DNA from: Chromatiaceae bacterium
Lineage (GTDB): Bacteria; Pseudomonadota; Gammaproteobacteria; Chromatiales; Chromatiaceae
Direction of reading: 5' to 3'
Length of the DNA stretch: 64,000 bases
NCBI GenBank assembly: GCA_019356535.1
Contig: CP037918.1
Coordinates: 620,001 to 684,000, forward strand
Part shown: piece by piece, positions 1 to 64,000 of the stretch
Position numbering within the stretch: position 1 is the first letter of the stretch
How the letters are laid out: each line of letters opens with the position of its first letter
Position numbers and translations under genes: made by a program
The notes under the pieces: generated by a model
What the model was told of the DNA's origin: nothing
Database searches by the model: none
The model's input: only the letters and a program-made list of their open reading frames with translations

Positions 1-181
1 TCCTGGGCCCTGACAGGGTGTACGGAGATGAAGTGTTGCGGCATTGAAGATTTCGATTGCGTATTGGAGGTCGGCGGTATTGAATGCATTTGGGATGCGC
101 TGAGCTGTCCTTCCTCGCAAGCAGGCGAGGTGGCCAAACCCAGCGTATTCCTGGCACGGCGACCGGGAGAAACGAGAAACG

Positions 182-1603
182 ATGAGTAAAAACATTCGGG
201 CAGAGGTGGTGGTTCTTGGTGGCGGTCCAGGCGGCTATAGCGCAGCCTTTCGTGCCGCCGACCTGGGGTTGAAGACGGTACTGGTTGAGCGCTATCCGAC
301 GTTGGGAGGCGTCTGTCTGAACGTCGGTTGTATCCCCTCCAAGGCTCTGTTGCACACCGCCGAGGTGATCAACGAGGTGGCTGAGCTTGAGGTCATGGGG
401 GTGCGCTACACCAAGCCGAAGATCGACCTCGACAAGATGCGTGCCGGCAAGGATGCGGTGGTCGCAAAGCTCACTGGCGGTCTCGCTGCATTGGCTAGGC
501 AACGCAAGGTGCAGGTGATCACCGGCTGGGGCGAGTTCGCTTCGCCGCGTACCTTGTCGGTGAAGACCGAGGAGGGCACGGTGCAGGTGGATTTCGATCA
601 CGCCATCATCGCTGCCGGTTCGCGCCCGGTGAAGATTCCAGGCTTCCCCAACGACGACCCGCGCCTGCTCGATTCCACTGGAGCACTCGCCCTGCAGGAC
701 ATCCCGAAGCGCTTTCTCATCATCGGTGGTGGCATCATTGGTCTGGAGATGGCCACCGTCTATGCCACCCTGGGCTCGAAGGTCGATATCGTCGAGCTCC
801 AGCCCGGCCTGATCCCGGGCTGTGACCCCGATCTGGTGCGGCCCTTGCAAAAGCGCCTGTCGAAGCAGGTGCAGAATATCTGGCTGAACACCCGGGTAGC
901 CGACATCCAGGCGCTCAAGTCTGGGCTCAAGGTCACCTTCGAGGGCGACAAGGCCCCCGAACCACAAGTTTACGACCGTGTGCTGGTCGCAGTCGGACGC
1001 ACCCCCAACGGCAAGCTGATCGCCGCCGACAAGGCGGGCGTCCAGGTCGATGAGCGCGGTTTCATTCCAGTGGACGCGCACATGCGCACCAATGTGCCGC
1101 ACATCTACGCCATTGGCGACATCGTCGGTAATCCCATGTTGGCGCACAAGGCAGTACACGAAGGTCACGTCGCCGCCGAGGTGATCGCCGGGCTGCCGGC
1201 GCTGTTCGATCCCATGACCATCCCCTCGGTGGCCTACACCGATCCCGAGATCGCCTGGATGGGCCTGACCGAGACCGAAGCAAAGGAGAAGGGCATCGAG
1301 ATCGAGAAGGGTGTATTTCCCTGGGCTGCCTCCGGTCGCGCGCTCGGCATCCATCGCGAGGAAGGCTTTACCAAGCTGATCTTCGATGCCCGCAGCAAGC
1401 GTCTGCTCGGTGCCGGCATCGTCGGGCGCAACGCCGGCGAATTGATCGGCGAGACGGTGCTGGCTCTGGAGATGGGCGCGGACGCCGAGGACATCGCGCT
1501 CACCATCCATCCGCATCCCACGCTCAACGAATCGATCGGCATGGCTGCTGAAATGGCCGAGGGCACCATCACCGACCTGATGCCCCCGCGCAAGAAGCGT
1601 TGA
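182..1603 (+). CDS. lpdA: Dihydrolipoyl dehydrogenase (E3)
   Basis: This 473-residue FAD flavoprotein reoxidises the dihydrolipoyl groups of 2-oxoacid dehydrogenase complexes with NAD+. The FAD-binding glycine motif GGGPGGYS lies at about residues 13-20. The redox disulfide CLNVGC is at residues 45-50, an NAD-binding GGGIIGLE motif is near 180, and the C-terminal active-site HPHPTLNE is near 442. The length is usual for the family. The ATG is preceded by a purine-rich GGGAGAA stretch. The 181 bases upstream hold only the possible tail of another frame and no recognisable aceF. The window's sucA-sucB operon lies 30 kb away and has no E3 of its own, so this protein may serve both pyruvate and 2-oxoglutarate dehydrogenases (inference). 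Confidence 0.96.
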   Translation: MSKNIRAEVVVLGGGPGGYSAAFRAADLGLKTVLVERYPTLGGVCLNVGCIPSKALLHTAEVINEVAELEVMGVRYTKPKIDLDKMRAGKDAVVAKLTGGLAALARQRKVQVITGWGEFASPRTLSVKTEEGTVQVDFDHAIIAAGSRPVKIPGFPNDDPRLLDSTGALALQDIPKRFLIIGGGIIGLEMATVYATLGSKVDIVELQPGLIPGCDPDLVRPLQKRLSKQVQNIWLNTRVADIQALKSGLKVTFEGDKAPEPQVYDRVLVAVGRTPNGKLIAADKAGVQVDERGFIPVDAHMRTNVPHIYAIGDIVGNPMLAHKAVHEGHVAAEVIAGLPALFDPMTIPSVAYTDPEIAWMGLTETEAKEKGIEIEKGVFPWAASGRALGIHREEGFTKLIFDARSKRLLGAGIVGRNAGELIGETVLALEMGADAEDIALTIHPHPTLNESIGMAAEMAEGTITDLMPPRKKR

Positions 1604-1622
1604 GGCTGCCGGGAACGGGGAA

Positions 1623-2399
1623 GTGGGCGTGGTGCCACTGTATTACCGCGAGTACGGTGATGCCGGCCCCTCCCTGATCCTGCTGCACGGCCTGTTCGGC
1701 TCTTCGGCCAACTGGGGTTCGATCGCACGCGAGCTGGGCGGGCAGTTCCGGGTGATCGTTCCCGATCTGCGCAATCATGGTCGCTCGCCGCATGCCGAAC
1801 CGATGGACTACGCGGCGATGGCAGAGGACGTCCAGGCGCTGATCGACACCCTGGGGTTGGAATGCCCCCTGGTGGTTGGCCACAGCATGGGCGGCAAGGT
1901 AGCGATGAGGCTGGCGCTGGCCTCGCCCGGCGCGGTGGCGGCCATCGGCGTGGTGGATATCGCGCCGGTGGCCTACGATCACGATTTCTCCGACGTTTTC
2001 GCGGGCTTCGAGGCCGTGGGCCTGGCGTCGATCCAGGGGCGCACCGAGGCCGACCGGCAGATGGCTGTCTTTGTGCCCGATGCGGCGGTGCGCGCCTTCC
2101 TGCTGCAGAACCTGGTCCACGAGGCCGGGCGCTGGCGCTGGCGGCTGAACCTGCCGGTGCTGCGCGCGGCAATGGAGCGGATCACGGGTTTCGAGGTGCC
2201 GGAGACTGCCCGCTACGAGGGGCCGGCGCACTTCATCTACGGCGCCCGTTCCAACTATGTGCAGCCCACACACGAGCAGGTCGTACGGTCTCTGTTTCCG
2301 CAGGCGGTGTTCTGCTCGGTGGAGGGCGCCGGGCACTGGGTCTATGCCGAGCGGCGCGCAGCCTTCCTGCAATGTCTCGAGCGATTGTTGAATGCCTGA
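1623..2399 (+). CDS. Alpha/beta-hydrolase, YbfF-like esterase
   Basis: This is a 258-residue alpha/beta-hydrolase fold protein. The oxyanion-hole LLHGLFGSS lies near residue 20, the nucleophile elbow GHSMGG has its serine at about residue 88, and the catalytic histidine is probably in GAGHWVY near the C-terminus. The whole pattern, including PDLRNHGRS, resembles the E. coli YbfF esterase, a cytoplasmic acyl-CoA or ester hydrolase. The start is a GTG, 19 bases after lpdA, so the two are probably cotranscribed. It overlaps the following UPF0149 gene by 8 bases. The physiological substrate is unknown. Confidence 0.85.
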   Translation: MGVVPLYYREYGDAGPSLILLHGLFGSSANWGSIARELGGQFRVIVPDLRNHGRSPHAEPMDYAAMAEDVQALIDTLGLECPLVVGHSMGGKVAMRLALASPGAVAAIGVVDIAPVAYDHDFSDVFAGFEAVGLASIQGRTEADRQMAVFVPDAAVRAFLLQNLVHEAGRWRWRLNLPVLRAAMERITGFEVPETARYEGPAHFIYGARSNYVQPTHEQVVRSLFPQAVFCSVEGAGHWVYAERRAAFLQCLERLLNA

Positions 2400-2904
2400 C
2401 TCGTTGCAATACGAGATGGTGGCACGGGAGCTTGCCGAACACGGCTGTGCGTTCTCACCTGCCTGGCTGCACGGCGCCCTGTTCGGCCTGATCGCGCTGC
2501 ATGACGATGACCATGAGGCTGGGTGCGAACGGCTTCGGGTCTTGCTCGATGCCGATGACCGACTGGGCGCTTGGTTGCGCGAGAGCTACCGGGCGCTGTG
2601 GGCCACACTGGATGGTCCGGGGCTGGATTTCGGTATGCCCCTGCCGGAGGGCGGGGTGCCCGAGCGGGCCGTGGCGGTGATCGATTGGGCCGCTGGCTAT
2701 CTCCAGGGGCTGCATTGCTCGGGGCTGGACGAGGTGGTCTTCCCCGATGCGGCGGGAGGGCATGCCGTCGACGAACTGCGGCAGGTCGCGGCGGCCGAGC
2801 CGCGGACTCTGTGTGCCGACGAGGAGGAACTGGAGGAGGTTGCCGAGCACGTCTGGGTGACCGCGGTGCTGGTGCGCGAGTTGCTGGTGGTGGCGCGCGA
2901 ATAA
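2392..2904 (+). CDS. UPF0149 (YgfB/YecA-like) family protein
   Basis: This 170-residue acidic protein has the UPF0149 look: an N-terminal helical part with SPAWLHGALFGLIAL near residue 22, a central WAAGYLQGL segment near residue 100, and an acidic C-terminus rich in EEELEEV. YgfB relatives are small helical cytoplasmic proteins, some of which modulate gene expression, but no reaction is established for this one. The ATG lies inside the last codons of the esterase gene, which suggests translational coupling. It is followed on the opposite strand by the tRNA-Pro/ispB terminator. Confidence 0.8.
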   Translation: MPDSLQYEMVARELAEHGCAFSPAWLHGALFGLIALHDDDHEAGCERLRVLLDADDRLGAWLRESYRALWATLDGPGLDFGMPLPEGGVPERAVAVIDWAAGYLQGLHCSGLDEVVFPDAAGGHAVDELRQVAAAEPRTLCADEEELEEVAEHVWVTAVLVRELLVVARE

Positions 2905-2905
2905 C

Positions 2906-2938
2906 GAAAAATCCCCGCCCGGCGAGCCGGACGGGGAT
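2906..2938 (-). terminator. Rho-independent terminator of ispB/tRNA-Pro unit
   Basis: Read on the minus strand, a GC-rich hairpin (ATCCCCG... pairing with ...CGGGGAT, 2911-2938) is followed by a run of five T. It lies just downstream of the 3' end of tRNA-Pro. Confidence 0.85.
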
Positions 2939-2945
2939 ACGGTGT

Positions 2946-3022
2946 TGGTCGGAGTGAGAGGATTCGAACCTCCGGCCCCTGCCTCCCGAAGGCAGTGCTC
3001 TACCAGGCTGAGCTACACTCCG
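2946..3022 (-). tRNA. tRNA-Pro (anticodon CGG)
   Basis: This is a 77-nt cloverleaf with a perfect 7-bp acceptor stem (CGGAGTG / CACTCCG). The anticodon stem CTGCC/GGCAG encloses the loop TTCGGGA, giving anticodon CGG. The T-loop is TTCGAAT. Discriminator A and the 3' CCA are encoded. It starts only 10 bases after the ispB stop and shares its terminator, so it is probably processed from an ispB-tRNA transcript. Confidence 0.95.
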
Positions 3023-3032
3023 AAGTTGTCCG

Positions 3033-4001
3033 TCAGAAGGGGCGGTCCACCGCGAAGTCGGCCAGTGCCATGAGCGCGGTGAGGTAGTTGCTGGCCGGCA
3101 GGTCGGCGATGGCCTGCTGGGCGCGTTCGGCCTCTTCTTTCGCGAGGCGGGCAGTGTACGCGATCGCGTCGGTCGATTCAATGGCCCGGCGTACCTCTTC
3201 GACCCGGTCGGCGCCCCCCTGTTCGATCACCTCGCGCAGCATGGCGCGGGTGGGCTGGTCGGCTACCGCCATGGCACGGATCAGCGGCAGGGTGGGTTTG
3301 CCCTCGGCCAGGTCGTCGCCGATGTTCTTGCCGATGTCGGCCTCGGAGGAGCCGTAGTCCAGCGCGTCGTCGATCATCTGGAAGGCCATGCCGAGCCGCA
3401 GGCCGTACTCGGCCATGGCTTCCTCTTCGCGCTCGCAGGCCCCGGCGACCACGGCGCCCAGCCGCGCTCCGGCTTCGAACAGGGTCGCGGTCTTGCGTAG
3501 CACCACCTCGCGGTAGCGTTCCTCGTCGGTGTCCGGGTCGTTGCAGTTGAGCAATTGCAGCACTTCGCCTTCGGCGATGCGGTTGGTCGCGGTGGAGAGG
3601 ATCTGCATTACCCGCATGCTGTCCACGGCGACCATCATCTCGAAGGAACGTGAATACAGGAAGTCGCCGACCAGTACGCTGGCGGCATTGCCCCAGACGG
3701 CATTGGCCGTGTCGCGGTTGCGGCGCTTCTCGGAGCCGTCCACCACGTCGTCGTGCAGCAGGGTGGCAGTGTGGATGAACTCGACGATGGCTGCCAGGTC
3801 GACATGCTGGTTGCCGGTGTACCCCAGGGCCCGTGCCGAAAGCAGCACGATAAGGGGACGCAGCCGCTTGCCGCCGCTGCCGACGATGTAGTGCCCGATC
3901 TGGTTGATCAGCACCACGTCGGAGCTCAGGCGGTCGAGTATCAGCTGGTTGGTGGCCTTGAGATCGTCCGCGATCAGTTCGCGGATGCTGTCGAGATCCA
4001 T
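3033..4001 (-). CDS. ispB: Octaprenyl (polyprenyl) diphosphate synthase
   Basis: This is a 322-residue trans-isoprenyl diphosphate synthase that makes the ubiquinone side chain from farnesyl diphosphate and isopentenyl diphosphate. The first Asp-rich motif DDVVD is at residues 84-88, preceded by LLH. The second, MIDDALDY, is near residue 213, and GGKRLRP lies near 43. Its divergence from rplU-rpmA-obgE is the classical gammaproteobacterial arrangement. It is followed closely by tRNA-Pro. Confidence 0.95.
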   Translation of the reverse strand: MDLDSIRELIADDLKATNQLILDRLSSDVVLINQIGHYIVGSGGKRLRPLIVLLSARALGYTGNQHVDLAAIVEFIHTATLLHDDVVDGSEKRRNRDTANAVWGNAASVLVGDFLYSRSFEMMVAVDSMRVMQILSTATNRIAEGEVLQLLNCNDPDTDEERYREVVLRKTATLFEAGARLGAVVAGACEREEEAMAEYGLRLGMAFQMIDDALDYGSSEADIGKNIGDDLAEGKPTLPLIRAMAVADQPTRAMLREVIEQGGADRVEEVRRAIESTDAIAYTARLAKEEAERAQQAIADLPASNYLTALMALADFAVDRPF

Positions 4002-4080
4002 TGAAGTGCTATACCGGTTTGGGGAGCCGGCATCCTAGTTTTGCCGGCTTCGGTCTGTCAAGGTAAGCCGATGACTACTA

Positions 4081-4109
4081 TTGACGTTGGGCGCCCGGCT
4101 CTATAGAAT
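4081..4109 (+). promoter_or_regulatory. Sigma-70 promoter for rplU-rpmA
   Basis: A TTGACG -35 box (4081-4086) and a TAGAAT -10 box (4104-4109) are separated by exactly 17 bases. They lie in the ispB-rplU divergent region, about 60 bases before the rplU start codon. Confidence 0.75.
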
Positions 4110-4174
4110 GCCGCGTCTTTCCGCAGCCGTGTGGCTGCTCCGCATCGAATTCAGACATTGGAGAGTGTGCAGCC

Positions 4175-4489
4175 ATGTACGCCGTTATCCAGACCGGGGG
4201 CAAGCAGTATCGCGTGTCCGAGGGAACCACCCTGCGGGTGGAGAAGATCGCCGCCGACGAAGGCGCCAGCATCGAGATCGACAAGGTGCTGATGGTTGCC
4301 GACGGTGACGACATCAAGGTGGGTGCGCCCTATGTCGAAGGCGGCAAGGTGACCGCCACCGTGAAGGCGCACGGCAAGGGCAAGAAGGTGCGCATCATCA
4401 AGTTCAAGCGCCGCAAGCACCATATGAAGCGGCAGGGCCATCGTCAGGCCTATACCGAGATCGAAGTGACCGGCATCAGCGCGGGCTAA
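4175..4489 (+). CDS. rplU: 50S ribosomal protein L21
   Basis: This 104-residue protein has the diagnostic N-terminus [17 protein letters not shown] and C-terminal [16 protein letters not shown], which bind 23S rRNA. It is the first gene of the rplU-rpmA operon, 12 bases before rpmA, behind the promoter at 4081-4109. Confidence 0.97.
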
Positions 4490-4501
4490 GGAGAACACAC
4501 C

Positions 4502-4759
4502 ATGGCACACAAGAAGGCAGGCGGCAGCTCTCGCAACGGCCGCGATTCGGAATCCAAACGCCTCGGCGTCAAGCGTTTCGGCGGCCAGCAGGTGCGTGCC
4601 GGCAACATCATCATCCGCCAGCGTGGCACCCGGGTACATCCTGGTGTGAACGTGGGCTGCGGTCGCGACTACACCCTGTTCGCCAAGATCGACGGCGTGG
4701 TCAAGTTCGAGACCAAGGGTCCGAAGAACCGCAAGTACGTGAGCGTGGTGCCCGCCTGA
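4502..4759 (+). CDS. rpmA: 50S ribosomal protein L27
   Basis: This 85-residue protein has the typical start [16 protein letters not shown], whose flexible tail reaches the peptidyl-transferase centre, followed by [15 protein letters not shown] clear ribosome-binding site (AAGGAGAA) precedes the ATG. The operon ends at the hairpin at 4786-4811. Confidence 0.97.
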
Positions 4760-7029
<2,270 letters not shown>

Positions 7030-7055
7030 AGGTTGTCGTTCCGGCGCCGTTTGAG

Positions 7056-7088
7056 AAAAAAAACCCTGCCGCGGTCCGTGCGGCAGGG
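7056..7088 (-). terminator. Terminator on the minus strand after the porin
   Basis: The stem CCCTGCCGC / GCGGCAGGG (7064-7088) is followed on the minus strand by seven T. It is oriented to end transcription coming from the porin/chemoreceptor genes. On the plus strand no T-run follows. Confidence 0.7.
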
Positions 7089-7247
7089 CGATGTGTCGCC
7101 GGCTCGGTTGGCAAACCCAGTGGTCCTTCAATGGTCTTCCTGACCAAGTGTCTTCCCTGAAAGTCCCTATCAGGCGACGGTGTCATTGTGCCGCGATTCG
7201 TCCTATCGCACATGACGCCATTGACGACAAATGATGTAGGAATTTTC

Positions 7248-8357
7248 CTACAGGAGTGTCAATCGGTAGTTGATGAAGGCCCGGGTGTTGTTACCGTCCG
7301 GGCCCATGTCGCTGTGGACCAAGTCGAAATGCAGGTTCTCCGAGAGAGAATAACCGGCCCACAGGTCCCATTCGTCGCCCACTCCCTGGTCGAAATCCAC
7401 GTGGCGCACGCCCAGGCTCAGGCGGTCGATCCCATGGTATTCCGCGCCCAGAGCAAGGGCGCGGATGCGCGGGGTCCCGTCGATGGTGTTCTGGTCGCAG
7501 GAGGTGAAGAAGGGGCCGCCGCCGTAACCGTTGCTCACGCTGCCGCTGCCGCTGACCCGGTTGTAGTTGCCCGACAGGGTGAAGTCGTCGAGTGTGTAGG
7601 CCACGGAGAGGCCCCAGGCGTGGGCGCTCTGGTTGGCTGCCTTGTCCTGCTGGCGGGTCCATTGCCACCTCAGGTGCAGATTGTCGATCGGGTCGCCGCC
7701 GGCCTCGAGATAGAAGATGTCGGTGCCATCCGGCTGGCGGTAATACCAGGCCTGAGCGTCCCAGTGGGTCGCGCTGCGATTCACCCCGAGCAGGGTCAGG
7801 CCACGCTTGCCGTTGATGCGCGTGAACTTCTCCTGGCGAGCGTCCACCCCCGCCCAGCGGCGCAGGTGGGCCAGGGTGAATTCCCAGTCCTCGAAGGTGT
7901 TATTGCTGAGCACGACCCCTTCGAAGGTGTTGGGGATCATGCCGATGTCGTCGGTATCGGCGAAGGGGGTGTCGATCTCCTGGCGGCCGATGCGCAGACG
8001 GGTCTCTCCCAGATGGCCTTCCACCCAGAGCTGGCCGAAGACGGCGTAGCCCTTGCCGTTGGGGCCGCCGGCGGAATCGAGGAACAGCGGGTCGTCATTC
8101 ATGCCGCCGACAGGTGTGGTGGCATAAAGGGTGGAGCCGGCGCGCAGGTTTCGCCACGCCGGTGTCGTGCCATCCAGGCGGGCGCCGACGGACAGGGATT
8201 CCACGGTGTTGCCTGTGCCATTGTCGGTGGCGGTGTAACCTAGGCGCAGCTCGCTGGAGAGTGCCCCCGGGGGCTGCATGGCGCAACCGCAGCCGAGCGG
8301 GCCGGCGCCAATGAGTAGCAAGGTCCATGATGGGGCTTTGCGGTACGCCTTGTGCAT
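7248..8357 (-). CDS. OprD-like outer-membrane porin
   Basis: This is a 369-residue predicted beta-barrel with a basic, hydrophobic signal sequence (MHKAYRKAPSWTLLLIGAG). Alternating amphipathic strands follow, and the C-terminus NTRAFINYRLTLL suits an outer-membrane insertion signal. The RIGRQEIDTPFADTDD... PNTFEGVVLSN stretch is typical of OprD-type substrate-selective channels. The start at 8357 was chosen because it lies two bases after the stop of the chemoreceptor gene (TGATAATG), implying coupling. A longer frame would run into the chemoreceptor. The substrate is unknown. The pairing with a chemoreceptor suggests the channel admits the sensed compound (inference). Confidence 0.75.
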   Translation of the reverse strand: MHKAYRKAPSWTLLLIGAGPLGCGCAMQPPGALSSELRLGYTATDNGTGNTVESLSVGARLDGTTPAWRNLRAGSTLYATTPVGGMNDDPLFLDSAGGPNGKGYAVFGQLWVEGHLGETRLRIGRQEIDTPFADTDDIGMIPNTFEGVVLSNNTFEDWEFTLAHLRRWAGVDARQEKFTRINGKRGLTLLGVNRSATHWDAQAWYYRQPDGTDIFYLEAGGDPIDNLHLRWQWTRQQDKAANQSAHAWGLSVAYTLDDFTLSGNYNRVSGSGSVSNGYGGGPFFTSCDQNTIDGTPRIRALALGAEYHGIDRLSLGVRHVDFDQGVGDEWDLWAGYSLSENLHFDLVHSDMGPDGNNTRAFINYRLTLL

Positions 8358-8359
8358 TA

Positions 8360-11146
8360 TCAGAACTCTTCCCACTCGTCGTCGTCCTCGACGATTGCCG
8401 CTGCCGCTGCCGCTGCCGCTGCTGGTCTGGCTGCCGGCCGCGGTGCCGGGGCGGGCTTGGTGGGCGGTGTCGGTGCGGCTGCCGGTGCCGGGGCTGCCGG
8501 CTGTTCCTGCGCCCGGGTTTCCATGCCATTGAGGCGGAAGAAGCCGACCAGCCGCTCCAGTTCCCTGGCTTTTTCGTTGAGCTGGGCCGAGGCGGCCGAG
8601 GTCTGCTCGGCCAGTGCCGCATTCTGTTGGGTGACCTCGTCCATCGAGGCGACTGCGCGATTGACCTGTTCGATGCCGGCTGATTGCTCGACAGAGGCGG
8701 CGGCGATCTCGGCGATGATATCGCCGACTTTCTTGACCGCTACAACGATCTCTTCCAGGGTGTTGCCAGATTCGTCCACCAGCTCGCTGCCGGCCTGTAC
8801 CTTGGAAACCGAGTCCTGGATCAGCTCCTTGATCTCCTTGGCGGCTTCGGCAGATCGTGAGGCCAGGTTGCGCACCTCGGTGGCCACTACCGCGAAGCCA
8901 CGACCTTGTTCGCCGGCGCGTGCGGCTTCTACCGAGGCATTGAGTGCCAGCAGGTTGGTCTGGAAGGCGATCTCGTCGATCACGCTGATGATCTCGGCGA
9001 TCTTCGCGCTGGACTCGTTGATCTCGCGCATGGCGCCGACCGCGCGACTGACGACCTCGCCGCCGCGTGTGGCGAGCTGGCTGGCGTTGCCAGCGACCTG
9101 ATCGGCCTGGCGGGCGTTGTCGGCGTTGTTGCGTACCGTGGAGGTCAACTCTTCCATGCTGGAGGCGGTTTCTTCCAGGGCTGATGCCTGCTGCTCGGTG
9201 CGTGCCGAAAGGTTGGTGTTGCCAGCGGTGATTTCGGCCGAGGCGGTGGAGATGCTGTCGGCCGATTCGCGCAGCTTGCGCACGATGCCTTCGATATTGG
9301 CAATGGTCTTGTTGACGTCTTCCTTCACTTGGCCAAAAGTGCCGGCGTAGTCGCGGGTGATGGTCTCGGTCAGATCGCCTTCGGCCATGCGCCGCATTAC
9401 CCGGGCGATGTCGCTGAAGCCGGTCTCGATCTCCTCGAGCAGCTCGTTCATGCCCTCTGCCAGTTGCCGGAAGAAGCCTTCCTTGCCTTCCAGCGAGATG
9501 CGGCGGTCGAGTTCACCGCGTCGCGCGGCGGCCACGATGCTGTCGATTTCGCGTTCCACGGCGACTTCCTCGGTGCGGTTGGTCCATTCCACCGCAGTGC
9601 CCAGGCGCTGGCCGTTCTCGTTGTATACCGGGTTGGCGACGATCTTGAGGGTCAGACCGGCGACTTCGACCTCGCGGCTGACCGTGCCTTTTGCATTGTC
9701 CAGCAAAGCACGCTGGTGGCGGCGATCCTTATGGAACACGTCCATGTTGGCGCCGCGCAGGTTCGAGGCGTCGAAGTTGGGCAGTACCTCACGCAGTGTC
9801 GGTTCAGCCTCCTTGAACAGGCGTTCCAGAGCCTCGTTCAGGTAGATGATGTTGTAGTCGGCATCGGCCACCATCACCGCGCTGCCGACCTTGTCCAGGG
9901 CGGCGCGGATGCGCGCGTTCTCCTCGGCCTCGCGGCGTTCCTGTTCCAGCCGCTCGGCTTCGATGCGTGCCTGCTCGACCTCCTCGGTGCGGTCGGTCCA
10001 CTGGGTGACTCGCCCCAGATAGGTCTGCTGCTCGTCGTATACGGGGCTGGCGACAAAGCGGATGTGCCGGTCGCCCAGGCGAGTGTCGATGCGAATGGTT
10101 TCCTGCAGCGGCCGGCTGAAGGCGGCGATGGCATTCTCGTCGTCGAAGTAGTCGCGCAAGCGGCCGCCGATCAGCTTGTCCACCCGGAAGCCGGGATGTG
10201 TACGGGAGATGGTCGGTGTCAGGGACTCGAACAGGCGGCGCGCCGCATTGTTCATGTAGATCAGGATATTGTTCTCGTCGGAGACGGTGATGGCGACATC
10301 GGCGTTGTCCAGTGCCGAGCGCATGCGCCCGTTCTCGGTGAGTTGCTGCTTCATGCGTACCATCTGCTCGCGCAGCGCGTTGCGCATCTCCAGCAGGGCA
10401 CGGTAGAGGCCGCGGGCCTGTTCTTCTCCTGAGTAACGGGTATCGAGGTCACCGGCCGCGATCGAGGCGGCAATCCGCTCCAGTTCGCCCGGATCGTGCC
10501 CGATGGTGTGGAAGATGTTGCGGAACAGCCAGGCCATGAGGGCCACCACCAGGGCGAAGGCTATTGAACCGATACTGGTGTAGAGCAACAGGTCGCCCGA
10601 TAGCGACTTGTTCAGTTGTGTCTGGGCGGTGACCCGTTCCCGTGCCTTCTGCAGGAAGGGTTGAATCTCGCCCGAGAGCCTCTCGGCAGCGGCGTCGAAC
10701 TCACCCATCAGGGCGTTGCCGGCATCGGGCCCTCCTTCCACATAGGCGGTGGCCATGCGTTTTCCCGCCGCGTAGTAGGCTTCGAAGGCCGGCAGCATGC
10801 GCCCGTATTCGTCATGGTTGGCCGGGTCGATTTGCTGCAGCTCACTCAGCAGTTCGCGGAAGCGTTGTGCCTGGGTCTCGGCCTGGACGAAACCATCGTT
10901 GAGGCCGTTCTTCCCCTGGGTGGCGCTGATGTCGGTCAGCCATTGCTGGACCTGGACTACCGCCAGGTTGAGCTGGTGGGCCTTGTCCATGACCACCACG
11001 TCGTGGTCGAGCAGGGTGTCCATCTGGCTGCTCAGTCGATGTTCGTAGGACAGGATAAGGGCGATGGTGGTGCCGGCGGTGACCACCAGCATGAGCACGA
11101 TGGCTGCCAGTTGTTGTTGCAGGTTCAGACGGGATAACCGGGTCAT
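8360..11146 (-). CDS. Methyl-accepting chemotaxis protein with two PAS-like domains and CheR-docking tail
   Basis: This 928-residue receptor starts with a membrane helix ([20 protein letters not shown]). A periplasmic helical sensor domain follows, then a second membrane helix near residues 190-210 and a HAMP region. Two PAS-like segments are visible ([16 protein letters not shown]... and [17 protein letters not shown]...), then a second HAMP-like region and the cytoplasmic signalling hairpin ([20 protein letters not shown]). An Ala/Pro-rich linker ends in EWEEF, matching the W-x-x-F pentapeptide that tethers CheR/CheB. The start was set at the ATG nine bases after GAGG. An alternative upstream start would add 12 residues. 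It precedes the porin gene with two bases between them. Confidence 0.92.
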
Positions 11147-11568
11147 GCCATGGTTCCTCGAGTGCAGTAGAAAAGGTGACATGCCTATCTGGCGACCCCG
11201 GTAGGCGTTTCTTTAGCTTTTCAGTGACGCGGGTCATGGATTGCCGAAGAGGCGTTCAGTATGGCGCGTGACCCGTCCGGCCCACCGCAGGTTGGTCGGT
11301 GGTCGACAAGTTTTCGGTCTGGGCGTGGAGGGCAGGGGGGATATGGGAACGAGGGGGTCAGGTGGCGCGCATACCGCGTGCTGACATGGTGTGGCATCGC
11401 AGTGCCCGGCGCATGAGTAGGGGCCTGCGAGGTGGCGCTGTCCTGTTGGCGGGCTATTGCCTGGGCAAGCTACGGTCGTAGGCAGGCGGGTGAGGCGGGG
11501 TATCGTCACCTTGCTCCCTGCTGACCGTCTCGACTCGTGTGAGCAAGCGGCAGCAGGGAGCGGGCATG
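11147..11568. other. Intergenic region between chemoreceptor and rpsT terminator
   Basis: No credible gene is seen in these 420 bases. The short frames have no homology-like features. The part near 11150-11230 is the chemoreceptor leader. An 11-bp inverted repeat, GCTCCCTGCTG (11513-11523) and CAGCAGGGAGC (11551-11561), encloses 27 bases. The stretch 11330-11360 is unusually G-rich. Confidence 0.6.
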
Positions 11569-11590
11569 AAAAAACCGGCCGCAGCCGGTT
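11569..11590 (-). terminator. rpsT terminator
   Basis: On the minus strand AACCGGC-tgcg-GCCGGTT is followed by a T-run (TTTTTT), directly after the rpsT stop. Confidence 0.85.
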
Positions 11591-11614
11591 TTCGGGCGCC
11601 TTGTCAGGGCTGGT

Positions 11615-11875
11615 TCAGAGCGCCTTGATTTGGGCGTTGAGGCGGCTCTTGTGGCGCGCGGCCTTGTTCTTGTGGATCAGACCCTTGCAGGCCAAGCGAT
11701 CCAGGATCGGCACCGCCTGCTTGTAAGCCTCTTCCGCGGCGCTCTTGTCACCGGCAGCGATCGCCTTGATCACCTTCTTGAGCTCGGTGCGCATCATGCT
11801 GCGGCGGCTGGCGTTGTGCCGACGGCGCTTCTCTGCCTGACGGGCGCGCTTGCGTGCTTGAGGAGAATTGGCCAC
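11615..11875 (-). CDS. rpsT: 30S ribosomal protein S20
   Basis: This is an 86-residue, strongly basic protein with the S20 pattern: [20 protein letters not shown] at the N-terminus, [17 protein letters not shown] at the C-terminus. The start is a GTG (11875) placed seven bases after AGGAG. Non-ATG starts are usual for rpsT. The longer frame upstream lacks family similarity. It is divergent from murJ, as in many gammaproteobacteria. Confidence 0.96.
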
Positions 11876-12034
11876 TTCAGTGCTCCTGAATTTGTTGGGC
11901 TTCGTAAAAAGACGGCGAATTATGTAGCTCGCCCGGGGGGTTGTCAAGCACGGCTTCCCCTGCTGTCGCCCCGGCGCGGCACTTCATTATAATGCGCGAC
12001 TTCCCAGACCCTGCTGGAGGCCGGGCCGCTGTCC

Positions 12035-13567
12035 TTGTTTCGTTCCCTGTCCACCGTTGGTGTGTTTACCCTGGCGTCGCGCGTCCTCGGTTTCTTGCGG
12101 GACCTGGTGCTGGCGCAGCTGTTTGGGGCCAACGCCCTGACCGACGCCTTTTTCGTCGCCTTCAAGATCCCCAATTTCCTGCGCCGCCTGTTCGCCGAGG
12201 GGGCCTTTGCCACGGCCTTCGTGCCGGTGCTCACCGAGTACCGGACGCGTGGTGATGCGCGTGAGCTGCGCGATTTCATCGATCACGTGGCTGGCAGTCT
12301 CGGCTTGGTGCTGTTGGTGGTGTCTGCGATCGGGGTGCTGGCTGCGCCACTGGTGGTGGGGTTGTTCGCTTTCGGTTGGGTGGTGGGAGAGCAGCACGAA
12401 AAGCTGGCTCTGGCCGCCGACATGCTGCGCCTGACCTTTCCCTACCTGTTTTTCATCTCCTTGACCGCCTTTGCCGGCGGCATCATGAACGCCTGGAACC
12501 GTTTCGCGGTGCCTGCCTTCACCCCGGTGCTGCTGAATCTCTCGCTGATCGGCTGCGCCCTGTGGCTCTCGCCGCTGATGGATCAGCCAGTGGTGGCTCT
12601 GGCCTGGGGGGTGCTGATCGCCGGTGTCACCCAGTTCGTGTTCCAGTTGCCCTTCCTCGCGCGGCTCGATCTGTTGCCGCGTCCGCGCCCGGGTTTCGAT
12701 CACCCAGGGGTGCGGCGCATCCTCAAGCTGATGCTGCCAGCCCTGTTCGCCGTCTCGATCACTCAGATCAACCTGTTGCTGGACACGGTGCTGGCCTCCA
12801 CTCTGGTCACCGGCAGCATCTCCTGGCTGTATTACTCGGATCGCCTGATGGAGTTTCCTCTGGGCGTGCTCGGCGTGGCCCTGGGCACGGTGCTGCTGCC
12901 GCGTCTGTCGCGCGAACGGGCCGAGCAATCGTCGGCCGAGTTCGACCGCACACTCGACTGGGGGCTGCGCATGGCGGTACTGTTCGGGGTGCCCGCGGCG
13001 GTGGGGTTGGCGGTGATGGCCGGCCCTGTGATCAGCACCCTGTTCCAGTCGGATGCCTTCTCTGGCGAGGACGTGTTGATGGCGCGCCACAGCCTCATCG
13101 CCTACGCAGTGGGGCTGCCGGCCTTCATCCTGATCAAGGTGCTGGCGCCGGCCTGGTATGCACACCAGGACACGCGCAGCCCGGTGCGCATCGGCGTGAT
13201 CGCCATGCTCGTGAACATGATATTCAACCTGATCCTGATATTTCCCCTGCAGCATGCCGGTCTGGCGCTGGCTACCAGCCTGTCGGCCTGGCTGAATGCT
13301 GCCCTGTTGGGGCATGGCCTGTATCGTAAAGGCTGGTTCCGTCCCGCGGCCGGCTGGGGGCAGTTTCTAGGCCGGGTGAGCCTGGCCTGTCTGCTGATGG
13401 TCCTGGTGTTGCATTTCGGTGCTGGCGATCTGGCAGGCTGGCTGGCGGCCACGCGCATGCAACGCGTGTTCGATCTGTTGCTGTGGGTGCCTGCGGGGGC
13501 GCTGGCCTATTTCGGCCTGCTGTTCGCCAGTGGCCTGCGTCCGGCGCACCTGCGCCGTAGTGCTTAG
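12035..13567 (+). CDS. murJ: Lipid II flippase MurJ
   Basis: This 510-residue polytopic membrane protein has about 14 hydrophobic helices. The N-terminus VGVFTLASRVLGFLRD is diagnostic of MurJ (MviN), which flips lipid II across the inner membrane for peptidoglycan synthesis. A perfect TATAAT lies at 11988-11993. The annotated TTG start (12035) is a guess: GGAGG lies 14 bases upstream, so a nearby alternative start is possible. It is followed after nine bases by lspA. Confidence 0.93.
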   Translation: MFRSLSTVGVFTLASRVLGFLRDLVLAQLFGANALTDAFFVAFKIPNFLRRLFAEGAFATAFVPVLTEYRTRGDARELRDFIDHVAGSLGLVLLVVSAIGVLAAPLVVGLFAFGWVVGEQHEKLALAADMLRLTFPYLFFISLTAFAGGIMNAWNRFAVPAFTPVLLNLSLIGCALWLSPLMDQPVVALAWGVLIAGVTQFVFQLPFLARLDLLPRPRPGFDHPGVRRILKLMLPALFAVSITQINLLLDTVLASTLVTGSISWLYYSDRLMEFPLGVLGVALGTVLLPRLSRERAEQSSAEFDRTLDWGLRMAVLFGVPAAVGLAVMAGPVISTLFQSDAFSGEDVLMARHSLIAYAVGLPAFILIKVLAPAWYAHQDTRSPVRIGVIAMLVNMIFNLILIFPLQHAGLALATSLSAWLNAALLGHGLYRKGWFRPAAGWGQFLGRVSLACLLMVLVLHFGAGDLAGWLAATRMQRVFDLLLWVPAGALAYFGLLFASGLRPAHLRRSA

Positions 13568-13576
13568 GAGGGGGGG

Positions 13577-14044
13577 ATGAGACGTTTCCTGTGGGTGGCG
13601 CTGGTAGTGGCGCTGATCGATCAGGTCAGCAAGTACTGGATTCTCGGGCATTTTCGTGAATACGAGGTGCTCACCGTCTGGCCTGTGTTCAATCTGACCC
13701 TGGTCTACAACCAGGGGGCGGCTTTCAGTTTCCTGGCCGATGCCGGGGGCTGGCAGCACTACCTGTTCGTCGGGCTGGCGCTGGTGGTCTCCGTACTGCT
13801 GGTGGTGTGGTTGTGGCGCCTGCCGCCGGAGCGGCGACTCGAGGCCTGGGGGTTGTCGCTGGTGCTCGGTGGGGCTCTGGGCAATCTGGTCGATCGCCTA
13901 GTGCATGGCCGGGTGGTGGATTTCTTGCAGTGGCACTGGGAGGAGCGCTATTTCCCTTCGTTCAATCTGGCGGACAGTGCCATCACCCTGGGGGTGATCC
14001 TGTTGCTGATCGATGCCCTGCGTGGCCAGCCTGATGTCAGATGA
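13577..14044 (+). CDS. lspA: Lipoprotein signal peptidase II
   Basis: This 155-residue inner-membrane aspartyl peptidase cleaves prolipoprotein signal peptides. Four membrane helices are visible. The catalytic aspartates lie in GNLVDRLVHGRVVDF and in FNLADSAITLG, and the conserved YNQGAAFSFL is near residue 45. A strong GGAGGGGGG precedes the ATG. The gene normally follows ileS; here it lies between murJ and ribF. Its last codons overlap a possible GacA box. Confidence 0.95.
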   Translation: MRRFLWVALVVALIDQVSKYWILGHFREYEVLTVWPVFNLTLVYNQGAAFSFLADAGGWQHYLFVGLALVVSVLLVVWLWRLPPERRLEAWGLSLVLGGALGNLVDRLVHGRVVDFLQWHWEERYFPSFNLADSAITLGVILLLIDALRGQPDVR

Positions 14045-14052
14045 TTCCTACA
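14035..14052 (+). promoter_or_regulatory. Candidate GacA/UvrY box
   Basis: TGTCAG-N6-CCTACA is an interrupted palindrome with one mismatch per half from the known TGTAAG-N6-CTTACA upstream element. It sits about 64 bases before the likely start of the candidate Rsm-like RNA. It overlaps the end of lspA. Confidence 0.45.
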
Positions 14053-14107
14053 CGGTTTGTCGCCATTCGCCGATGTATAGAGAGCGGCCGCGCCCCATAA
14101 TGCACTT

Positions 14108-14223
14108 ACCGCTGCAGGGATGGAGGCCGGCAAGGGATCGCCGGCGCAGGGATGCCCTATGTCAGGGATGGATCGAACAACCGGCGGTGGCGCCTGCCCC
14201 CAGGGAGGGGAGCAGGCTTTTTT
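14108..14223 (+). ncRNA. Candidate Rsm/Csr-type CsrA-sequestering RNA
   Basis: This is an intergenic segment of about 116 bases between lspA and ribF that ends in a strong terminator. It carries seven GGA triplets, most as A-GGGA: at 14118-14120, 14122-14124, 14135-14137, 14150-14152, 14166-14168, 14170-14172 and 14204-14206. One GGGA sits in the loop of a perfect hairpin (GCCGGC 14126-14131, loop AAGGGATC, GCCGGC 14140-14145). Another sits in the terminator loop. This spacing and loop display match RsmX/Y/Z and CsrB/C RNAs, which titrate CsrA/RsmA. A CATAAT -10-like box lies at 14096-14101, and a possible GacA box is upstream. The 5' end is inferred. Confidence 0.55.
14192..14223 (+). terminator. 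Strong terminator upstream of ribF
   Basis: GCCTGC-CCCC pairs with GGGG-a-GCAGGC around the loop AGGGA and is followed by six T. It ends the candidate RNA and probably also murJ-lspA read-through. Confidence 0.9.
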
Positions 14224-14266
14224 ATTGCCTGTCGTTTGCCAGTGCCGCCGGCGAGGGGCTTTCCGA

Positions 14267-14272
14267 TATAAT
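14267..14272 (+). promoter_or_regulatory. -10 box for ribF-ileS
   Basis: A perfect TATAAT lies about 30 bases before the ribF start and after the upstream terminator. No convincing -35 element is seen at the right distance. Confidence 0.5.
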
Positions 14273-14303
14273 CTGACGCTTGTTTTCGAGAATCGGAACG
14301 GGT

Positions 14304-15263
14304 GTGCAACTCATTCGCGGGCAACACAATCTGCGCGATGTTCACCGGGGCTGCGTGGCGACCATCGGCAATTTTGATGGTGTGCACCGAGGTCACCAGG
14401 CGGTGTTCGAGGCCCTGCGTGCGCGTGCCGCAGAGCACGCTCTGCCTTCGCTGGTGATCACCTTCGAGCCGCACCCGCTGGAGTATTTCCGGCCCGAAGA
14501 GGCGCCGGCGCGCCTGATGCGCACCCGCGAGAAGCTTGAGCACATCCGCGCCGCCGGCATCGACCGGGTGTTGCTGTTGCGCTTCGATCAGGACCTGGCG
14601 CTGTTGTCGGCCGAGGATTTCATCCAGGATTACCTGGTGGATGCGCTGGGCGTGCGCCACCTCTATGTAGGGGACGACTTCCGCTTCGGTCACCGGCGTA
14701 CCGGCGATTTCGCGTTGCTGGCGGCAGCGGGCGAGCAGCATGGTTTTGCCGTGGAGAGCCTGGAGACGGTCAGTGACGGCGGTGGCCGGATCAGCAGTAC
14801 GCGTATCCGCGAGGCACTGGCGGTCGGAGACCTGGCCACCGTGCGCCGTTGTCTGGGGCGTGACTACACGGTCAGTGGCCGGGTGGCGCACGGCCACAAG
14901 CGTGGGCGCCGCATCGGTTTCCCGACGCTGAACGTGGGGCTGGTGAGACAGCGCAGTCCGGTGCGCGGGGTGTTCGCGGTGCGCGTCGCGGGGCTCGGTG
15001 ACGACCTGCTGCCCGGCGTAGCCAATGTCGGCAACCGGCCCACCCTGGAAGGCGATGATCGCTTCCTGCTCGAGGTGCACCTGTTTGATTTCGACCGCGA
15101 GGTCTATGGCGAGCAAGTCACCGTGCATTTCATCGAACGTATCCGTGACGAGAAGAAATTCGACTCTTTCGATCAGCTGCGTGAGCAGATTGCGCAGGAT
15201 GCGCAACGCGCCCGTGAACTGCTGGTCGGCGACTCCTCCCCTTGCATCACCAACCGGGCATGA
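14304..15263 (+). CDS. ribF: Bifunctional riboflavin kinase / FAD synthetase
   Basis: This 319-residue enzyme makes FMN and then FAD. The FAD-synthetase domain has [17 protein letters not shown] near residue 23 and SSTRIREAL near 165. The riboflavin-kinase domain has [11 protein letters not shown] and the PxLAN-like [16 protein letters not shown] start (14304) giving [10 protein letters not shown] was preferred over the upstream TTG because it matches the family N-terminus and follows GGAACG. The stop overlaps the ileS start as ATGA. Confidence 0.95.
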
Positions 15264-18073
15264 CCGTGAGTGACTACAAAGACACGCTGAACCTCCCCAA
15301 GACCGCATTCCCCATGAAGGCCAACCTGGCCCAGCGCGAGCCCGAGCGGCTGGCCAAATGGGAGAGCGAGGGCCTGTATCACCGTATTCGCCGCGCCTGC
15401 GAGGGACGCCCGAAGTTCGTGCTGCACGACGGACCGCCCTATGCCAATGGCGACATCCACATCGGGCACGCGGTGAACAAGCTGCTCAAGGACATGATCG
15501 TCAAGAGCCGCACGCTCGACGGCTACGACGCCCCCTATGTGCCGGGCTGGGACTGCCATGGCCTGCCGATCGAGCTGCAGGTCGAGAAGAAGGTGGGCAA
15601 GCCGGGGCGCAAGGTGAGCGCGGCCGAGTTCCGGCAGGCCTGCCGGGATTACGCCATGAAGCAGATCGAGCGCCAGCGCGTGGACTTCAAGCGCCTGGGG
15701 GTCCTGGGTGATTGGGAGAATCCCTATCTCACCATGAACTTTGCCCAGGAGGCCGACATCGTGCGCGCCCTGGGGCGCATCGCCGCGCGCGGCCACATCG
15801 TGCAGGGCGCCAAGCCGGTGCACTGGTGCATCGATTGCGGATCGGCACTGGCGGAGGCCGAGGTCGAATACAAGGACAAGGAATCCTGGGCCATCGACGT
15901 GCGTTTCCCGGTGGTCGATGTCGATGACCTGCTCGCGCGCCTGCCCGAGGTTGCACCCGGTCGTGGCCCGGTCTCGGTGGTGATCTGGACCACCACGCCC
16001 TGGACCCTGCCGGCCAACCAGGCGGTGGCACTGAATGCCGACCTGGACTACGTGCTGCTACAGGCCGGTGACGAGCGCCTGCTGATCGCCGAGGGCATGC
16101 GCGAGTCCGCACTGGCACGCTGGGGATGGGCGGATGTCGAGGTGCTGGGCGTGGTGCGCGGCGCGGTGCTCGAGCACTTGAAGCTGCGCCACCCCTTCTA
16201 CGACCGCGAGGTGCCGGTGGTTCTCGGCGAACACGTCACCCTGGATGCCGGTACCGGTGCGGTACACACCGCGCCCGGGCATGGCGTGGAGGACTTCGTG
16301 GTCGGTCAGCGCTACGGCCTGCCGGTGGACAACCCGGTGGCCGGCAATGGCGTCTACGTGGAGGGTACCGAGCTGCTGGCCGGCGAGCACGTGTTCAAGG
16401 CCAATGAAAAGGTGATCGACATACTGCGCGAGCGCGGGATGCTGGTGCATGCCGGGAAGCTCAACCACAGTTATCCCTGCTGCTGGCGGCACAAGACGCC
16501 GATCATCTTCCGCGCTACCCCGCAGTGGTTCATCGGCATGGAGCAGGCCGGGCTGCGCAAGACCGCGCTGGCACAGATCGAGCAGGTGGACTGGCTGCCC
16601 GATTGGGGGCGTGCGCGTATCCGCGGCATGGTCGAAAACCGGCCCGACTGGTGCATCTCGCGTCAGCGTACCTGGGGGGTGCCCATCGCCTTCTTCGTGC
16701 ATCGTGAGACCGGCGAGTTGCATCCCGATACCGAACGGCTCACCGAGGAGGTTGCCCGGCGCATCGAGCGCGAGGGCATCCAGGCCTGGTTCGATCTCGA
16801 TGCCGGCGAGCTGTTGGGCGAGGAAGCCGAGCAGTACGAAAAGGTCACCGATACCCTGGACGTGTGGTTCGACTCCGGCGTGACCCATGCCTGTGTGCTC
16901 GACGGGCGCGCCGAGCTGACACGTCCAGCCGACCTGTACCTGGAAGGCTCCGACCAGCACCGAGGCTGGTTCCAGTCCTCGTTGCTGACCTCGGTGGCGA
17001 TGTTCGATGCCGCCCCGTATCGCGCCTGCCTGACCCATGGCTTCACGGTGGACGCCCAGGGGCGCAAGATGTCCAAGTCGCTGGGCAATGTCATCAGCCC
17101 GCAGGAGATTCTCAAGACCCTGGGCGCGGACATCATTCGCCTGTGGGTGGCGGCCACCGACTATCGTTCGGAGATGACCGTTTCCAAGGAGATCCTCAAG
17201 CGCACCGCCGACGCCTACCGGCGCATGCGCAATACCCTGCGCTTCCTGCTCGCCAATCTCAATGGTTTCGATCCAGTGACCGACCAGGTGGAACACGCGG
17301 ATCTGCTGCCGCTGGACCAGTGGGCGGTGGATCGTGCCTGGCAGCTCCAGCAAGAGATCCGTCAGGCCTATGCCGACTACAACTTCCACTTGGTCTATCA
17401 GAAGGTGCTCAACTTCTGCGTGGCCGAGATGGGCAGTTTCTATCTCGATGTCATCAAGGACCGTCAGTACACCATGCCGGCGGACAGTCGGGGGCGGCGT
17501 TCCTGCCAGACCGCCATGTACCACATTGCCGAGGCCATGGTGCGCTGGCTGGCGCCGATCATGAGCTTCACTGCCGATGAGGCCTGGGAATACCTGCCCG
17601 GCGAACGCGAGGCATCGGTGTTCATGGTCACCTGGCACGAGGGGCTGGATGAGATGCCTGATGCCGAGGCCCAGCGCGCTTTCTGGCAGCAGGTGATGGC
17701 AGTGCGTTCGGCGGTCTCCAAGCCGCTCGAGGCGATGCGCAAGGCCGGGGAGATCGGCTCGTCGCTGGATGCCGAGGTGGATCTGTACTGCAATGACTCG
17801 TTGTACGGGGAGCTCGAGCGTCTGGGGGAGGAGTTGCGTTTCGTGCTCATTACCTCCGAGGCGAGGGTGTTGCCCTTGGATCAGCGCCCACCGGAGGCGG
17901 TGGCGACCGATATCGAGGGTCTGTTCGTGCAGGCGCGCGTCAGTGAACATGCCAAGTGCGTGCGTTGCTGGCACCACCGGCCTGATGTGGGCGCGGACCC
18001 GGAGCACTCCGGGTTGTGCGGCCGCTGTGTGGTCAATGTTGCGGGTGACGGCGAGAAACGAGAGATCGCCTGA
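15260..18073 (+). CDS. ileS: Isoleucyl-tRNA synthetase
   Basis: This 937-residue class I synthetase is close to the E. coli length. The HIGH motif appears in [16 protein letters not shown] near residue 60, the editing domain lies in the middle ([13 protein letters not shown]), KMSKS appears in [10 protein letters not shown] near 605, and a C-terminal zinc-binding CVRCW...CGRC motif is near 900. The ATG overlaps the ribF stop, so translation is coupled. Confidence 0.97.
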
Positions 18074-18105
18074 CGCGATTCGGCGCAGATCCAAGGAGAA
18101 CAACA

Positions 18106-18714
18106 ATGGAACGTAAATCGTCCAACGTGGTCTGGCACAAGGCCACTGTTAGCCGCGCCGATCGCGAGCGGCGCAACAAGCACAGGTCGGTGGTGCTCTG
18201 GTTCACCGGGCTGTCGGCCTCGGGCAAGTCCACGCTGGCGCACGCGGTGGAAAAGGAGTTGTACGATCTAGGCTGCAACACCTATGTGCTCGATGGTGAC
18301 AACGTGCGCCACGGACTCTGTTCCGATCTGGGGTTCAGTCTGGAGGATCGTGCCGAAAACCTGCGTCGCATCGGCGAGGTGGCCAAGTTGATGACCGAGG
18401 CCGGCACTATCGTACTCACCGCCTTCATCTCGCCGTTGCGCCGCGACCGCGAGCGGGTGCGCAGCCTGTTCCCGCATCGGGACTTCATCGAGATCTTCTG
18501 CGATGCCAGCCTTGAGGTCTGCGAATCACGCGATCCCAAGGGGCTGTACCGGCGCGCGCGTGCCGGCGAGATCCCCGAGTTCACCGGCATCTCCTCGCCC
18601 TATGAACCGCCGATCAATCCCGAGCTGCGCTGCAACACTGGTGAGGACAGTGTGGAGCACAACGTGGCGCGGGTTCTCGAGCTGTTGCGGGAGCGTGGCA
18701 TCATTCCGCGCTGA
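18106..18714 (+). CDS. cysC: Adenylylsulfate kinase
   Basis: This 202-residue enzyme phosphorylates APS to PAPS. The P-loop GLSASGKST is near residue 35, DGDNVRHGL near 64, and the FISP.R and [22 protein letters not shown] segments are characteristic. It is a stand-alone kinase without a sulfurylase fusion or adjacent cysDN. It follows ileS by 32 bases with AAGGAG before the ATG. Its last 14 bases overlap the end of the convergent btuF-like gene. Confidence 0.94.
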
Positions 18715-19438
18715 GGCGCTGGCGGCACAGCGCGGGCAGCGCCTCGGCGAGGCGTGGCCCGGGACGTGCCAGTAGGGCGTTACCGAAGCGGTCGGGGGCC
18801 GGAGGGATGTCGCGCAACACCAGGCGCGGCAGGTGTGCGCGCAGCAGCAGGCTCTCGGGGTCGGGCGTGAAGACCGCGCGCGTCACCTCGGCAAAGGTGT
18901 TATGCAGTGCCAGGTGGCGCAATACATCGTTCAGCCAGTGACGTCCCCCCAGGCTCAGCGGTGGTTGCGGCCAGATCTCGATATACACCTCCCGGGGCGA
19001 CAGGGTGGCGCAGGGCGTGTCGACGGCCGCCAGGAACCTCGCAGCAGCCGCCTCGGCCGTCTCGTGGGTCCCCAGAAGCCGTCCGAGGGCGCGGATGTCG
19101 CGGGCGATATCGTCCAGGCCAGCCGGTTCACTGGCGTAGAGGCGGACGTCCAGAGAGCGCAGCCAGGCCAGGTCGGCCGGGCGGGTGCCCGAGGTCCAGG
19201 TCACGATCAGATCGGGCCGCAATGCCAACAGGCGCTCGCGATCGATACCGCCATAGCTGTGCAATGGCATCACCCTGTCAGGCAGTGGCTTGTCGGCCGG
19301 CACGGCTCCCACCAGCAGGTCGGCCCCGCCGGCCGCGATCACCAGTTCGGTCGTGTGCGGTGCCAGCGAGACCACCCGCGGGCCGGCAATCGCCTGTGTC
19401 GCCAGCCAGCACGACAGCACCAGCCATACGCCTCTCAT
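18701..19438 (-). CDS. BtuF-like periplasmic substrate-binding protein
   Basis: This is a 245-residue exported protein with signal peptide [20 protein letters not shown] class III ABC substrate-binding fold follows: [18 protein letters not shown] near residue 21 and [19 protein letters not shown] near 63. This resembles BtuF and other cobalamin or metal-chelate binding proteins. No permease or ATPase gene is adjacent, so the transport partner is elsewhere or absent. The ATG overlaps the ampD stop. The ligand is unproven. Confidence 0.72.
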
Positions 19439-19974
19439 GCCAGCAGGCTCCGGTAGCGCGCCCAGTCGAAGGCCGGCCCCGGGTCGGTCTTGCGGCCGGG
19501 AGCGATGTCGGCATGTCCGGTGATACGCTCCGGGGTGATGGCCGGGTAGTAGGCGCGGATCTGTTGCGTGAGCGTTGCCAGCCGCTCGTACTGGGCATCG
19601 GTGTAGGGCAGTTCGTCGGTACCTTCCAGCTCGATGCCGATGGAGAAGTCGTTGCAACACTCACGACCGGCAAAGCAGGACACGCCTGCATGCCAGGCGC
19701 GCCGCTCCAGGGGTACGAACTGGCAGGTGCTGCCGTCGCGGCGAATCAGCAGGTGGGCCGAGACGTGCAGCGTGGCGATCTCGGCAAAATAGGGATGGGC
19801 CTGCGGGTCGAGGCGGTTGAGGAACAGGTCCTCGATCCAGGGACCGCCGAACTCGCCCGGCGGCAGGCTGATGTTGTGGATCACCAGCAGGTCCACAGTA
19901 CTGTCGGGCGGACGTTCGTCGCAGTTGGGCGAGGGGAGGCGGCGCACCCCGGGTAGCCAGATACCGTCGTTCAT
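19435..19974 (-). CDS. ampD: 1,6-anhydro-N-acetylmuramyl-L-alanine amidase AmpD
   Basis: This 179-residue cytoplasmic zinc amidase recycles muropeptides. Zinc ligands are visible as His in LLVIHNISLPPGEFGG near residue 34, His in ITGHADIAPGRKTDPG and the Asp of KTDPG. The start MNDGIWLPGVRR matches AmpD and overlaps the thioredoxin-like gene stop (ATGA). The long upstream frame lies inside that gene. Confidence 0.93.
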   Translation of the reverse strand: MNDGIWLPGVRRLPSPNCDERPPDSTVDLLVIHNISLPPGEFGGPWIEDLFLNRLDPQAHPYFAEIATLHVSAHLLIRRDGSTCQFVPLERRAWHAGVSCFAGRECCNDFSIGIELEGTDELPYTDAQYERLATLTQQIRAYYPAITPERITGHADIAPGRKTDPGPAFDWARYRSLLA

Positions 19975-20297
19975 GGCGCCTCCTCGGGCGGCAGTCGCAA
20001 CGCCTCCTCGACCGCACGCTCGATGGCATCGGCCCGCGCCTCGCTGTCCACGGCGCGATGGTAGTTGCCACCCGAGAACAGGAACAGTGCCGGCAGATGG
20101 AAGACCTCGAATTCGCGTACCAGGCCGCCCTCCTCTCTGGCATCGATCTCGTAGATTCGCCACTCCGGGTGCCGGGCCTGGACCTTGTGCAGCACCTGTT
20201 TCAGGTGGCGGCAGGCGCCACAGGCCGGACTGGTGAAGAATACCAGCGTAGGGGCCGGATCCTCCGCGATTCGGTGGTGCAGGTCGAACTGGCTCAT
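19971..20297 (-). CDS. Thioredoxin-like protein (CGAC)
   Basis: This is a short thioredoxin-fold protein of about 108 residues. The redox motif SPACGACRHLK and the cis-proline segment HLPALFLFSGGN are visible, so it is probably a cytoplasmic disulfide reductase or thioredoxin variant. No signal peptide is seen. Three in-frame ATGs (20318, 20309, 20297) are possible. The last gives MSQFDLHH and is preceded by a weak GAAG. It heads the thioredoxin-ampD-btuF overlapping cluster. Confidence 0.75.
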   Translation of the reverse strand: MSQFDLHHRIAEDPAPTLVFFTSPACGACRHLKQVLHKVQARHPEWRIYEIDAREEGGLVREFEVFHLPALFLFSGGNYHRAVDSEARADAIERAVEEALRLPPEEAP

Positions 20298-20391
20298 CTT
20301 CGGGAACATCCCGTGCATGATAGGAGTCGGACGACCCGTGTGTCACGGTTTGGGTGCGCTGGCGCCATCAGGAAAGGGCCTCTCCGGTGCT

Positions 20392-20407
20392 TGTGAGGGG
20401 ATTCACA
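20392..20407 (+). promoter_or_regulatory. CRP/Vfr-type palindrome 1
   Basis: TGTGA-N6-TCACA is a perfect match to the half-site pattern bound by CRP family regulators. It lies 143 bases before the DUF1631 gene and 95 bases from the thioredoxin-like gene. Confidence 0.5.
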
Positions 20408-20442
20408 TCGTTCGGCCGGCTTGTGGCCTCCTTCCCCCTTAA

Positions 20443-20458
20443 CGTGAAGGGATTCACA
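20443..20458 (+). promoter_or_regulatory. CRP/Vfr-type palindrome 2
   Basis: CGTGA-N6-TCACA is one base off consensus. It is centred 51 bases from palindrome 1, and the two share the 13 bases GGGATTCACATCG. Confidence 0.45.
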
Positions 20459-20549
20459 TCGGGGTGAACGTCTTTGGGGCTAGTGTTCAGGGCGGTGGGG
20501 AAGGTCATGGACGGGTTTCCCCATAGGGAAATACACAAGGCTTGGAATC

Positions 20550-22844
20550 ATGGCAAACGACAATGTGGTCTCGTTCGAGAAATCGGTAGATCTGGCCAGA
20601 AATCGGCTGGTCGGCAAGCGCTGTCGCCGTGCAGTAGGCTCCATGCAGGACTACCTCCAGAAGGCATTGCCGAGGCTGGTACAGGATCTTTTCGATCGCC
20701 TGGATGACGAGTTCTACGCCATGGCCGACAAATCGGCCAGTGATCTTCTGCAGACGCGTTATTTCGATGCCATGCGCGAACTGCGCAAACACCGGAGTGG
20801 TATCGAGCAGCGTTTCGTGCAGGAGCGCCTGGTAGCCTTCGAACGTTTCTGGGAGGCTGCCCCCCCTCGTGCCGACAAAACCGAAGAACGCGCTTCTTCC
20901 CTGGCCGAGAATGAATTGTCCCTGGTCGAAGAAGATGCGCTGGAAGAGGAGCTGGCGATCTCCTCGGTGATCTCCAAGGCGGAGAACCGTTATTACCGGA
21001 CACTGTTTGCACTGAACAAGCGTTTTGCGGCCATTCACCGGGTAGAGGAATTCGATGTTGCCAGTAACCCCGTGGGGCCGAGGGCGCTGACGGAAGGGTT
21101 TTCCGATGCCTTGTCCGGTTGGCAGAGCGAAACCGACGTTCGCCTGATCGTCTATAAACTGTTCGATCGTTACGTCATGGCTTATGTCGGGGGCATCTAC
21201 GATGCACTCAACGACATCCTGGTCGACAACGACATATTGCCGCGCATCTCGCAGCGCATACGCCGTAATCCGGTAGCGCCTTCTGTTCAGCATGTGCGCT
21301 CCGAACAGCGGGGTGAGGCGGGTGGTGCCGGTTTCGATCTCGAAATGCTGAATATGCTCGGCCGGATGTTGAGTGAGCGGCGGCGTGCCGAAGACCGTAT
21401 TCCCTGGTATGCGCGTGCCGACAGTACGCCCCAGTTACCACAGATACCGACCAGCGAACTGCTGGGTGCGCTCGACGAGATACAGCGCTATACGCTGAAC
21501 ACGGCGCCGCCCGATCTGGCCAGTCTGCGCGAACTGCAAGAGGAGTTGATGCGGAGTCTCGGCCGCGAACTGGATGTCGGCTCACCCGAGCGACCGATGA
21601 AGCGGCTGGGTGAAAGTGACCGCAGCATGCTCGATGTCATGGAGCTGCTGTTCGATTTCATACTGGGCGACGAGAACCTGTCCGAGCCTATGAAGGCCCT
21701 GCTGGGGCGTCTGCAGATCCCGTTGCTCAAGGTGGGATTGCGCGACCGGCGTTTCTTCACTGACGCACGGCATCCGGCTCGGCGATTCCTCAATAACCTG
21801 GCGCGTGCCGGCCTGGCCTGGATCGATGACGGGGATCGTTCGGTGAGCAGCCCCTATGGGCGCATCGAATCGGCAGTGATGCGCATTCTCAGTGACTTCG
21901 ACGACGACATCGGTGTCTTCGAGAAGGTCAACGAAGAATTCGAAGGCTGGCTCGAGCGAGAGCAGAAGCATGCACAGATCGCCGAGCGGCGCCTGACCCA
22001 GGCCCGCGAAGGACAGGAACAGCTGCACCTGGCTCGCGTGCGGGTTGCCGGAGAGATCCAGCGACTGCTCGATGACTGTGCGCCGTCCGATTGCCGCGTG
22101 CCCGAAGTGGTCGAACGCCTGCTCACCGAGGGCTGGCGTGATGTCATGTTGCTGGCGCTGTTGCGCGAGGGGGAAGACAGCGAGCAATGGCAACAGGCCC
22201 TGGATCTGGCCGGGCGGCTGGTTTGGAGCGTGCAGCCCAAGCACGAACCGACCGAACGCCAGCGTCTGCTCAAGGCCATTCCCGAGCTCTTGAGTGGCCT
22301 GCGCGAGGGACTGAACAATATTTCCTTCGATCCGCACAAGGCGGGACGCCTGTTCAAGGCGCTGCAGGCCTGTCATATCGCTGCCTTGAGGGGCAACTGG
22401 ATCGATGAACACGCTGGCAAGTCAGCCGCTGCCCCGGAAGGTGCACGGAAGACGACCGAGGGCAACGGGCGGAGCGGGGATCCTGTCCAAAGCGAACTGG
22501 CGCCGCAGGATGTGGTGGCCGAGGAACTGCCGTCCCCGCCGCCTGACGAGTTTTTGCAGGCGGCCCAGGCGTTGACACCGGGTGCCTGGCTGGAATGGAC
22601 CGATGAGTCGGGTCGCGAGTTGCGTGGCAAGCTGTCCTGGCGCAGCCAGCTCACCGGCAATTGTGTGTTCGTCGACCGCCGTGGCATGAAGCTGGCGGAA
22701 CTGGGCTGTGAGGAGCTGGCCGCGATGCTGCGCGAGGGGCGGGCGCGCCAGCTCGAGGACCTGAATACGCCGCTGATGGATCGTGCCCTCAATGCCATGC
22801 TCGAGGTGCTCAAGCGCACTGAACCGGCGCCACGCACCCACTGA
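20550..22844 (+). CDS. DUF1631 family protein
   Basis: This 764-residue protein is soluble by its composition and highly charged. N-terminal helical similarity to DUF1631 runs through VGSMQDYLQKALPRLVQDLFDRLDDEFYAMAD and LTEGFSDAL. A C-terminal small beta domain (ALTPGAWLEWTDESGRELRGKLSW...GNCVFVDRRGMKLAEL) looks PilZ-like but lacks an obvious RxxxR c-di-GMP signature. Homologues are sometimes mislabelled thymidine phosphorylase, and no such catalytic motif is seen. Two CRP-type palindromes lie upstream, and a MITE copy is inserted 14 bases after the stop. Function unknown; a link to cell-surface or c-di-GMP signalling is inference. Confidence 0.8.
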   Translation: MANDNVVSFEKSVDLARNRLVGKRCRRAVGSMQDYLQKALPRLVQDLFDRLDDEFYAMADKSASDLLQTRYFDAMRELRKHRSGIEQRFVQERLVAFERFWEAAPPRADKTEERASSLAENELSLVEEDALEEELAISSVISKAENRYYRTLFALNKRFAAIHRVEEFDVASNPVGPRALTEGFSDALSGWQSETDVRLIVYKLFDRYVMAYVGGIYDALNDILVDNDILPRISQRIRRNPVAPSVQHVRSEQRGEAGGAGFDLEMLNMLGRMLSERRRAEDRIPWYARADSTPQLPQIPTSELLGALDEIQRYTLNTAPPDLASLRELQEELMRSLGRELDVGSPERPMKRLGESDRSMLDVMELLFDFILGDENLSEPMKALLGRLQIPLLKVGLRDRRFFTDARHPARRFLNNLARAGLAWIDDGDRSVSSPYGRIESAVMRILSDFDDDIGVFEKVNEEFEGWLEREQKHAQIAERRLTQAREGQEQLHLARVRVAGEIQRLLDDCAPSDCRVPEVVERLLTEGWRDVMLLALLREGEDSEQWQQALDLAGRLVWSVQPKHEPTERQRLLKAIPELLSGLREGLNNISFDPHKAGRLFKALQACHIAALRGNWIDEHAGKSAAAPEGARKTTEGNGRSGDPVQSELAPQDVVAEELPSPPPDEFLQAAQALTPGAWLEWTDESGRELRGKLSWRSQLTGNCVFVDRRGMKLAELGCEELAAMLREGRARQLEDLNTPLMDRALNAMLEVLKRTEPAPRTH

Positions 22845-22860
22845 TCGCGTGCCTTCGTTA

Positions 22861-23122
22861 CTGAGACAACCCTAAGTAAAGCAACGCTCAGAGCGCTCTG
22901 CCTGTTCCGGATCAAGGCGCGGCCCGCAGGCAATGGCAGGCCCTTGGCCAGGGCCGCAACACAGAGCCGGGACAGGCAGAGCACTCCCCGTGGGCGGGCC
23001 TCAGGGCGCCCCTCCACGGTGTTGCGCTGGCTTGACACGGAATGACCATGCCTGCGCCAGCGCGCCTTGTGGCTGAACGCCCTGAGACCCGCTGAGGGTC
23101 GCTTTACTTAGGGTTGTCTCAG
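22861..23122. mobile_element. MITE copy 1 (262 bp)
   Basis: This non-coding element has perfect 22-base terminal inverted repeats beginning CTGAGACAACCCTAAG and ending CTTAGGGTTGTCTCAG. It is bounded on both sides by TA. An internal inverted repeat (AGAGCGCTCTGCCTG near 22890 and CAGGCAGAGC near 22973) makes it highly foldable. About 90% identity to a second copy at 25603-25865 in the same orientation shows recent mobility. It encodes no transposase. A TA target duplication would fit an IS630/Tc1-type parent (inference). Confidence 0.85.
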
Positions 23123-23133
23123 TACAATGCGCA

Positions 23134-23163
23134 TGCCGACCAGGACCCTGGTCGGCATTTTTT
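23134..23163 (+). terminator. Terminator just upstream of the FKBP gene
   Basis: A ten-base stem TGCCGACCAG / CTGGTCGGCA with loop GACC is followed by six T. It ends only 15 bases before the FKBP start codon. It may be the original DUF1631 terminator displaced by the MITE, or an attenuator for the FKBP-nadC unit. Confidence 0.85.
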
Positions 23164-23177
23164 CGTGGGAGATACGC

Positions 23178-23522
23178 ATGAGTGAAAAGATCAGTGACAG
23201 TGGCCTCAAGTACGAAGACCTGGTCGAGGGTGAGGGCGCGGTGGCTGAGCCGGGGCAGCGGGTCTCGGTGCATTACACCGGCTGGTTGGAAGACGGGACC
23301 AAGTTCGATTCCAGCGTCGATCGCAACGAGCCGTTCCAGTTCGCGCTGGGACGCGGCATGGTGATCCGTGGCTGGGACGAGGGCGTGGCCGGGATGAAGG
23401 TGGGCGGCAGGCGCCGGCTGGTGATTCCGCCGCACTTGGGCTATGGCGCCCAGGGGGCGGGTGGGGTGATCCCGCCGAATGCCACCCTGGTATTCGAAGT
23501 GGAACTGCTCGATATCCTCTGA
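23178..23522 (+). CDS. FKBP-type peptidyl-prolyl isomerase
   Basis: This 114-residue single-domain FKBP has [46 protein letters not shown] and [24 protein letters not shown], all core FK506-binding fold residues. No signal peptide is seen, so it is probably cytoplasmic. The ATG was chosen for the MSEKISD start with GGGAGA upstream. The stop overlaps the nadC start (TGATG). No promoter fits between the upstream terminator and the start. Confidence 0.93.
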
Positions 23523-24364
23523 TGAAACCGAATGCCGCGGAGATTGCCCGCCAGGTAGCGCAGGCCCTGCGCGAGGACCTGGGCGAGGGTGACCTGACTG
23601 CGCAGCTCGTGCCCGCGACGGTGCAGGCGCAGGCCACGGTGATCGCACGAGAACCGGCGGTGCTGTGCGGCCGCGACTGGTTGGATGAGGTGCTGCGTCA
23701 GGTCGATCCTGCCTGCCGTGCGGAATGGACCGTTGCGGACGGCGAAGCGTTGACGCCCGATCAGCCCCTGTGTCGTCTTCAAGGGCCGGCGCGCAGCCTG
23801 CTCACCGCCGAACGCACCGCGCTCAATTTTCTGCAGACCCTGTCGGGTACCGCCACCCTGGCGGCGCGCTATGTGCAGGCCGTGGCCGGTACCGGCGCGC
23901 GCATTCTGGATACCCGCAAGACGGTTCCCGGGCTACGCCTGGCGCAGAAATACGCGGTGCGTTGCGGTGGTGCCAGCAACCATCGCATCGGCCTGTTTGA
24001 TGCCATCCTCATCAAGGAGAACCACATCGCGGCAGCCGGGTCCATTGCGGGCGCGCTGGCCGCCGCGCAGCGCATCCGCGAGGACCTGGGGCGGCCGGTG
24101 GAGATCGAGATCGAGGTCGAGGACCTGGCACAGCTCGAGGAGGCGCTGGCACAGGGTGCGCAGCGCGTGCTGCTCGACAACTTTGACCTGCCGGCCTTGC
24201 ATGAGGCCGTGCGTCTGAATGCCGGGCGCGCCCGCCTGGAGGCCTCGGGCGGGGTCGACCTGGAGACTGTGCGCGCCATCGCCGAGACCGGGGTGGACGA
24301 TATCTCGGTTGGCGCCCTGACCAAGGACGTGCACGCGGTCGATCTCTCGATGCGCTTTACCTGA
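23522..24364 (+). CDS. nadC: Quinolinate phosphoribosyltransferase
   Basis: This 280-residue enzyme of de novo NAD synthesis converts quinolinate and PRPP to nicotinate mononucleotide. Conserved stretches include [56 protein letters not shown] and the C-terminal [25 protein letters not shown]. It is translationally coupled to the FKBP gene. nadA and nadB are not in the window. It converges with the DinB/FGE gene, with no gap. Confidence 0.96.
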
Positions 24365-25564
24365 CTATTCCCAGAACGCCGGCCCCGGCGGCAGCACCAG
24401 ACGCAGGCCGGCGAAGCCGGTCTCTGCGTCGGCGGGCGCGCCGATGCGGAAGCTGGCACGCCGCACCGCCGGTTGGCTGTGCAACGAGGCGCCGCGCTGC
24501 ACGTTCCAACCCGCGCCCAGTCCCGGGCTGGCCAGTTCGGGATCCTCGGGCGCCTGGTAGGCATCGTAGGCCTCGAAGGGGTTGGCGCACCATTCGCGGA
24601 CTCGCCCGGTGTCTTCCAGCAGGCCCAGCCGGGCCGCGGTTTCCCACTGGTACTCGTGTTGCAGCACCGCCCCCTCCAGTTCCTCGATCTGCGCCGAGGC
24701 CCAGGCGGCGAAGGCGCGCGCCTCGTGAACATTGATGCCGGCGACCGGTTCATCCGGCGCCAGGTCGGCCGGTCCCTTGATGCCCACGCCGTACCAGTGT
24801 CCCTGGGCATCGCGTCGCCAGTGCCAAGGCGCGGTACGCTCGTGCCGTGCCAGCCAGTCCTGTCCGGCGGCATCCCACCAGTCGGTGTTCTCGTAGCCGC
24901 CGTCTTCGATGAAGGCCAGGAACTCGGCGTTGCTCACCGGCCGTTTCTGGATGCGGAAGGCGTGCAGTTCGACTACCTGCACCGGCTGCTCGCAATCGGT
25001 GACTACGCCCTCGCGGGCACCGATGCGGTAATGGCCCTGGTCGATGCGCTGGCTGTCCGCTACCGGGCGGCGGGCCAGCAGGGGCTGGCTGACCACGTAC
25101 TCGTCGTGTTCCCGGTGCAAGGTGCGCGCTTGGGTGACTGCCAGCAGGGCTTCGTAGCTCAGGGCGTGGCGCTGTACCAGCCAGGCGGGCAACCAGCCGC
25201 CCTCGAGCAGGGGGTGTTCCGGCAGGAAGCGGGGGTTGGCCAGCAGGGTCATGTGGTGATCGAAGATCTCCAGCGCCCAGTTGAGCAGGTGCTCCTGGGG
25301 TGGCAGTTGTGCGAACAGGGTCTCGTCGGGCACCACGTCGTGTGCAAAGAAATGGCGCACCCGGCCGCTCAGGTCGTGGTCGTCGAACAGGTGTCCGCGC
25401 AGCAGGTGGGTTTCCAGGTACACAGCGCGTCCCAGCAGCCAGCCGGCGGCTGGCAGCCGTGGGTGGAAGGGGCGGTTCACATCGCGTGCGGGCAGGGCCT
25501 CGACGAGCTGTACAAGGCGTTCGTGTATCCCGGCGAGCGCGCCGAGGGTCTGGGCTGGAATCAT
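24365..25564 (-). CDS. DinB/FGE-sulfatase domain protein, EgtB-like with altered iron site
   Basis: This 399-residue protein has an N-terminal DinB-like four-helix part (residues 1-170) and a C-terminal formylglycine-generating-enzyme-like domain (FRIQKRPVSNAEFLAFIEDGGYE, QWETAARLG, FRIGAPADAETGFAGLRLVLP). This is the layout of EgtB/OvoA-type non-heme iron sulfoxide synthases. The usual HxxxHxE ligand motif reads H-ALS-Y-E-A here, so one iron-binding histidine and the glutamate are missing. The start MIPAQTLG was chosen because the longer frame enters the MITE. No egtD is nearby. Ergothioneine synthesis is therefore doubtful. Confidence 0.72.
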   Translation of the reverse strand: MIPAQTLGALAGIHERLVQLVEALPARDVNRPFHPRLPAAGWLLGRAVYLETHLLRGHLFDDHDLSGRVRHFFAHDVVPDETLFAQLPPQEHLLNWALEIFDHHMTLLANPRFLPEHPLLEGGWLPAWLVQRHALSYEALLAVTQARTLHREHDEYVVSQPLLARRPVADSQRIDQGHYRIGAREGVVTDCEQPVQVVELHAFRIQKRPVSNAEFLAFIEDGGYENTDWWDAAGQDWLARHERTAPWHWRRDAQGHWYGVGIKGPADLAPDEPVAGINVHEARAFAAWASAQIEELEGAVLQHEYQWETAARLGLLEDTGRVREWCANPFEAYDAYQAPEDPELASPGLGAGWNVQRGASLHSQPAVRRASFRIGAPADAETGFAGLRLVLPPGPAFWE

Positions 25565-25602
25565 GCGACAGCCTTCCGTGAGCGGGAGAGGCGCCGATCT
25601 TA

Positions 25603-25865
25603 CTGAGACAACCCTAAGTAAAGCAACGCTCAGAGCGCTCTGCCTGTTCCGGATCAAGGCGCGGCCCGCAGGCAATGGCAGGCCCTTGGCAAGGGCCGCA
25701 ACACAGAGCCGGGACATGCAGAGCGCTCCCGGTGGGCGGGCCTCTGGGCGTCCATCCACGGTGTTGCGCTGGCTTGACATGGAATGGCCATGCCTGCTGC
25801 TTGTGCGCCTTGTGGCTGAACGCCCTGAGACCCGCTGAGTGCTGCTTTACTTGGGGTTGTCTCAG
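25603..25865. mobile_element. MITE copy 2 (263 bp)
   Basis: This is the second copy of the 22-base-TIR element, with one mismatch in its right repeat and TA on both flanks. It lies between the second chemoreceptor gene and the DinB/FGE gene, both on the minus strand, 38 bases before the latter's start. It therefore probably splits a former operon or modifies expression of the downstream gene. Confidence 0.85.
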
Positions 25866-25895
25866 TAACCCAGCGCAGCGCGGAGGTGTGCCGGT

Positions 25896-27926
25896 TCAGC
25901 CGTACAGGCGGAATCGCGAGGAGGCCTCGCGCAGGCGTGCCGCCGCCTCATCCAGGTCCTCGCTGGCCGCCGAGACCTCCTCGGCCAGGCGGTAGGTGGC
26001 CTGAGAGGAGTCGTTGATCTGCACCATGGTGTGGTTGATCTCTTCGGTGGCCACGCTCTGCTCCTCGGCGGCGGTAGCGATCTGAGCGCTCATGTCGTTG
26101 ATGCGCCCGATGGCCTGGCTGATGGCTTCCAATGCTTCATTGGTGCGGTGTGCCTCGGCCACGCCTTCGCGGGCCTTTTCCTTGCTGGCCTGCATTACCT
26201 CGACTGCCTGGCGGGTCCCGTTCTGCAGGCGCTCGATCATGTTGTGGATCTCTTCGGTCGATTGCTGGGTGCGTGAGGCGAGGGTGCGCACCTCGTCGGC
26301 GACCACCGCGAAGCCACGTCCCTGTTCGCCGGCACGTGCAGCTTCGATGGCGGCGTTGAGTGCCAGCAGGTTGGTCTGCTCGGCGATCGAGCGGATGACC
26401 TCCAGGACGGTGCCGATCTCCACGCTGCCGGCCTCCACCTTGCCTACTACGCCGGCCGCATGCTCCACCTCGTTGGCCAGTGACTCGATAGCCTGGGCGT
26501 TGTGCAGCACGATCTCCCGTCCGCGGCCGACCAGTTCGTGGGCCTCGGTGGTTGCCTCGGCGGTCTGTGCCGAGCTGCGGGCGATTTCCTGCACAGTGGC
26601 GGCCATTTCGTTGATAGCGGTGGCCACCTGGCTGACCTGCAACTGCTGCTGGTTCATCGCCTCGCGCGTCTGTTCGGTGATCGCCGCGATGCGTCCCGAG
26701 GCATCGGAAACGGCATCGCCAGCCTGTACCATACCGGCCACCAGGCTGTTGACCGACTCGGCCATGTGGTTGATGGCGTCCTGTACCTCGACCATCTCGT
26801 CACGAGTGGGGATGGCCACGCGGACCGAGAGATCACCCGCTGCGACCTGGCTGGCGCCCTCGCGGATGTGGCGGATGGTCTGCATGATGTTGTGGTAGAA
26901 ACCACCGCCGAACCAGCCCATCAGCAACAGGACGAAGATGGTGATGACTGCAGCGCTGAGGATTTCGCGTTCGGCTGCCGCGATCCGGTATGCCAGATCC
27001 TGTGCCAGGACCTGTGCTGCCTGGTCGAAGGCAGCAAAGGCCTTGTCGATGGCCACAGTGCCGGTATCGAAAACCTCGCTGGGCGCGATCTGCAGCTGCT
27101 CCGGGGTCAGCAGGCGCTCACGAACGAACCGGACATAGTCCGCAAGCGCCTCGGCGGCGGATTGCATGGGTTGCGTGATTGACTGGTACAGCTCCGGGCT
27201 CTTGGCGCGGGCATGCGTGAGCTTGCGATCCAGGTCGTCGAGGTGATGCTCCAGGGTGCTGACCTGGTTGCTCAGGCGGGTGAAGGTCTCGGGGGTGAAT
27301 CCACCCTGGGCTGCCGCTCCGGTGCTCAGGCCACGCGTGCGTCCCGCGTATTCGGCGGCCAGCAGCAGGTCCTCGGTGATCCCCCGGGTGAGCAGGGCGA
27401 AACCCAGCGTCGGGTCGGTGCTCAGACCCGATTCGTCGTTGACGTGGACCATCAAGGCATGCAGATCCATGATCATGCTGGTGTGGTGTTCGAAGGACCG
27501 GGCCGGCGTTTCGTTTGCCTGCTGTTGCAGCAGGGCACGCCAGGCCTCGGCGATCTGTCGGGCGCGATCACCGGTGGCCAGTGCGGCGCCATCCTGCGCA
27601 TCCAGGGCCAGCCAGGTCTTCATCGCTGAATCGACGGCAACTCGCTTGGTGTCCAGCCTTGCCAGGGAATCCTTGTCGCCGTGCAGCGCCCCTTGCGAGA
27701 GCCCCCGGTGCTGCGGAATCAGACCGAACACCCTGCGAGCCGTCTGCAGGTATTGCAATCCCTGCTGCTCGCGATGCATGCGATGCAGGGCCTCCTGGGC
27801 ATGGGAGAAGTCCAGCCACAACAGGTAACTGACCGGGATGAGAAACATGACCACGGTCAGAAGGATTTTGCCTGAGTACGAAAGACGCCCGATAATGGCC
27901 TCGGCAGGGGCAAACAGCCGTTTCAT
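25896..27926 (-). CDS. Methyl-accepting chemotaxis protein
   Basis: This is a 676-residue receptor. Membrane helix 1 is near residues 20-38 ([18 protein letters not shown]). A long helical periplasmic sensor of about 260 residues follows, then helix 2 near 315-335 ([20 protein letters not shown]), HAMP, and the signalling domain with [32 protein letters not shown] split around the hairpin tip. The C-terminus (SSRFRLYG) has no CheR-docking pentapeptide, unlike the receptor at 8.4-11.1 kb. A sigma-28-like promoter precedes it. Ligand unknown. Confidence 0.92.
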
Positions 27927-27965
27927 TTGGTTCCATCTCCAGACAGGTGACCGGAATTGCTGGAT

Positions 27966-27992
27966 ATAGCGACCTGTTCCCGCCCTTCTTTA
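27966..27992 (-). promoter_or_regulatory. Sigma-28 (FliA)-like promoter of chemoreceptor
   Basis: On the minus strand TAAAGAAG, exactly 11 bases, then GTCGCTAT matches the flagellar TAAAGTTT-N11-GCCGATAA layout, with three -10 mismatches. It lies 40 bases before the start codon. Confidence 0.5.
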
Positions 27993-28011
27993 AACCTTTG
28001 AGGAACATTGT

Positions 28012-28500
28012 GTGAATATTGCGAAGAATTGCGTGGTGGCGGCCGATTTCCGGCTGTTCGACAAGGCCGGCGAGCTGATCGATTCCTCCGACAGCAACGG
28101 TCCCCTGGTATATCTGCATGGTGCGGAACAACTGTTGCCGGCGCTCGAGGCTGCGCTGGATGGGCATGCCGTAGGCGACGAGCTGATGGTGGAGCTGACT
28201 CCCGAGCAGGCCTTTGGTGATCATGATCCGAGCCTGGTGGACAAGGCACCGCGCGCCAATTTCCCAGGCGTGGATCACATCGAGCCGGGCATGCGTTTCC
28301 AGACTCAGCTGCCAGATGGCACGCCCATGGTGGTCACCGTCACTGCGGTGGACGATGAATGGGTCACTGTCGACGGCAATCACGAACTGGCCGGCAAGGA
28401 CCTGCGTTTCGAGCTGAAGGTGGTCGCGGTGCGCGAGGCCACGGAGGAAGAGCTGGCGCACGGCCATGCCCATGGTCTGGACGGTAGCGAGGGGCACTGA
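28012..28500 (+). CDS. SlyD-like FKBP peptidyl-prolyl isomerase
   Basis: This 162-residue protein has the FKBP core with an IF (insert-in-flap) domain: LVYLHGAEQLLPALEAALDGHAVGDE, ELTPEQAFGDHDPSLV, then VDGNHELAGKDLRFEL near residues 122-137. The tail AHGHAHGLDGSEGH is short and His-containing, so metal binding may be weaker than in E. coli SlyD. It is a cytoplasmic chaperone/isomerase. A GTG start follows AGGAAC. Confidence 0.9.
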   Translation: MNIAKNCVVAADFRLFDKAGELIDSSDSNGPLVYLHGAEQLLPALEAALDGHAVGDELMVELTPEQAFGDHDPSLVDKAPRANFPGVDHIEPGMRFQTQLPDGTPMVVTVTAVDDEWVTVDGNHELAGKDLRFELKVVAVREATEEELAHGHAHGLDGSEGH

Positions 28501-28545
28501 AGAGGATCCTTCCCGGGCCGAAGGGTTGCGGGGACGCCGCTCCTG

Positions 28546-28585
28546 CCGTAGGAGGCCTGTCCTTGGGCCGAACATTCGTGGCGAG
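28546..28585. repeat. REP-like dispersed repeat, copy 1
   Basis: A 40-base segment beginning CCGTAGGAGGCC and ending TGGCGAG is 33/40 identical to 42051-42090. All differences are transitions, and the GGCC...GGCC hairpin is preserved. The similarity extends upstream to about 28512 in weaker form. It sits between the convergent SlyD-like and glutaredoxin genes, a typical REP location. Confidence 0.6.
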
Positions 28586-28607
28586 GATGCCGCCCCTGCG
28601 GGCGGCC

Positions 28608-28979
28608 TCAGGCCTTGCCGAAACGTTCTTCCAGCCAGGCGACGATATCGCTGGATTCGTAGAGCCAGCGGATCTTGCCGTCTTCCTCGATGCGCAGGCA
28701 GGGCACCTTGTGCTGGCCGCCCTGTTCGATCAGTTCCGCCCGGTATCGCGGGTCGTTCAGGGCATCGCGCAACTCGATATTCAGGCCGAGTCGGTGGATG
28801 GTGCGGCGTACCTTGACACAGAAGGGGCAGAGCCGAAACTGGTAGAGCGCCAGGTTCGCAGTCTGTGCGTCCAGCGCGGCCTGTTCTTCAGGCGTGTGCT
28901 GTGGTGGCTTCGGGCGGGTGAGCCAGTCGCCGAACAGGATGAGCTGACCGAGCACCCAGCGGATGGCGCGCAGGATCAT
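28608..28979 (-). CDS. Glutaredoxin-like protein with N-terminal hydrophobic helix
   Basis: This 123-residue protein has an N-terminal hydrophobic stretch (LRAIRWVLGQLILFGDWL), a linker, then a glutaredoxin/GST N-terminal fold with the dithiol motif CPFC in YQFRLCPFCVKVRR and the cis-Pro HKVPCLRIE. It probably associates with the inner membrane. The start overlaps the bolA stop (ATGA). A BolA-glutaredoxin pairing is known to carry [2Fe-2S] clusters, but those partners are usually monothiol CGFS glutaredoxins, so a direct complex here is inference. Confidence 0.88.
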   Translation of the reverse strand: MILRAIRWVLGQLILFGDWLTRPKPPQHTPEEQAALDAQTANLALYQFRLCPFCVKVRRTIHRLGLNIELRDALNDPRYRAELIEQGGQHKVPCLRIEEDGKIRWLYESSDIVAWLEERFGKA

Positions 28980-29290
28980 GACTTGCCGCCTCCCAGGCAG
29001 GGTGGCGAGTCAGGCGACTGCCCACCTTTGGCAAACCATTCCTCGGGAGTCATGGTGTGCAGGGCCAGGGCATGGATGGTGTCCATGATCTCTCCGGCAA
29101 GGACCTGATTGACCGCGCGGTGACGCTGGATCAGCGACTGGCCGGCAAAGGCCTCGGTGACCAGGGTCACTTTGAAGTGCGATTGCGCATCTTCGGGCAC
29201 GTTGTGCATGTGGCTCTCGTCGATCACCTCAAGGTGCAGCGGCGTGAAGGCGTCTTTCAGGGCCTGTTCGATTCTCTCCTGCATGCGCAT
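28976..29290 (-). CDS. bolA: BolA family protein
   Basis: This 104-residue protein has the BolA fold: ERIEQALKDAFTPLHLEVIDESHMHN, FKVTLVTEAFAGQSLIQRHRAVNQVLAGE and MDTIHALALHTMTPEEW. The conserved HN near residue 29 and the RHR helix are present. It is linked to iron-sulfur trafficking and to the shift from motile to sessile growth. It is translationally coupled to the glutaredoxin-like gene. A second ATG two codons in is possible. Confidence 0.92.
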   Translation of the reverse strand: MRMQERIEQALKDAFTPLHLEVIDESHMHNVPEDAQSHFKVTLVTEAFAGQSLIQRHRAVNQVLAGEIMDTIHALALHTMTPEEWFAKGGQSPDSPPCLGGGKS

Positions 29291-29334
29291 GGCAGAGGCT
29301 CCAGTCGGTATTCGGGAAGACGATTCTGGGGGGC

Positions 29335-29360
29335 GCCGGGTGTGCGCATCAACCCGGCGG
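29335..29360. other. Hairpin between fumarase and bolA genes
   Basis: CGCCGGGT pairs with ACCCGGCG around a ten-base loop. No T-run follows on either strand, so it is not a standard intrinsic terminator. Confidence 0.35.
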
Positions 29361-29383
29361 GCCTGGGGGAACTGTGGGATAGC

Positions 29384-30916
29384 TCAGCGGTTCTGGTGCA
29401 GGGTGTGCCTGAGCTCGGCGATACGCACCGACCATTCGGCTGGGCCACGCTGGTGCACCGACTCGCCGTGGCTGTCCACCGCCACGGTGACCGGCATGTC
29501 CTGTACCTCGAACTCGTAGATGGCCTCCATCCCTAAATCCTCGAAGGCGATCACCCGGGCCTTCTTGATCGCCTGCGAGACCAGGTAGGCAGCGCCGCCG
29601 ACCGCGATCAGATAGGCGGCCTGGTGGCGGCGGATGGACTCGATGGCCTCGGGGCCGCGTTCGGCCTTGCCGATCATGCCCAGCAGGCCGGTCTGGCCGA
29701 GCATCATGTCGGTAAACTTGTCCATGCGCGTGGCGGTGGTGGGGCCGGCCGGACCCACCACCTCGTCGCCGACCGGATCGACCGGTCCCACGTAGTAGAT
29801 CAGCCGGTTGGTAAAGTCCACGCCCTCGGGCAGGGGCTGGCCGGATTCCAGCAGTTGCTGGATGCGCCGGTGCGCGGCGTCACGCCCGGTGAGCAGACGG
29901 CCGGAAAGTAGCAGGCGATCGCCGGCCTGCCAGGAGGCGACCTCCTCCCGGGTCAGGGTGTCGAGGTTCACCCGCCGTGCTTCGGGGCCTGGCGCCCAGT
30001 GGATATCGGGCCAGTCGTCCAGTGAGGGCGGCTCGAAGGTGGCCGGACCGGTCCCGTCCAGTTCGAACTCGACGTGCCGGGTGGCCGCACAGTTGGGGAT
30101 CATGCCCACGGGTAGTGAGGCGGCATGGGTGGCGTAGCTGAGGATCTTGACGTCGAGCACCGTGGTCAGGCCGCCCAGCCCCTGGGCGCCGATGCCCAGC
30201 GCGTTGACCCGCTCGTGGATCTTCAGGCGCAGTTCTTCGATGGGATTGGCCGGGCCACGTTGTTGCAGCTCGTGGATGTCGATGGGCGAGAGCAGCGCCT
30301 GCTTGGCCATCAGCAGAGCCTTCTCGGGGGTGCCGCCGATGCCGATGCCGAGGACGCCCGGCGGGCACCAGCCTGCTCCCATGCCCGGCAGGGTGCGCGC
30401 GACCCACTCGACCAGGTCGTCGCTGGGATTGAGAATGGCAAAGCGGGCCTTGTTCTCGGAGCCGCCTCCCTTGGCGGCAATGGCGATCTCGAAGCGGTCG
30501 CCGGGCACCAGCTCGGTGTAGACGATGGCCGGGGTGTTGTCGCCGGTGTTGCGGCGCGGCCCGATCGGTGGATCGACCATGGAGGCGCGTAGCGGGTTGA
30601 TCGGGTCGGTATAGGCGCGGCGCACGCCCTCGTCGATCATTTCCTGCAGGGAACGGTCGCTGTCGAAGCGCACATTCATGCCGATCTTGAGGAAGACCAC
30701 CACCGCGCCGGTATCCTGGCAGATCGGCCGGTGACCCTCGGCGCTCATGCGCGAGTTGGTGAGGATCTGTGCCAGGGCATCCTTTGCCGCGGGCGACTCC
30801 TCGCGCTCCCAGGCCGCGGCCACCGCGCGTACGAAGTCCCGCGGGTGATAGTAAGAGATGTATTGCAGGGCATCGTGGATGCTCTGGATCAGGTCGTCTT
30901 CGCGGATCAGTGTCAT
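29384..30916 (-). CDS. Class I (iron-sulfur) fumarate hydratase
   Basis: This 510-residue enzyme hydrates fumarate to malate. Candidate [4Fe-4S] cysteines lie in RPICQDTG, GAGWCPPGVLGIG and MIPNCAATRHVEF. The C-terminal beta domain (GRDAAHRRI, YYVGPVDPVGDEVVGPAGPTT) is fused, as in FumA/FumB. It starts four bases after the sucB stop (30916 chosen), giving the order sucA-sucB-fumarase. Being oxygen-sensitive, it suggests low-oxygen or iron-replete growth (inference). Confidence 0.95.
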   Translation of the reverse strand: MTLIREDDLIQSIHDALQYISYYHPRDFVRAVAAAWEREESPAAKDALAQILTNSRMSAEGHRPICQDTGAVVVFLKIGMNVRFDSDRSLQEMIDEGVRRAYTDPINPLRASMVDPPIGPRRNTGDNTPAIVYTELVPGDRFEIAIAAKGGGSENKARFAILNPSDDLVEWVARTLPGMGAGWCPPGVLGIGIGGTPEKALLMAKQALLSPIDIHELQQRGPANPIEELRLKIHERVNALGIGAQGLGGLTTVLDVKILSYATHAASLPVGMIPNCAATRHVEFELDGTGPATFEPPSLDDWPDIHWAPGPEARRVNLDTLTREEVASWQAGDRLLLSGRLLTGRDAAHRRIQQLLESGQPLPEGVDFTNRLIYYVGPVDPVGDEVVGPAGPTTATRMDKFTDMMLGQTGLLGMIGKAERGPEAIESIRRHQAAYLIAVGGAAYLVSQAIKKARVIAFEDLGMEAIYEFEVQDMPVTVAVDSHGESVHQRGPAEWSVRIAELRHTLHQNR

Positions 30917-30920
30917 GTCT

Positions 30921-32210
30921 TCACACACCCAGCATCAGGCGGGCCGGGTCTTCCAGGCACTGCTTGATGGTGACCAGCGTCTGCACCGCCTCGCGTCCGT
31001 CGATGATACGGTGATCATACGACAAGGCGAGATACATCATGGGGCGGATCACGATCTCGCCATCGACCACCACGGGGCGCTCGGTGATGTTGTGCATGCC
31101 CAGGATGGCGCTCTGCGGCGGGTTGAGGATGGGGGTGGACAGCATGGAGCCATAGACCCCGCCGTTGGAGATGGTGAAGGTGCCACCAGTGAGTTCCTCG
31201 TAACTGAGGGTGCCGTCCTGAGCCTTTTGTGCGAACTGCTTGATGCGGCGTTCGATCTCCGCGAAGCTGAGCTGGTCGGCGTCGCGCAGGATGGGCACCA
31301 CCAGGCCGCGCGGCGAGCCGACGGCGATGCCAATGTCGAAATAGTCATGATAGACGATGTCGGTGCCGTCCACCGAGGCGTTGATCACCGGGAATTTCTT
31401 GAGCGCCTCGATGACGGCCTTGACGAAGAAGGACATGAAACCCAGCTTGACGCCGTGTTCCTGCTCGAAGCGCTCGCGCAGGCGGCGGCGCAAGGCCATG
31501 ACCTCGGACAGGTCCACCTCGTTGAAGGTGGTGAGGATGGCGGCGGTGTGCTGGGCCTCGACCAGGCGCTCGGCGATGCGCGCGCGCAGGCGGCTCATGG
31601 GTACCCGCGTCTCGTTGCGTGCCGGCCCACTCGCGGCCGTCGGCGGGATCATCGCCTTGAGGTCTTCCTCGTCCTGCTGTTTCTGCAGCTCGTCGAGATA
31701 GCGCATCACGTCTGCCTTGAGGATGCGTCCATCCTTGCCGGTGCCGCGGATCTTGCTCGGGTCCAGTGACAGCTCCTTGACCAGGCGACGCACTGCCGGG
31801 GTGAGTATGGGTTCGGCGTCGTTGCTCGCGGGCGCTGTGCTGGTCGCGGCGGCCGGGGCCTTGGCTGCAGGGGCAGGGGTTTTCGCTGCAGGGGGCGGGG
31901 CCTTCGCTGCCGGGGCGTCGGCCGGTTCGGGGGATGGCGCCTCGGCCGGTGGGGCGGTCTTCACGGTGGTAGCGCCCGCTTCAATGAATCCCAGCAGGTC
32001 GTCGCTGGTGACCACTGCGCCGGTCTCGGCGCGGATCTCGGTGAGTACCCCGTCGACCGGCGAGGGGACCTCGAGCACGACCTTGTCGGTTTCCAGGTCG
32101 AGCAGGTTCTCGTCGCGCGCGACGGGGTCACCCGGTTGCTTGTGCCAGGCCACTACGGTGGCGTCGGTGACCGATTCGGGAAGGGTAGGGACCTTCAGTT
32201 CGATGGGCAT
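30921..32210 (-). CDS. sucB: 2-oxoglutarate dehydrogenase E2, dihydrolipoyl succinyltransferase
   Basis: This 429-residue protein has one N-terminal lipoyl domain (lipoyl lysine in [13 protein letters not shown] near residue 43), an Ala/Pro/Lys-rich flexible linker, and a peripheral-subunit binding domain ([18 protein letters not shown]). The C-terminal acyltransferase core carries the catalytic SYDHRIIDG near residue 400. It lies three bases after sucA and four bases before the fumarase gene. Confidence 0.96.
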
Positions 32211-32213
32211 GGT

Positions 32214-35075
32214 TCAACCTCTGCGGTTCATGGACGGATCGGCATAGCCGGTGAGGGCGTCGTCGACCAGTTTTTCCTGTTCTTCCTGGTGCACCCGGAA
32301 ATAGCCGGTGGCCGGTGCCGCGGCCGAGGGACGGCCGCAGTAGATCAGCGGCTTACGCGGGTCCAGCGAGGCGTGGAAGCGGTGCTTGATCTGGTCCCAG
32401 TAGCCCTGGTTCTGGGGTTCTTCCTGGCACCAGACGTATTTCTCCACCGCCGGATAGCTGTCGATGACCTGGCGGTAGGCCTCCCAAGGGAAGGGATAGA
32501 GCTGTTCGAGACGCACGATGGCCACGTCCTCGATGCCGCGGCTGCGGCGTGCCTGCAACAGGTCGTAATAGACCTTGCCGGTACACAGGATGAGTTGCCG
32601 GACCTTTTCCTTGTCGAGCGGATCGACTTCGTCGATCACGGTCTCGAACTGGCCGGTGCTCAGGGATTCCAGTGGCGAGGTGGCCAGCGGACTGCGCAAC
32701 AGGCTCTTGGGCGTGAACACGATCAAGGGGTGCCGGAAGGGGCGGATTACCTGTCGCATCAGCAGGTGAAAGATCTGCGCCGGGGTAGTGGGTACGCAGA
32801 CCTGGATGTTGTGCTCGGCGCACAACTGCAGGTAGCGCTCGGGGCGCGCCGAGGAGTGTTCCGGTCCCTGACCCTCGTAGCCGTGCGGCAGGAACAGGGT
32901 GAGCCCGCAGTACAGGCCCCACTTGGCCCCGGCCGAAGTGATGAACTGGTCGATCACCACCTGGGCGCCATTGGCGAAGTCGCCGAACTGGGCCTCCCAG
33001 ATGGTCAGCCCATCGGGTTCGGCTGAAGCGTAGCCGTACTCGAAGGCCAGCACCGCTTCTTCGGACAGCACCGAATCGATGATCACGCAGTTGGGCTGGT
33101 TCGGGTGCAGGTGCTGCAAGGGCATGTAGCTCTCGCCGGTCTCCTGGTTACGCCACATGGCATGGCGGTGGAAGAAGGTGCCGCGCCGGGCGTCCTGTCC
33201 CGAGAGGCGGACCGGGTAGCCGCGGTCGAGCAGGCAGGCATAGGCCATGATCTCGGCAAAGCCCCAGTCCATCAGCCGGGTGCCCTGAGCCATCTGCTGA
33301 CGGTCCTCGAGGATGCGTGCCAGCCGCGGGTGCAGTGGGAAGTCTTGTGGCGGGGTGAAGATCTGCCCGGCCAGCGCTGCGATGCGGTCGGGATCGACCC
33401 GGGTGTCGACCGGGGTATCCCAGCTCACGCCCTGGAAGCGTTTCCAATCCACGTGGATGCGCCCGTCCAGGTCGCACAGGGCGGTGCGGCCCACGCAGTT
33501 GCCCTTTTCGAACTCGTTACGGATGTCTTCCACTTCCTTCTGTACCGCCTCGGGCGTGACCACGCCCTCGGCGATCAGGCGTTCGGCGTACAGGGCGCGC
33601 ACCGGCGGGTGGTTGCGGATCTTGCGATACATGACCGGTTGGGTCACCGCCGGCTCGTCGGCCTCGTTGTGGCCCTGGCGGCGATAGCACACCAGGTCGA
33701 TCACCACGTCCTTGTGGAAGCGCATGCGGTAGTCGAAGGCCAGGCGGGTGACGAAGATCACTGCCTCGGGGTCGTCGCCGTTCACGTGGAAAATGGGGGC
33801 CTGCACCATCTTGGCGATGTCGGTGCAGTAATGAGTGGAACGGCTGTCCAGCAGGTTGCTGGTGGTGAAGCCGATCTGGTTGTTGATCACGATATGCACC
33901 GTGCCGCCGACGCCAAAGCCACGCGCCTGCGACATGTTGAAGGTCTCCTGGTTGACGCCCTGGCCCGCGATGGCGGCGTCGCCGTGGATCACCACCGGGA
34001 TGATCTTGTCGCCGTTGACATCGTGGTAGCGCTGCTGGCGTGCCCGTACCGAGCCCATGATGACCGGGTTGATGATCTCCAGGTGCGAGGGGTTGAAGCC
34101 CAGGGTGACGTGGATGGGACCGTGTGGGGTCTCTAGGTCCACCGAAAAGCCCTTGTGGTATTTCACGTCGCCGGAAGACAGGATGCCCCGGTCGGGGTGT
34201 TCGGGACGTACGCCTTCGAATTCCTGGAAGATCTCGCGCGGCGGTTTGGCCAGGATATTGGCCAGCACGTTGAGCCGCCCACGATGCGCCATGCCGATAA
34301 CTACCTCTTCGGCCTGATCGCGTCCTGCGCGAACGATCAGTTCATCGAGCAGGGGAATCAGCGTTTCACCGCCCTCGAGCGAGAAGCGTTTCTGCCCCAC
34401 GAAGCGGGCGTGCATGTACTTTTCGATGCCCTCTGCCGCGGTGATCATGTGCAGCAGCCAGCGCCGGTCTTCGTCGCTCAGTTCGGGGCGTGCCCGGTAG
34501 CCTTCGAGGCGTTGCTGTATCCAGCGTTTCTCCTCGGTGCTGGTGATGTGCATGTACTCCGAGCCCACCTTGCCGGTGTAGACCGTCTGCACGATCTCCA
34601 GGATCTCGCGCAGTGGCAGGCGCTCGGGGGCAAACAGCGAGCCGGTGTTGAAGGTCTCGTCCAGATCCGCCTCGGAGAAGCCGTAATAGGAAGGCTGCAG
34701 CTCGGGCAGGGGGATGATGTCGTGCAGCTTGAGGGGGTCGAGATCGGCGTTCTGATGGCCGCGCACCCGGTAGGCATTGATAAGGCGCAGTACCTTCGCC
34801 TGGCGCTCGGCCGCTGTCGCATTGAAGGCCGGTGCCTGGCGGCTGGCCGAGCTGGCCGTCAGGTGCGCGAGATTGGTACGGATCTCGCGATGCGAGACAT
34901 CGGGCTGCTCGCGCTCCAGACCACCTACCGGTGGCAGCGACTCGAAATGCCGACGCCAGTCCTCGGGGACACTGGCAGGGTCTTTCAGGAAGTCTTCGTA
35001 GAGTGCTTCGATGAAGGGGGCGTTGCCGCCGAAGAAGCCCGAGGCTCGGGCCTGTTTTTCCAGGAAGTCCGACAT
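32214..35075 (-). CDS. sucA: 2-oxoglutarate dehydrogenase E1
   Basis: This thiamine-diphosphate enzyme of about 953 residues decarboxylates 2-oxoglutarate. Recognisable parts are FIEALYEDFLKDPASVPEDW, the AHRGRLNVLANIL segment, GDAAIAGQGVNQETFNMSQ, VINNQIGFTT and the C-terminal LPHGYEGQGPEHSSARPERYLQ (split around the motif). The start at 35075 gives MSDFLEKQ. A GTG 36 bases upstream is an alternative, and neither has a good ribosome-binding site. It heads sucA-sucB-fum. sdh and lpd are not adjacent. Confidence 0.95.
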   Translation of the reverse strand: MSDFLEKQARASGFFGGNAPFIEALYEDFLKDPASVPEDWRRHFESLPPVGGLEREQPDVSHREIRTNLAHLTASSASRQAPAFNATAAERQAKVLRLINAYRVRGHQNADLDPLKLHDIIPLPELQPSYYGFSEADLDETFNTGSLFAPERLPLREILEIVQTVYTGKVGSEYMHITSTEEKRWIQQRLEGYRARPELSDEDRRWLLHMITAAEGIEKYMHARFVGQKRFSLEGGETLIPLLDELIVRAGRDQAEEVVIGMAHRGRLNVLANILAKPPREIFQEFEGVRPEHPDRGILSSGDVKYHKGFSVDLETPHGPIHVTLGFNPSHLEIINPVIMGSVRARQQRYHDVNGDKIIPVVIHGDAAIAGQGVNQETFNMSQARGFGVGGTVHIVINNQIGFTTSNLLDSRSTHYCTDIAKMVQAPIFHVNGDDPEAVIFVTRLAFDYRMRFHKDVVIDLVCYRRQGHNEADEPAVTQPVMYRKIRNHPPVRALYAERLIAEGVVTPEAVQKEVEDIRNEFEKGNCVGRTALCDLDGRIHVDWKRFQGVSWDTPVDTRVDPDRIAALAGQIFTPPQDFPLHPRLARILEDRQQMAQGTRLMDWGFAEIMAYACLLDRGYPVRLSGQDARRGTFFHRHAMWRNQETGESYMPLQHLHPNQPNCVIIDSVLSEEAVLAFEYGYASAEPDGLTIWEAQFGDFANGAQVVIDQFITSAGAKWGLYCGLTLFLPHGYEGQGPEHSSARPERYLQLCAEHNIQVCVPTTPAQIFHLLMRQVIRPFRHPLIVFTPKSLLRSPLATSPLESLSTGQFETVIDEVDPLDKEKVRQLILCTGKVYYDLLQARRSRGIEDVAIVRLEQLYPFPWEAYRQVIDSYPAVEKYVWCQEEPQNQGYWDQIKHRFHASLDPRKPLIYCGRPSAAAPATGYFRVHQEEQEKLVDDALTGYADPSMNRRG

Positions 35076-35201
35076 TTTTGGACGATCGACCTTTTTTGTT
35101 GTTTGTGACACCAGCCGTGTTCAATGAGCTGATATTACAAGGCATCCTAGCACATGTATAGCCGGCATCCACGATCTGTTTTTAGAATGGGATGATCGTC
35201 A

Positions 35202-35219
35202 TATATGTGAATCGTTTAC
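35202..35219. promoter_or_regulatory. Possible Cra- or CRP-like operator upstream of sucA
   Basis: The stretch around TGTGAATCGTTTACAC contains an imperfect GTGAA/TTTAC palindrome and a TGAATCG core reminiscent of Cra sites. TATACA at about 35158 on the minus strand is a possible sucA -10. The assignment is tentative. Confidence 0.25.
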
Positions 35220-35391
35220 ACGATGTGAATGCCGGGGGAAGCGGCGTCGTGGCGGGGTGGCGCGGTGCGTTTCCGAGGTCGTCTGATGCTGGCGACGATC
35301 GGCTGGCCCTTTGCTAGTATCGTGTGCAGAATCTTTTTCCGGCGGTGCGGGTCCATCAAGGGCCGGGGCTCCGGGCAGTGGCCCATTGCAG

Positions 35392-35586
35392 ATGAGTAGC
35401 AGAAAGAAGGACAAGCTTGTTCCACGTCCCGACATCCACGCCATCGAGGCGGATGTCGCCTACTTTGATGCCCGTATCTCCTTCGCCTCGCGCGGAGACC
35501 GCACGGTGTACAAGCAGGCCCAGCGCAGGGCCTACGAGGCGCTGAGCAAGAGCCTCTCCGAGACTCTGGAGCAGCTGCGCAAGTAG
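35392..35586 (+). CDS. Small hypothetical protein, 64 residues
   Basis: This is a small, charged, probably helical protein (MSSRKKDKLVPRPDIHAIE at the start, ending SETLEQLRK). It contains RISFASRGDRTVYKQAQRRAYEALSKSL, split here only by description. No known domain is recognised. The ATG lies in a plausible position, and the gene ends six bases before the convergent RND pump gene. Codon use resembles neighbours, but no strong ribosome-binding site is seen. Confidence 0.5.
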   Translation: MSSRKKDKLVPRPDIHAIEADVAYFDARISFASRGDRTVYKQAQRRAYEALSKSLSETLEQLRK

Positions 35587-35591
35587 CGGGT

Positions 35592-38698
<3,107 letters not shown>

Positions 38699-38702
<4 letters not shown>

Positions 38703-39835
38703 GGCGTGCGGATCTTTACCTGGGTGCCGGGCGCCAAGCCGGCCGGATTGCCGCGCAACAGTCGGTCCCCGGCTGGGAGTGGATCGATCAATACCTCGGC
38801 CGGGCCGGTAAAGCGACGCCGTACCGGACGTATTCGCAGGCGGTTGTCGGCATCGACCACCCAGACCCGATCATCGTCCAGCAGGTATTCGCGGGGCAGG
38901 GCGACGACGCCGTCGAGGCGGCCCAGCTCGATCCGGGCCTGGACCAGGCTACCGAGCAACAGGGGTGGGCGGTCGCCGTAGCGGCCCGTGCGGTCGAGCG
39001 GGTCGTCGATGCGCGCCACGACCTGGAGCTGGCGAGTCCGCTCGTCGAGTTGCCGGTCGATGCGCTCGAACCGCGCCGGGTAGTCGTGGCCGGCCTGGTG
39101 CAGGGTGATCGCGGTGATCCCCCTCTTCAGCCAGGGCAGGCGTTCCGGAGGCATATGCAGGCGGACCTGAAAGTGGTCGGCGGGCGCCAGCCGGGCGATG
39201 CGCTCGCCGCGATCGACCAGTTCACCGGCCGTCCGGTCGCGTGTCAGCACCAGGGCATCGAACGCGAGGCGGGGCCGGCAGCGTTCCAGATCGAGGCGCG
39301 CCCGTTCCAGCCCGGCACGGGCCAGCGCCACTTCGGCCTGGGCCTCGCGCAGCTGGGGTTCGCGCAGGGTGAGTGGCAGGGAGCGCTCTTCGATACGCAG
39401 GTGGTCCTGCAACATGCGCAGTTCCTTCTTCGCCAGCTGGTGCTTGCCACCCTCGATCGCCAGTTGCGCCCGGGCCTTGGCCAGTCGGGCCTCGGCCTCG
39501 CGCACCGCAAGCCGGTAGTCGGCCGGGTCGATCTCGACCAGGGGCTCGCCCGCGGGGATCACGCCTCCAGGATACAGTTGCGGGTGTCGTTTCTCGATGT
39601 TGCCGCCGACCCGGGCGCGCAGATCCAGGGCGTCTTCCGCCACCACCCGGCCCCAGGCCTGGATGCGCAGGGGATGGGAGCCCGGCCGGGCGTCGATTAC
39701 CGCCACGGCTGGCAGCGGTGTTTCATCGGCCGGTATGTGCTGGCGTGGTTCGGGATGCAGGATCTGCCAGGCCGCAGCGCCGAAGGCGGTGGCTGCCAGG
39801 AGCACGGGCAGGGAACGACGTACGAGGCGGCTCAT
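38699..39835 (-). CDS. RND membrane-fusion (periplasmic adaptor) protein
   Basis: This 378-residue adaptor has an N-terminal membrane anchor (RRSLPVLLAATAFGAAAWQIL) and a barrel-sandwich hybrid half (WGRVVAEDALDLRARVGGNI). An alpha-hairpin with coiled-coil character (LAVREAEARLAKARAQLAIEGG) follows, then a second half RCRPRLAFDALVLTR and beta-barrel domains. It pairs with the downstream pump gene by a four-base overlap. Confidence 0.9.
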
Positions 39836-40054
39836 GGGGCACCTGGCAACGCCGGTGGCGGGCTGGCCGCCTGCTGAGACATGGAACGGGATTTCATATG
39901 GCCGACTATAACCAAGGAAAAGCGCCCGAAAAACGATTGCCTGTTGCCGGTTGTTCAGGTGGGTTGGCGGAAACCGGGTTTTCGATTTTTGAATTCAAGT
40001 TCGTTTTCCGCTGGCCGTAACAGGGGGCAGGCAGGCGGAACAAAATGTAACCCC

Positions 40055-41131
40055 ATGACATCACAGACACTGAACATTTCGGCGCCGAGGCGTTGTTCTA
40101 CTATCCAGGTAATCGACAGCCTGGCAGAAATCACGCGTTATCTCGACAAGGAGCTGATCGAACACAGCCTGCTGACCACGCTCAGCGAGTTCGAACGCGA
40201 CCAGGAACTGCGCCTGTACAAGGTGGTGCGGCACGAGCCCAACCTGGAACTCGCCCTGGTGGGGCAATATCACCAGGGCATCATCGTCCACGGGAGCGAG
40301 ATCAGTTGCCATTCCATCGAGGAAGGCCTGGCAGAGCTGATCGAGCGCAGCGTCGCCATGGGGGAGATGGTGGTCGTACCCGATGCCGTCGATGGCAAGT
40401 CGGTCTATGTTCACCCGATCTACGACCAGGAAGGCGAAATGTGTTCGCTGCTGGTGCAGATCTGTCCGCCCTTGCAGTCAGAGGACGAACGTCTGATCGG
40501 TGGCCTGTTGCGGATCTATGCCAATTACCTGTCGCTGCTGGATCTCAGCCAGAGGGACAAGCTGACCTCACTGCTCAACCGCGACCGCCTGCATACCAAG
40601 GTGATGCAGATTCTTAGTCGTCAGCGTCTGAGTGACAGCAGCCAACACCAGCCCAGGCGGCGGCGTCACGACGAGCAGAGGTTCTGGCTGGCGGTCATCG
40701 ACATCGACCATTTCAAGCAGGTCAACGATGCCTACGGCCACCTGATCGGTGACGAGATCCTGATCGTCTTCGCCCGCCTGATGCACGAGGTGTTTCGCAA
40801 CGACGACCTGCTGTTCCGCTACGGCGGGGAGGAGTTCGTGGTCATCATCCGCGCCGATGACAAGGACAATGCACGGTGCGCCTTCGAGCGTTTCCGCACC
40901 CGCGTGGCCGAACATGAGTTCCCCACGGTGGGCAGCATGACCGCCTCGCTCGGCGTGGTGGAGATCGATCGCCAGGAGAGTCCGGCCGACGTGATCGATG
41001 AGGCCGATCGTGCCCTGTACTGGGCGAAGGAGCACGGTCGCAACCGGCTGGCCTTCTACCAGGATCTGGTGGACGCGGGTGATATCGTGCCCAAGGCCAT
41101 GCCGATAGCTGGCGAGATCAACCTGTTCTGA
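40055..41131 (+). CDS. Diguanylate cyclase (GGDEF) with N-terminal GAF-like sensor
   Basis: This 358-residue protein makes c-di-GMP. The N-terminal half (residues 10-175) resembles a GAF domain without membrane helices. The GGDEF domain begins DKLTSLLNRDRLHTKVM and carries the active-site RYGGEEFVVI. The inhibitory I-site RNDD lies five residues before GGEEF, so product inhibition is expected. The ATG at 40055 was chosen because the longer frame upstream lacks domain similarity. It is a single gene with a 220-base leader. Confidence 0.93.
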   Translation: MTSQTLNISAPRRCSTIQVIDSLAEITRYLDKELIEHSLLTTLSEFERDQELRLYKVVRHEPNLELALVGQYHQGIIVHGSEISCHSIEEGLAELIERSVAMGEMVVVPDAVDGKSVYVHPIYDQEGEMCSLLVQICPPLQSEDERLIGGLLRIYANYLSLLDLSQRDKLTSLLNRDRLHTKVMQILSRQRLSDSSQHQPRRRRHDEQRFWLAVIDIDHFKQVNDAYGHLIGDEILIVFARLMHEVFRNDDLLFRYGGEEFVVIIRADDKDNARCAFERFRTRVAEHEFPTVGSMTASLGVVEIDRQESPADVIDEADRALYWAKEHGRNRLAFYQDLVDAGDIVPKAMPIAGEINLF

Positions 41132-41137
41132 GCAGGG

Positions 41138-41890
41138 TCAGAAGAACAGCAGCTTGATGATGAAGGCTGCCAGCGTGAGATTGAGTACGCGTCGTATCCA
41201 GGCGTCGCCGTGGGTCACGCTCGAATGTGCACCCAGCCAGCCACCGATTGCGTTGCCCAGCGCCAGCCAGGCGCCCACCCACCACATCAGTTGCACCTGC
41301 GAGGCGAACACCGCCAGCGCCACCACGGTATAGGCGGTGACGATGAACACCTTGTGCATGTTGGTCAGCACCAGGTTCAGTCCCATCACCCGGTGCAGGA
41401 TGGGCATCAGGATGAAGCCCACGCCGAGCTGGATGAAGCCTCCCCAGAAACCCGCGCCAACCATCAGCAGGTGACCGGCCAGCAGGCGGCGAGGATGTTC
41501 GCCGGCGGCTTGTGCAGCATGTTCGGCCGAGCGCCTATCGCGCCACATCAGCAACATCACGCCGAGCATGATCAGGGCCACCACCCGGTCGAACCATTCG
41601 CCCTCAAGGTGCACCCCTACCAGGGCGCCCGCCAGTGCGCCTGCGGAGGCGGCAGCCGAGAGCGTCAGGCTGAGGCGAAAGTCGGAGAAGCCGCGTTGCC
41701 GGAAGGTGGCCACCGCGGTGATGTTCTGCAACAGGATGGCGATGCGGTTAGTGCCGTTGGCCACTGGGCCGGGCAGGCCCATGAACACCATCAGCGGCAC
41801 GGTCAGCAGTGAACCGCCGCCGGCCACGACGTTCAGCCAACCACTCACTACCCCGGCCAGTGCCAGCAGGGCCAGTTCCCAGTCGCCCAT
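41138..41890 (-). CDS. TauE/SafE-family sulfite exporter-like permease
   Basis: This 250-residue membrane protein has about seven to eight hydrophobic helices. The TauE/SafE signature LLALAGVVSGWLNVVAGGGSLLTVP is at the N-terminus and a repeated half (GAGFWGGFIQLGVGFILMPIL) is near residue 145. Family members move sulfite, sulfoacetate or related organosulfur anions. The substrate here is unknown. It converges with the GGDEF gene, with six bases between. Confidence 0.9.
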   Translation of the reverse strand: MGDWELALLALAGVVSGWLNVVAGGGSLLTVPLMVFMGLPGPVANGTNRIAILLQNITAVATFRQRGFSDFRLSLTLSAAASAGALAGALVGVHLEGEWFDRVVALIMLGVMLLMWRDRRSAEHAAQAAGEHPRRLLAGHLLMVGAGFWGGFIQLGVGFILMPILHRVMGLNLVLTNMHKVFIVTAYTVVALAVFASQVQLMWWVGAWLALGNAIGGWLGAHSSVTHGDAWIRRVLNLTLAAFIIKLLFF

Positions 41891-42417
41891 TGTGTCCCTC
41901 TTCGCCCGAAAAGCCGAAGTCTCGCGCGTGTCGCGGCTGGAGGAAAGTCGAAAATTTCAATACAGCAGACTGGCAGTGAATGGCGCCCGGGGTGCGCTGC
42001 GCGAGGCCCGTCATCGGGTCGAACCGTTTGCGGCGGAGGCGCCGATCCTACCGTAGGAGGCCCGTCTCCGGGCCGAATGTTCATGGCGAGAAGGGAATTG
42101 GCGCCCCGAGACGATGTCTCGGCCGCGTGCCGCGGCCTCGGGCTTCGCGGCTGGCGCCGCTCGTCGAACGCCCTTCTGAAACGTCGGACGTTCGAATCGG
42201 TGGTGTTATCGGCAACAGGTGGATGCGCGAGGCTCGTGGCGTGAAAAATCAGGTGTATGGCGCCCCCGAGACGATGTCTCGGCCGCGCGTCGCGGCCTCG
42301 GGCTTCGCGGCTGGCGCCGCTCGTCGAACGCCCTTCTGAAACGTCGGACGTTCGAATCGGTGGTGTTATCGGCAACAGGTGGATGTGCGAGGCTCGTGGC
42401 CCGAAAAATCAGGTGTA
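41891..42417. other. Repeat-rich intergenic region upstream of tRNA-Arg
   Basis: No credible gene is seen in these 527 bases. The short frames are products of the repeats. The region contains the REP-like copy at 42051-42090 and two tandem 160-bp units at 42101-42260 and 42261-42420 that end in a copy of the tRNA-Arg 3' end. Confidence 0.7.
42051..42090. repeat. REP-like dispersed repeat, copy 2
   Basis: 33/40 identical to 28546-28585, with the GGCC-bounded hairpin conserved and weaker similarity further upstream (from about 42011). Confidence 0.6.
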
Positions 42418-42420
42418 TGG
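42101..42420. repeat. Two tandem 160-bp units derived partly from tRNA-Arg 3' end
   Basis: Units 42101-42260 and 42261-42420 are nearly identical, with a period of exactly 160. A 33-base segment spanning the tRNA 3' end, CCA and downstream flank (42403-42435) recurs at 42243-42275 with one mismatch. Each unit contains the palindrome CCGAGAC-GAT-GTCTCGG. Each also has an inverted 17-base copy of the tRNA T-arm (42183-42199 and 42343-42359 versus 42432-42448). No integrase is present. Confidence 0.85.
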
Positions 42421-42494
42421 TGCCCCCGAGACGATTCGAACGTCCGACCCACCGCTTAGGAGGCGGTTGCTCTATCCTACTGAGCTACGGGGGC
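42418..42494 (-). tRNA. tRNA-Arg (anticodon CCT)
   Basis: This 77-nt tRNA has acceptor stem GCCCCCG / CGGGGGC. The anticodon stem ACCGC/GCGGT surrounds the loop CTCCTAA, giving anticodon CCT for AGG codons. The T-arm is GGACG-TTCGAAT-CGTCT. The CCA is encoded. Its 3' end is the source of the tandem repeat downstream. Confidence 0.95.
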
Positions 42495-42559
42495 AGGGGC
42501 GGCCATATTAACATTCCCTGGCCGGTCCCGTATGCTCCGCCGTTTTTGAGAGAGACCCC

Positions 42560-43513
42560 ATGCTCGATACCGCCAGCCGCCTGTTTCCCGGTACCTTTCC
42601 CGCCCTGCGGCGCGACCGCCTGCACACCCTGCAGGTGAACCTGGGCTATCGCTGCAATCAGCAGTGCCAGCATTGTCATGTCAACGCCGGGCCCAACCGC
42701 CACGAGGCGATGAGCGAGGAGAACCTGGTGCGTGTGCGGCAGGTGCTGGCGGGCGGGGGCATCGAGACCCTGGACCTTACTGGTGGCGCACCCGAGCTGC
42801 ACCCGGGTTTTCGCGAGCTGGTGCGTTTCGCCCGCGGACAGGGGGTGCAGGTGATCGACCGCTGCAACCTCACCATCCTGAGCGAGCCGGGACAGGAAGA
42901 CCTGGCTGCGTTCCTCGCCGCACAAGGGGTGGAGGTGGTCGCCTCGTTGCCCTGCTATCTTGAGGAGAACGTCGATGCCCAGCGGGGGCGTGGCGTGTTC
43001 CAGCGCAGCATCGAGGGCCTGCGCCGGCTCAATGCGCTGGGTTACGGCGCGGGCGAAGGGCTGGTGCTCAATCTGGTCTACAACCCTGTTGGCCCGGTAC
43101 TGCCGCCGCCGCAACAGGCGCTCGAGGCCGAGTACCGCGAGCGTCTGGCTGCCTACGGGGTGCGTTTCGACCACCTGCTCACCATCGCCAACATGCCTAT
43201 CCAGCGCTTCGGCAGTCTGTTGGCCTCGAAGGGGCAGTTCGACGACTACATGGCCCTGCTCAAGTCGGCGCACCGTGAGGAGAACCTGGCTGCTGTCATG
43301 TGCCGCTCGCTGGTGAGCGTGGACTGGCAGGGGCGGCTATACGACTGCGACTTCAACCAGATGCTCGGGCTACCGCTATGCGATGGCGGGCGTCCCCTGC
43401 ACCTGGAGGACCTGAAGCCCGGGCAGCTTGAAGGCCTGGCGATCGCCGTGGCCGACCATTGCTACGGCTGCACCGCAGGGCAGGGAAGCAGTTGCGGCGG
43501 GGCGCTCACGTGA
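42560..43513 (+). CDS. arsS: ArsS-type radical SAM/Cys-rich protein
   Basis: This 317-residue radical SAM enzyme has the [4Fe-4S] motif in YRCNQQCQHCHVNAGP near residues 33-48. The GG motif LTGGAPELHPGF is near 75. The C-terminal Cys-rich DUF3641 region (CRSLVSVDWQGRLYDCDFNQ and the terminal CYGC...SSCGG) marks the ArsS branch, proposed to act in arsenosugar synthesis. The next two genes belong to the families named rSAM/selenodomain-associated transferase 2 and 1. The stop overlaps the next start (GTGA). Confidence 0.9.
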   Translation: MLDTASRLFPGTFPALRRDRLHTLQVNLGYRCNQQCQHCHVNAGPNRHEAMSEENLVRVRQVLAGGGIETLDLTGGAPELHPGFRELVRFARGQGVQVIDRCNLTILSEPGQEDLAAFLAAQGVEVVASLPCYLEENVDAQRGRGVFQRSIEGLRRLNALGYGAGEGLVLNLVYNPVGPVLPPPQQALEAEYRERLAAYGVRFDHLLTIANMPIQRFGSLLASKGQFDDYMALLKSAHREENLAAVMCRSLVSVDWQGRLYDCDFNQMLGLPLCDGGRPLHLEDLKPGQLEGLAIAVADHCYGCTAGQGSSCGGALT

Positions 43514-44208
43514 CCACCAGCATCGTGGTGCCGGTGCGCGACGAGGGTGCGGTGATCGAGCGCCTGCTCGCTGCATTGCAGCCGGCGCGTGCCGCCGGGC
43601 ACGAGCTGATCGTGGTCGATGGCGAGAGCACCGACGACACTCGCGAACGCGCCGCGATGCACTGTGATCGCCTGCTGGCCTCGCCGCCGGGCCGCGCACG
43701 CCAGATGAATGCCGGTGCCCGAGTGGCCAGCGGCGACTGGCTGTGGTTCGTGCATGCTGACAGTGGTTTCCCCGAAGGCGTGATGGCGGCGCTGTCGTGC
43801 CTGTCCGCCTGCAAGGCCGGCTGGGGCCGTTTCGACGTGCGCCTGGACGACCCGGCCCCGGTGTTCCGGGTGATCGAGACGGCGATGAACTGGCGTTCGC
43901 GACTCACGGGCATGGCCACCGGCGACCAGGGAATCTTCGTGCGCCGGGCCCTGTTCGAGCAAGTCGGCGGTTTTCCCGAGATCCCGTTGATGGAAGACCT
44001 CGCGCTGTCGAAACGATTGCGCCGGACCGGCCGGCCCGCCTGTCTGCGTCCACCGCTACACACATCGGCGCGGCGCTGGCGCCGACACGGGGTGGCGCGC
44101 ACCGTGCTGCTGATGTGGCGGCTGCGTCTGGCCTGGTTCCTGGGTGCCGACCCGGCAGTGTTGGCCCGTCGTTATGCGTCATGCAGTTCCCCGACGCGCG
44201 CATCCTGA
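43510..44208 (+). CDS. Family 2 glycosyltransferase, rSAM-associated transferase 2 type
   Basis: This 232-residue GT-A fold enzyme has TSIVVPVRDEGAVIERLL at the start, IVVDGESTDDT near residue 37, and the FVHADSGFP metal-binding region. ATGDQGIFVRRALFEQVGGF and the catalytic-base region EIPLMEDLALSKRLR are also present. The pattern is that of TIGR04283. A GTG start overlapping the arsS stop was chosen. It overlaps the next gene by 28 bases. Confidence 0.88.
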   Translation: MTTSIVVPVRDEGAVIERLLAALQPARAAGHELIVVDGESTDDTRERAAMHCDRLLASPPGRARQMNAGARVASGDWLWFVHADSGFPEGVMAALSCLSACKAGWGRFDVRLDDPAPVFRVIETAMNWRSRLTGMATGDQGIFVRRALFEQVGGFPEIPLMEDLALSKRLRRTGRPACLRPPLHTSARRWRRHGVARTVLLMWRLRLAWFLGADPAVLARRYASCSSPTRAS

Positions 44209-44873
44209 TCTTCGCCCGGGCGCCGGTACCGGGGCGGGTGAAGACACGCCTGATCCCGGCACTGGGACGCGAGGGAGCCTGCGCACTGTATCGCGATTGT
44301 CTGCTGCACATGGTCGAGGTGGCCTGCACGGCGTGCCTGGCACCGGTCGAGCTGTGGTGTGCCCCGGACGCCGCTCACCCGGTGTTTGAGCAGCTGGCGG
44401 CGCGCTGGCCGTTGACCTTGCGGGTCCAGCAAGGAGACGACCTGGGGGCGCGCATGCGGCACGCCGCGACGACGGCACTGCACGGGGCGCGTAAGGTCGT
44501 GTTGATCGGCAGCGATGTACCGGCGCTGGGCAGTGTGCACCTGCAACGGGCGTTGCGCGATCTGGAGGCGTTCGAGGTGGTGATGAACCCGGCCGAAGAC
44601 GGCGGCTACGTGTTGCTGGGGGTGCGTGCCGACCACCCCGGCCTGTTCGAAGACATGCCCTGGGGCGGCGAACGGGTCGCCGCGGAGACGCGCCGGCGCT
44701 GCCGCGTGGCGGGACTGCGGTTGCGCGAGGGCGAACGGCTATGGGATCTCGATCGGCCGACCGATCTGGCGCGGCTCGCCGCCGTTCCGGCGTTGGCGGC
44801 GTGCGCCAGGCGCGTTCAGCACTTGCCCAGCGAGTGTCCGCCGGCGACGCTGCCGCCTGGCCGGGGCGAATAG
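44181..44873 (+). CDS. Nucleotidyl/glycosyl transferase-like protein, rSAM-associated transferase 1 type
   Basis: This 230-residue TIGR04282-like protein begins ILIFARAPVPGRVKTRLIPALG, a nucleotide-sugar transferase-like fold, with VLIGSDVPAL near residue 113 and NPAEDGGYVLLGV. With the two preceding genes it forms a three-gene overlapping operon. The chemical product is not established. Its last 58 bases overlap flgN on the opposite strand. Confidence 0.85.
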   Translation: MQFPDARILIFARAPVPGRVKTRLIPALGREGACALYRDCLLHMVEVACTACLAPVELWCAPDAAHPVFEQLAARWPLTLRVQQGDDLGARMRHAATTALHGARKVVLIGSDVPALGSVHLQRALRDLEAFEVVMNPAEDGGYVLLGVRADHPGLFEDMPWGGERVAAETRRRCRVAGLRLREGERLWDLDRPTDLARLAAVPALAACARRVQHLPSECPPATLPPGRGE

Positions 44874-45298
44874 GTATCGGGGCTGGCTGGGCGGCCGGTG
44901 AGGATGCCCAGTGCCTCACGAGCGTGGCGTTCACCGGCCAGCGCCAGCTTGCCGTTGTGGTCGTTCAGTTCGGCCACCTCGCGCGAGAGCGAGAGCAGTT
45001 CATGCCAGGTCTCCGCCAGTTCGTCCGGCGCGAAATGTAGGCTGACGAAGCGTTCGGCGCCGCCCAGGCCGCCGGGCAGCCCGACCTGTTGCAGCATCTG
45101 TTCGCGTGCGCGCACGCTGTGCTCGAGTTGCGCCAGGCAGTCGTTCTTCTGGCGCACGGCCTGCTCCAGCAAGGCCGTGTCACCAGTGCCCAGAGCCCGT
45201 TGCTCTTCGAGCAGGATGTCACGCAGCACGCGCAGTTCCGCCAGCGAGGCCTCGAGGGTTGCGCGGAAGGGGGCCTTGAGGGCGTCGGCGTCGTGCAC
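44816..45298 (-). CDS. flgN: Flagellar export chaperone FlgN
   Basis: This 160-residue, mostly helical protein has FlgN character (LRDILLEEQRALGTGDTALLEQAVRQKNDCLAQLE) and probably chaperones FlgK and FlgL, encoded 11 kb away. It follows flgM by three bases. Its 3' part overlaps the convergent transferase gene. Confidence 0.87.
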   Translation of the reverse strand: MHDADALKAPFRATLEASLAELRVLRDILLEEQRALGTGDTALLEQAVRQKNDCLAQLEHSVRAREQMLQQVGLPGGLGGAERFVSLHFAPDELAETWHELLSLSREVAELNDHNGKLALAGERHAREALGILTGRPASPDTYSPRPGGSVAGGHSLGKC

Positions 45299-45301
45299 GG
45301 A

Positions 45302-45625
45302 TCAGCCCTGCATGTCCAGGCCGGCTTCGAAGCGGAGCAACTTGTCGGCGACCCGCGCCGGGTCGATCTCCAGGGTGCCGGTAGCCAGTGCCCGCTGTAC
45401 TTCCTGCACGCGCTGGCTGTCCACCACCGGCTGGCTGGCGATCTCCTGCTCGAGCTGCTGCAGACGGTTGGCGCGGTCGGTCATCTGGAAGGTGTCCACC
45501 GCGGTGCGTGTTGTCTTGCCGGTGGCGCCGCTTTCCTTGCTGTCGTTGCGCACGCCACCGGACTGCGAGGTCTCCGTGGTGCCCAGCGGAGGGCGGCCGT
45601 TGGAACCATTGATCTCGATACTCAT
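45302..45625 (-). CDS. flgM: Anti-sigma-28 factor FlgM
   Basis: This 107-residue protein has an unstructured N-terminus (MSIEINGSNGRPPLG) and a C-terminal helical sigma-28 binding part (QRVQEVQRALATGTLEIDPARVADKLLRFE). It holds FliA inactive until it is exported after hook completion. It is preceded by a good FliA promoter and is followed by flgN. Confidence 0.93.
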   Translation of the reverse strand: MSIEINGSNGRPPLGTTETSQSGGVRNDSKESGATGKTTRTAVDTFQMTDRANRLQQLEQEIASQPVVDSQRVQEVQRALATGTLEIDPARVADKLLRFEAGLDMQG

Positions 45626-45661
45626 TTCAACATTACCTGGTTTCTGCCTGTGTCGCGCAGT

Positions 45662-45688
45662 ATATCGTCCAGGATTTGACGGACTTTA
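45662..45688 (-). promoter_or_regulatory. Sigma-28 (FliA) promoter of flgM-flgN
   Basis: On the minus strand TAAAGTCC, 11 bases, then GACGATAT closely matches TAAAGTTT-N11-GCCGATAA. It lies 37 bases before the flgM start. Confidence 0.85.
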
Positions 45689-45745
45689 GTCAGCAGCGCT
45701 AAGTGGTGAATTTTCTTCCGGAAATGCCCTGGTTGGCAGAATCGG

Positions 45746-45761
45746 CGTGAACGGGTTCACG
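45746..45761. repeat. Perfect palindrome between flgA and flgM
   Basis: CGTGAAC-GG-GTTCACG forms a 7-bp perfect inverted repeat just after the flgA stop. There is no T-run, so it may be an operator or a weak hairpin rather than a terminator. Confidence 0.5.
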
Positions 45762-45773
45762 GTACATCTCTCT

Positions 45774-46493
45774 TCAGTGTGCCACCCGTACGGTGCCAGC
45801 GGCGATCACTTCACCGGTGATCTCGCGCCCCGAGGCCTGGTTGCGCACGCGGATACGGTCGCCCAAGGCGCCGTTCTGCAGGGCTTTGCCCTGCATGCGT
45901 ACCTGTAGCGGGCCGCGTTGCACCACGATCTGCACCGTGCCGCCACGGCGCACCAGGCGACGGCGCTCGAGCAGGCCGGGATGCAGGATGCGACCGGCGG
46001 CGATCTGGCGGCGTGCGCGCTGGCCGACCAGGTCGTGGATCTGGGTGTAGAAGGCCTGGTGCAGGCGAGCGGTGTCACGCTGCTCGATGCGCAGATCGGC
46101 TGCGCTCACCTGCTGGCCGCGAGCCAGCGGTCGGGCTGCGACCACCACCGGTTGCAGGGTGGCGATATCGACCGTGACGTACAGTTTCCAGGGGTGTTGG
46201 CCGGTGCAGCGCACGCCCACTACGTTGCGTCCAGGGCGCAGGCCATTGGGTGAGTCGTAGGTCTCGAGCGGGCGTTCGCAGCGACGTAGCCGCAGGCGCG
46301 GGTCCAGGCGCGCGATCTTCACCTCGATCTGTCCGGGCAGTTGGTCGGCGCGGGCCAGTACATGGGCGCGCGCGGCCTCGCGGATGCGCTGGTGCGATTC
46401 GGTGGTGTCATTGCCCGCTCTTGTTGTCGCCGCCAGTATCAGTAGGCACAGCAGCCAGGGCCAGGCATGCAAAGTGTCAATGAATTGACGCAT
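45774..46493 (-). CDS. flgA: Flagellar P-ring assembly chaperone FlgA
   Basis: This is a 239-residue periplasmic protein. The signal sequence ends near residue 27 (WPWLLCLLILAATTRA). The mature part has the FlgA SAF-like C-terminal domain (VVAARPLARGQQVSAADLRIEQRD, RGGTVQIVVQRGPLQVRMQGKALQNG, VRNQASGREITGEV). It assists FlgI ring assembly. It is preceded by a sigma-54 promoter and is divergent from cheV. Confidence 0.93.
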   Translation of the reverse strand: MRQFIDTLHAWPWLLCLLILAATTRAGNDTTESHQRIREAARAHVLARADQLPGQIEVKIARLDPRLRLRRCERPLETYDSPNGLRPGRNVVGVRCTGQHPWKLYVTVDIATLQPVVVAARPLARGQQVSAADLRIEQRDTARLHQAFYTQIHDLVGQRARRQIAAGRILHPGLLERRRLVRRGGTVQIVVQRGPLQVRMQGKALQNGALGDRIRVRNQASGREITGEVIAAGTVRVAH

Positions 46494-46526
46494 CGGTTTG
46501 ACCTTCTTTCCTTTCAGGAGCAGGCC

Positions 46527-46542
46527 AGCAATATCCGTGCCC
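46527..46542 (-). promoter_or_regulatory. Sigma-54 promoter of flgA
   Basis: On the minus strand GGGCACG-GATA-TTGCT has the invariant GG-N10-GC spacing and matches TGGCACG-N4-TTGCW apart from the first base. It lies about 35 bases before the flgA start. Confidence 0.85.
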
Positions 46543-46574
46543 GTACTCGAGCGGTGTACGCCATCGGAAGGACC

Positions 46575-46601
46575 TAAAGCTCTACCGCCGGCGGCCGTTA
46601 T
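46575..46601 (+). promoter_or_regulatory. Sigma-28 (FliA) promoter of cheV-cheR
   Basis: TAAAGCTC, exactly 11 bases, GCCGTTAT: a near-consensus FliA promoter 42 bases before the cheV start. Confidence 0.85.
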
Positions 46602-46642
46602 GCAGCGTATCTCATCCGAACGAATCGAAGAGGTGACAAGGC

Positions 46643-47584
46643 ATGGCGGGAATTCTCGAAGGCGTTGATTTGCGCACTCAACTGGCTGGGCACAACCGCC
46701 TGGAGCTGTTGCTGTTTCGCCTCGGAGGCAAGCAGCGTTACGGCATCAACGTGTTCAAGGTGCAGGAGGTCATTCACTGCCCGCCACTGACGCGGGTGCC
46801 ACAGGCGCATCCGGTGGTCAAGGGTATTGCCAACATGCGTGGCAACACCATTACGATCATGGATCTGTCGATGGCCATCGGTGGACCGCCGCTGGAAGAC
46901 TACGAGCACAAGTTTACCGTCATCACCGAGTACAACCGGCGTGTGCAGGGATTTCTGGTGGATTCGGTGGATCGCATCATCAACATGAACTGGCAGGATA
47001 TCCTGCCGCCGCCTCGTGGTGCGGCCGAGGGCACCTACATGACGGCGGTCACTCAGGTGGACGGCGAGCTGATCGAGATCATCGACGTGGAGAAGGTGCT
47101 CAAGGAGGTGATCGGTGGCCAGGAGGATGTGTCCGATGGTGTTATCGAAGAACGCATAGGCGAACAGTCGCACCATGTGCTGGTGGTCGACGATTCCAGC
47201 GTCGCGCGCAATCAGGTCACCCGGGTTCTCAAGCAGATGGGCGTGGATTACACCGCCTGCAAGGACGGGCAGGAGGCCTGGGAGCAATTACTGGCCTGGG
47301 TGGATGAAGGTCGCAATGTCGAGGATTTCCTGTCGCTGGTGATTTCGGACGTGGAGATGCCGCGCATGGACGGCTATTCGCTCACCAAGAAGATCCGTGA
47401 GCACCCGGCGCTCGAGAAGCTGCATGTCATCCTGCACACCTCGCTCAGCGGCGTGTTCAACAAGACCATGGTCGCCAAGGTTGGCGCCAATGATTTCCTT
47501 CCCAAGTGGGAACCGGATACCCTGGCGATGATCGTGCAGGAACAACTGCGCCAGCACGACCAGGCGCGTGCCGACGCGGCCTGA
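46643..47584 (+). CDS. cheV: Chemotaxis coupling protein CheV
   Basis: This 313-residue protein has an N-terminal CheW-like domain (residues 20-165, GGKQRYGINVFKVQEVI, MRGNTITIMDLSMAIGG) joined to a receiver domain. Receiver motifs are HHVLVVDDSSVARNQV near residue 173 and the phospho-accepting Asp in LVISDVEMPRMDG near 235. It links chemoreceptors to CheA and may act as a phosphate sink. It sits behind a FliA promoter and before cheR. Confidence 0.94.
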   Translation: MAGILEGVDLRTQLAGHNRLELLLFRLGGKQRYGINVFKVQEVIHCPPLTRVPQAHPVVKGIANMRGNTITIMDLSMAIGGPPLEDYEHKFTVITEYNRRVQGFLVDSVDRIINMNWQDILPPPRGAAEGTYMTAVTQVDGELIEIIDVEKVLKEVIGGQEDVSDGVIEERIGEQSHHVLVVDDSSVARNQVTRVLKQMGVDYTACKDGQEAWEQLLAWVDEGRNVEDFLSLVISDVEMPRMDGYSLTKKIREHPALEKLHVILHTSLSGVFNKTMVAKVGANDFLPKWEPDTLAMIVQEQLRQHDQARADAA

Positions 47585-47620
47585 CCTCGTGTCTGAAAGG
47601 ACGCAGAAACGGGACACGAG

Positions 47621-48445
47621 ATGAAGGGAGCCACCTTCCTGTCGGAAGAGCAGTACCAGGCCATCGCCCGTTACCTGGAGCGGTGTGCGGGCATTCGCCT
47701 GGGCGACGGAAAGGAATACCTGGTGGTGAGCCGCCTGCGCGGTGTGCTTCAGCGGCATGGCCTGGCTGGCTTCGACGTCCTCGTGCAGGCCTTGCAAGCG
47801 GGTGGCAGCCGCGTGATACAGACTGCGGTGGTCGATGCCATGACCACCAATGAGACCTTCTGGTTCCGCGATGCTGCCCATTACCGCATCCTGGTCGAAC
47901 AATTGCTGCCTGCATGCACCGGCCGTACCGCGCGTATCTGGTCGGCGGCTGCCTCCACTGGCCAGGAGCCCTACAGCATCACCTTCGCCATCCAGGAGGC
48001 GGTGCTCTCTGGACGCCTGCCGCGCAACTTCGACTACCAGGTTCTGGGCACCGACATCTCGCCCTCGGCGTTGGCCCAGGCCGAGGCCGCTCGCTACTGC
48101 GGTCTGGCGGGGGTGCGGGGACTGACCCTGGAACAGCGCCAGCGCTTCTTTCTGGACGACGGTGACTGTATCGAGGTCCAGGCTGCCTACCGGCGGCGGG
48201 TGCGTTTTCGTCTTTTCAATCTGCTCGATGCCTTCGACCACCTCGGACGTTTCGATGTGATCTTCTGCCGCAACGTGCTCATCTATTTTTCGCAGGAGCG
48301 CAAGCGCGACATCCTCGAGCGTTTCCATCGCGCCTTGAATCCCGGCGGCGCCCTGTTTCTGGGTTCCACCGAATCAATGAGTGAACACGCCGACCTGTTC
48401 GAGATGGAACGGCACGGTACAGGACTGGTGTATCGCCGGTGCTGA
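47621..48445 (+). CDS. cheR: Chemoreceptor methyltransferase CheR
   Basis: This 274-residue enzyme uses S-adenosylmethionine to methylate receptor glutamates. Signature segments are VVDAMTTNETFWFRD near residue 70, IWSAAASTGQEPYSI (SAM site) near 108, VLGTDISPSALAQAE, and FDVIFCRNVLIYFSQ near 215. Its substrates should include the receptors at 8.4 and 25.9 kb, the first of which carries a docking pentapeptide. Confidence 0.95.
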   Translation: MKGATFLSEEQYQAIARYLERCAGIRLGDGKEYLVVSRLRGVLQRHGLAGFDVLVQALQAGGSRVIQTAVVDAMTTNETFWFRDAAHYRILVEQLLPACTGRTARIWSAAASTGQEPYSITFAIQEAVLSGRLPRNFDYQVLGTDISPSALAQAEAARYCGLAGVRGLTLEQRQRFFLDDGDCIEVQAAYRRRVRFRLFNLLDAFDHLGRFDVIFCRNVLIYFSQERKRDILERFHRALNPGGALFLGSTESMSEHADLFEMERHGTGLVYRRC

Positions 48446-48533
48446 TTGCCGCCGCCGGCAAGGCCTTGCCCTTCTTGCCGCCGCATCCTGCCGTCTCTCT
48501 TGCAACTGACTGAATCTACGTCGCTGTTCTGCC

Positions 48534-48549
48534 TGGCACAAAGTCTGCT
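48534..48549 (+). promoter_or_regulatory. Sigma-54 promoter of flgB operon
   Basis: TGGCACA-AAGT-CTGCT has the GG-N10-GC spacing and lies about 35 bases upstream of flgB. A perfect 14-base palindrome GGCAAGGCCTTGCC at 48457-48470, after cheR, may be the end of the previous unit. Confidence 0.82.
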
Positions 48550-48583
48550 TCGTGTTCCGTAGACAGTGGTGTACAGGTGCAAC

Positions 48584-48979
48584 ATGAAGCTCGACAAGGT
48601 CTTTGGCATTCACGAACAGGCATTGCAGTTGCGCGCGCGCCGTGCCGAGGTGCTGGCCGCCAACCTGGCGAATGCTGACACCCCCGGCTACAAGGCGCGT
48701 GATTTCGATTTCCGCGAGATCCTGCGCGGCCAGTTGCCTCCGCAAGTGCAGCTTGTGGCGACCCAGCCCGGGCATATCGTCCCATCGCGCGATGCGCTGC
48801 CGCCCTCTGCGCTGCAATACCGCGTACCCCAGCAGCCCTCGCTCGACGGCAACACCGTGGAAGTAGAGCGCGAGCAGGTCGAATACAGCGCCAACGCGGT
48901 GCAGTACCAGGCCAGCCTGCGTTTTCTTGACGGGACCATTCGTACGCTCAAGACCGCCATCAAGGGGACTGCCCAATGA
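48584..48979 (+). CDS. flgB: Flagellar basal-body rod protein FlgB
   Basis: This 131-residue proximal rod protein has RAEVLAANLANADTPGYKARD near the N-terminus and the conserved C-terminal helix. The ATG at 48584 gives MKLDKVFGIHE. The stop overlaps the flgC start (ATGA). It is the first gene of the flgBCDEF segment. Confidence 0.95.
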   Translation: MKLDKVFGIHEQALQLRARRAEVLAANLANADTPGYKARDFDFREILRGQLPPQVQLVATQPGHIVPSRDALPPSALQYRVPQQPSLDGNTVEVEREQVEYSANAVQYQASLRFLDGTIRTLKTAIKGTAQ

Positions 48980-49389
48980 GTAGCTTCAGGATCTTCGATA
49001 TTGCCGGCTCCGGCATGAATGCGCAGAACCTGCGCCTGAACATCGTCTCTTCCAACCTGGCCAACGTGGATGCGGTATCGAGCAGCGAGGGCGACACCTA
49101 CCGGGCGCGCGAGCCGGTGTTTCGTGCCATTCTCGACCGCTTCGATCCGCAGGCGCCGGCACAGGGCGTCAGCATGGTCGGTGTGGTCGAGAGCCAGGCG
49201 CCGCTGGTGCGTGAATACGCGCCGAATCATCCGATGGCGGACCAAGACGGCTACATCTACCGGCCCAATGTGAACGCTGTCGAAGAGATGGCCAACATGA
49301 TTTCCGCTTCGCGCGCCTATCAGAACAACGTGGAGGTGCTCAACGCAGCCCGCCAGATGCTGATGGCGACCATCAACCTTGGACGTTGA
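48976..49389 (+). CDS. flgC: Flagellar basal-body rod protein FlgC
   Basis: This 137-residue rod protein has FDIAGSGMNAQNLRLNIVSSNLANVD at the N-terminus and the C-terminal NPNVNAVEEMANMISASRAYQNNVEVLN type motif. It is coupled to flgB. Confidence 0.95.
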   Translation: MSSFRIFDIAGSGMNAQNLRLNIVSSNLANVDAVSSSEGDTYRAREPVFRAILDRFDPQAPAQGVSMVGVVESQAPLVREYAPNHPMADQDGYIYRPNVNAVEEMANMISASRAYQNNVEVLNAARQMLMATINLGR

Positions 49390-49400
49390 GGCAAGACGAT

Positions 49401-50087
49401 ATGAGCGTAACTGCACTGGACAATACACAAGACCCCTTCGCCGCGCTGGGGCTGAGCCGCCGCGAGGAACAGCAGGGAACCAACGATCCCTCCAAGCTGG
49501 GCATGGACACCTTCCTCAAACTGATGGTCACCCAGATGAACAACCAGGATCCGTTCGAGCCCATGGAGAACGGCGACTTCCTCGCTCAGATCGCGCAGTT
49601 CGGCGCGGTCTCCGGGTTGGACCAGATCAACAATCAGATCGGCGATCTTTCCGCCTCGCTCACCTCGGGTCAGGCCCTGCAGGCCGGTGGACTGGTGGGG
49701 CACGAGGTACTGGTACCGGTAGACAGCGGCTATCTGGCACCCGGCGGGTCCATCCGTGGCCAGGTCGAGCTGACGCAGTCCAGTCCCGAGGTGACACTAC
49801 GCATCCACGACCAGGCCGGGCAACTGGTGCGCGAGATGCCGTTGGGCGGCGCGCCCGGCGGTCCGTTGCGCTTCGACTGGGACGGCACCGACGATGCCGG
49901 CGCCCACCTGCCCCCCGGCCGCTACCGGGTGAGTGTCACTGCGGCCCAGGGTGAGGGCAGTGTCGATCTGCAGGCCCAGCTGTTCTCGCGGGTGGAATCG
50001 GTCAGCCTGTCTGCGCGCGAGGGTGTGACCTTGAATCTCGAAGGCCTGGGACCGGTGGCCTTCGCCAACATCCAACAGATCTTCTGA
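49401..50087 (+). CDS. flgD: Flagellar hook-cap scaffold FlgD
   Basis: This 228-residue protein has the N-terminal LGMDTFLKLMVTQMNNQDPFEPMEN, which guides assembly, followed by a FlgD Ig/tudor-like region with FDWDGTDDAGAHLPPGRYRV. It caps the growing hook. The ATG at 49401 follows GAGG by nine bases and was preferred over an upstream TTG. Confidence 0.95.
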   Translation: MSVTALDNTQDPFAALGLSRREEQQGTNDPSKLGMDTFLKLMVTQMNNQDPFEPMENGDFLAQIAQFGAVSGLDQINNQIGDLSASLTSGQALQAGGLVGHEVLVPVDSGYLAPGGSIRGQVELTQSSPEVTLRIHDQAGQLVREMPLGGAPGGPLRFDWDGTDDAGAHLPPGRYRVSVTAAQGEGSVDLQAQLFSRVESVSLSAREGVTLNLEGLGPVAFANIQQIF

Positions 50088-50100
50088 CCGGAGGCAAGCC

Positions 50101-51357
50101 ATGTCTTTTCGCATCGCACTCAGCGGCCTGAATGCCGCATCCACGGACCTCGAGGTCACCGGCAACAACATCGCCAATGCATCGACCATCGGCTTCAAGG
50201 AGTCGCGCGCCGAGTTCGCCGACATGTACGCCAGCGCCATCCAGGACACCTCCAAGAGGGCAGCAGGGCAGGGCGTGCAGGTGGCACGCATCGCCCAGCA
50301 GTTCGGTCAGGGCTCGGTGGACTTCACCTCCAACAACCTCGATCTGGCGATCAGTGGTCAGGGATTCTTCGTGCTGCAGAATCCGGATGGCACCATCAGC
50401 TATACCCGGGCCGGGGCCTACAGCGTGGACCGCGACGGTTATGTGATCAATCACGCCAATGACCGGCTCCAGGTGTACCCGGCGGTCACCGGGGTGGGGG
50501 GCGCTACCACTTTCAACACCGGAGTGTTGCAGGATCTGCAACTTCCCACCACGCCTAACGCGCCGACACCGACCAGCAAGGTGACGGCGTCGCTGAACCT
50601 GAATTCTTCCGAGGCGGTGCCGGCGATAGCCTTCGACCCGGCCAACCCGGCCAGCTACAACAACTCCACCTCGACCACCATCTACGACTCACTGGGCAAT
50701 CCTCACACTGCCACCTTCTATTTCCGCAAGACTGCCGACAATGCCTGGGACAGCTATGTATACGTGGATGGCAACAGCGTCCAGACTGGCACCACCACGC
50801 CTCCGGCGACCGCCGATGTGGCCTTGAGCTTCAGCGCCTCGGGGACCCTCACCTCGCCGGCGGGGGGGATCGCCACCCTGAGTACCTTCACCCCGTCTGG
50901 TGGCGGTGCGCCGCTCACCATTGATCTCAACCTCGCGGGTACCACCCAGTACGGCGCGGCCTTCGGGGTCAACAACCTCATCCAGGACGGTTATACCTCG
51001 GGTCGTCTGGCCGGCGTGGACATCGACACCGAGGGTGTGATCTTCGCGCGTTACACCAACGGTCAGTCTTCGGCGCTGGGCAAGGTGGCGCTGGCCAAGT
51101 TCAACAACAACCAGGGGTTGCGCCAGGTCGGTGACACCTCCTGGGTGGAGTCCTACCAGTCGGGCGCAGCACAGCTGGGTGAGGCCGGCACCGCGAGCTT
51201 TGGGCAGATCCAGTCAGGGGCACTGGAGGCATCCAACGTGGACGTGGCGGAACAGCTGGTCAACCTGATCACGGCACAGCGTAACTTCCAGGCCAATGCC
51301 AAAGCCATTTCCACGGGTGACCAGATCACCCAGGCCATCATCAACCTGAGCCGCTGA
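50101..51357 (+). CDS. flgE: Flagellar hook protein FlgE
   Basis: This 418-residue hook subunit has FRIALSGLNAASTDLEVTGNNIANASTIGFK at the N-terminus and the conserved C-terminal VAEQLVNLITAQRNFQANAKAI. The central region is the usual variable domain. The final residues TQAIINLSR are typical. GGAGG precedes the start. Confidence 0.96.
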   Translation: MSFRIALSGLNAASTDLEVTGNNIANASTIGFKESRAEFADMYASAIQDTSKRAAGQGVQVARIAQQFGQGSVDFTSNNLDLAISGQGFFVLQNPDGTISYTRAGAYSVDRDGYVINHANDRLQVYPAVTGVGGATTFNTGVLQDLQLPTTPNAPTPTSKVTASLNLNSSEAVPAIAFDPANPASYNNSTSTTIYDSLGNPHTATFYFRKTADNAWDSYVYVDGNSVQTGTTTPPATADVALSFSASGTLTSPAGGIATLSTFTPSGGGAPLTIDLNLAGTTQYGAAFGVNNLIQDGYTSGRLAGVDIDTEGVIFARYTNGQSSALGKVALAKFNNNQGLRQVGDTSWVESYQSGAAQLGEAGTASFGQIQSGALEASNVDVAEQLVNLITAQRNFQANAKAISTGDQITQAIINLSR

Positions 51358-51372
51358 TCGGGAGACTGAGCC

Positions 51373-52113
51373 ATGGACCGCATGCTGTATATCGCCATGA
51401 GTGGCGCACGTGAGACCCTGATTGCCCAGGGCAATGCGAGCAACAATCTGGCGAACGCCAATACCACGGGTTTTCTGGCAGACCTCAACCAGTTTCGCAG
51501 CATGCCGGTCTATGGGCCTGGACATCCCACTCGCGTGTATGCCCTGGATGAGCGGCCGCAGACCGATTTCACGCATGGGGTCATCACCCAGACCGGGCGA
51601 GCGCTGGATGTGGCGGTCAGGGACGGTGGCTGGATCGCGGTGCAGGCGCGTGACGGCTCCGAAGCCTATACTCGGCGTGGCGACCTGAAGGTCGATGCCT
51701 CGGGGTTGCTGGTCACCGGCAACGGCCTGCCGGTGTTGGGCGATGGGGGCCCCATCGCGCTGCCCCCCTACGATGCCATCCTGATCGGCAGCGACGGCAC
51801 TATTTCGATTCGCCCGCAGGGGGCGGCAGCCAATGAGCTGGCGGTAATCGACCGCATCAAGCTGGTCGCGCCGCAGTTTGATCGCATGGTCAAGGGCGAA
51901 GACGGCCTGATGCGCCTGAAGGATGGTGGCGAGGCCGAGGCGGCGGCAGAGCAGCGCCTGGTCTCGGGCGCGCTGGAGGCGAGTAATGTCAACATCGTCA
52001 ATGAGATGGTGGAGATGATCGAGTTGCAGCGCCGCTTCGAGATGCAGATCAAGCTGATGAAGACCGCTGAAGAGACCGCCTCGGCCAGCGCTTCGATCGT
52101 GCGCCCGGTCTGA
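51373..52113 (+). CDS. flgF: Flagellar basal-body rod protein FlgF
   Basis: This 246-residue rod protein starts MDRMLYIAMSGARETLIAQGNASNNLANANTTGF and ends with GALEASNVNIVNEMVEMIELQRRFEMQIKLMK. It is normally followed at once by flgG, but here a 650-base gap carrying an inverted-repeat element and a sigma-54 promoter intervenes. Confidence 0.95.
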   Translation: MDRMLYIAMSGARETLIAQGNASNNLANANTTGFLADLNQFRSMPVYGPGHPTRVYALDERPQTDFTHGVITQTGRALDVAVRDGGWIAVQARDGSEAYTRRGDLKVDASGLLVTGNGLPVLGDGGPIALPPYDAILIGSDGTISIRPQGAAANELAVIDRIKLVAPQFDRMVKGEDGLMRLKDGGEAEAAAEQRLVSGALEASNVNIVNEMVEMIELQRRFEMQIKLMKTAEETASASASIVRPV

Positions 52114-52118
52114 GCTTG

Positions 52119-52280
52119 GCAGCCTGTCGGACTTGACGCTGTTTGGCCGCCGATCCGTGGATAGTGATCAACCGAACCTATCGAAACTCGTTGAATAGTC
52201 CGGCTATTTGCCTCGATCGATAGGCCCTTTTATTCGCTCCCACGAATTTGCGCTGCAAACGCTCAAGTCCGACAGGCTGC
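52119..52280. mobile_element. Small inverted-repeat element in the flg operon (162 bp)
   Basis: Perfect 18-base terminal inverted repeats (GCAGCCTGTCGGACTTGA and its complement) bound 126 AT-richer bases with no coding capacity. This is MITE-like or an IS remnant. No target duplication is evident. It is unrelated to the MITE at 22.9 and 25.6 kb. Confidence 0.75.
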
Positions 52281-52491
52281 TATCCAGAATATTCCCCCGT
52301 CGAACAGTGCCGGCATCGTAACCCCCTGTTCTGCCCAGAGAATCATTCAAGCACGTGGAGCAGGCACCGATTACGGTTGGTGTCCGGGTCCGTTCTATGG
52401 ACTCCCCGAATCTATTCGTAGAAAGTCCGAGCATGTAGCGGGCCAGCGGATCATCCGTCTGGGCCTGTCGCAGTGTGCCTCCTTCCACGCC

Positions 52492-52512
52492 AGCGCAGGG
52501 GATGCGCTTTTT
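52492..52512 (+). terminator. Candidate terminator of flgBCDEF
   Basis: AGCGCA-GGGGA-TGCGCT is followed by four T. This short intrinsic terminator downstream of the inverted-repeat element separates the flgB and flgG transcripts. Confidence 0.6.
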
Positions 52513-52681
52513 GCGTCTGCCGCCTGTTCGTCCTGGAGTGGCAGCGGCCTCCCGCCAGCCTCGACGCCTCGTGCCTGCATCGGGCTACCGTGCCCCTCGG
52601 GCGGCAAGGTCTTGCCGCTCGAGCTGGCCGTGGCGCGCTGTTCGGTCGGCTAGGGGCCGTTCTGGCGGGACTTGTGCGATA

Positions 52682-52697
52682 TGGCAAGTCTCTTGCT
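52682..52697 (+). promoter_or_regulatory. Sigma-54 promoter of flgGHIJKL
   Basis: TGGCAAG-TCTC-TTGCT has perfect GG-N10-GC spacing and only one difference from TGGCACG-N4-TTGCW. It lies 67 bases upstream of flgG. Confidence 0.9.
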
Positions 52698-52763
52698 TGC
52701 CTCTTGAGTGAAGAGTCAACCCGCCGGGGCGATGACGCACCGGAACGACAGGAGAGAATGCCC

Positions 52764-53549
52764 ATGTACCCCGCACTCTGGATCGCCAAGACCGGACTCG
52801 ACGCCGAGCAAACCCGCATGTCGGTGATCTCCAACAACCTGGCCAATGTCAACACCACTGGCTTCAAGCGTGATCGCGCGGTGTTCGAGGATCTGATGTA
52901 CCAGAACATCCGCCAGTCTGGTGCCAGCAGTACCCAGGACACCAGCCTGCCCTCGGGGCTCTACCTGGGCACCGGGGTGCGCACCGTGTCCACCCAGAAA
53001 CTGCACACCCAAGGCAACATCGTGCAGACCAACAACAGCTTCGACGTGGCGGTGCAGGGCAACGGCTTCTTCCAGATCAGCCATCCCGACGGCAGCATCA
53101 CCTACACCCGCGACGGTGCCTTCGGCCTGGATGCCAATGGTCAGCTGGTGACCCAGAACGGCTACCCGCTGGAGCCGGCGATCACGGTGCCGGCCAACAC
53201 CATCAAGGTGACCATCGGTTCAGATGGCACGGTCTCCGCGCTGGTGGCGGGCAACACCACGCCGACCACCATTGGCAATATCACCCTGGCGCAGTTCGTC
53301 AATCCGACCGGGCTGGAGGCTATCGGTGACAACCTCTATCGCGAGACCGCGGCCAGCGGTGCGCCACAGGTCGATACTCCCGGGCAGAATGGGGCGGGCA
53401 CCCTGATCCAGGGCGCGTTGGAGAGTTCCAATGTCAACGTGGTCGAGGAGCTGGTGAACATGATCGAGACCCAGCGTGCCTATGAGATGAACTCCAAGGC
53501 CATCTCCACCACCGACGACATGCTGGCCTACGTGAGTCAGCAGCTCTGA
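52764..53549 (+). CDS. flgG: Flagellar distal rod protein FlgG
   Basis: This 261-residue protein begins [21 protein letters not shown], matching FlgG, and ends [22 protein letters not shown] with [13 protein letters not shown]. The second of two close ATGs was chosen because it restores the canonical N-terminus and gives nine-base spacing to AGGAG. It heads flgGHIJKL. Confidence 0.96.
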
Positions 53550-53565
53550 GCCTGAGGTGCGCGGG

Positions 53566-54276
53566 ATGACGCCGATGCATACGATGCGACGCCTGACCAT
53601 GATGCTGCTTCTGGCCGTGTTTGCACTGGCCGGTTGCCAATCGCAGCCGAAGCGCGACCCGGCCTTCGCGCCGGTGCCGCCCGAGGTGCCCAAGCCGGTG
53701 GCGCAGGCCAATGGTGCCATCTACCAGGCCGGTTTCGAGCATCGCTGGTTCGAGAACGTGCGCGCGCGGCGAGTGGGCGACATCCTGCTGGTGACCCTGG
53801 TGGAGAACACCGAGGCCAAGCATACCAATGCCGGCAAGGTGAAGAAGTCCAATACCAGCTCCATCACCAATCCCACTCTGCTGGGCAAGCCATTCAGCTT
53901 CGTGTTGCCGGGCGTGACGGGCGGCAAGGACGCGGATCTGGGTGTCAGTCTGTCATCGAGCAGCGATTTTTCGGGTAGCGGCGAGAACACTCAGAACAAC
54001 CGGTTCAATGGCTCCATCTCAGTGATGGTCACCGAGGTATTGCCCAACGGCTACCTGCGGGTACGCGGCGAGAAGCGCATTGCCATGACCGGTGGTAACG
54101 AATACATCCGTGTCTCCGGCATTGTGCGGCCCGAGGACATCGACGTGGACAACAGCATCGCTTCGACGAAGATCGCCGATGCCACTCTCACCTATGTGGG
54201 TGACGGTCAGACCGGGATGGCCTCGACCATGGGCTGGCTGGCGAAGTTCTTCATCTCGGCGGTGATGCCTTTCTAG
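53566..54276 (+). CDS. flgH: Flagellar L-ring lipoprotein FlgH
   Basis: This 236-residue outer-membrane lipoprotein has a lipobox in [15 protein letters not shown]. The mature part has the FlgH pattern ([60 protein letters not shown]). The start at 53566 follows GAGG. It needs Lgt and LspA for maturation; lspA is at 13.6 kb. Confidence 0.95.
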
Positions 54277-54281
54277 GGGAT

Positions 54282-55388
54282 ATGACGATGCGCAAGGCAT
54301 TTTTCTTCATCCTGGCACTGGGCCTGCTGGGCGGCACGGTCCAGGCCGAACGCATCAAGGATCTGGCCAATGTGCAGGGCGTGCGCAGCAACCAGCTGCT
54401 CGGCTATGGCCTGGTGGTGGGCCTCAACGGCACCGGCGACAAGGTGGGTTCCTCACCCTTTGCCGAGCAGAGCCTGCGCAGCATGCTCACCCAGCTCGGC
54501 ATCGTGGTGCCCCCCGGCACCAAGATCAATCCCAAGAACGTGGCGGCGGTGACGGTGCACGCCGAGCTTCCGCCCTTCGTCAAGCCGGGACAGCGTATCG
54601 ACGTGACCGTCTCGTCCATCGGCGATGCCAAGAGCCTGCGCGGCGGCAGTCTGCTGATGACTCCGCTGAAGGGGATCGACGGCAAGGTCTATGCCATCGC
54701 GCAGGGCAACCTGGTAGTCGGCGGCCTGTCTGCCGAGGGCGCGGATGGCTCGCGGGTGACCATCAACATCCCCAGTTCGGGCCGCATTCCGGATGGCGCC
54801 ACCGTGGAACGCACGGTGGCGACCAGTTTCGCAAGCAATCCGACCCTGACCTTGACCCTCAAGGACGGTGACTTCACCACCGTCTCGCGCGTGGTCAAGG
54901 CGATCAATGACACCATCGGTCCTGGCACCGCGCGCGCCCTCGACATGGCCTCGGTGCAGGTCAATGCCCCGGCGGACATTGGCCAGCGCGTGACCTTCAT
55001 GTCCATGATCGAGAACATCGAGGTCGAGCCTGCGCAGGCCGTGGCCCGGGTGATCGTCAATTCGCGCACCGGCACGGTGGTCATCAACCAGGCGGTGCGG
55101 GTGGCGCCGGCGGCGGTGTCGCACGGCAGCATGACGGTCACTATCAGCGAGGCGCCGCAGGCCTCGCAGCCCAACCCTCTGGGGGGGGGGCAGACCGTGG
55201 TGGTGCCCAACAGCCAGGTGGATGTCACCGAGAACGGGCGGCGCATGTTCAAGTTTGCGCCCGGGGTGACCCTCGACGAGGTAGTGCGCGCGGTCAACGA
55301 GGTGGGGGCCGGTCCCAGCGACCTGGTGGCCATTCTCGAGGCACTCAAGCAGGCCGGTGCGCTGAAGGCCGATCTGGTGGTCATCTGA
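54282..55388 (+). CDS. flgI: Flagellar P-ring protein FlgI
   Basis: This 368-residue periplasmic protein has a signal peptide ending VQA and [31 protein letters not shown] as the family signature. The C-terminal [20 protein letters not shown] and [23 protein letters not shown] are conserved. Its assembly depends on FlgA. The stop overlaps the flgJ start. Confidence 0.96.
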
Positions 55389-56284
55389 TGAGTATCGAAC
55401 TGGCCCAGGTCTATACCGATTTCTCCGCGCTGGGCAGTTTGCGTGCCCGTGCACGTGCCGACCGCGAGAGTGCGTTGGACGAGGTGGCGCGGCAGTTCGA
55501 ATCGCTGTTCACGCAGATGATGTTGCGCAGCATGCGTGATGCCAGCTTTGGTGGTGGCCTGCTCGACAGCCAGCAGAGCCGCTTCTACCGCGACATGTAC
55601 GATCAGCAGCTCGCCATCGAGCTGAGCAGCCAGCGCGGCCTGGGACTGGCGGAGGTGATCAAGCGACAGCTCCAGGGCATGCAGCCGGCCAGTGGCGCGG
55701 GACGGGCGCCGGGCGATTATCGCGCACAGGTCATTGCCCCTGCACCAGTCGATCGCGCTCCCTCCGCGGAGGCGCCACCGGCACTGGATGGCTCGCCGGA
55801 GGGCTTCGTGCAGACGCTGTGGCCGGCCGCCGAGAAGGCCGCCAGGGAACTGGGCCTGCCGCCCGAGGCCCTGCTGGCCCAGGCCGCACTGGAGACTGGC
55901 TGGGGCGCACACGTGATGACACGTGCTGACGGTAGCTCTAGTCACAACCTGTTCGGCATCAAGGCCGACGAACGCTGGTCGGGGGAACGGGTGACAGTGA
56001 CAACCCTGGAATATCGCGATGGTGTGGCGGTACGGACCCGCGCCGATTTCCGCGCCTATGCGGACTGGGAGCAGAGTTTCACGGACTATGTGCGCTTCGT
56101 CCGCGACAACCCCCGTTATCGGCAGGCACTGGAAGTGGCTGGTGATCCGCAACGCTATTTCGAGGCGTTGCAGAAGGCTGGGTATGCAACCGATCCGGCC
56201 TATGCCGAGAAGATCCAGCGCATCCTCGAACGCGGCACCTTGCACACTGCCGCCATGGACAGGGAGGGCGCGAAGGCCGGGTGA
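55388..56284 (+). CDS. flgJ: Flagellar rod-cap/peptidoglycan hydrolase FlgJ
   Basis: This 298-residue two-domain protein has an N-terminal rod-binding half (QFESLFTQMMLRSMRDASFGGGL) and a C-terminal GH73 glucosaminidase (LLAQAALETGWGAHVM near residue 160 with the catalytic Glu, then NLFGIKAD). It opens the peptidoglycan for rod growth and caps the rod. Confidence 0.95.
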   Translation: MSIELAQVYTDFSALGSLRARARADRESALDEVARQFESLFTQMMLRSMRDASFGGGLLDSQQSRFYRDMYDQQLAIELSSQRGLGLAEVIKRQLQGMQPASGAGRAPGDYRAQVIAPAPVDRAPSAEAPPALDGSPEGFVQTLWPAAEKAARELGLPPEALLAQAALETGWGAHVMTRADGSSSHNLFGIKADERWSGERVTVTTLEYRDGVAVRTRADFRAYADWEQSFTDYVRFVRDNPRYRQALEVAGDPQRYFEALQKAGYATDPAYAEKIQRILERGTLHTAAMDREGAKAG

Positions 56285-56302
56285 CTGGTCGCGCAATGAA
56301 GC

Positions 56303-58222
56303 ATGGCAAACATCCTCAACACCGGTGTCAGTGCTCTCAACGTCTTTAAGCGTCAGCTGGCAACCACCGGACATAACATTGCCAATGTCAACACCGAGGG
56401 TTACAGCCGCCAGCGAGTGGAGTTGGCCACTCTGGCCCCGCAGGCGGGCAGCGACGGCTTCACGGGTTCTGGCGTCAATGTCGCTGCCATTCGCCGCAAC
56501 TACGACGACTACCTGGCCGGCCGAGTGCGTGCCTACAACGCCTCGCAGCAGGAGTACGCCATCTACCAGGAGCGTGCGGGGCAGGTGGACAACGTCATCG
56601 CGGATGCCGCCTCGGGGCTGGATGCGATGATGCAGGGCTTCTTCGCCAGCATCGAAGACCTGTCCGTCGATCCGACCTCCATCCCTGCGCGCAATGTCAT
56701 GCTCAACCGTTCCGAGGTGCTGGTCGACCGTTTCCATTCGCTCGACAGCTGGATGGATGACCTGCGTAACCAGGTCGATCGTGACCTCGAGAACTTCACC
56801 AGCGAGATCAACGGTCTGGGCTCTGCCATCGCGTCGGTGAACAAGCGTATCCAGGCACTCAGCGCAGGCATCAAGAACCCGCCCAACGATCTGCTGGACG
56901 AACGCGACCGGCTGATCGATGAGCTGTCGCAATACGTCAAGGTCGACACTGTGGCGCAGGACAATGGCGCCATCAACGTCTTCATCGGCAATGGCCAGGC
57001 GCTGGTGATCGGTGAGAACGCCAATCGCATGTCGGTGATCAACAATGCCGAGGCAGCCGACCGCAAGGAGCTGGCGATCGACATCCTCGGTGCGGGCAGT
57101 GCGGTGGTCACGGGGCAGATCAGCGGCGGCAAGCTGGGGGGGCTGTTGCGCTTCCGCGACGAGGTGCTCGATCCCGCGCAGAACACCCTGGGCCTGGTGG
57201 CCGTCGGCCTGGCCGAACGCTTCAATGCCCTGCACCGTACCGGCATGGACCTGGACGGTGACCTGGGTGGCGACTACTTCGCCTTGGCCGCCCCCGAGGT
57301 GCTGGCCAATCCGGGCAATGTCGGCAGCATCAGCGTCGGCATCGACAACGTGGCCGGCCTGCAACCGCACGAGTATCAGCTCGTCTATGACGGCGCGAAC
57401 TGGAGCCTGACTGATCTGACCACCGGCGGCAACGTGGCCCTGAGTGGTGCCGGCACCGCGGCCAACCCCTTGCTGGCCGACGGTATGGCGATCGTGGTAG
57501 GGGGGGCGCCGGCGGCTGGTGATCGCTACCGGCTGCGACCGACACGTGACGGCGCCTCGGCCATCGATACCCTGGTGAAGAACACCCGCGACATCGCTGC
57601 CGCCGACCCGGTGCGCACCGCGCCGGCGGGGGCGAACACCGGTACCGGGCAGATCGATGCCGGCGCTCTGGTCACGCGAACCGGTAACACCCCGCTGGCT
57701 GCGCCGGTCACCCTCAGCTACGACAGTGCGCTCAAGCAGTTCAACCTGTCCAGCGGCGGTAGCATCCCCTACGATCCGGCCACCGACAGCGGAAACACCC
57801 TCACGGTGACGCTGGCCGGACTGGGTGATTTCAGTTTCCGCATGACCGGCAACCCGGCCAACGGCGACCAGTTCGTGCTCGCCGACAATACCGGCGGGGT
57901 GGGTGACAACCGCAATGCGATGCGCCTGTCGGCTCTGCAGAAGACTTCTCTGCTGTTCGGCAACAGTGCCACCCTCGGTGATGCCTATGGCTACCTGGTG
58001 GCCGATGTGGGTACCCGCACCCGCCAGGCTGCCGACAACGCCGATGTGCAGGCACAACTGCTGGGCCAGGCGGAGTCCGCGCGTTCCACTACCTCGGGTG
58101 TGAACCTCGACGAGGAGGCCGCCGACCTGGTGCGTTTCCAGCAGGCCTACGCGGCCGCTGCACAGGTGGTCGCCACCGCCAACACCCTGTTCGAAACACT
58201 GCTCGGTGCGGTGAGGAGCTGA
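56303..58222 (+). CDS. flgK: Flagellar hook-filament junction protein 1, FlgK
   Basis: This 639-residue HAP1 has ILNTGVSALNVFKRQLATTGHNIANVNTEGYSRQRVE at the N-terminus and NLDEEAADLVRFQQAYAAAAQVV at the C-terminus. Its chaperone is probably FlgN. A 1235-residue antisense frame across flgI-flgK is an artefact of GC-rich codon use. Confidence 0.95.
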   Translation: MANILNTGVSALNVFKRQLATTGHNIANVNTEGYSRQRVELATLAPQAGSDGFTGSGVNVAAIRRNYDDYLAGRVRAYNASQQEYAIYQERAGQVDNVIADAASGLDAMMQGFFASIEDLSVDPTSIPARNVMLNRSEVLVDRFHSLDSWMDDLRNQVDRDLENFTSEINGLGSAIASVNKRIQALSAGIKNPPNDLLDERDRLIDELSQYVKVDTVAQDNGAINVFIGNGQALVIGENANRMSVINNAEAADRKELAIDILGAGSAVVTGQISGGKLGGLLRFRDEVLDPAQNTLGLVAVGLAERFNALHRTGMDLDGDLGGDYFALAAPEVLANPGNVGSISVGIDNVAGLQPHEYQLVYDGANWSLTDLTTGGNVALSGAGTAANPLLADGMAIVVGGAPAAGDRYRLRPTRDGASAIDTLVKNTRDIAAADPVRTAPAGANTGTGQIDAGALVTRTGNTPLAAPVTLSYDSALKQFNLSSGGSIPYDPATDSGNTLTVTLAGLGDFSFRMTGNPANGDQFVLADNTGGVGDNRNAMRLSALQKTSLLFGNSATLGDAYGYLVADVGTRTRQAADNADVQAQLLGQAESARSTTSGVNLDEEAADLVRFQQAYAAAAQVVATANTLFETLLGAVRS

Positions 58223-58226
58223 GGAG

Positions 58227-59132
58227 ATGAACCGTATTTCCACCCCCAACCTGTTCTCCCGCGGCGTGGATGTGATGTTGCGCAAGCAGGTCGAGATCAG
58301 CCAGACCGAGCTGCAACTGGCCAACGGCCAGCGTATTCTCAAACCTTCCGACGACCCGGCCGGCTCGGTGCAGCTGCTCGATTTGAAGGAGACCAAGGCT
58401 CGGCTGGACCAGTTTCAGCGCAACGCCGATGCGGCGAACTCCCGCCTGTCCGCCGAGGAGGTTGCCCTGGAGGGCATCGGCAACCTGCTGCAACGGGTGC
58501 GCGAGTTGACCGTGCAGGGCAACAGCGATGCTCTGAGTGCGCAAGACCGCAAGGCCATCGCGCTGGAGATCCGTCAACATGCCGAAGGCTTTCTGCAGTT
58601 GGCCAACAGTCGCGACGCCAATGGCGAATACTTGTTTGCCGGCTATCGTACCGACACCCCGCCACTCAGCCACGATGGTGCCGGCAACTTCACTTACAAT
58701 GGCGATGCCGGGCAGCGGCGGGTCAAGGTGGGCGATACCCGCGAAATCGCCATGAACGATCCGGGCACCTTGTTCATGGACCTGCCGGCGGCCGGTGGCG
58801 GTACCACTGACATCGGTGCGGTGCTCTGGCGGATTGCCGACAACTTTGCCGCGGGGAATCGCGATGCCAACGGTCTGACTGACCTGGACAACGCCATGGG
58901 GCGTATCCTCGAGACCCGCGCCTCGGTGGGCGCGCGCATGAATGCTATCGAGGAACAGAAGACCGCCAATGCCTCGTTCACCGTTGCTGTCGAGCAGGTC
59001 CGCTCCACGCTGGAGGACCTGGATTATGCCGAGGCGATCAGCCGCTTCAACCAGCAGCTCGCCGCCCTGCAGGCCTCGCAGCAGAGTTTTCTCAAGATCC
59101 AGGGACTCAGCCTGTTCGATTACCTGCGCTGA
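58227..59132 (+). CDS. flgL: Flagellar hook-filament junction protein 3, FlgL
   Basis: This 301-residue HAP3 has a flagellin-like N-terminus (STPNLFSRGVDVMLRKQVEISQTELQLANGQRI) and C-terminus (DLDYAEAISRFNQQLAALQASQQSFLKIQGLSLFDYLR). It lies four bases after flgK and is the last gene of the flgG operon. Confidence 0.95.
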   Translation: MNRISTPNLFSRGVDVMLRKQVEISQTELQLANGQRILKPSDDPAGSVQLLDLKETKARLDQFQRNADAANSRLSAEEVALEGIGNLLQRVRELTVQGNSDALSAQDRKAIALEIRQHAEGFLQLANSRDANGEYLFAGYRTDTPPLSHDGAGNFTYNGDAGQRRVKVGDTREIAMNDPGTLFMDLPAAGGGTTDIGAVLWRIADNFAAGNRDANGLTDLDNAMGRILETRASVGARMNAIEEQKTANASFTVAVEQVRSTLEDLDYAEAISRFNQQLAALQASQQSFLKIQGLSLFDYLR

Positions 59133-59199
59133 CATTGCGGGCTCCTTGCCGCGCGGGATTCGATACACTGCCGGCCAGAGTCACTTTCCAAATCGGCCG

Positions 59200-60213
59200 A
59201 TGAATCGCGTACTCCCCGTGGCCCTTTTCTGTGCTTGTTGCCTGGTCGCCTTGCCGGCCGCTGCCGTGCGTCAGGGGATTGGTGTCTATTTCGACCAGGA
59301 TCTGCTGCTGCCTCTGGTCAACGAGGATCGCGACTACACCATGGGCGTGGGCATCGAGTTCTTCCAGGAGGACGAGGGCTTCTATCCCTTCGAATACCCC
59401 CTCAAGCGGGTGGCGCGCTTTCTCGGCATCCACGACGCCGAGCGCCGGGTGCGCCGCAGTTACTTGCTCGGATCGGTCAACTACACGCCGGACGACCTGT
59501 CGGCCAGCGCGCCGCTGGCCGGCGACCGGCCTTACGCCTCGGTACTCTACCTGGCCAACAAGCGGGTACTGGCCGATCGCCACAAGGCCGTCGGCGTGGA
59601 GGCACAGGTTGGTCTGCTCGGTACCTACGTGGCGCGTGAGATCCAGCGCAAGCTGCATCGGGCTTGGCGTGGGGCCACCGGCAGCAACCAGCCGGTGACG
59701 CCACGTGGTTGGGGCAACCAGATCAGCGCCGGTGGCGAGCCTACCTTGCGTCTGCGCCTGGCGCGTTCCGACCTGCTGGCAGAAGGCCCCGGGTACTGGG
59801 ATCTGGCCGGTAGCGCGGACATCAGCCTGGGCTACCAGACCAACGCCAGCCTAGGGCTGGCTGCCCGTGGCGGGGTGATTGCCAGCCCTTTCTGGAGTCT
59901 GCCTTACGACCCGATCAACCGCGGCCACTTCGTGCCGGCCTTTGGTGGCGACGAGGCTTATCTCTGGGTGGCGGTACGCGGTCGGGTGGTCGGCTATGAC
60001 GCCCTGTTGCAGGGGCAGTTCCGCGATAGTGTGTTGACCTACGATGCCAGCCGGATTCGGCGCCTGGTGCTGGATGCGGGGAGTGGCGTGACCGCGAGCT
60101 GGCAAGGCTGGCAGCTGACCGTCTCGGCCAACCTGAAGACCTCCGAGCTGGATGCGGGGGCTGCTGATTGCACGCATTGGTGGGGTGGCCTGTATCTGGC
60201 AACGCGGTTTTGA
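59200..60213 (+). CDS. LpxR-like (DUF2219) outer-membrane protein
   Basis: This 337-residue protein has a signal peptide ending PAAA near residue 24 and an outer-membrane barrel pattern ending in the aromatic YLATRF. It resembles lipid A 3'-O-deacylase LpxR. The YFDQDLLLP, RDYTMGVGIEF, PLAGDRPYAS and IQRKLHRAW...GWGNQI stretches align with it. Compared by memory with Salmonella LpxR, the active-site Asn9 and Lys67 equivalents are Gln and Ala here, while Asp10, the Thr and the His remain. Activity is therefore uncertain. It lies 67 bases after flgL. Confidence 0.78.
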   Translation: MNRVLPVALFCACCLVALPAAAVRQGIGVYFDQDLLLPLVNEDRDYTMGVGIEFFQEDEGFYPFEYPLKRVARFLGIHDAERRVRRSYLLGSVNYTPDDLSASAPLAGDRPYASVLYLANKRVLADRHKAVGVEAQVGLLGTYVAREIQRKLHRAWRGATGSNQPVTPRGWGNQISAGGEPTLRLRLARSDLLAEGPGYWDLAGSADISLGYQTNASLGLAARGGVIASPFWSLPYDPINRGHFVPAFGGDEAYLWVAVRGRVVGYDALLQGQFRDSVLTYDASRIRRLVLDAGSGVTASWQGWQLTVSANLKTSELDAGAADCTHWWGGLYLATRF

Positions 60214-60215
60214 CG

Positions 60216-60242
60216 AAAAAAACTGGCGCCGGGGGGCGCCAG
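60216..60242 (-). terminator. Terminator after the sigma-54-driven small gene
   Basis: On the minus strand CTGGCGCC-CCCC-GGCGCCAG is followed by seven T. It is oriented to stop transcription from the 106-residue gene. Confidence 0.85.
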
Positions 60243-60285
60243 GGTAATGACGAGGGGGTTTCGTCTGGCCGAGGAGGAAAACGAC

Positions 60286-60606
60286 TCAGCTTGCGGGAGC
60301 TCGGGTCAGCAGAGCGTCTACCGTGCGTCCGTCGGGTGCGTGGCTGGCCATCAGGGCGGCCGGATCTCCGGCAGCCTGCCGATGCAACTGCTCGATAGCG
60401 GCCAGGGCCTGCGTGGAGTCGCCGATACGCTGGCTCAGGGGACGCTCCAACCGCTCGGGGGTGGGCCCCTCGAGGCTCAGGGCGTCGTCAGTACTCGATG
60501 GAACGGCCTTTTGCTGCTGAAAGGAGGTCGGCTTCTCTTGCGACTCGCGGCGCTCGAAACGCAGCAGCGATGCGGGGATATTGACGTGTTCAAGGCGGTT
60601 GGTCAT
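60286..60606 (-). CDS. Uncharacterised small protein in the sigma-54 flagellar regulon
   Basis: This 106-residue protein begins MTNRLEHVNIPASLLRFERR. It has a polar low-complexity middle (residues 22-48) and a helical C-terminal part (QRIGDSTQALAAIEQLHRQAAGD). No known domain is recognised. AGGATGAC precedes the ATG at 60606. A sigma-54 promoter lies upstream and a strong terminator downstream, so it is a complete monocistronic unit next to the flg cluster. Its regulation implies a role in flagellar assembly or motility (inference). Confidence 0.75.
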   Translation of the reverse strand: MTNRLEHVNIPASLLRFERRESQEKPTSFQQQKAVPSSTDDALSLEGPTPERLERPLSQRIGDSTQALAAIEQLHRQAAGDPAALMASHAPDGRTVDALLTRAPAS

Positions 60607-60663
60607 GTTGTCATCCTGTCGTGTGCCGGATTTCTGGCGATTGGTCAATCTTGCCGATAGCGA

Positions 60664-60679
60664 TGCAGCATGTGTGCCA
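60664..60679 (-). promoter_or_regulatory. Sigma-54 promoter of the small orphan gene
   Basis: On the minus strand TGGCACA-CATG-CTGCA has exact GG-N10-GC spacing and lies about 58 bases before the start codon at 60606. Confidence 0.85.
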
Positions 60680-60785
60680 GGAACCTTCGCTGGCTGTCGT
60701 GGGCCAGGCGCAAGAGGGCTGTTCAGGCGGGATTCAGGTGGACTGCGCCACACTCTCGGCAAAGACGACACAGGAGGACCTGGGC

Positions 60786-61622
60786 ATGAATTCGAAGGGA
60801 TGGCGTGGCTGGCTGGCCGTACTGTTGCTGTTGTCGGGGAGCCTGGCCCTTGCTGAAGCTCCGCTCGAGGAGCTGCGCTATCGCGTCACCTATCAGGGGT
60901 TGTTCTCGGCCGGTGCGCGGGTGCCGATTGCCGATGTGAAGCTGTGCACCCGCCTGCCTTCTCCCGACGCCCCCTACCTGGAGAGCGAGCTGTTCGCCTC
61001 CTCGGCGCGTTATGGCCCGGTCGAGGCCTTCTACGCCATTCGTTACCGTTTCCGTTCCTGGTACTGGCGCGACCACTCCGGCGTGCTTGCCGCCGAGTAT
61101 CACGAGTTCGGCCGGCCCGACGACCTGGAACACAAGCTGATCTATCTGGACGATCCCGAGCAGCCCTTCATCACGCGCAACCTGCTGCACGAGGGCAAGC
61201 TGGACCTGCCGCGGCTGCGCGCCGGTACCTATGTGGCGCGGGTGGCCGCCGGCGAGCGTCACGCCTTCGACCGGCTGGGCTTGCTGCAGGCGGCGAGAGG
61301 CCACCCCCTGCGGCCGGGCGAGGTATTCGAGGCCCGGGTCTCCAATGGCAGCCGCATGCTGAACTACCGGGTGAAGGTGGAAAAGGCCACGCGTGTGCAT
61401 GTCGCCGGTAGTGAGTGGGACGCCCTCAAGCTGCGCTTCGATGGCATCGAGTACGACCGGCGCGGCAGAGAGAAGGCAGCGCATCGTCCCATCTATATCT
61501 GGGTGAGCGCCGATGCTCGCCATATTCCCTTGCGGGCGGAGGCGCGCGCCGCAGTCGGCAGGTTCCGCGTAGAGCTGCAACGCTCGCCCCCGCGATCGGA
61601 GCTGGCGCTGCGTTCCGGTTGA
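60786..61622 (+). CDS. DUF3108 domain periplasmic protein
   Basis: This 278-residue exported protein has signal peptide GWLAVLLLLSGSLALA. The mature part has beta-rich DUF3108-like segments (LRYRVTYQGLFSAGARVPIADV, EAFYAIRYRFRSWYWRD, PIYIWVSADARHIPLRAEA). AGGAGG precedes the ATG at 60786 by nine bases. Function unknown; relatives are envelope proteins. It is divergent from the sigma-54-driven gene. Confidence 0.75.
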   Translation: MNSKGWRGWLAVLLLLSGSLALAEAPLEELRYRVTYQGLFSAGARVPIADVKLCTRLPSPDAPYLESELFASSARYGPVEAFYAIRYRFRSWYWRDHSGVLAAEYHEFGRPDDLEHKLIYLDDPEQPFITRNLLHEGKLDLPRLRAGTYVARVAAGERHAFDRLGLLQAARGHPLRPGEVFEARVSNGSRMLNYRVKVEKATRVHVAGSEWDALKLRFDGIEYDRRGREKAAHRPIYIWVSADARHIPLRAEARAAVGRFRVELQRSPPRSELALRSG

Positions 61623-61623
61623 T

Positions 61624-62217
61624 TCAGCCGTCCTTGTCTTTCTCCCCGCCCTCCTCGGCCAAGCCCAGGTGCGAGATGTCCGGCAGATCCGCCGGTGGCT
61701 GCAGGGTGGTGCAATCTTCCAGGCTGAAGCTGCCGGGTTCCGACATCGACAGGCCGGACAGGTCGAATTCCGGCTTGGGTGCCTCCGGGCGCTCGTCGAG
61801 GGGCACCCCGGGGGCATCCAGGCGCATCCAGCTGATATCGCCGATGAGGGCGGGCACCACCGGCGGGGCGCAATCGACAAGCGAACCGGTGCGCGGTGGC
61901 AGCACCTCGAAATCGCGGGCCTGGTTTGCCGACGGCTCCGGTGATTCCGGTGCTGGCTTGGCGACCGTTCGTAGCCGCGGCGGTGGCGCGCCATGCGGCA
62001 CGATATCTACCAGGGCCCCGGCCTGGCGGAAGGCGGCGCGATAGCGACCGGCCTTGTCCGCATCCACCCGGGCCTTCACGCGCATCGGCCTGCCGCTGAA
62101 CAGGCGATCGAGTGTGGCCTCGTCCATGCCGAACAGCCGACCCAGCATGAGGCGGGCGGCCTGCGGCGAGGTGTCGGGGAGTAGCTCCCCGCGAAAATAG
62201 ATATCGAACCTGTCCAT
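61624..62217 (-). CDS. Hypothetical protein with conserved N-terminal domain
   Basis: This is a 197-residue protein. Residues 1-75 (MDRFDIYFRGELLPDTSPQ, LGRLFGMDEATLDRLFSGRP, then AGRYRAAFRQAGALVDIV) match a small domain often found at the N-terminus of gammaproteobacterial hypothetical and membrane proteins. The rest is Pro/acidic and probably disordered. No catalytic motif is seen. It converges with the DUF3108 gene, whose stop is one base away. Confidence 0.7.
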   Translation of the reverse strand: MDRFDIYFRGELLPDTSPQAARLMLGRLFGMDEATLDRLFSGRPMRVKARVDADKAGRYRAAFRQAGALVDIVPHGAPPPRLRTVAKPAPESPEPSANQARDFEVLPPRTGSLVDCAPPVVPALIGDISWMRLDAPGVPLDERPEAPKPEFDLSGLSMSEPGSFSLEDCTTLQPPADLPDISHLGLAEEGGEKDKDG

Positions 62218-62322
62218 GTCGGTACGCTGGGTCGGTGCGCCTGCCAGTCCTGATGGCTACCTATTCTAGTGCCACTCCTGGCGCCGTGTAGTGAACGGCT
62301 GGGGATTTCGGGTGTGATCCCT

Positions 62323-63192
62323 TCACCCCTGCCGGGGTGTCCGGCTGTGGGTCTCCCTGGGGGATGAGGCCAGCAGGGCAGCCAGTATCCGACCGTCGTG
62401 TGGTCGCAAAAGGTGACCGGGAGGCGTGGTGTAGGTACGGGCGCGGGAGCCGATCGCCGGGACCTGCCGCATGTCCTGGCTGAAGGGGGGCACCAGGCGG
62501 TCACTGGGCAGGTGAGGGATGCCACCGCGGATCAGCGCGATGTAGTCGATATCGGGGTGAGGTTGCTGATTGAGCCAGTACAGCAGGGTGCCGGGACGCG
62601 CCGGGACCAGGTCCTGAAGCACTCCCCGACTGGCGCGCAAGGTGTGGTAGAGGGGCTCTCCGAGGCGGCGCTGTACTTCCCAGCGGCGGACCTGGTGCAG
62701 GGGCGGCGGCCAGTCGTCGTTCACGGCATCGAGTGCCTGCAGGGCGCGCCAGGTGCCGAGGTGCGGGGCGGCGATGGTGATCAGGCGATGTACGCTTGCC
62801 GGTCGGTGGCGGACCAGGGTCATGCGTGCGACCACTCCCCCGGCGGAATGCCCGACCAGAGTGATCGGCTCGCCGGGATGGCGGCGGTGGATCTCCTGCA
62901 GGTAGGCCGCCAGCCAGTTGGCCTGCACCACGATGGGGGCGATAGAAGGCAGGAGCACCGTGTACAGCGTCCCGCCGGGTCCCTTGTCGAGCGGCAAGAA
63001 GACAGGGCCTTGTGGCGAGGGATGCCAGGTGCCGCGCAACACGTGGCCGTGGTCTTGCAGTACCGCGATCACGCCGCTGTCGACCCAGGAGCGGTCGCTG
63101 CCGAGGTAGCCGTGTACTAGCACGGTGACATCTGCGCGCACCGGCAAGCTGGCCAGTAGACCCAGGAACAGGAGTCGAACCGCTTTTATCAT
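62323..63192 (-). CDS. Exported lipase-like alpha/beta-hydrolase
   Basis: This 289-residue protein has a signal peptide (AVRLLFLGLLASLPVRA), oxyanion segment VTVLVHGYLGSDRSW, and nucleophile elbow ITLVGHSAGGVVARM near residue 110. The catalytic His is probably in the C-terminal TPPGHLLRPHDGR. It resembles triacylglycerol lipase/PGAP1-like hydrolases. The start at 63192 gives a proper signal peptide. Substrate unknown. Confidence 0.8.
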   Translation of the reverse strand: MIKAVRLLFLGLLASLPVRADVTVLVHGYLGSDRSWVDSGVIAVLQDHGHVLRGTWHPSPQGPVFLPLDKGPGGTLYTVLLPSIAPIVVQANWLAAYLQEIHRRHPGEPITLVGHSAGGVVARMTLVRHRPASVHRLITIAAPHLGTWRALQALDAVNDDWPPPLHQVRRWEVQRRLGEPLYHTLRASRGVLQDLVPARPGTLLYWLNQQPHPDIDYIALIRGGIPHLPSDRLVPPFSQDMRQVPAIGSRARTYTTPPGHLLRPHDGRILAALLASSPRETHSRTPRQG

Positions 63193-63422
63193 GGGGAATC
63201 CACTACTTCGCGAGTCAGGGTGCGGTTGCATTGTAACTGCCGGCTACACGGCGGTTTTTCAAGTTGCTTCATAGAATCTTCTGATGTACGGGCGACAAAT
63301 CATCAGGTGACAAAACAATCTATTGGGAATCTGCTCTCGCCCTTCTATGTTTATAGTGACGTTACGCGCTGGATGGCAGGATTTATGTCGCTTTTCCAGT
63401 GGACTCGAGAGGAGGGCAACTG

Positions 63423-63932
63423 ATGAGAAGGCGATTGTATTTTCTGCTGCCGGGCATGGAATCGGCAAAGACCATCGAGCGCGATTTGTTGCTGGCCAAG
63501 GTGGAAGATCAGCACATGCACTTCCTTGCCCGCGCGGGCATCAATCTGGGCACCTTGCATGTGGCCAACCTGTTACAGCGTTCCGATCTGTTGCACGGCA
63601 TGGGCATCGGCATGGTTGCCGGTGGCGTGACCGGGGCGGTGGCGGGCTTCCTGATCTCGACCACCGAGACCGGGGCGGCACTGGGGCTGGGCAGTGTCCT
63701 GATTCTGGCCACCTTGGGTGCGCTGGTGGGCACCTGGGTCTCGGGCATGATCGCTGTGAGCATCCCCAATACCCAGTTGCGGCGTTTCCAACGTGCACTG
63801 GACAAGGGGCGCATCCTGCTGATGGTGGACGTGCCGCCGAAGCGGGTGCGCGAGATCCGTCAGTTGATCCTGTCGCGGCATCCCGAGGCCATGGCCGGCG
63901 GCCAGGAAGCGCACATGCCGGCCTTCCCCTGA
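63423..63932 (+). CDS. Membrane protein of DUF1269-like type
   Basis: This 169-residue protein starts RRRLYFLLPGMESAKTIERDLLLAKVEDQHMH and has two adjacent Gly-rich hydrophobic segments (GMGIGMVAGGVTGAVAGFLI and LGSVLILATLGALVGTWVSGM). A basic C-terminal part (PPKRVREIRQLILSRHPEA) follows. The layout resembles DUF1269 membrane proteins. GAGGGCAACTG precedes the ATG at 63423. Confidence 0.7.
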   Translation: MRRRLYFLLPGMESAKTIERDLLLAKVEDQHMHFLARAGINLGTLHVANLLQRSDLLHGMGIGMVAGGVTGAVAGFLISTTETGAALGLGSVLILATLGALVGTWVSGMIAVSIPNTQLRRFQRALDKGRILLMVDVPPKRVREIRQLILSRHPEAMAGGQEAHMPAFP

Positions 63933-63936
63933 GCGT

Positions 63937-64000
63937 TCACTCCAGGTAGCGGCTCTGCCAGTCCAGGTAGCGTTGCTGCACGGCCTGGCAATAGTCCACC
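63937..64000 (-). CDS. C-terminal fragment of an unidentified gene
   Basis: The minus-strand frame reads VDYCQAVQQRYLDWQSRYLE and stops at 63937-63939. The rest lies beyond the window edge. It is too short to assign. Confidence 0.45.
   Translation of the reverse strand, partial: VDYCQAVQQRYLDWQSRYLE

Follow-up and report, generated by a model that had tools for sequence, protein, structure and literature searches.

The intergenic region between lspA and ribF raises the question whether it encodes a regulatory RNA that sequesters CsrA under the control of GacA and, if so, how such an RNA relates to the catalogued Csr and Rsm RNAs. The window, i.e., the whole stretch of 64,000 nucleotides analysed here, had been given a first-pass annotation based on its letters, which placed an unannotated Rsm/Csr-like RNA at this position. 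Judged from the comparisons described below, this RNA, here called sRNA 1, is very probably a CsrA-titrating, GacA-activated RNA of the Csr/Rsm class.

A candidate sRNA gene between lspA and ribF

By its sequence features sRNA 1 is an intergenic gene with its own predicted promoter and rho-independent terminator. The elements of the locus are the following:

13577-14044, plus strand: lspA, the upstream neighbour, outside the RNA (translation; identity as in the first-pass annotation)
14035-14052, plus strand: GacA-type box TGTCAGATGATTCCTACA, its 5' end overlapping the region of the lspA stop codon
14096-14101, plus strand: -10 element CATAAT of sRNA 1, 43 nt after the box
14104-14226, plus strand: candidate Csr/Rsm-type sRNA gene 1, predicted transcript from ~14108 to 14223, roughly 116 nt
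14109-14115, plus strand: 5' arm of the closing stem P1, pairing with 14184-14190 (predicted fold, retained by most homologues)
14126-14145, plus strand: hairpin P2 with AAGGGATC loop, GGA site B; arms 14126-14131 and 14140-14145, GCCGGC, with AGGGA in the loop
14158-14176, plus strand: short hairpin P4 around GUC-AGGGAUG-GAU, GGA site D
14192-14223, plus strand: Rho-independent terminator with AGGGA in the loop; stem 14192-14217, T-run 14218-14223
14304-15263, plus strand: ribF, next in the downstream direction, which has a -10-like TATAAT of its own at ~14267

In many Gammaproteobacteria lspA is located after ileS. Here, lspA sits between a murJ-like gene and ribF (13577-15263 of the window).

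By direct count sRNA 1 contains eight GGA triplets (14118, 14122, 14135, 14150, 14166, 14170, 14204, and 14209). The first-pass annotation had given seven, a number that has to be corrected, but its statement that most of them occur as AGGGA stands, as this is the case for five of the eight (AGGGA at 14116, 14133, 14148, 14164, and 14202). The exact sequence CAGGGATG is found three times (14115, 14147, and 14163); it agrees with CARGGAUG, the core of the consensus RUACARGGAUGU obtained for CsrA by SELEX (PMC7652899). The other elements that had been described were all found again: a GGA in the loop of a perfect GCCGGC hairpin (the AGGGA in the loop of 14126-14145), another in the loop of a strong terminator (the AGGGA in the loop of the 14192-14217 stem), CATAAT at 14096 (read at 14096-14101), and the interrupted palindrome TGTCAG-N6-CCTACA at 14035-14052, which is two mismatches away from the GacA element TGTAAG-N6-CTTACA.

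A terminator scan of the sRNA 1 region called no terminator, which is probably explained by a bulge in the stem. For the promoter no match to the -35 consensus was found, and therefore a sigma-70 scan called no sRNA 1 promoter.

The expectation by chance was determined with 60 first-order Markov simulations of the 64-kb window. Eight GGA in 116 nt were reached in 60/60 simulations, and a second stretch of the plus strand (47240-47378) also reaches this density but shows no AGGGA cluster. As every simulation attains such a density, the GGA count alone was dropped as evidence. Five AGGGA within 116 nt are unique to sRNA 1 on both strands of the window, and so are three CARGGATG within 116 nt; each of these was obtained in 0/60 simulations. 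The single-sequence folding energy of sRNA 1 is mildly better than that of shuffled sequences (z -1.05 to -1.5), and its minimum-energy fold pairs parts of some of the GGA sites. Since the folding energy of the single sequence is ordinary, the structural case for sRNA 1 rests on the comparison between genomes.

Conservation and covariation in the genus

The lspA-ribF RNA is present in six of the eight genus genomes (G000, G001, G003, G005, G006, and G007) and was not found in G002 and G004, which both retain other copies. Model R1, which was built from five lspA-ribF copies, scores its training members with 95-141 bits and the G001 copy, which was outside the training set, with 32 bits.

The arms of P2 vary by compensation between the genomes (GCCGGC/GCCGGC, GUCGGC/GUUGGC, CCGGAC/GUCCGG, CCGAAC/GUUCGG, and UCGGGC/GCCUGA), always with GGA in the loop. 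In the window the hairpin reads GCCGGC-AAGGGAUC-GCCGGC and in G007 GUCGGC-AAGGGACU-GUUGGC, while G006 has CCGGAC-AGGAG-GUCCGG and G003 has CCGAAC-AGGAG-GUUCGG. Equivalents of P4 are UUCAA-AGGA-UUGAA in G006 and CUCC-AGGGAUC-GGAG in a paralogue. The pairs of P2, P4 and the terminator were counted by hand placement, in which some arms came out poor for the more distant copies (G004p, G006p); automatic genus-wide alignments misplace P2 between subgroups. Wherever the hairpins of sites B, D, and E could be placed in the compared genus RNAs, their loops contain GGA, and GGA in the terminator loop is found in all RNAs compared, both of the genus type (12/12) and of the family type (11/11).

The first-pass annotation had proposed conservation of the GGA spacing in sister genomes as a check of its reading. 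GGA is kept in the loops of covarying hairpins, but the central GGA sites of G001 are degraded, and G002 and G004 are without a copy at this position. In G007 the box and the fold are poor.

The GacA-type box and the promoter

The box of sRNA 1 has the same sequence in G005, reads TGTCAGATAAATCCTACA in G006 and G003, and is degenerate in G007 and G001. Most homologues and paralogues have a -10-like hexamer (CATAAT, CATACT, GATAAT, CACAAT, and similar) ~42-44 nt downstream of the box, and in most copies the RNA model starts ~50-53 nt after the box.

In the 2.75-Mb genome only two exact TCAGATNNTTCCTACA sites are found, both upstream of GGA-rich RNAs, and the reversed pattern, used as control, gave no site. 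With up to two mismatches the box pattern, which was written after the sites had been seen, has four matches in the window compared to 0.14 expected. Exact boxes were then collected from 57 family genomes and, for a single site, from G005, and A-N-GGA was counted 45-185 nt downstream. At least three A-N-GGA in these 140 nt are carried by 14 of the 17 boxes compared to 2.5% of random stretches taken from the same loci (p ~5e-16), and 3/17 are without a GGA cluster downstream.

In G004 the box is reversed, TGTAGGAATTTTCTGACA, with its distance to the RNA unchanged, which is the expectation for the site of a two-fold symmetric regulator. Homologues in two other families, found via the family-wide model R2 described below, show the same spacing and carry either TGTAAGCCTTTGCCTACA (TGTAAG-N6-CCTACA, G037) or TGTAAGCCTAGACGTACA (TGTAAG-N6-CGTACA, G310). 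Each of these is one base away from the UvrY consensus TGTAAGNNNNNNCTTACA (PMC4682653). Because homologues outside the host family bear such near-canonical boxes, the box can be linked to GacA.

The boxes in the family showed some further arrangements. At L177, L167, and L159 up to 14 GGA in 220 nt follow downstream of the box, resembling longer CsrB-like RNAs, and at L163 (G012:C451) two exact boxes are placed in tandem, 22 bp apart, upstream of one GGA-rich RNA. At L161 and L174 the exact boxes are located upstream of apparent protein-coding starts (a short ORF, MNLVKHVTDAIKLVV..., at L161 and an ORF beginning MKPSATALILIGYQKDYF... at L174), and here GacA may act directly on targets that are not RNAs.

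Two further candidate RNAs of the Csr/Rsm class in the genome

In total the genome has three candidate RNAs of the Csr/Rsm type, none of which was previously annotated. Two of them are in the window, ~7 kb apart, and the third lies beside rpiA. The second RNA in the window was absent from the first-pass annotation. The corresponding elements are:

7056-7183, minus strand (~7183 to 7056): candidate Csr/Rsm-type sRNA gene 2, between proB and a porin-like ORF
7185-7190, minus strand: -10 element CACAAT of sRNA 2, 44 nt after the box
7235-7252, minus strand: GacA-type box upstream of sRNA 2, the perfect palindrome TGTAGGAAAATTCCTACA, with an identical box in G005
G000:C1:2676103-2676227 (L145 1501-1625), minus strand: candidate Csr/Rsm-type sRNA 3, flanked by rpiA and a porin-like gene and preceded by a box and a -10 of its own

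sRNA 2 is of the family-wide type, with closing P1 pairs GUCGCC...GGCGAC, GCCAACCGAGCC, and a terminator with an ACGGA loop. Model R2 represents this type, and its training set includes sRNA 2 of the own genome and the G001 copy, and no lspA-ribF RNA. It scores sRNA 2, as a training member, with 102 bits and held-out relatives in G002, G004, G005, and G006 with 60-94 bits, and also matches RNAs in other families. As R2, although trained without any of them, recovers two of the RNAs located between lspA and ribF, that of G006 (E 5.8e-7) and that of G003 (E 2.9e-5), the lspA-ribF type and the family-wide type are probably homologous duplicates. sRNA 3 was found by R1 (43.6 bits, E 1.3e-6), and rpiA-side RNAs of similar kind are also present in G003, G004, and G001. 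Model matches without a box or a GGA cluster were discarded as chance (e.g., L130, L134-L137, L146, L219, and L228-L232).

The hairpins and the terminator in front of ribF could also be read as a cis-acting leader or attenuator, riboswitch-like or CsrA-responsive, that controls read-through into ribF. This would fit with the terminator immediately preceding ribF in the same orientation, and through the GGA in its loop CsrA could influence termination. However, the TATAAT 3' of the sRNA 1 terminator is kept across the aligned genus members, so that ribF appears to have its own promoter, and the homologous RNAs sit beside rpiA, proB, and elsewhere, not upstream of ribF. Moreover, G002 and G004 are without an RNA in front of ribF, and neither an FMN riboswitch nor any other riboswitch was matched at sRNA 1 in Rfam. 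Given the own TATAAT of ribF and the related RNAs at unrelated places, a ribF leader is very unlikely.

Relation to known Csr and Rsm RNAs

Taken as a CsrA-titrating RNA, sRNA 1 was compared to the known members of this class. An Rfam search of sRNA 1 at E<=10 gave no match, apart from one snoRNA hit within lspA on the opposite strand that is due to chance. None of the three RNAs has an Rfam match at gathering score, RsmX, RsmY, RsmZ, CsrB, and CsrC included, and all matches at permissive E-values are chance matches to unrelated families. The RsmY model gave 21 bits on the family locus L167, below its cut-off of 57. The search with the Rfam covariance models of RsmX/Y/Z and CsrB, which the first-pass annotation had proposed as a check of its reading, thus gave no match. 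E. coli CsrB, as positive control, reached 380 bits in an Rfam search of the same kind. As CsrB is detected and yet sRNA 1 has no Rfam match, sRNA 1 belongs to the functional class by its anatomy and regulation and not by sequence family.

Like RsmX, RsmY, and RsmZ of Pseudomonas (Rfam clan CL00106), the RNAs described here are ~110-130 nt long, have several A-N-GGA in hairpin loops, are intergenic with their own terminator and a GacA-type box upstream, and occur in several copies per genome. In contrast to these, they show no detectable sequence match, their half-sites are TGTCAG/TGTAGG instead of TGTAAG, and the box centre is located ~65 nt before the predicted start. With CsrB and CsrC of Escherichia coli they share GGA repeats in loops and a UvrY-type 18-bp inverted repeat upstream. 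In E. coli csrB this repeat is TGTGAGAGATCTCTTACA, and the UvrY site is centred at -183 (PMC4682653). CsrB differs by its length of 369 nt with many more sites and by a terminator hairpin without GGA in the loop, whereas the RNAs here carry GGA there. The boxes have the 18 bp, the two-fold symmetry, and the position upstream of Csr RNAs in common with the GacA/UvrY site TGTAAG-N6-CTTACA, but differ from this consensus by the lineage form TGTCAGATNNTTCCTACA or the perfect palindrome of sRNA 2. In the open-access literature no earlier description of Csr RNAs was found for this lineage. New are an uncatalogued sequence family, the shifted form of its GacA box, and the GGA present without exception in the terminator loop, while the functional kind is already known.

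It is highly improbable that sRNA 1 is a base-pairing sRNA of the Hfq/ProQ type, or a sponge of another protein, in which the GGA repeats are incidental. GGA motifs do occur in some trans-acting RNAs, and CsrA binding alone does not account for P1 or for the GCCAACCAAGC segment conserved in the family type. However, conservation falls on the loop GGA while the letters of the stems vary, the promoter has a GacA-type box, and the three CAGGGATG cores match the CsrA consensus. A chance GGA-rich spacer or a decayed, functionless fragment can practically be dismissed: such a GGA density is by itself common at this high G+C content and the folding energy is ordinary, but place, box, spacing, covarying hairpins, and terminator are conserved in six genomes and two paralogues have the same architecture.

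The annotation of Csr RNAs is difficult because little sequence is kept. Box, promoter spacing, and GGA hairpins together provide a usable signature (R1, R2, and the box pattern) where Rfam finds nothing, and the Gac/Csr circuit of these bacteria becomes directly testable. In addition, one lineage shows the GacA site and its target RNA drifting and duplicating together.

Regulatory partners and proposed mechanism

CsrA is encoded once in the genome (MLILTRRVGETLMIGDD..., 92 bits), and the protein has both Leu4 and Arg44. The GacA candidate is a response regulator with 50% identity to E. coli UvrY, encoded just upstream of uvrC and pgsA, a neighbourhood that matches the E. coli gene order uvrY-uvrC-pgsA; it scores 275 bits, just under the NCBIfam cut-off of 280. 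A BarA-like hybrid kinase was found with 39% over residues 3-520, and its alignment with BarA also covers 667-895. This kinase, the best GacS/BarA candidate, has 620 bits compared to the NCBIfam BarA equivalog cut-off of 890.

Several independent lines support the core of the earlier reading, namely that an unannotated RNA of the Rsm/Csr kind lies here behind a GacA-type box. These are the conserved position, the covarying GGA hairpins, and the fixed distance of the box, and further the occurrence of the box in front of GGA-rich RNAs family-wide, the near-canonical boxes elsewhere, and the presence of genes for CsrA, GacA, and a GacS-like kinase.

From this we infer transcription of sRNA 1, binding of GacA, binding and sequestration of CsrA, and a downstream regulon. 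The 18-bp box at 14035-14052 is most likely the binding site of phosphorylated GacA, the UvrY orthologue with a BarA/GacS-type kinase as partner, and the bound regulator would activate a promoter that has a -10 but no good -35. The ~116-nt RNA would end at the 14192-14223 terminator and offer about five GGA sites, most of them placed in the loops of hairpins. In this way sRNA 1 may bind several CsrA dimers, by which the CsrA repression of mRNAs would be relieved. The paralogues (7056-7183 on the minus strand and the rpiA-side RNA) probably act in parallel, like RsmX/Y/Z or CsrB/C. As for the motility genes that the RNA was conjectured to tune in the first-pass annotation, flagellar FlhA is encoded in the genome.

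There is an outside chance that the host family of Gammaproteobacteria uses an uncatalogued set of Csr RNAs, invisible to Rfam, together with a lineage-shifted GacA site, and that CsrA could bind at the terminator through the site kept in the terminator loop of every copy, thereby affecting termination or stability of the RNA that antagonises it.
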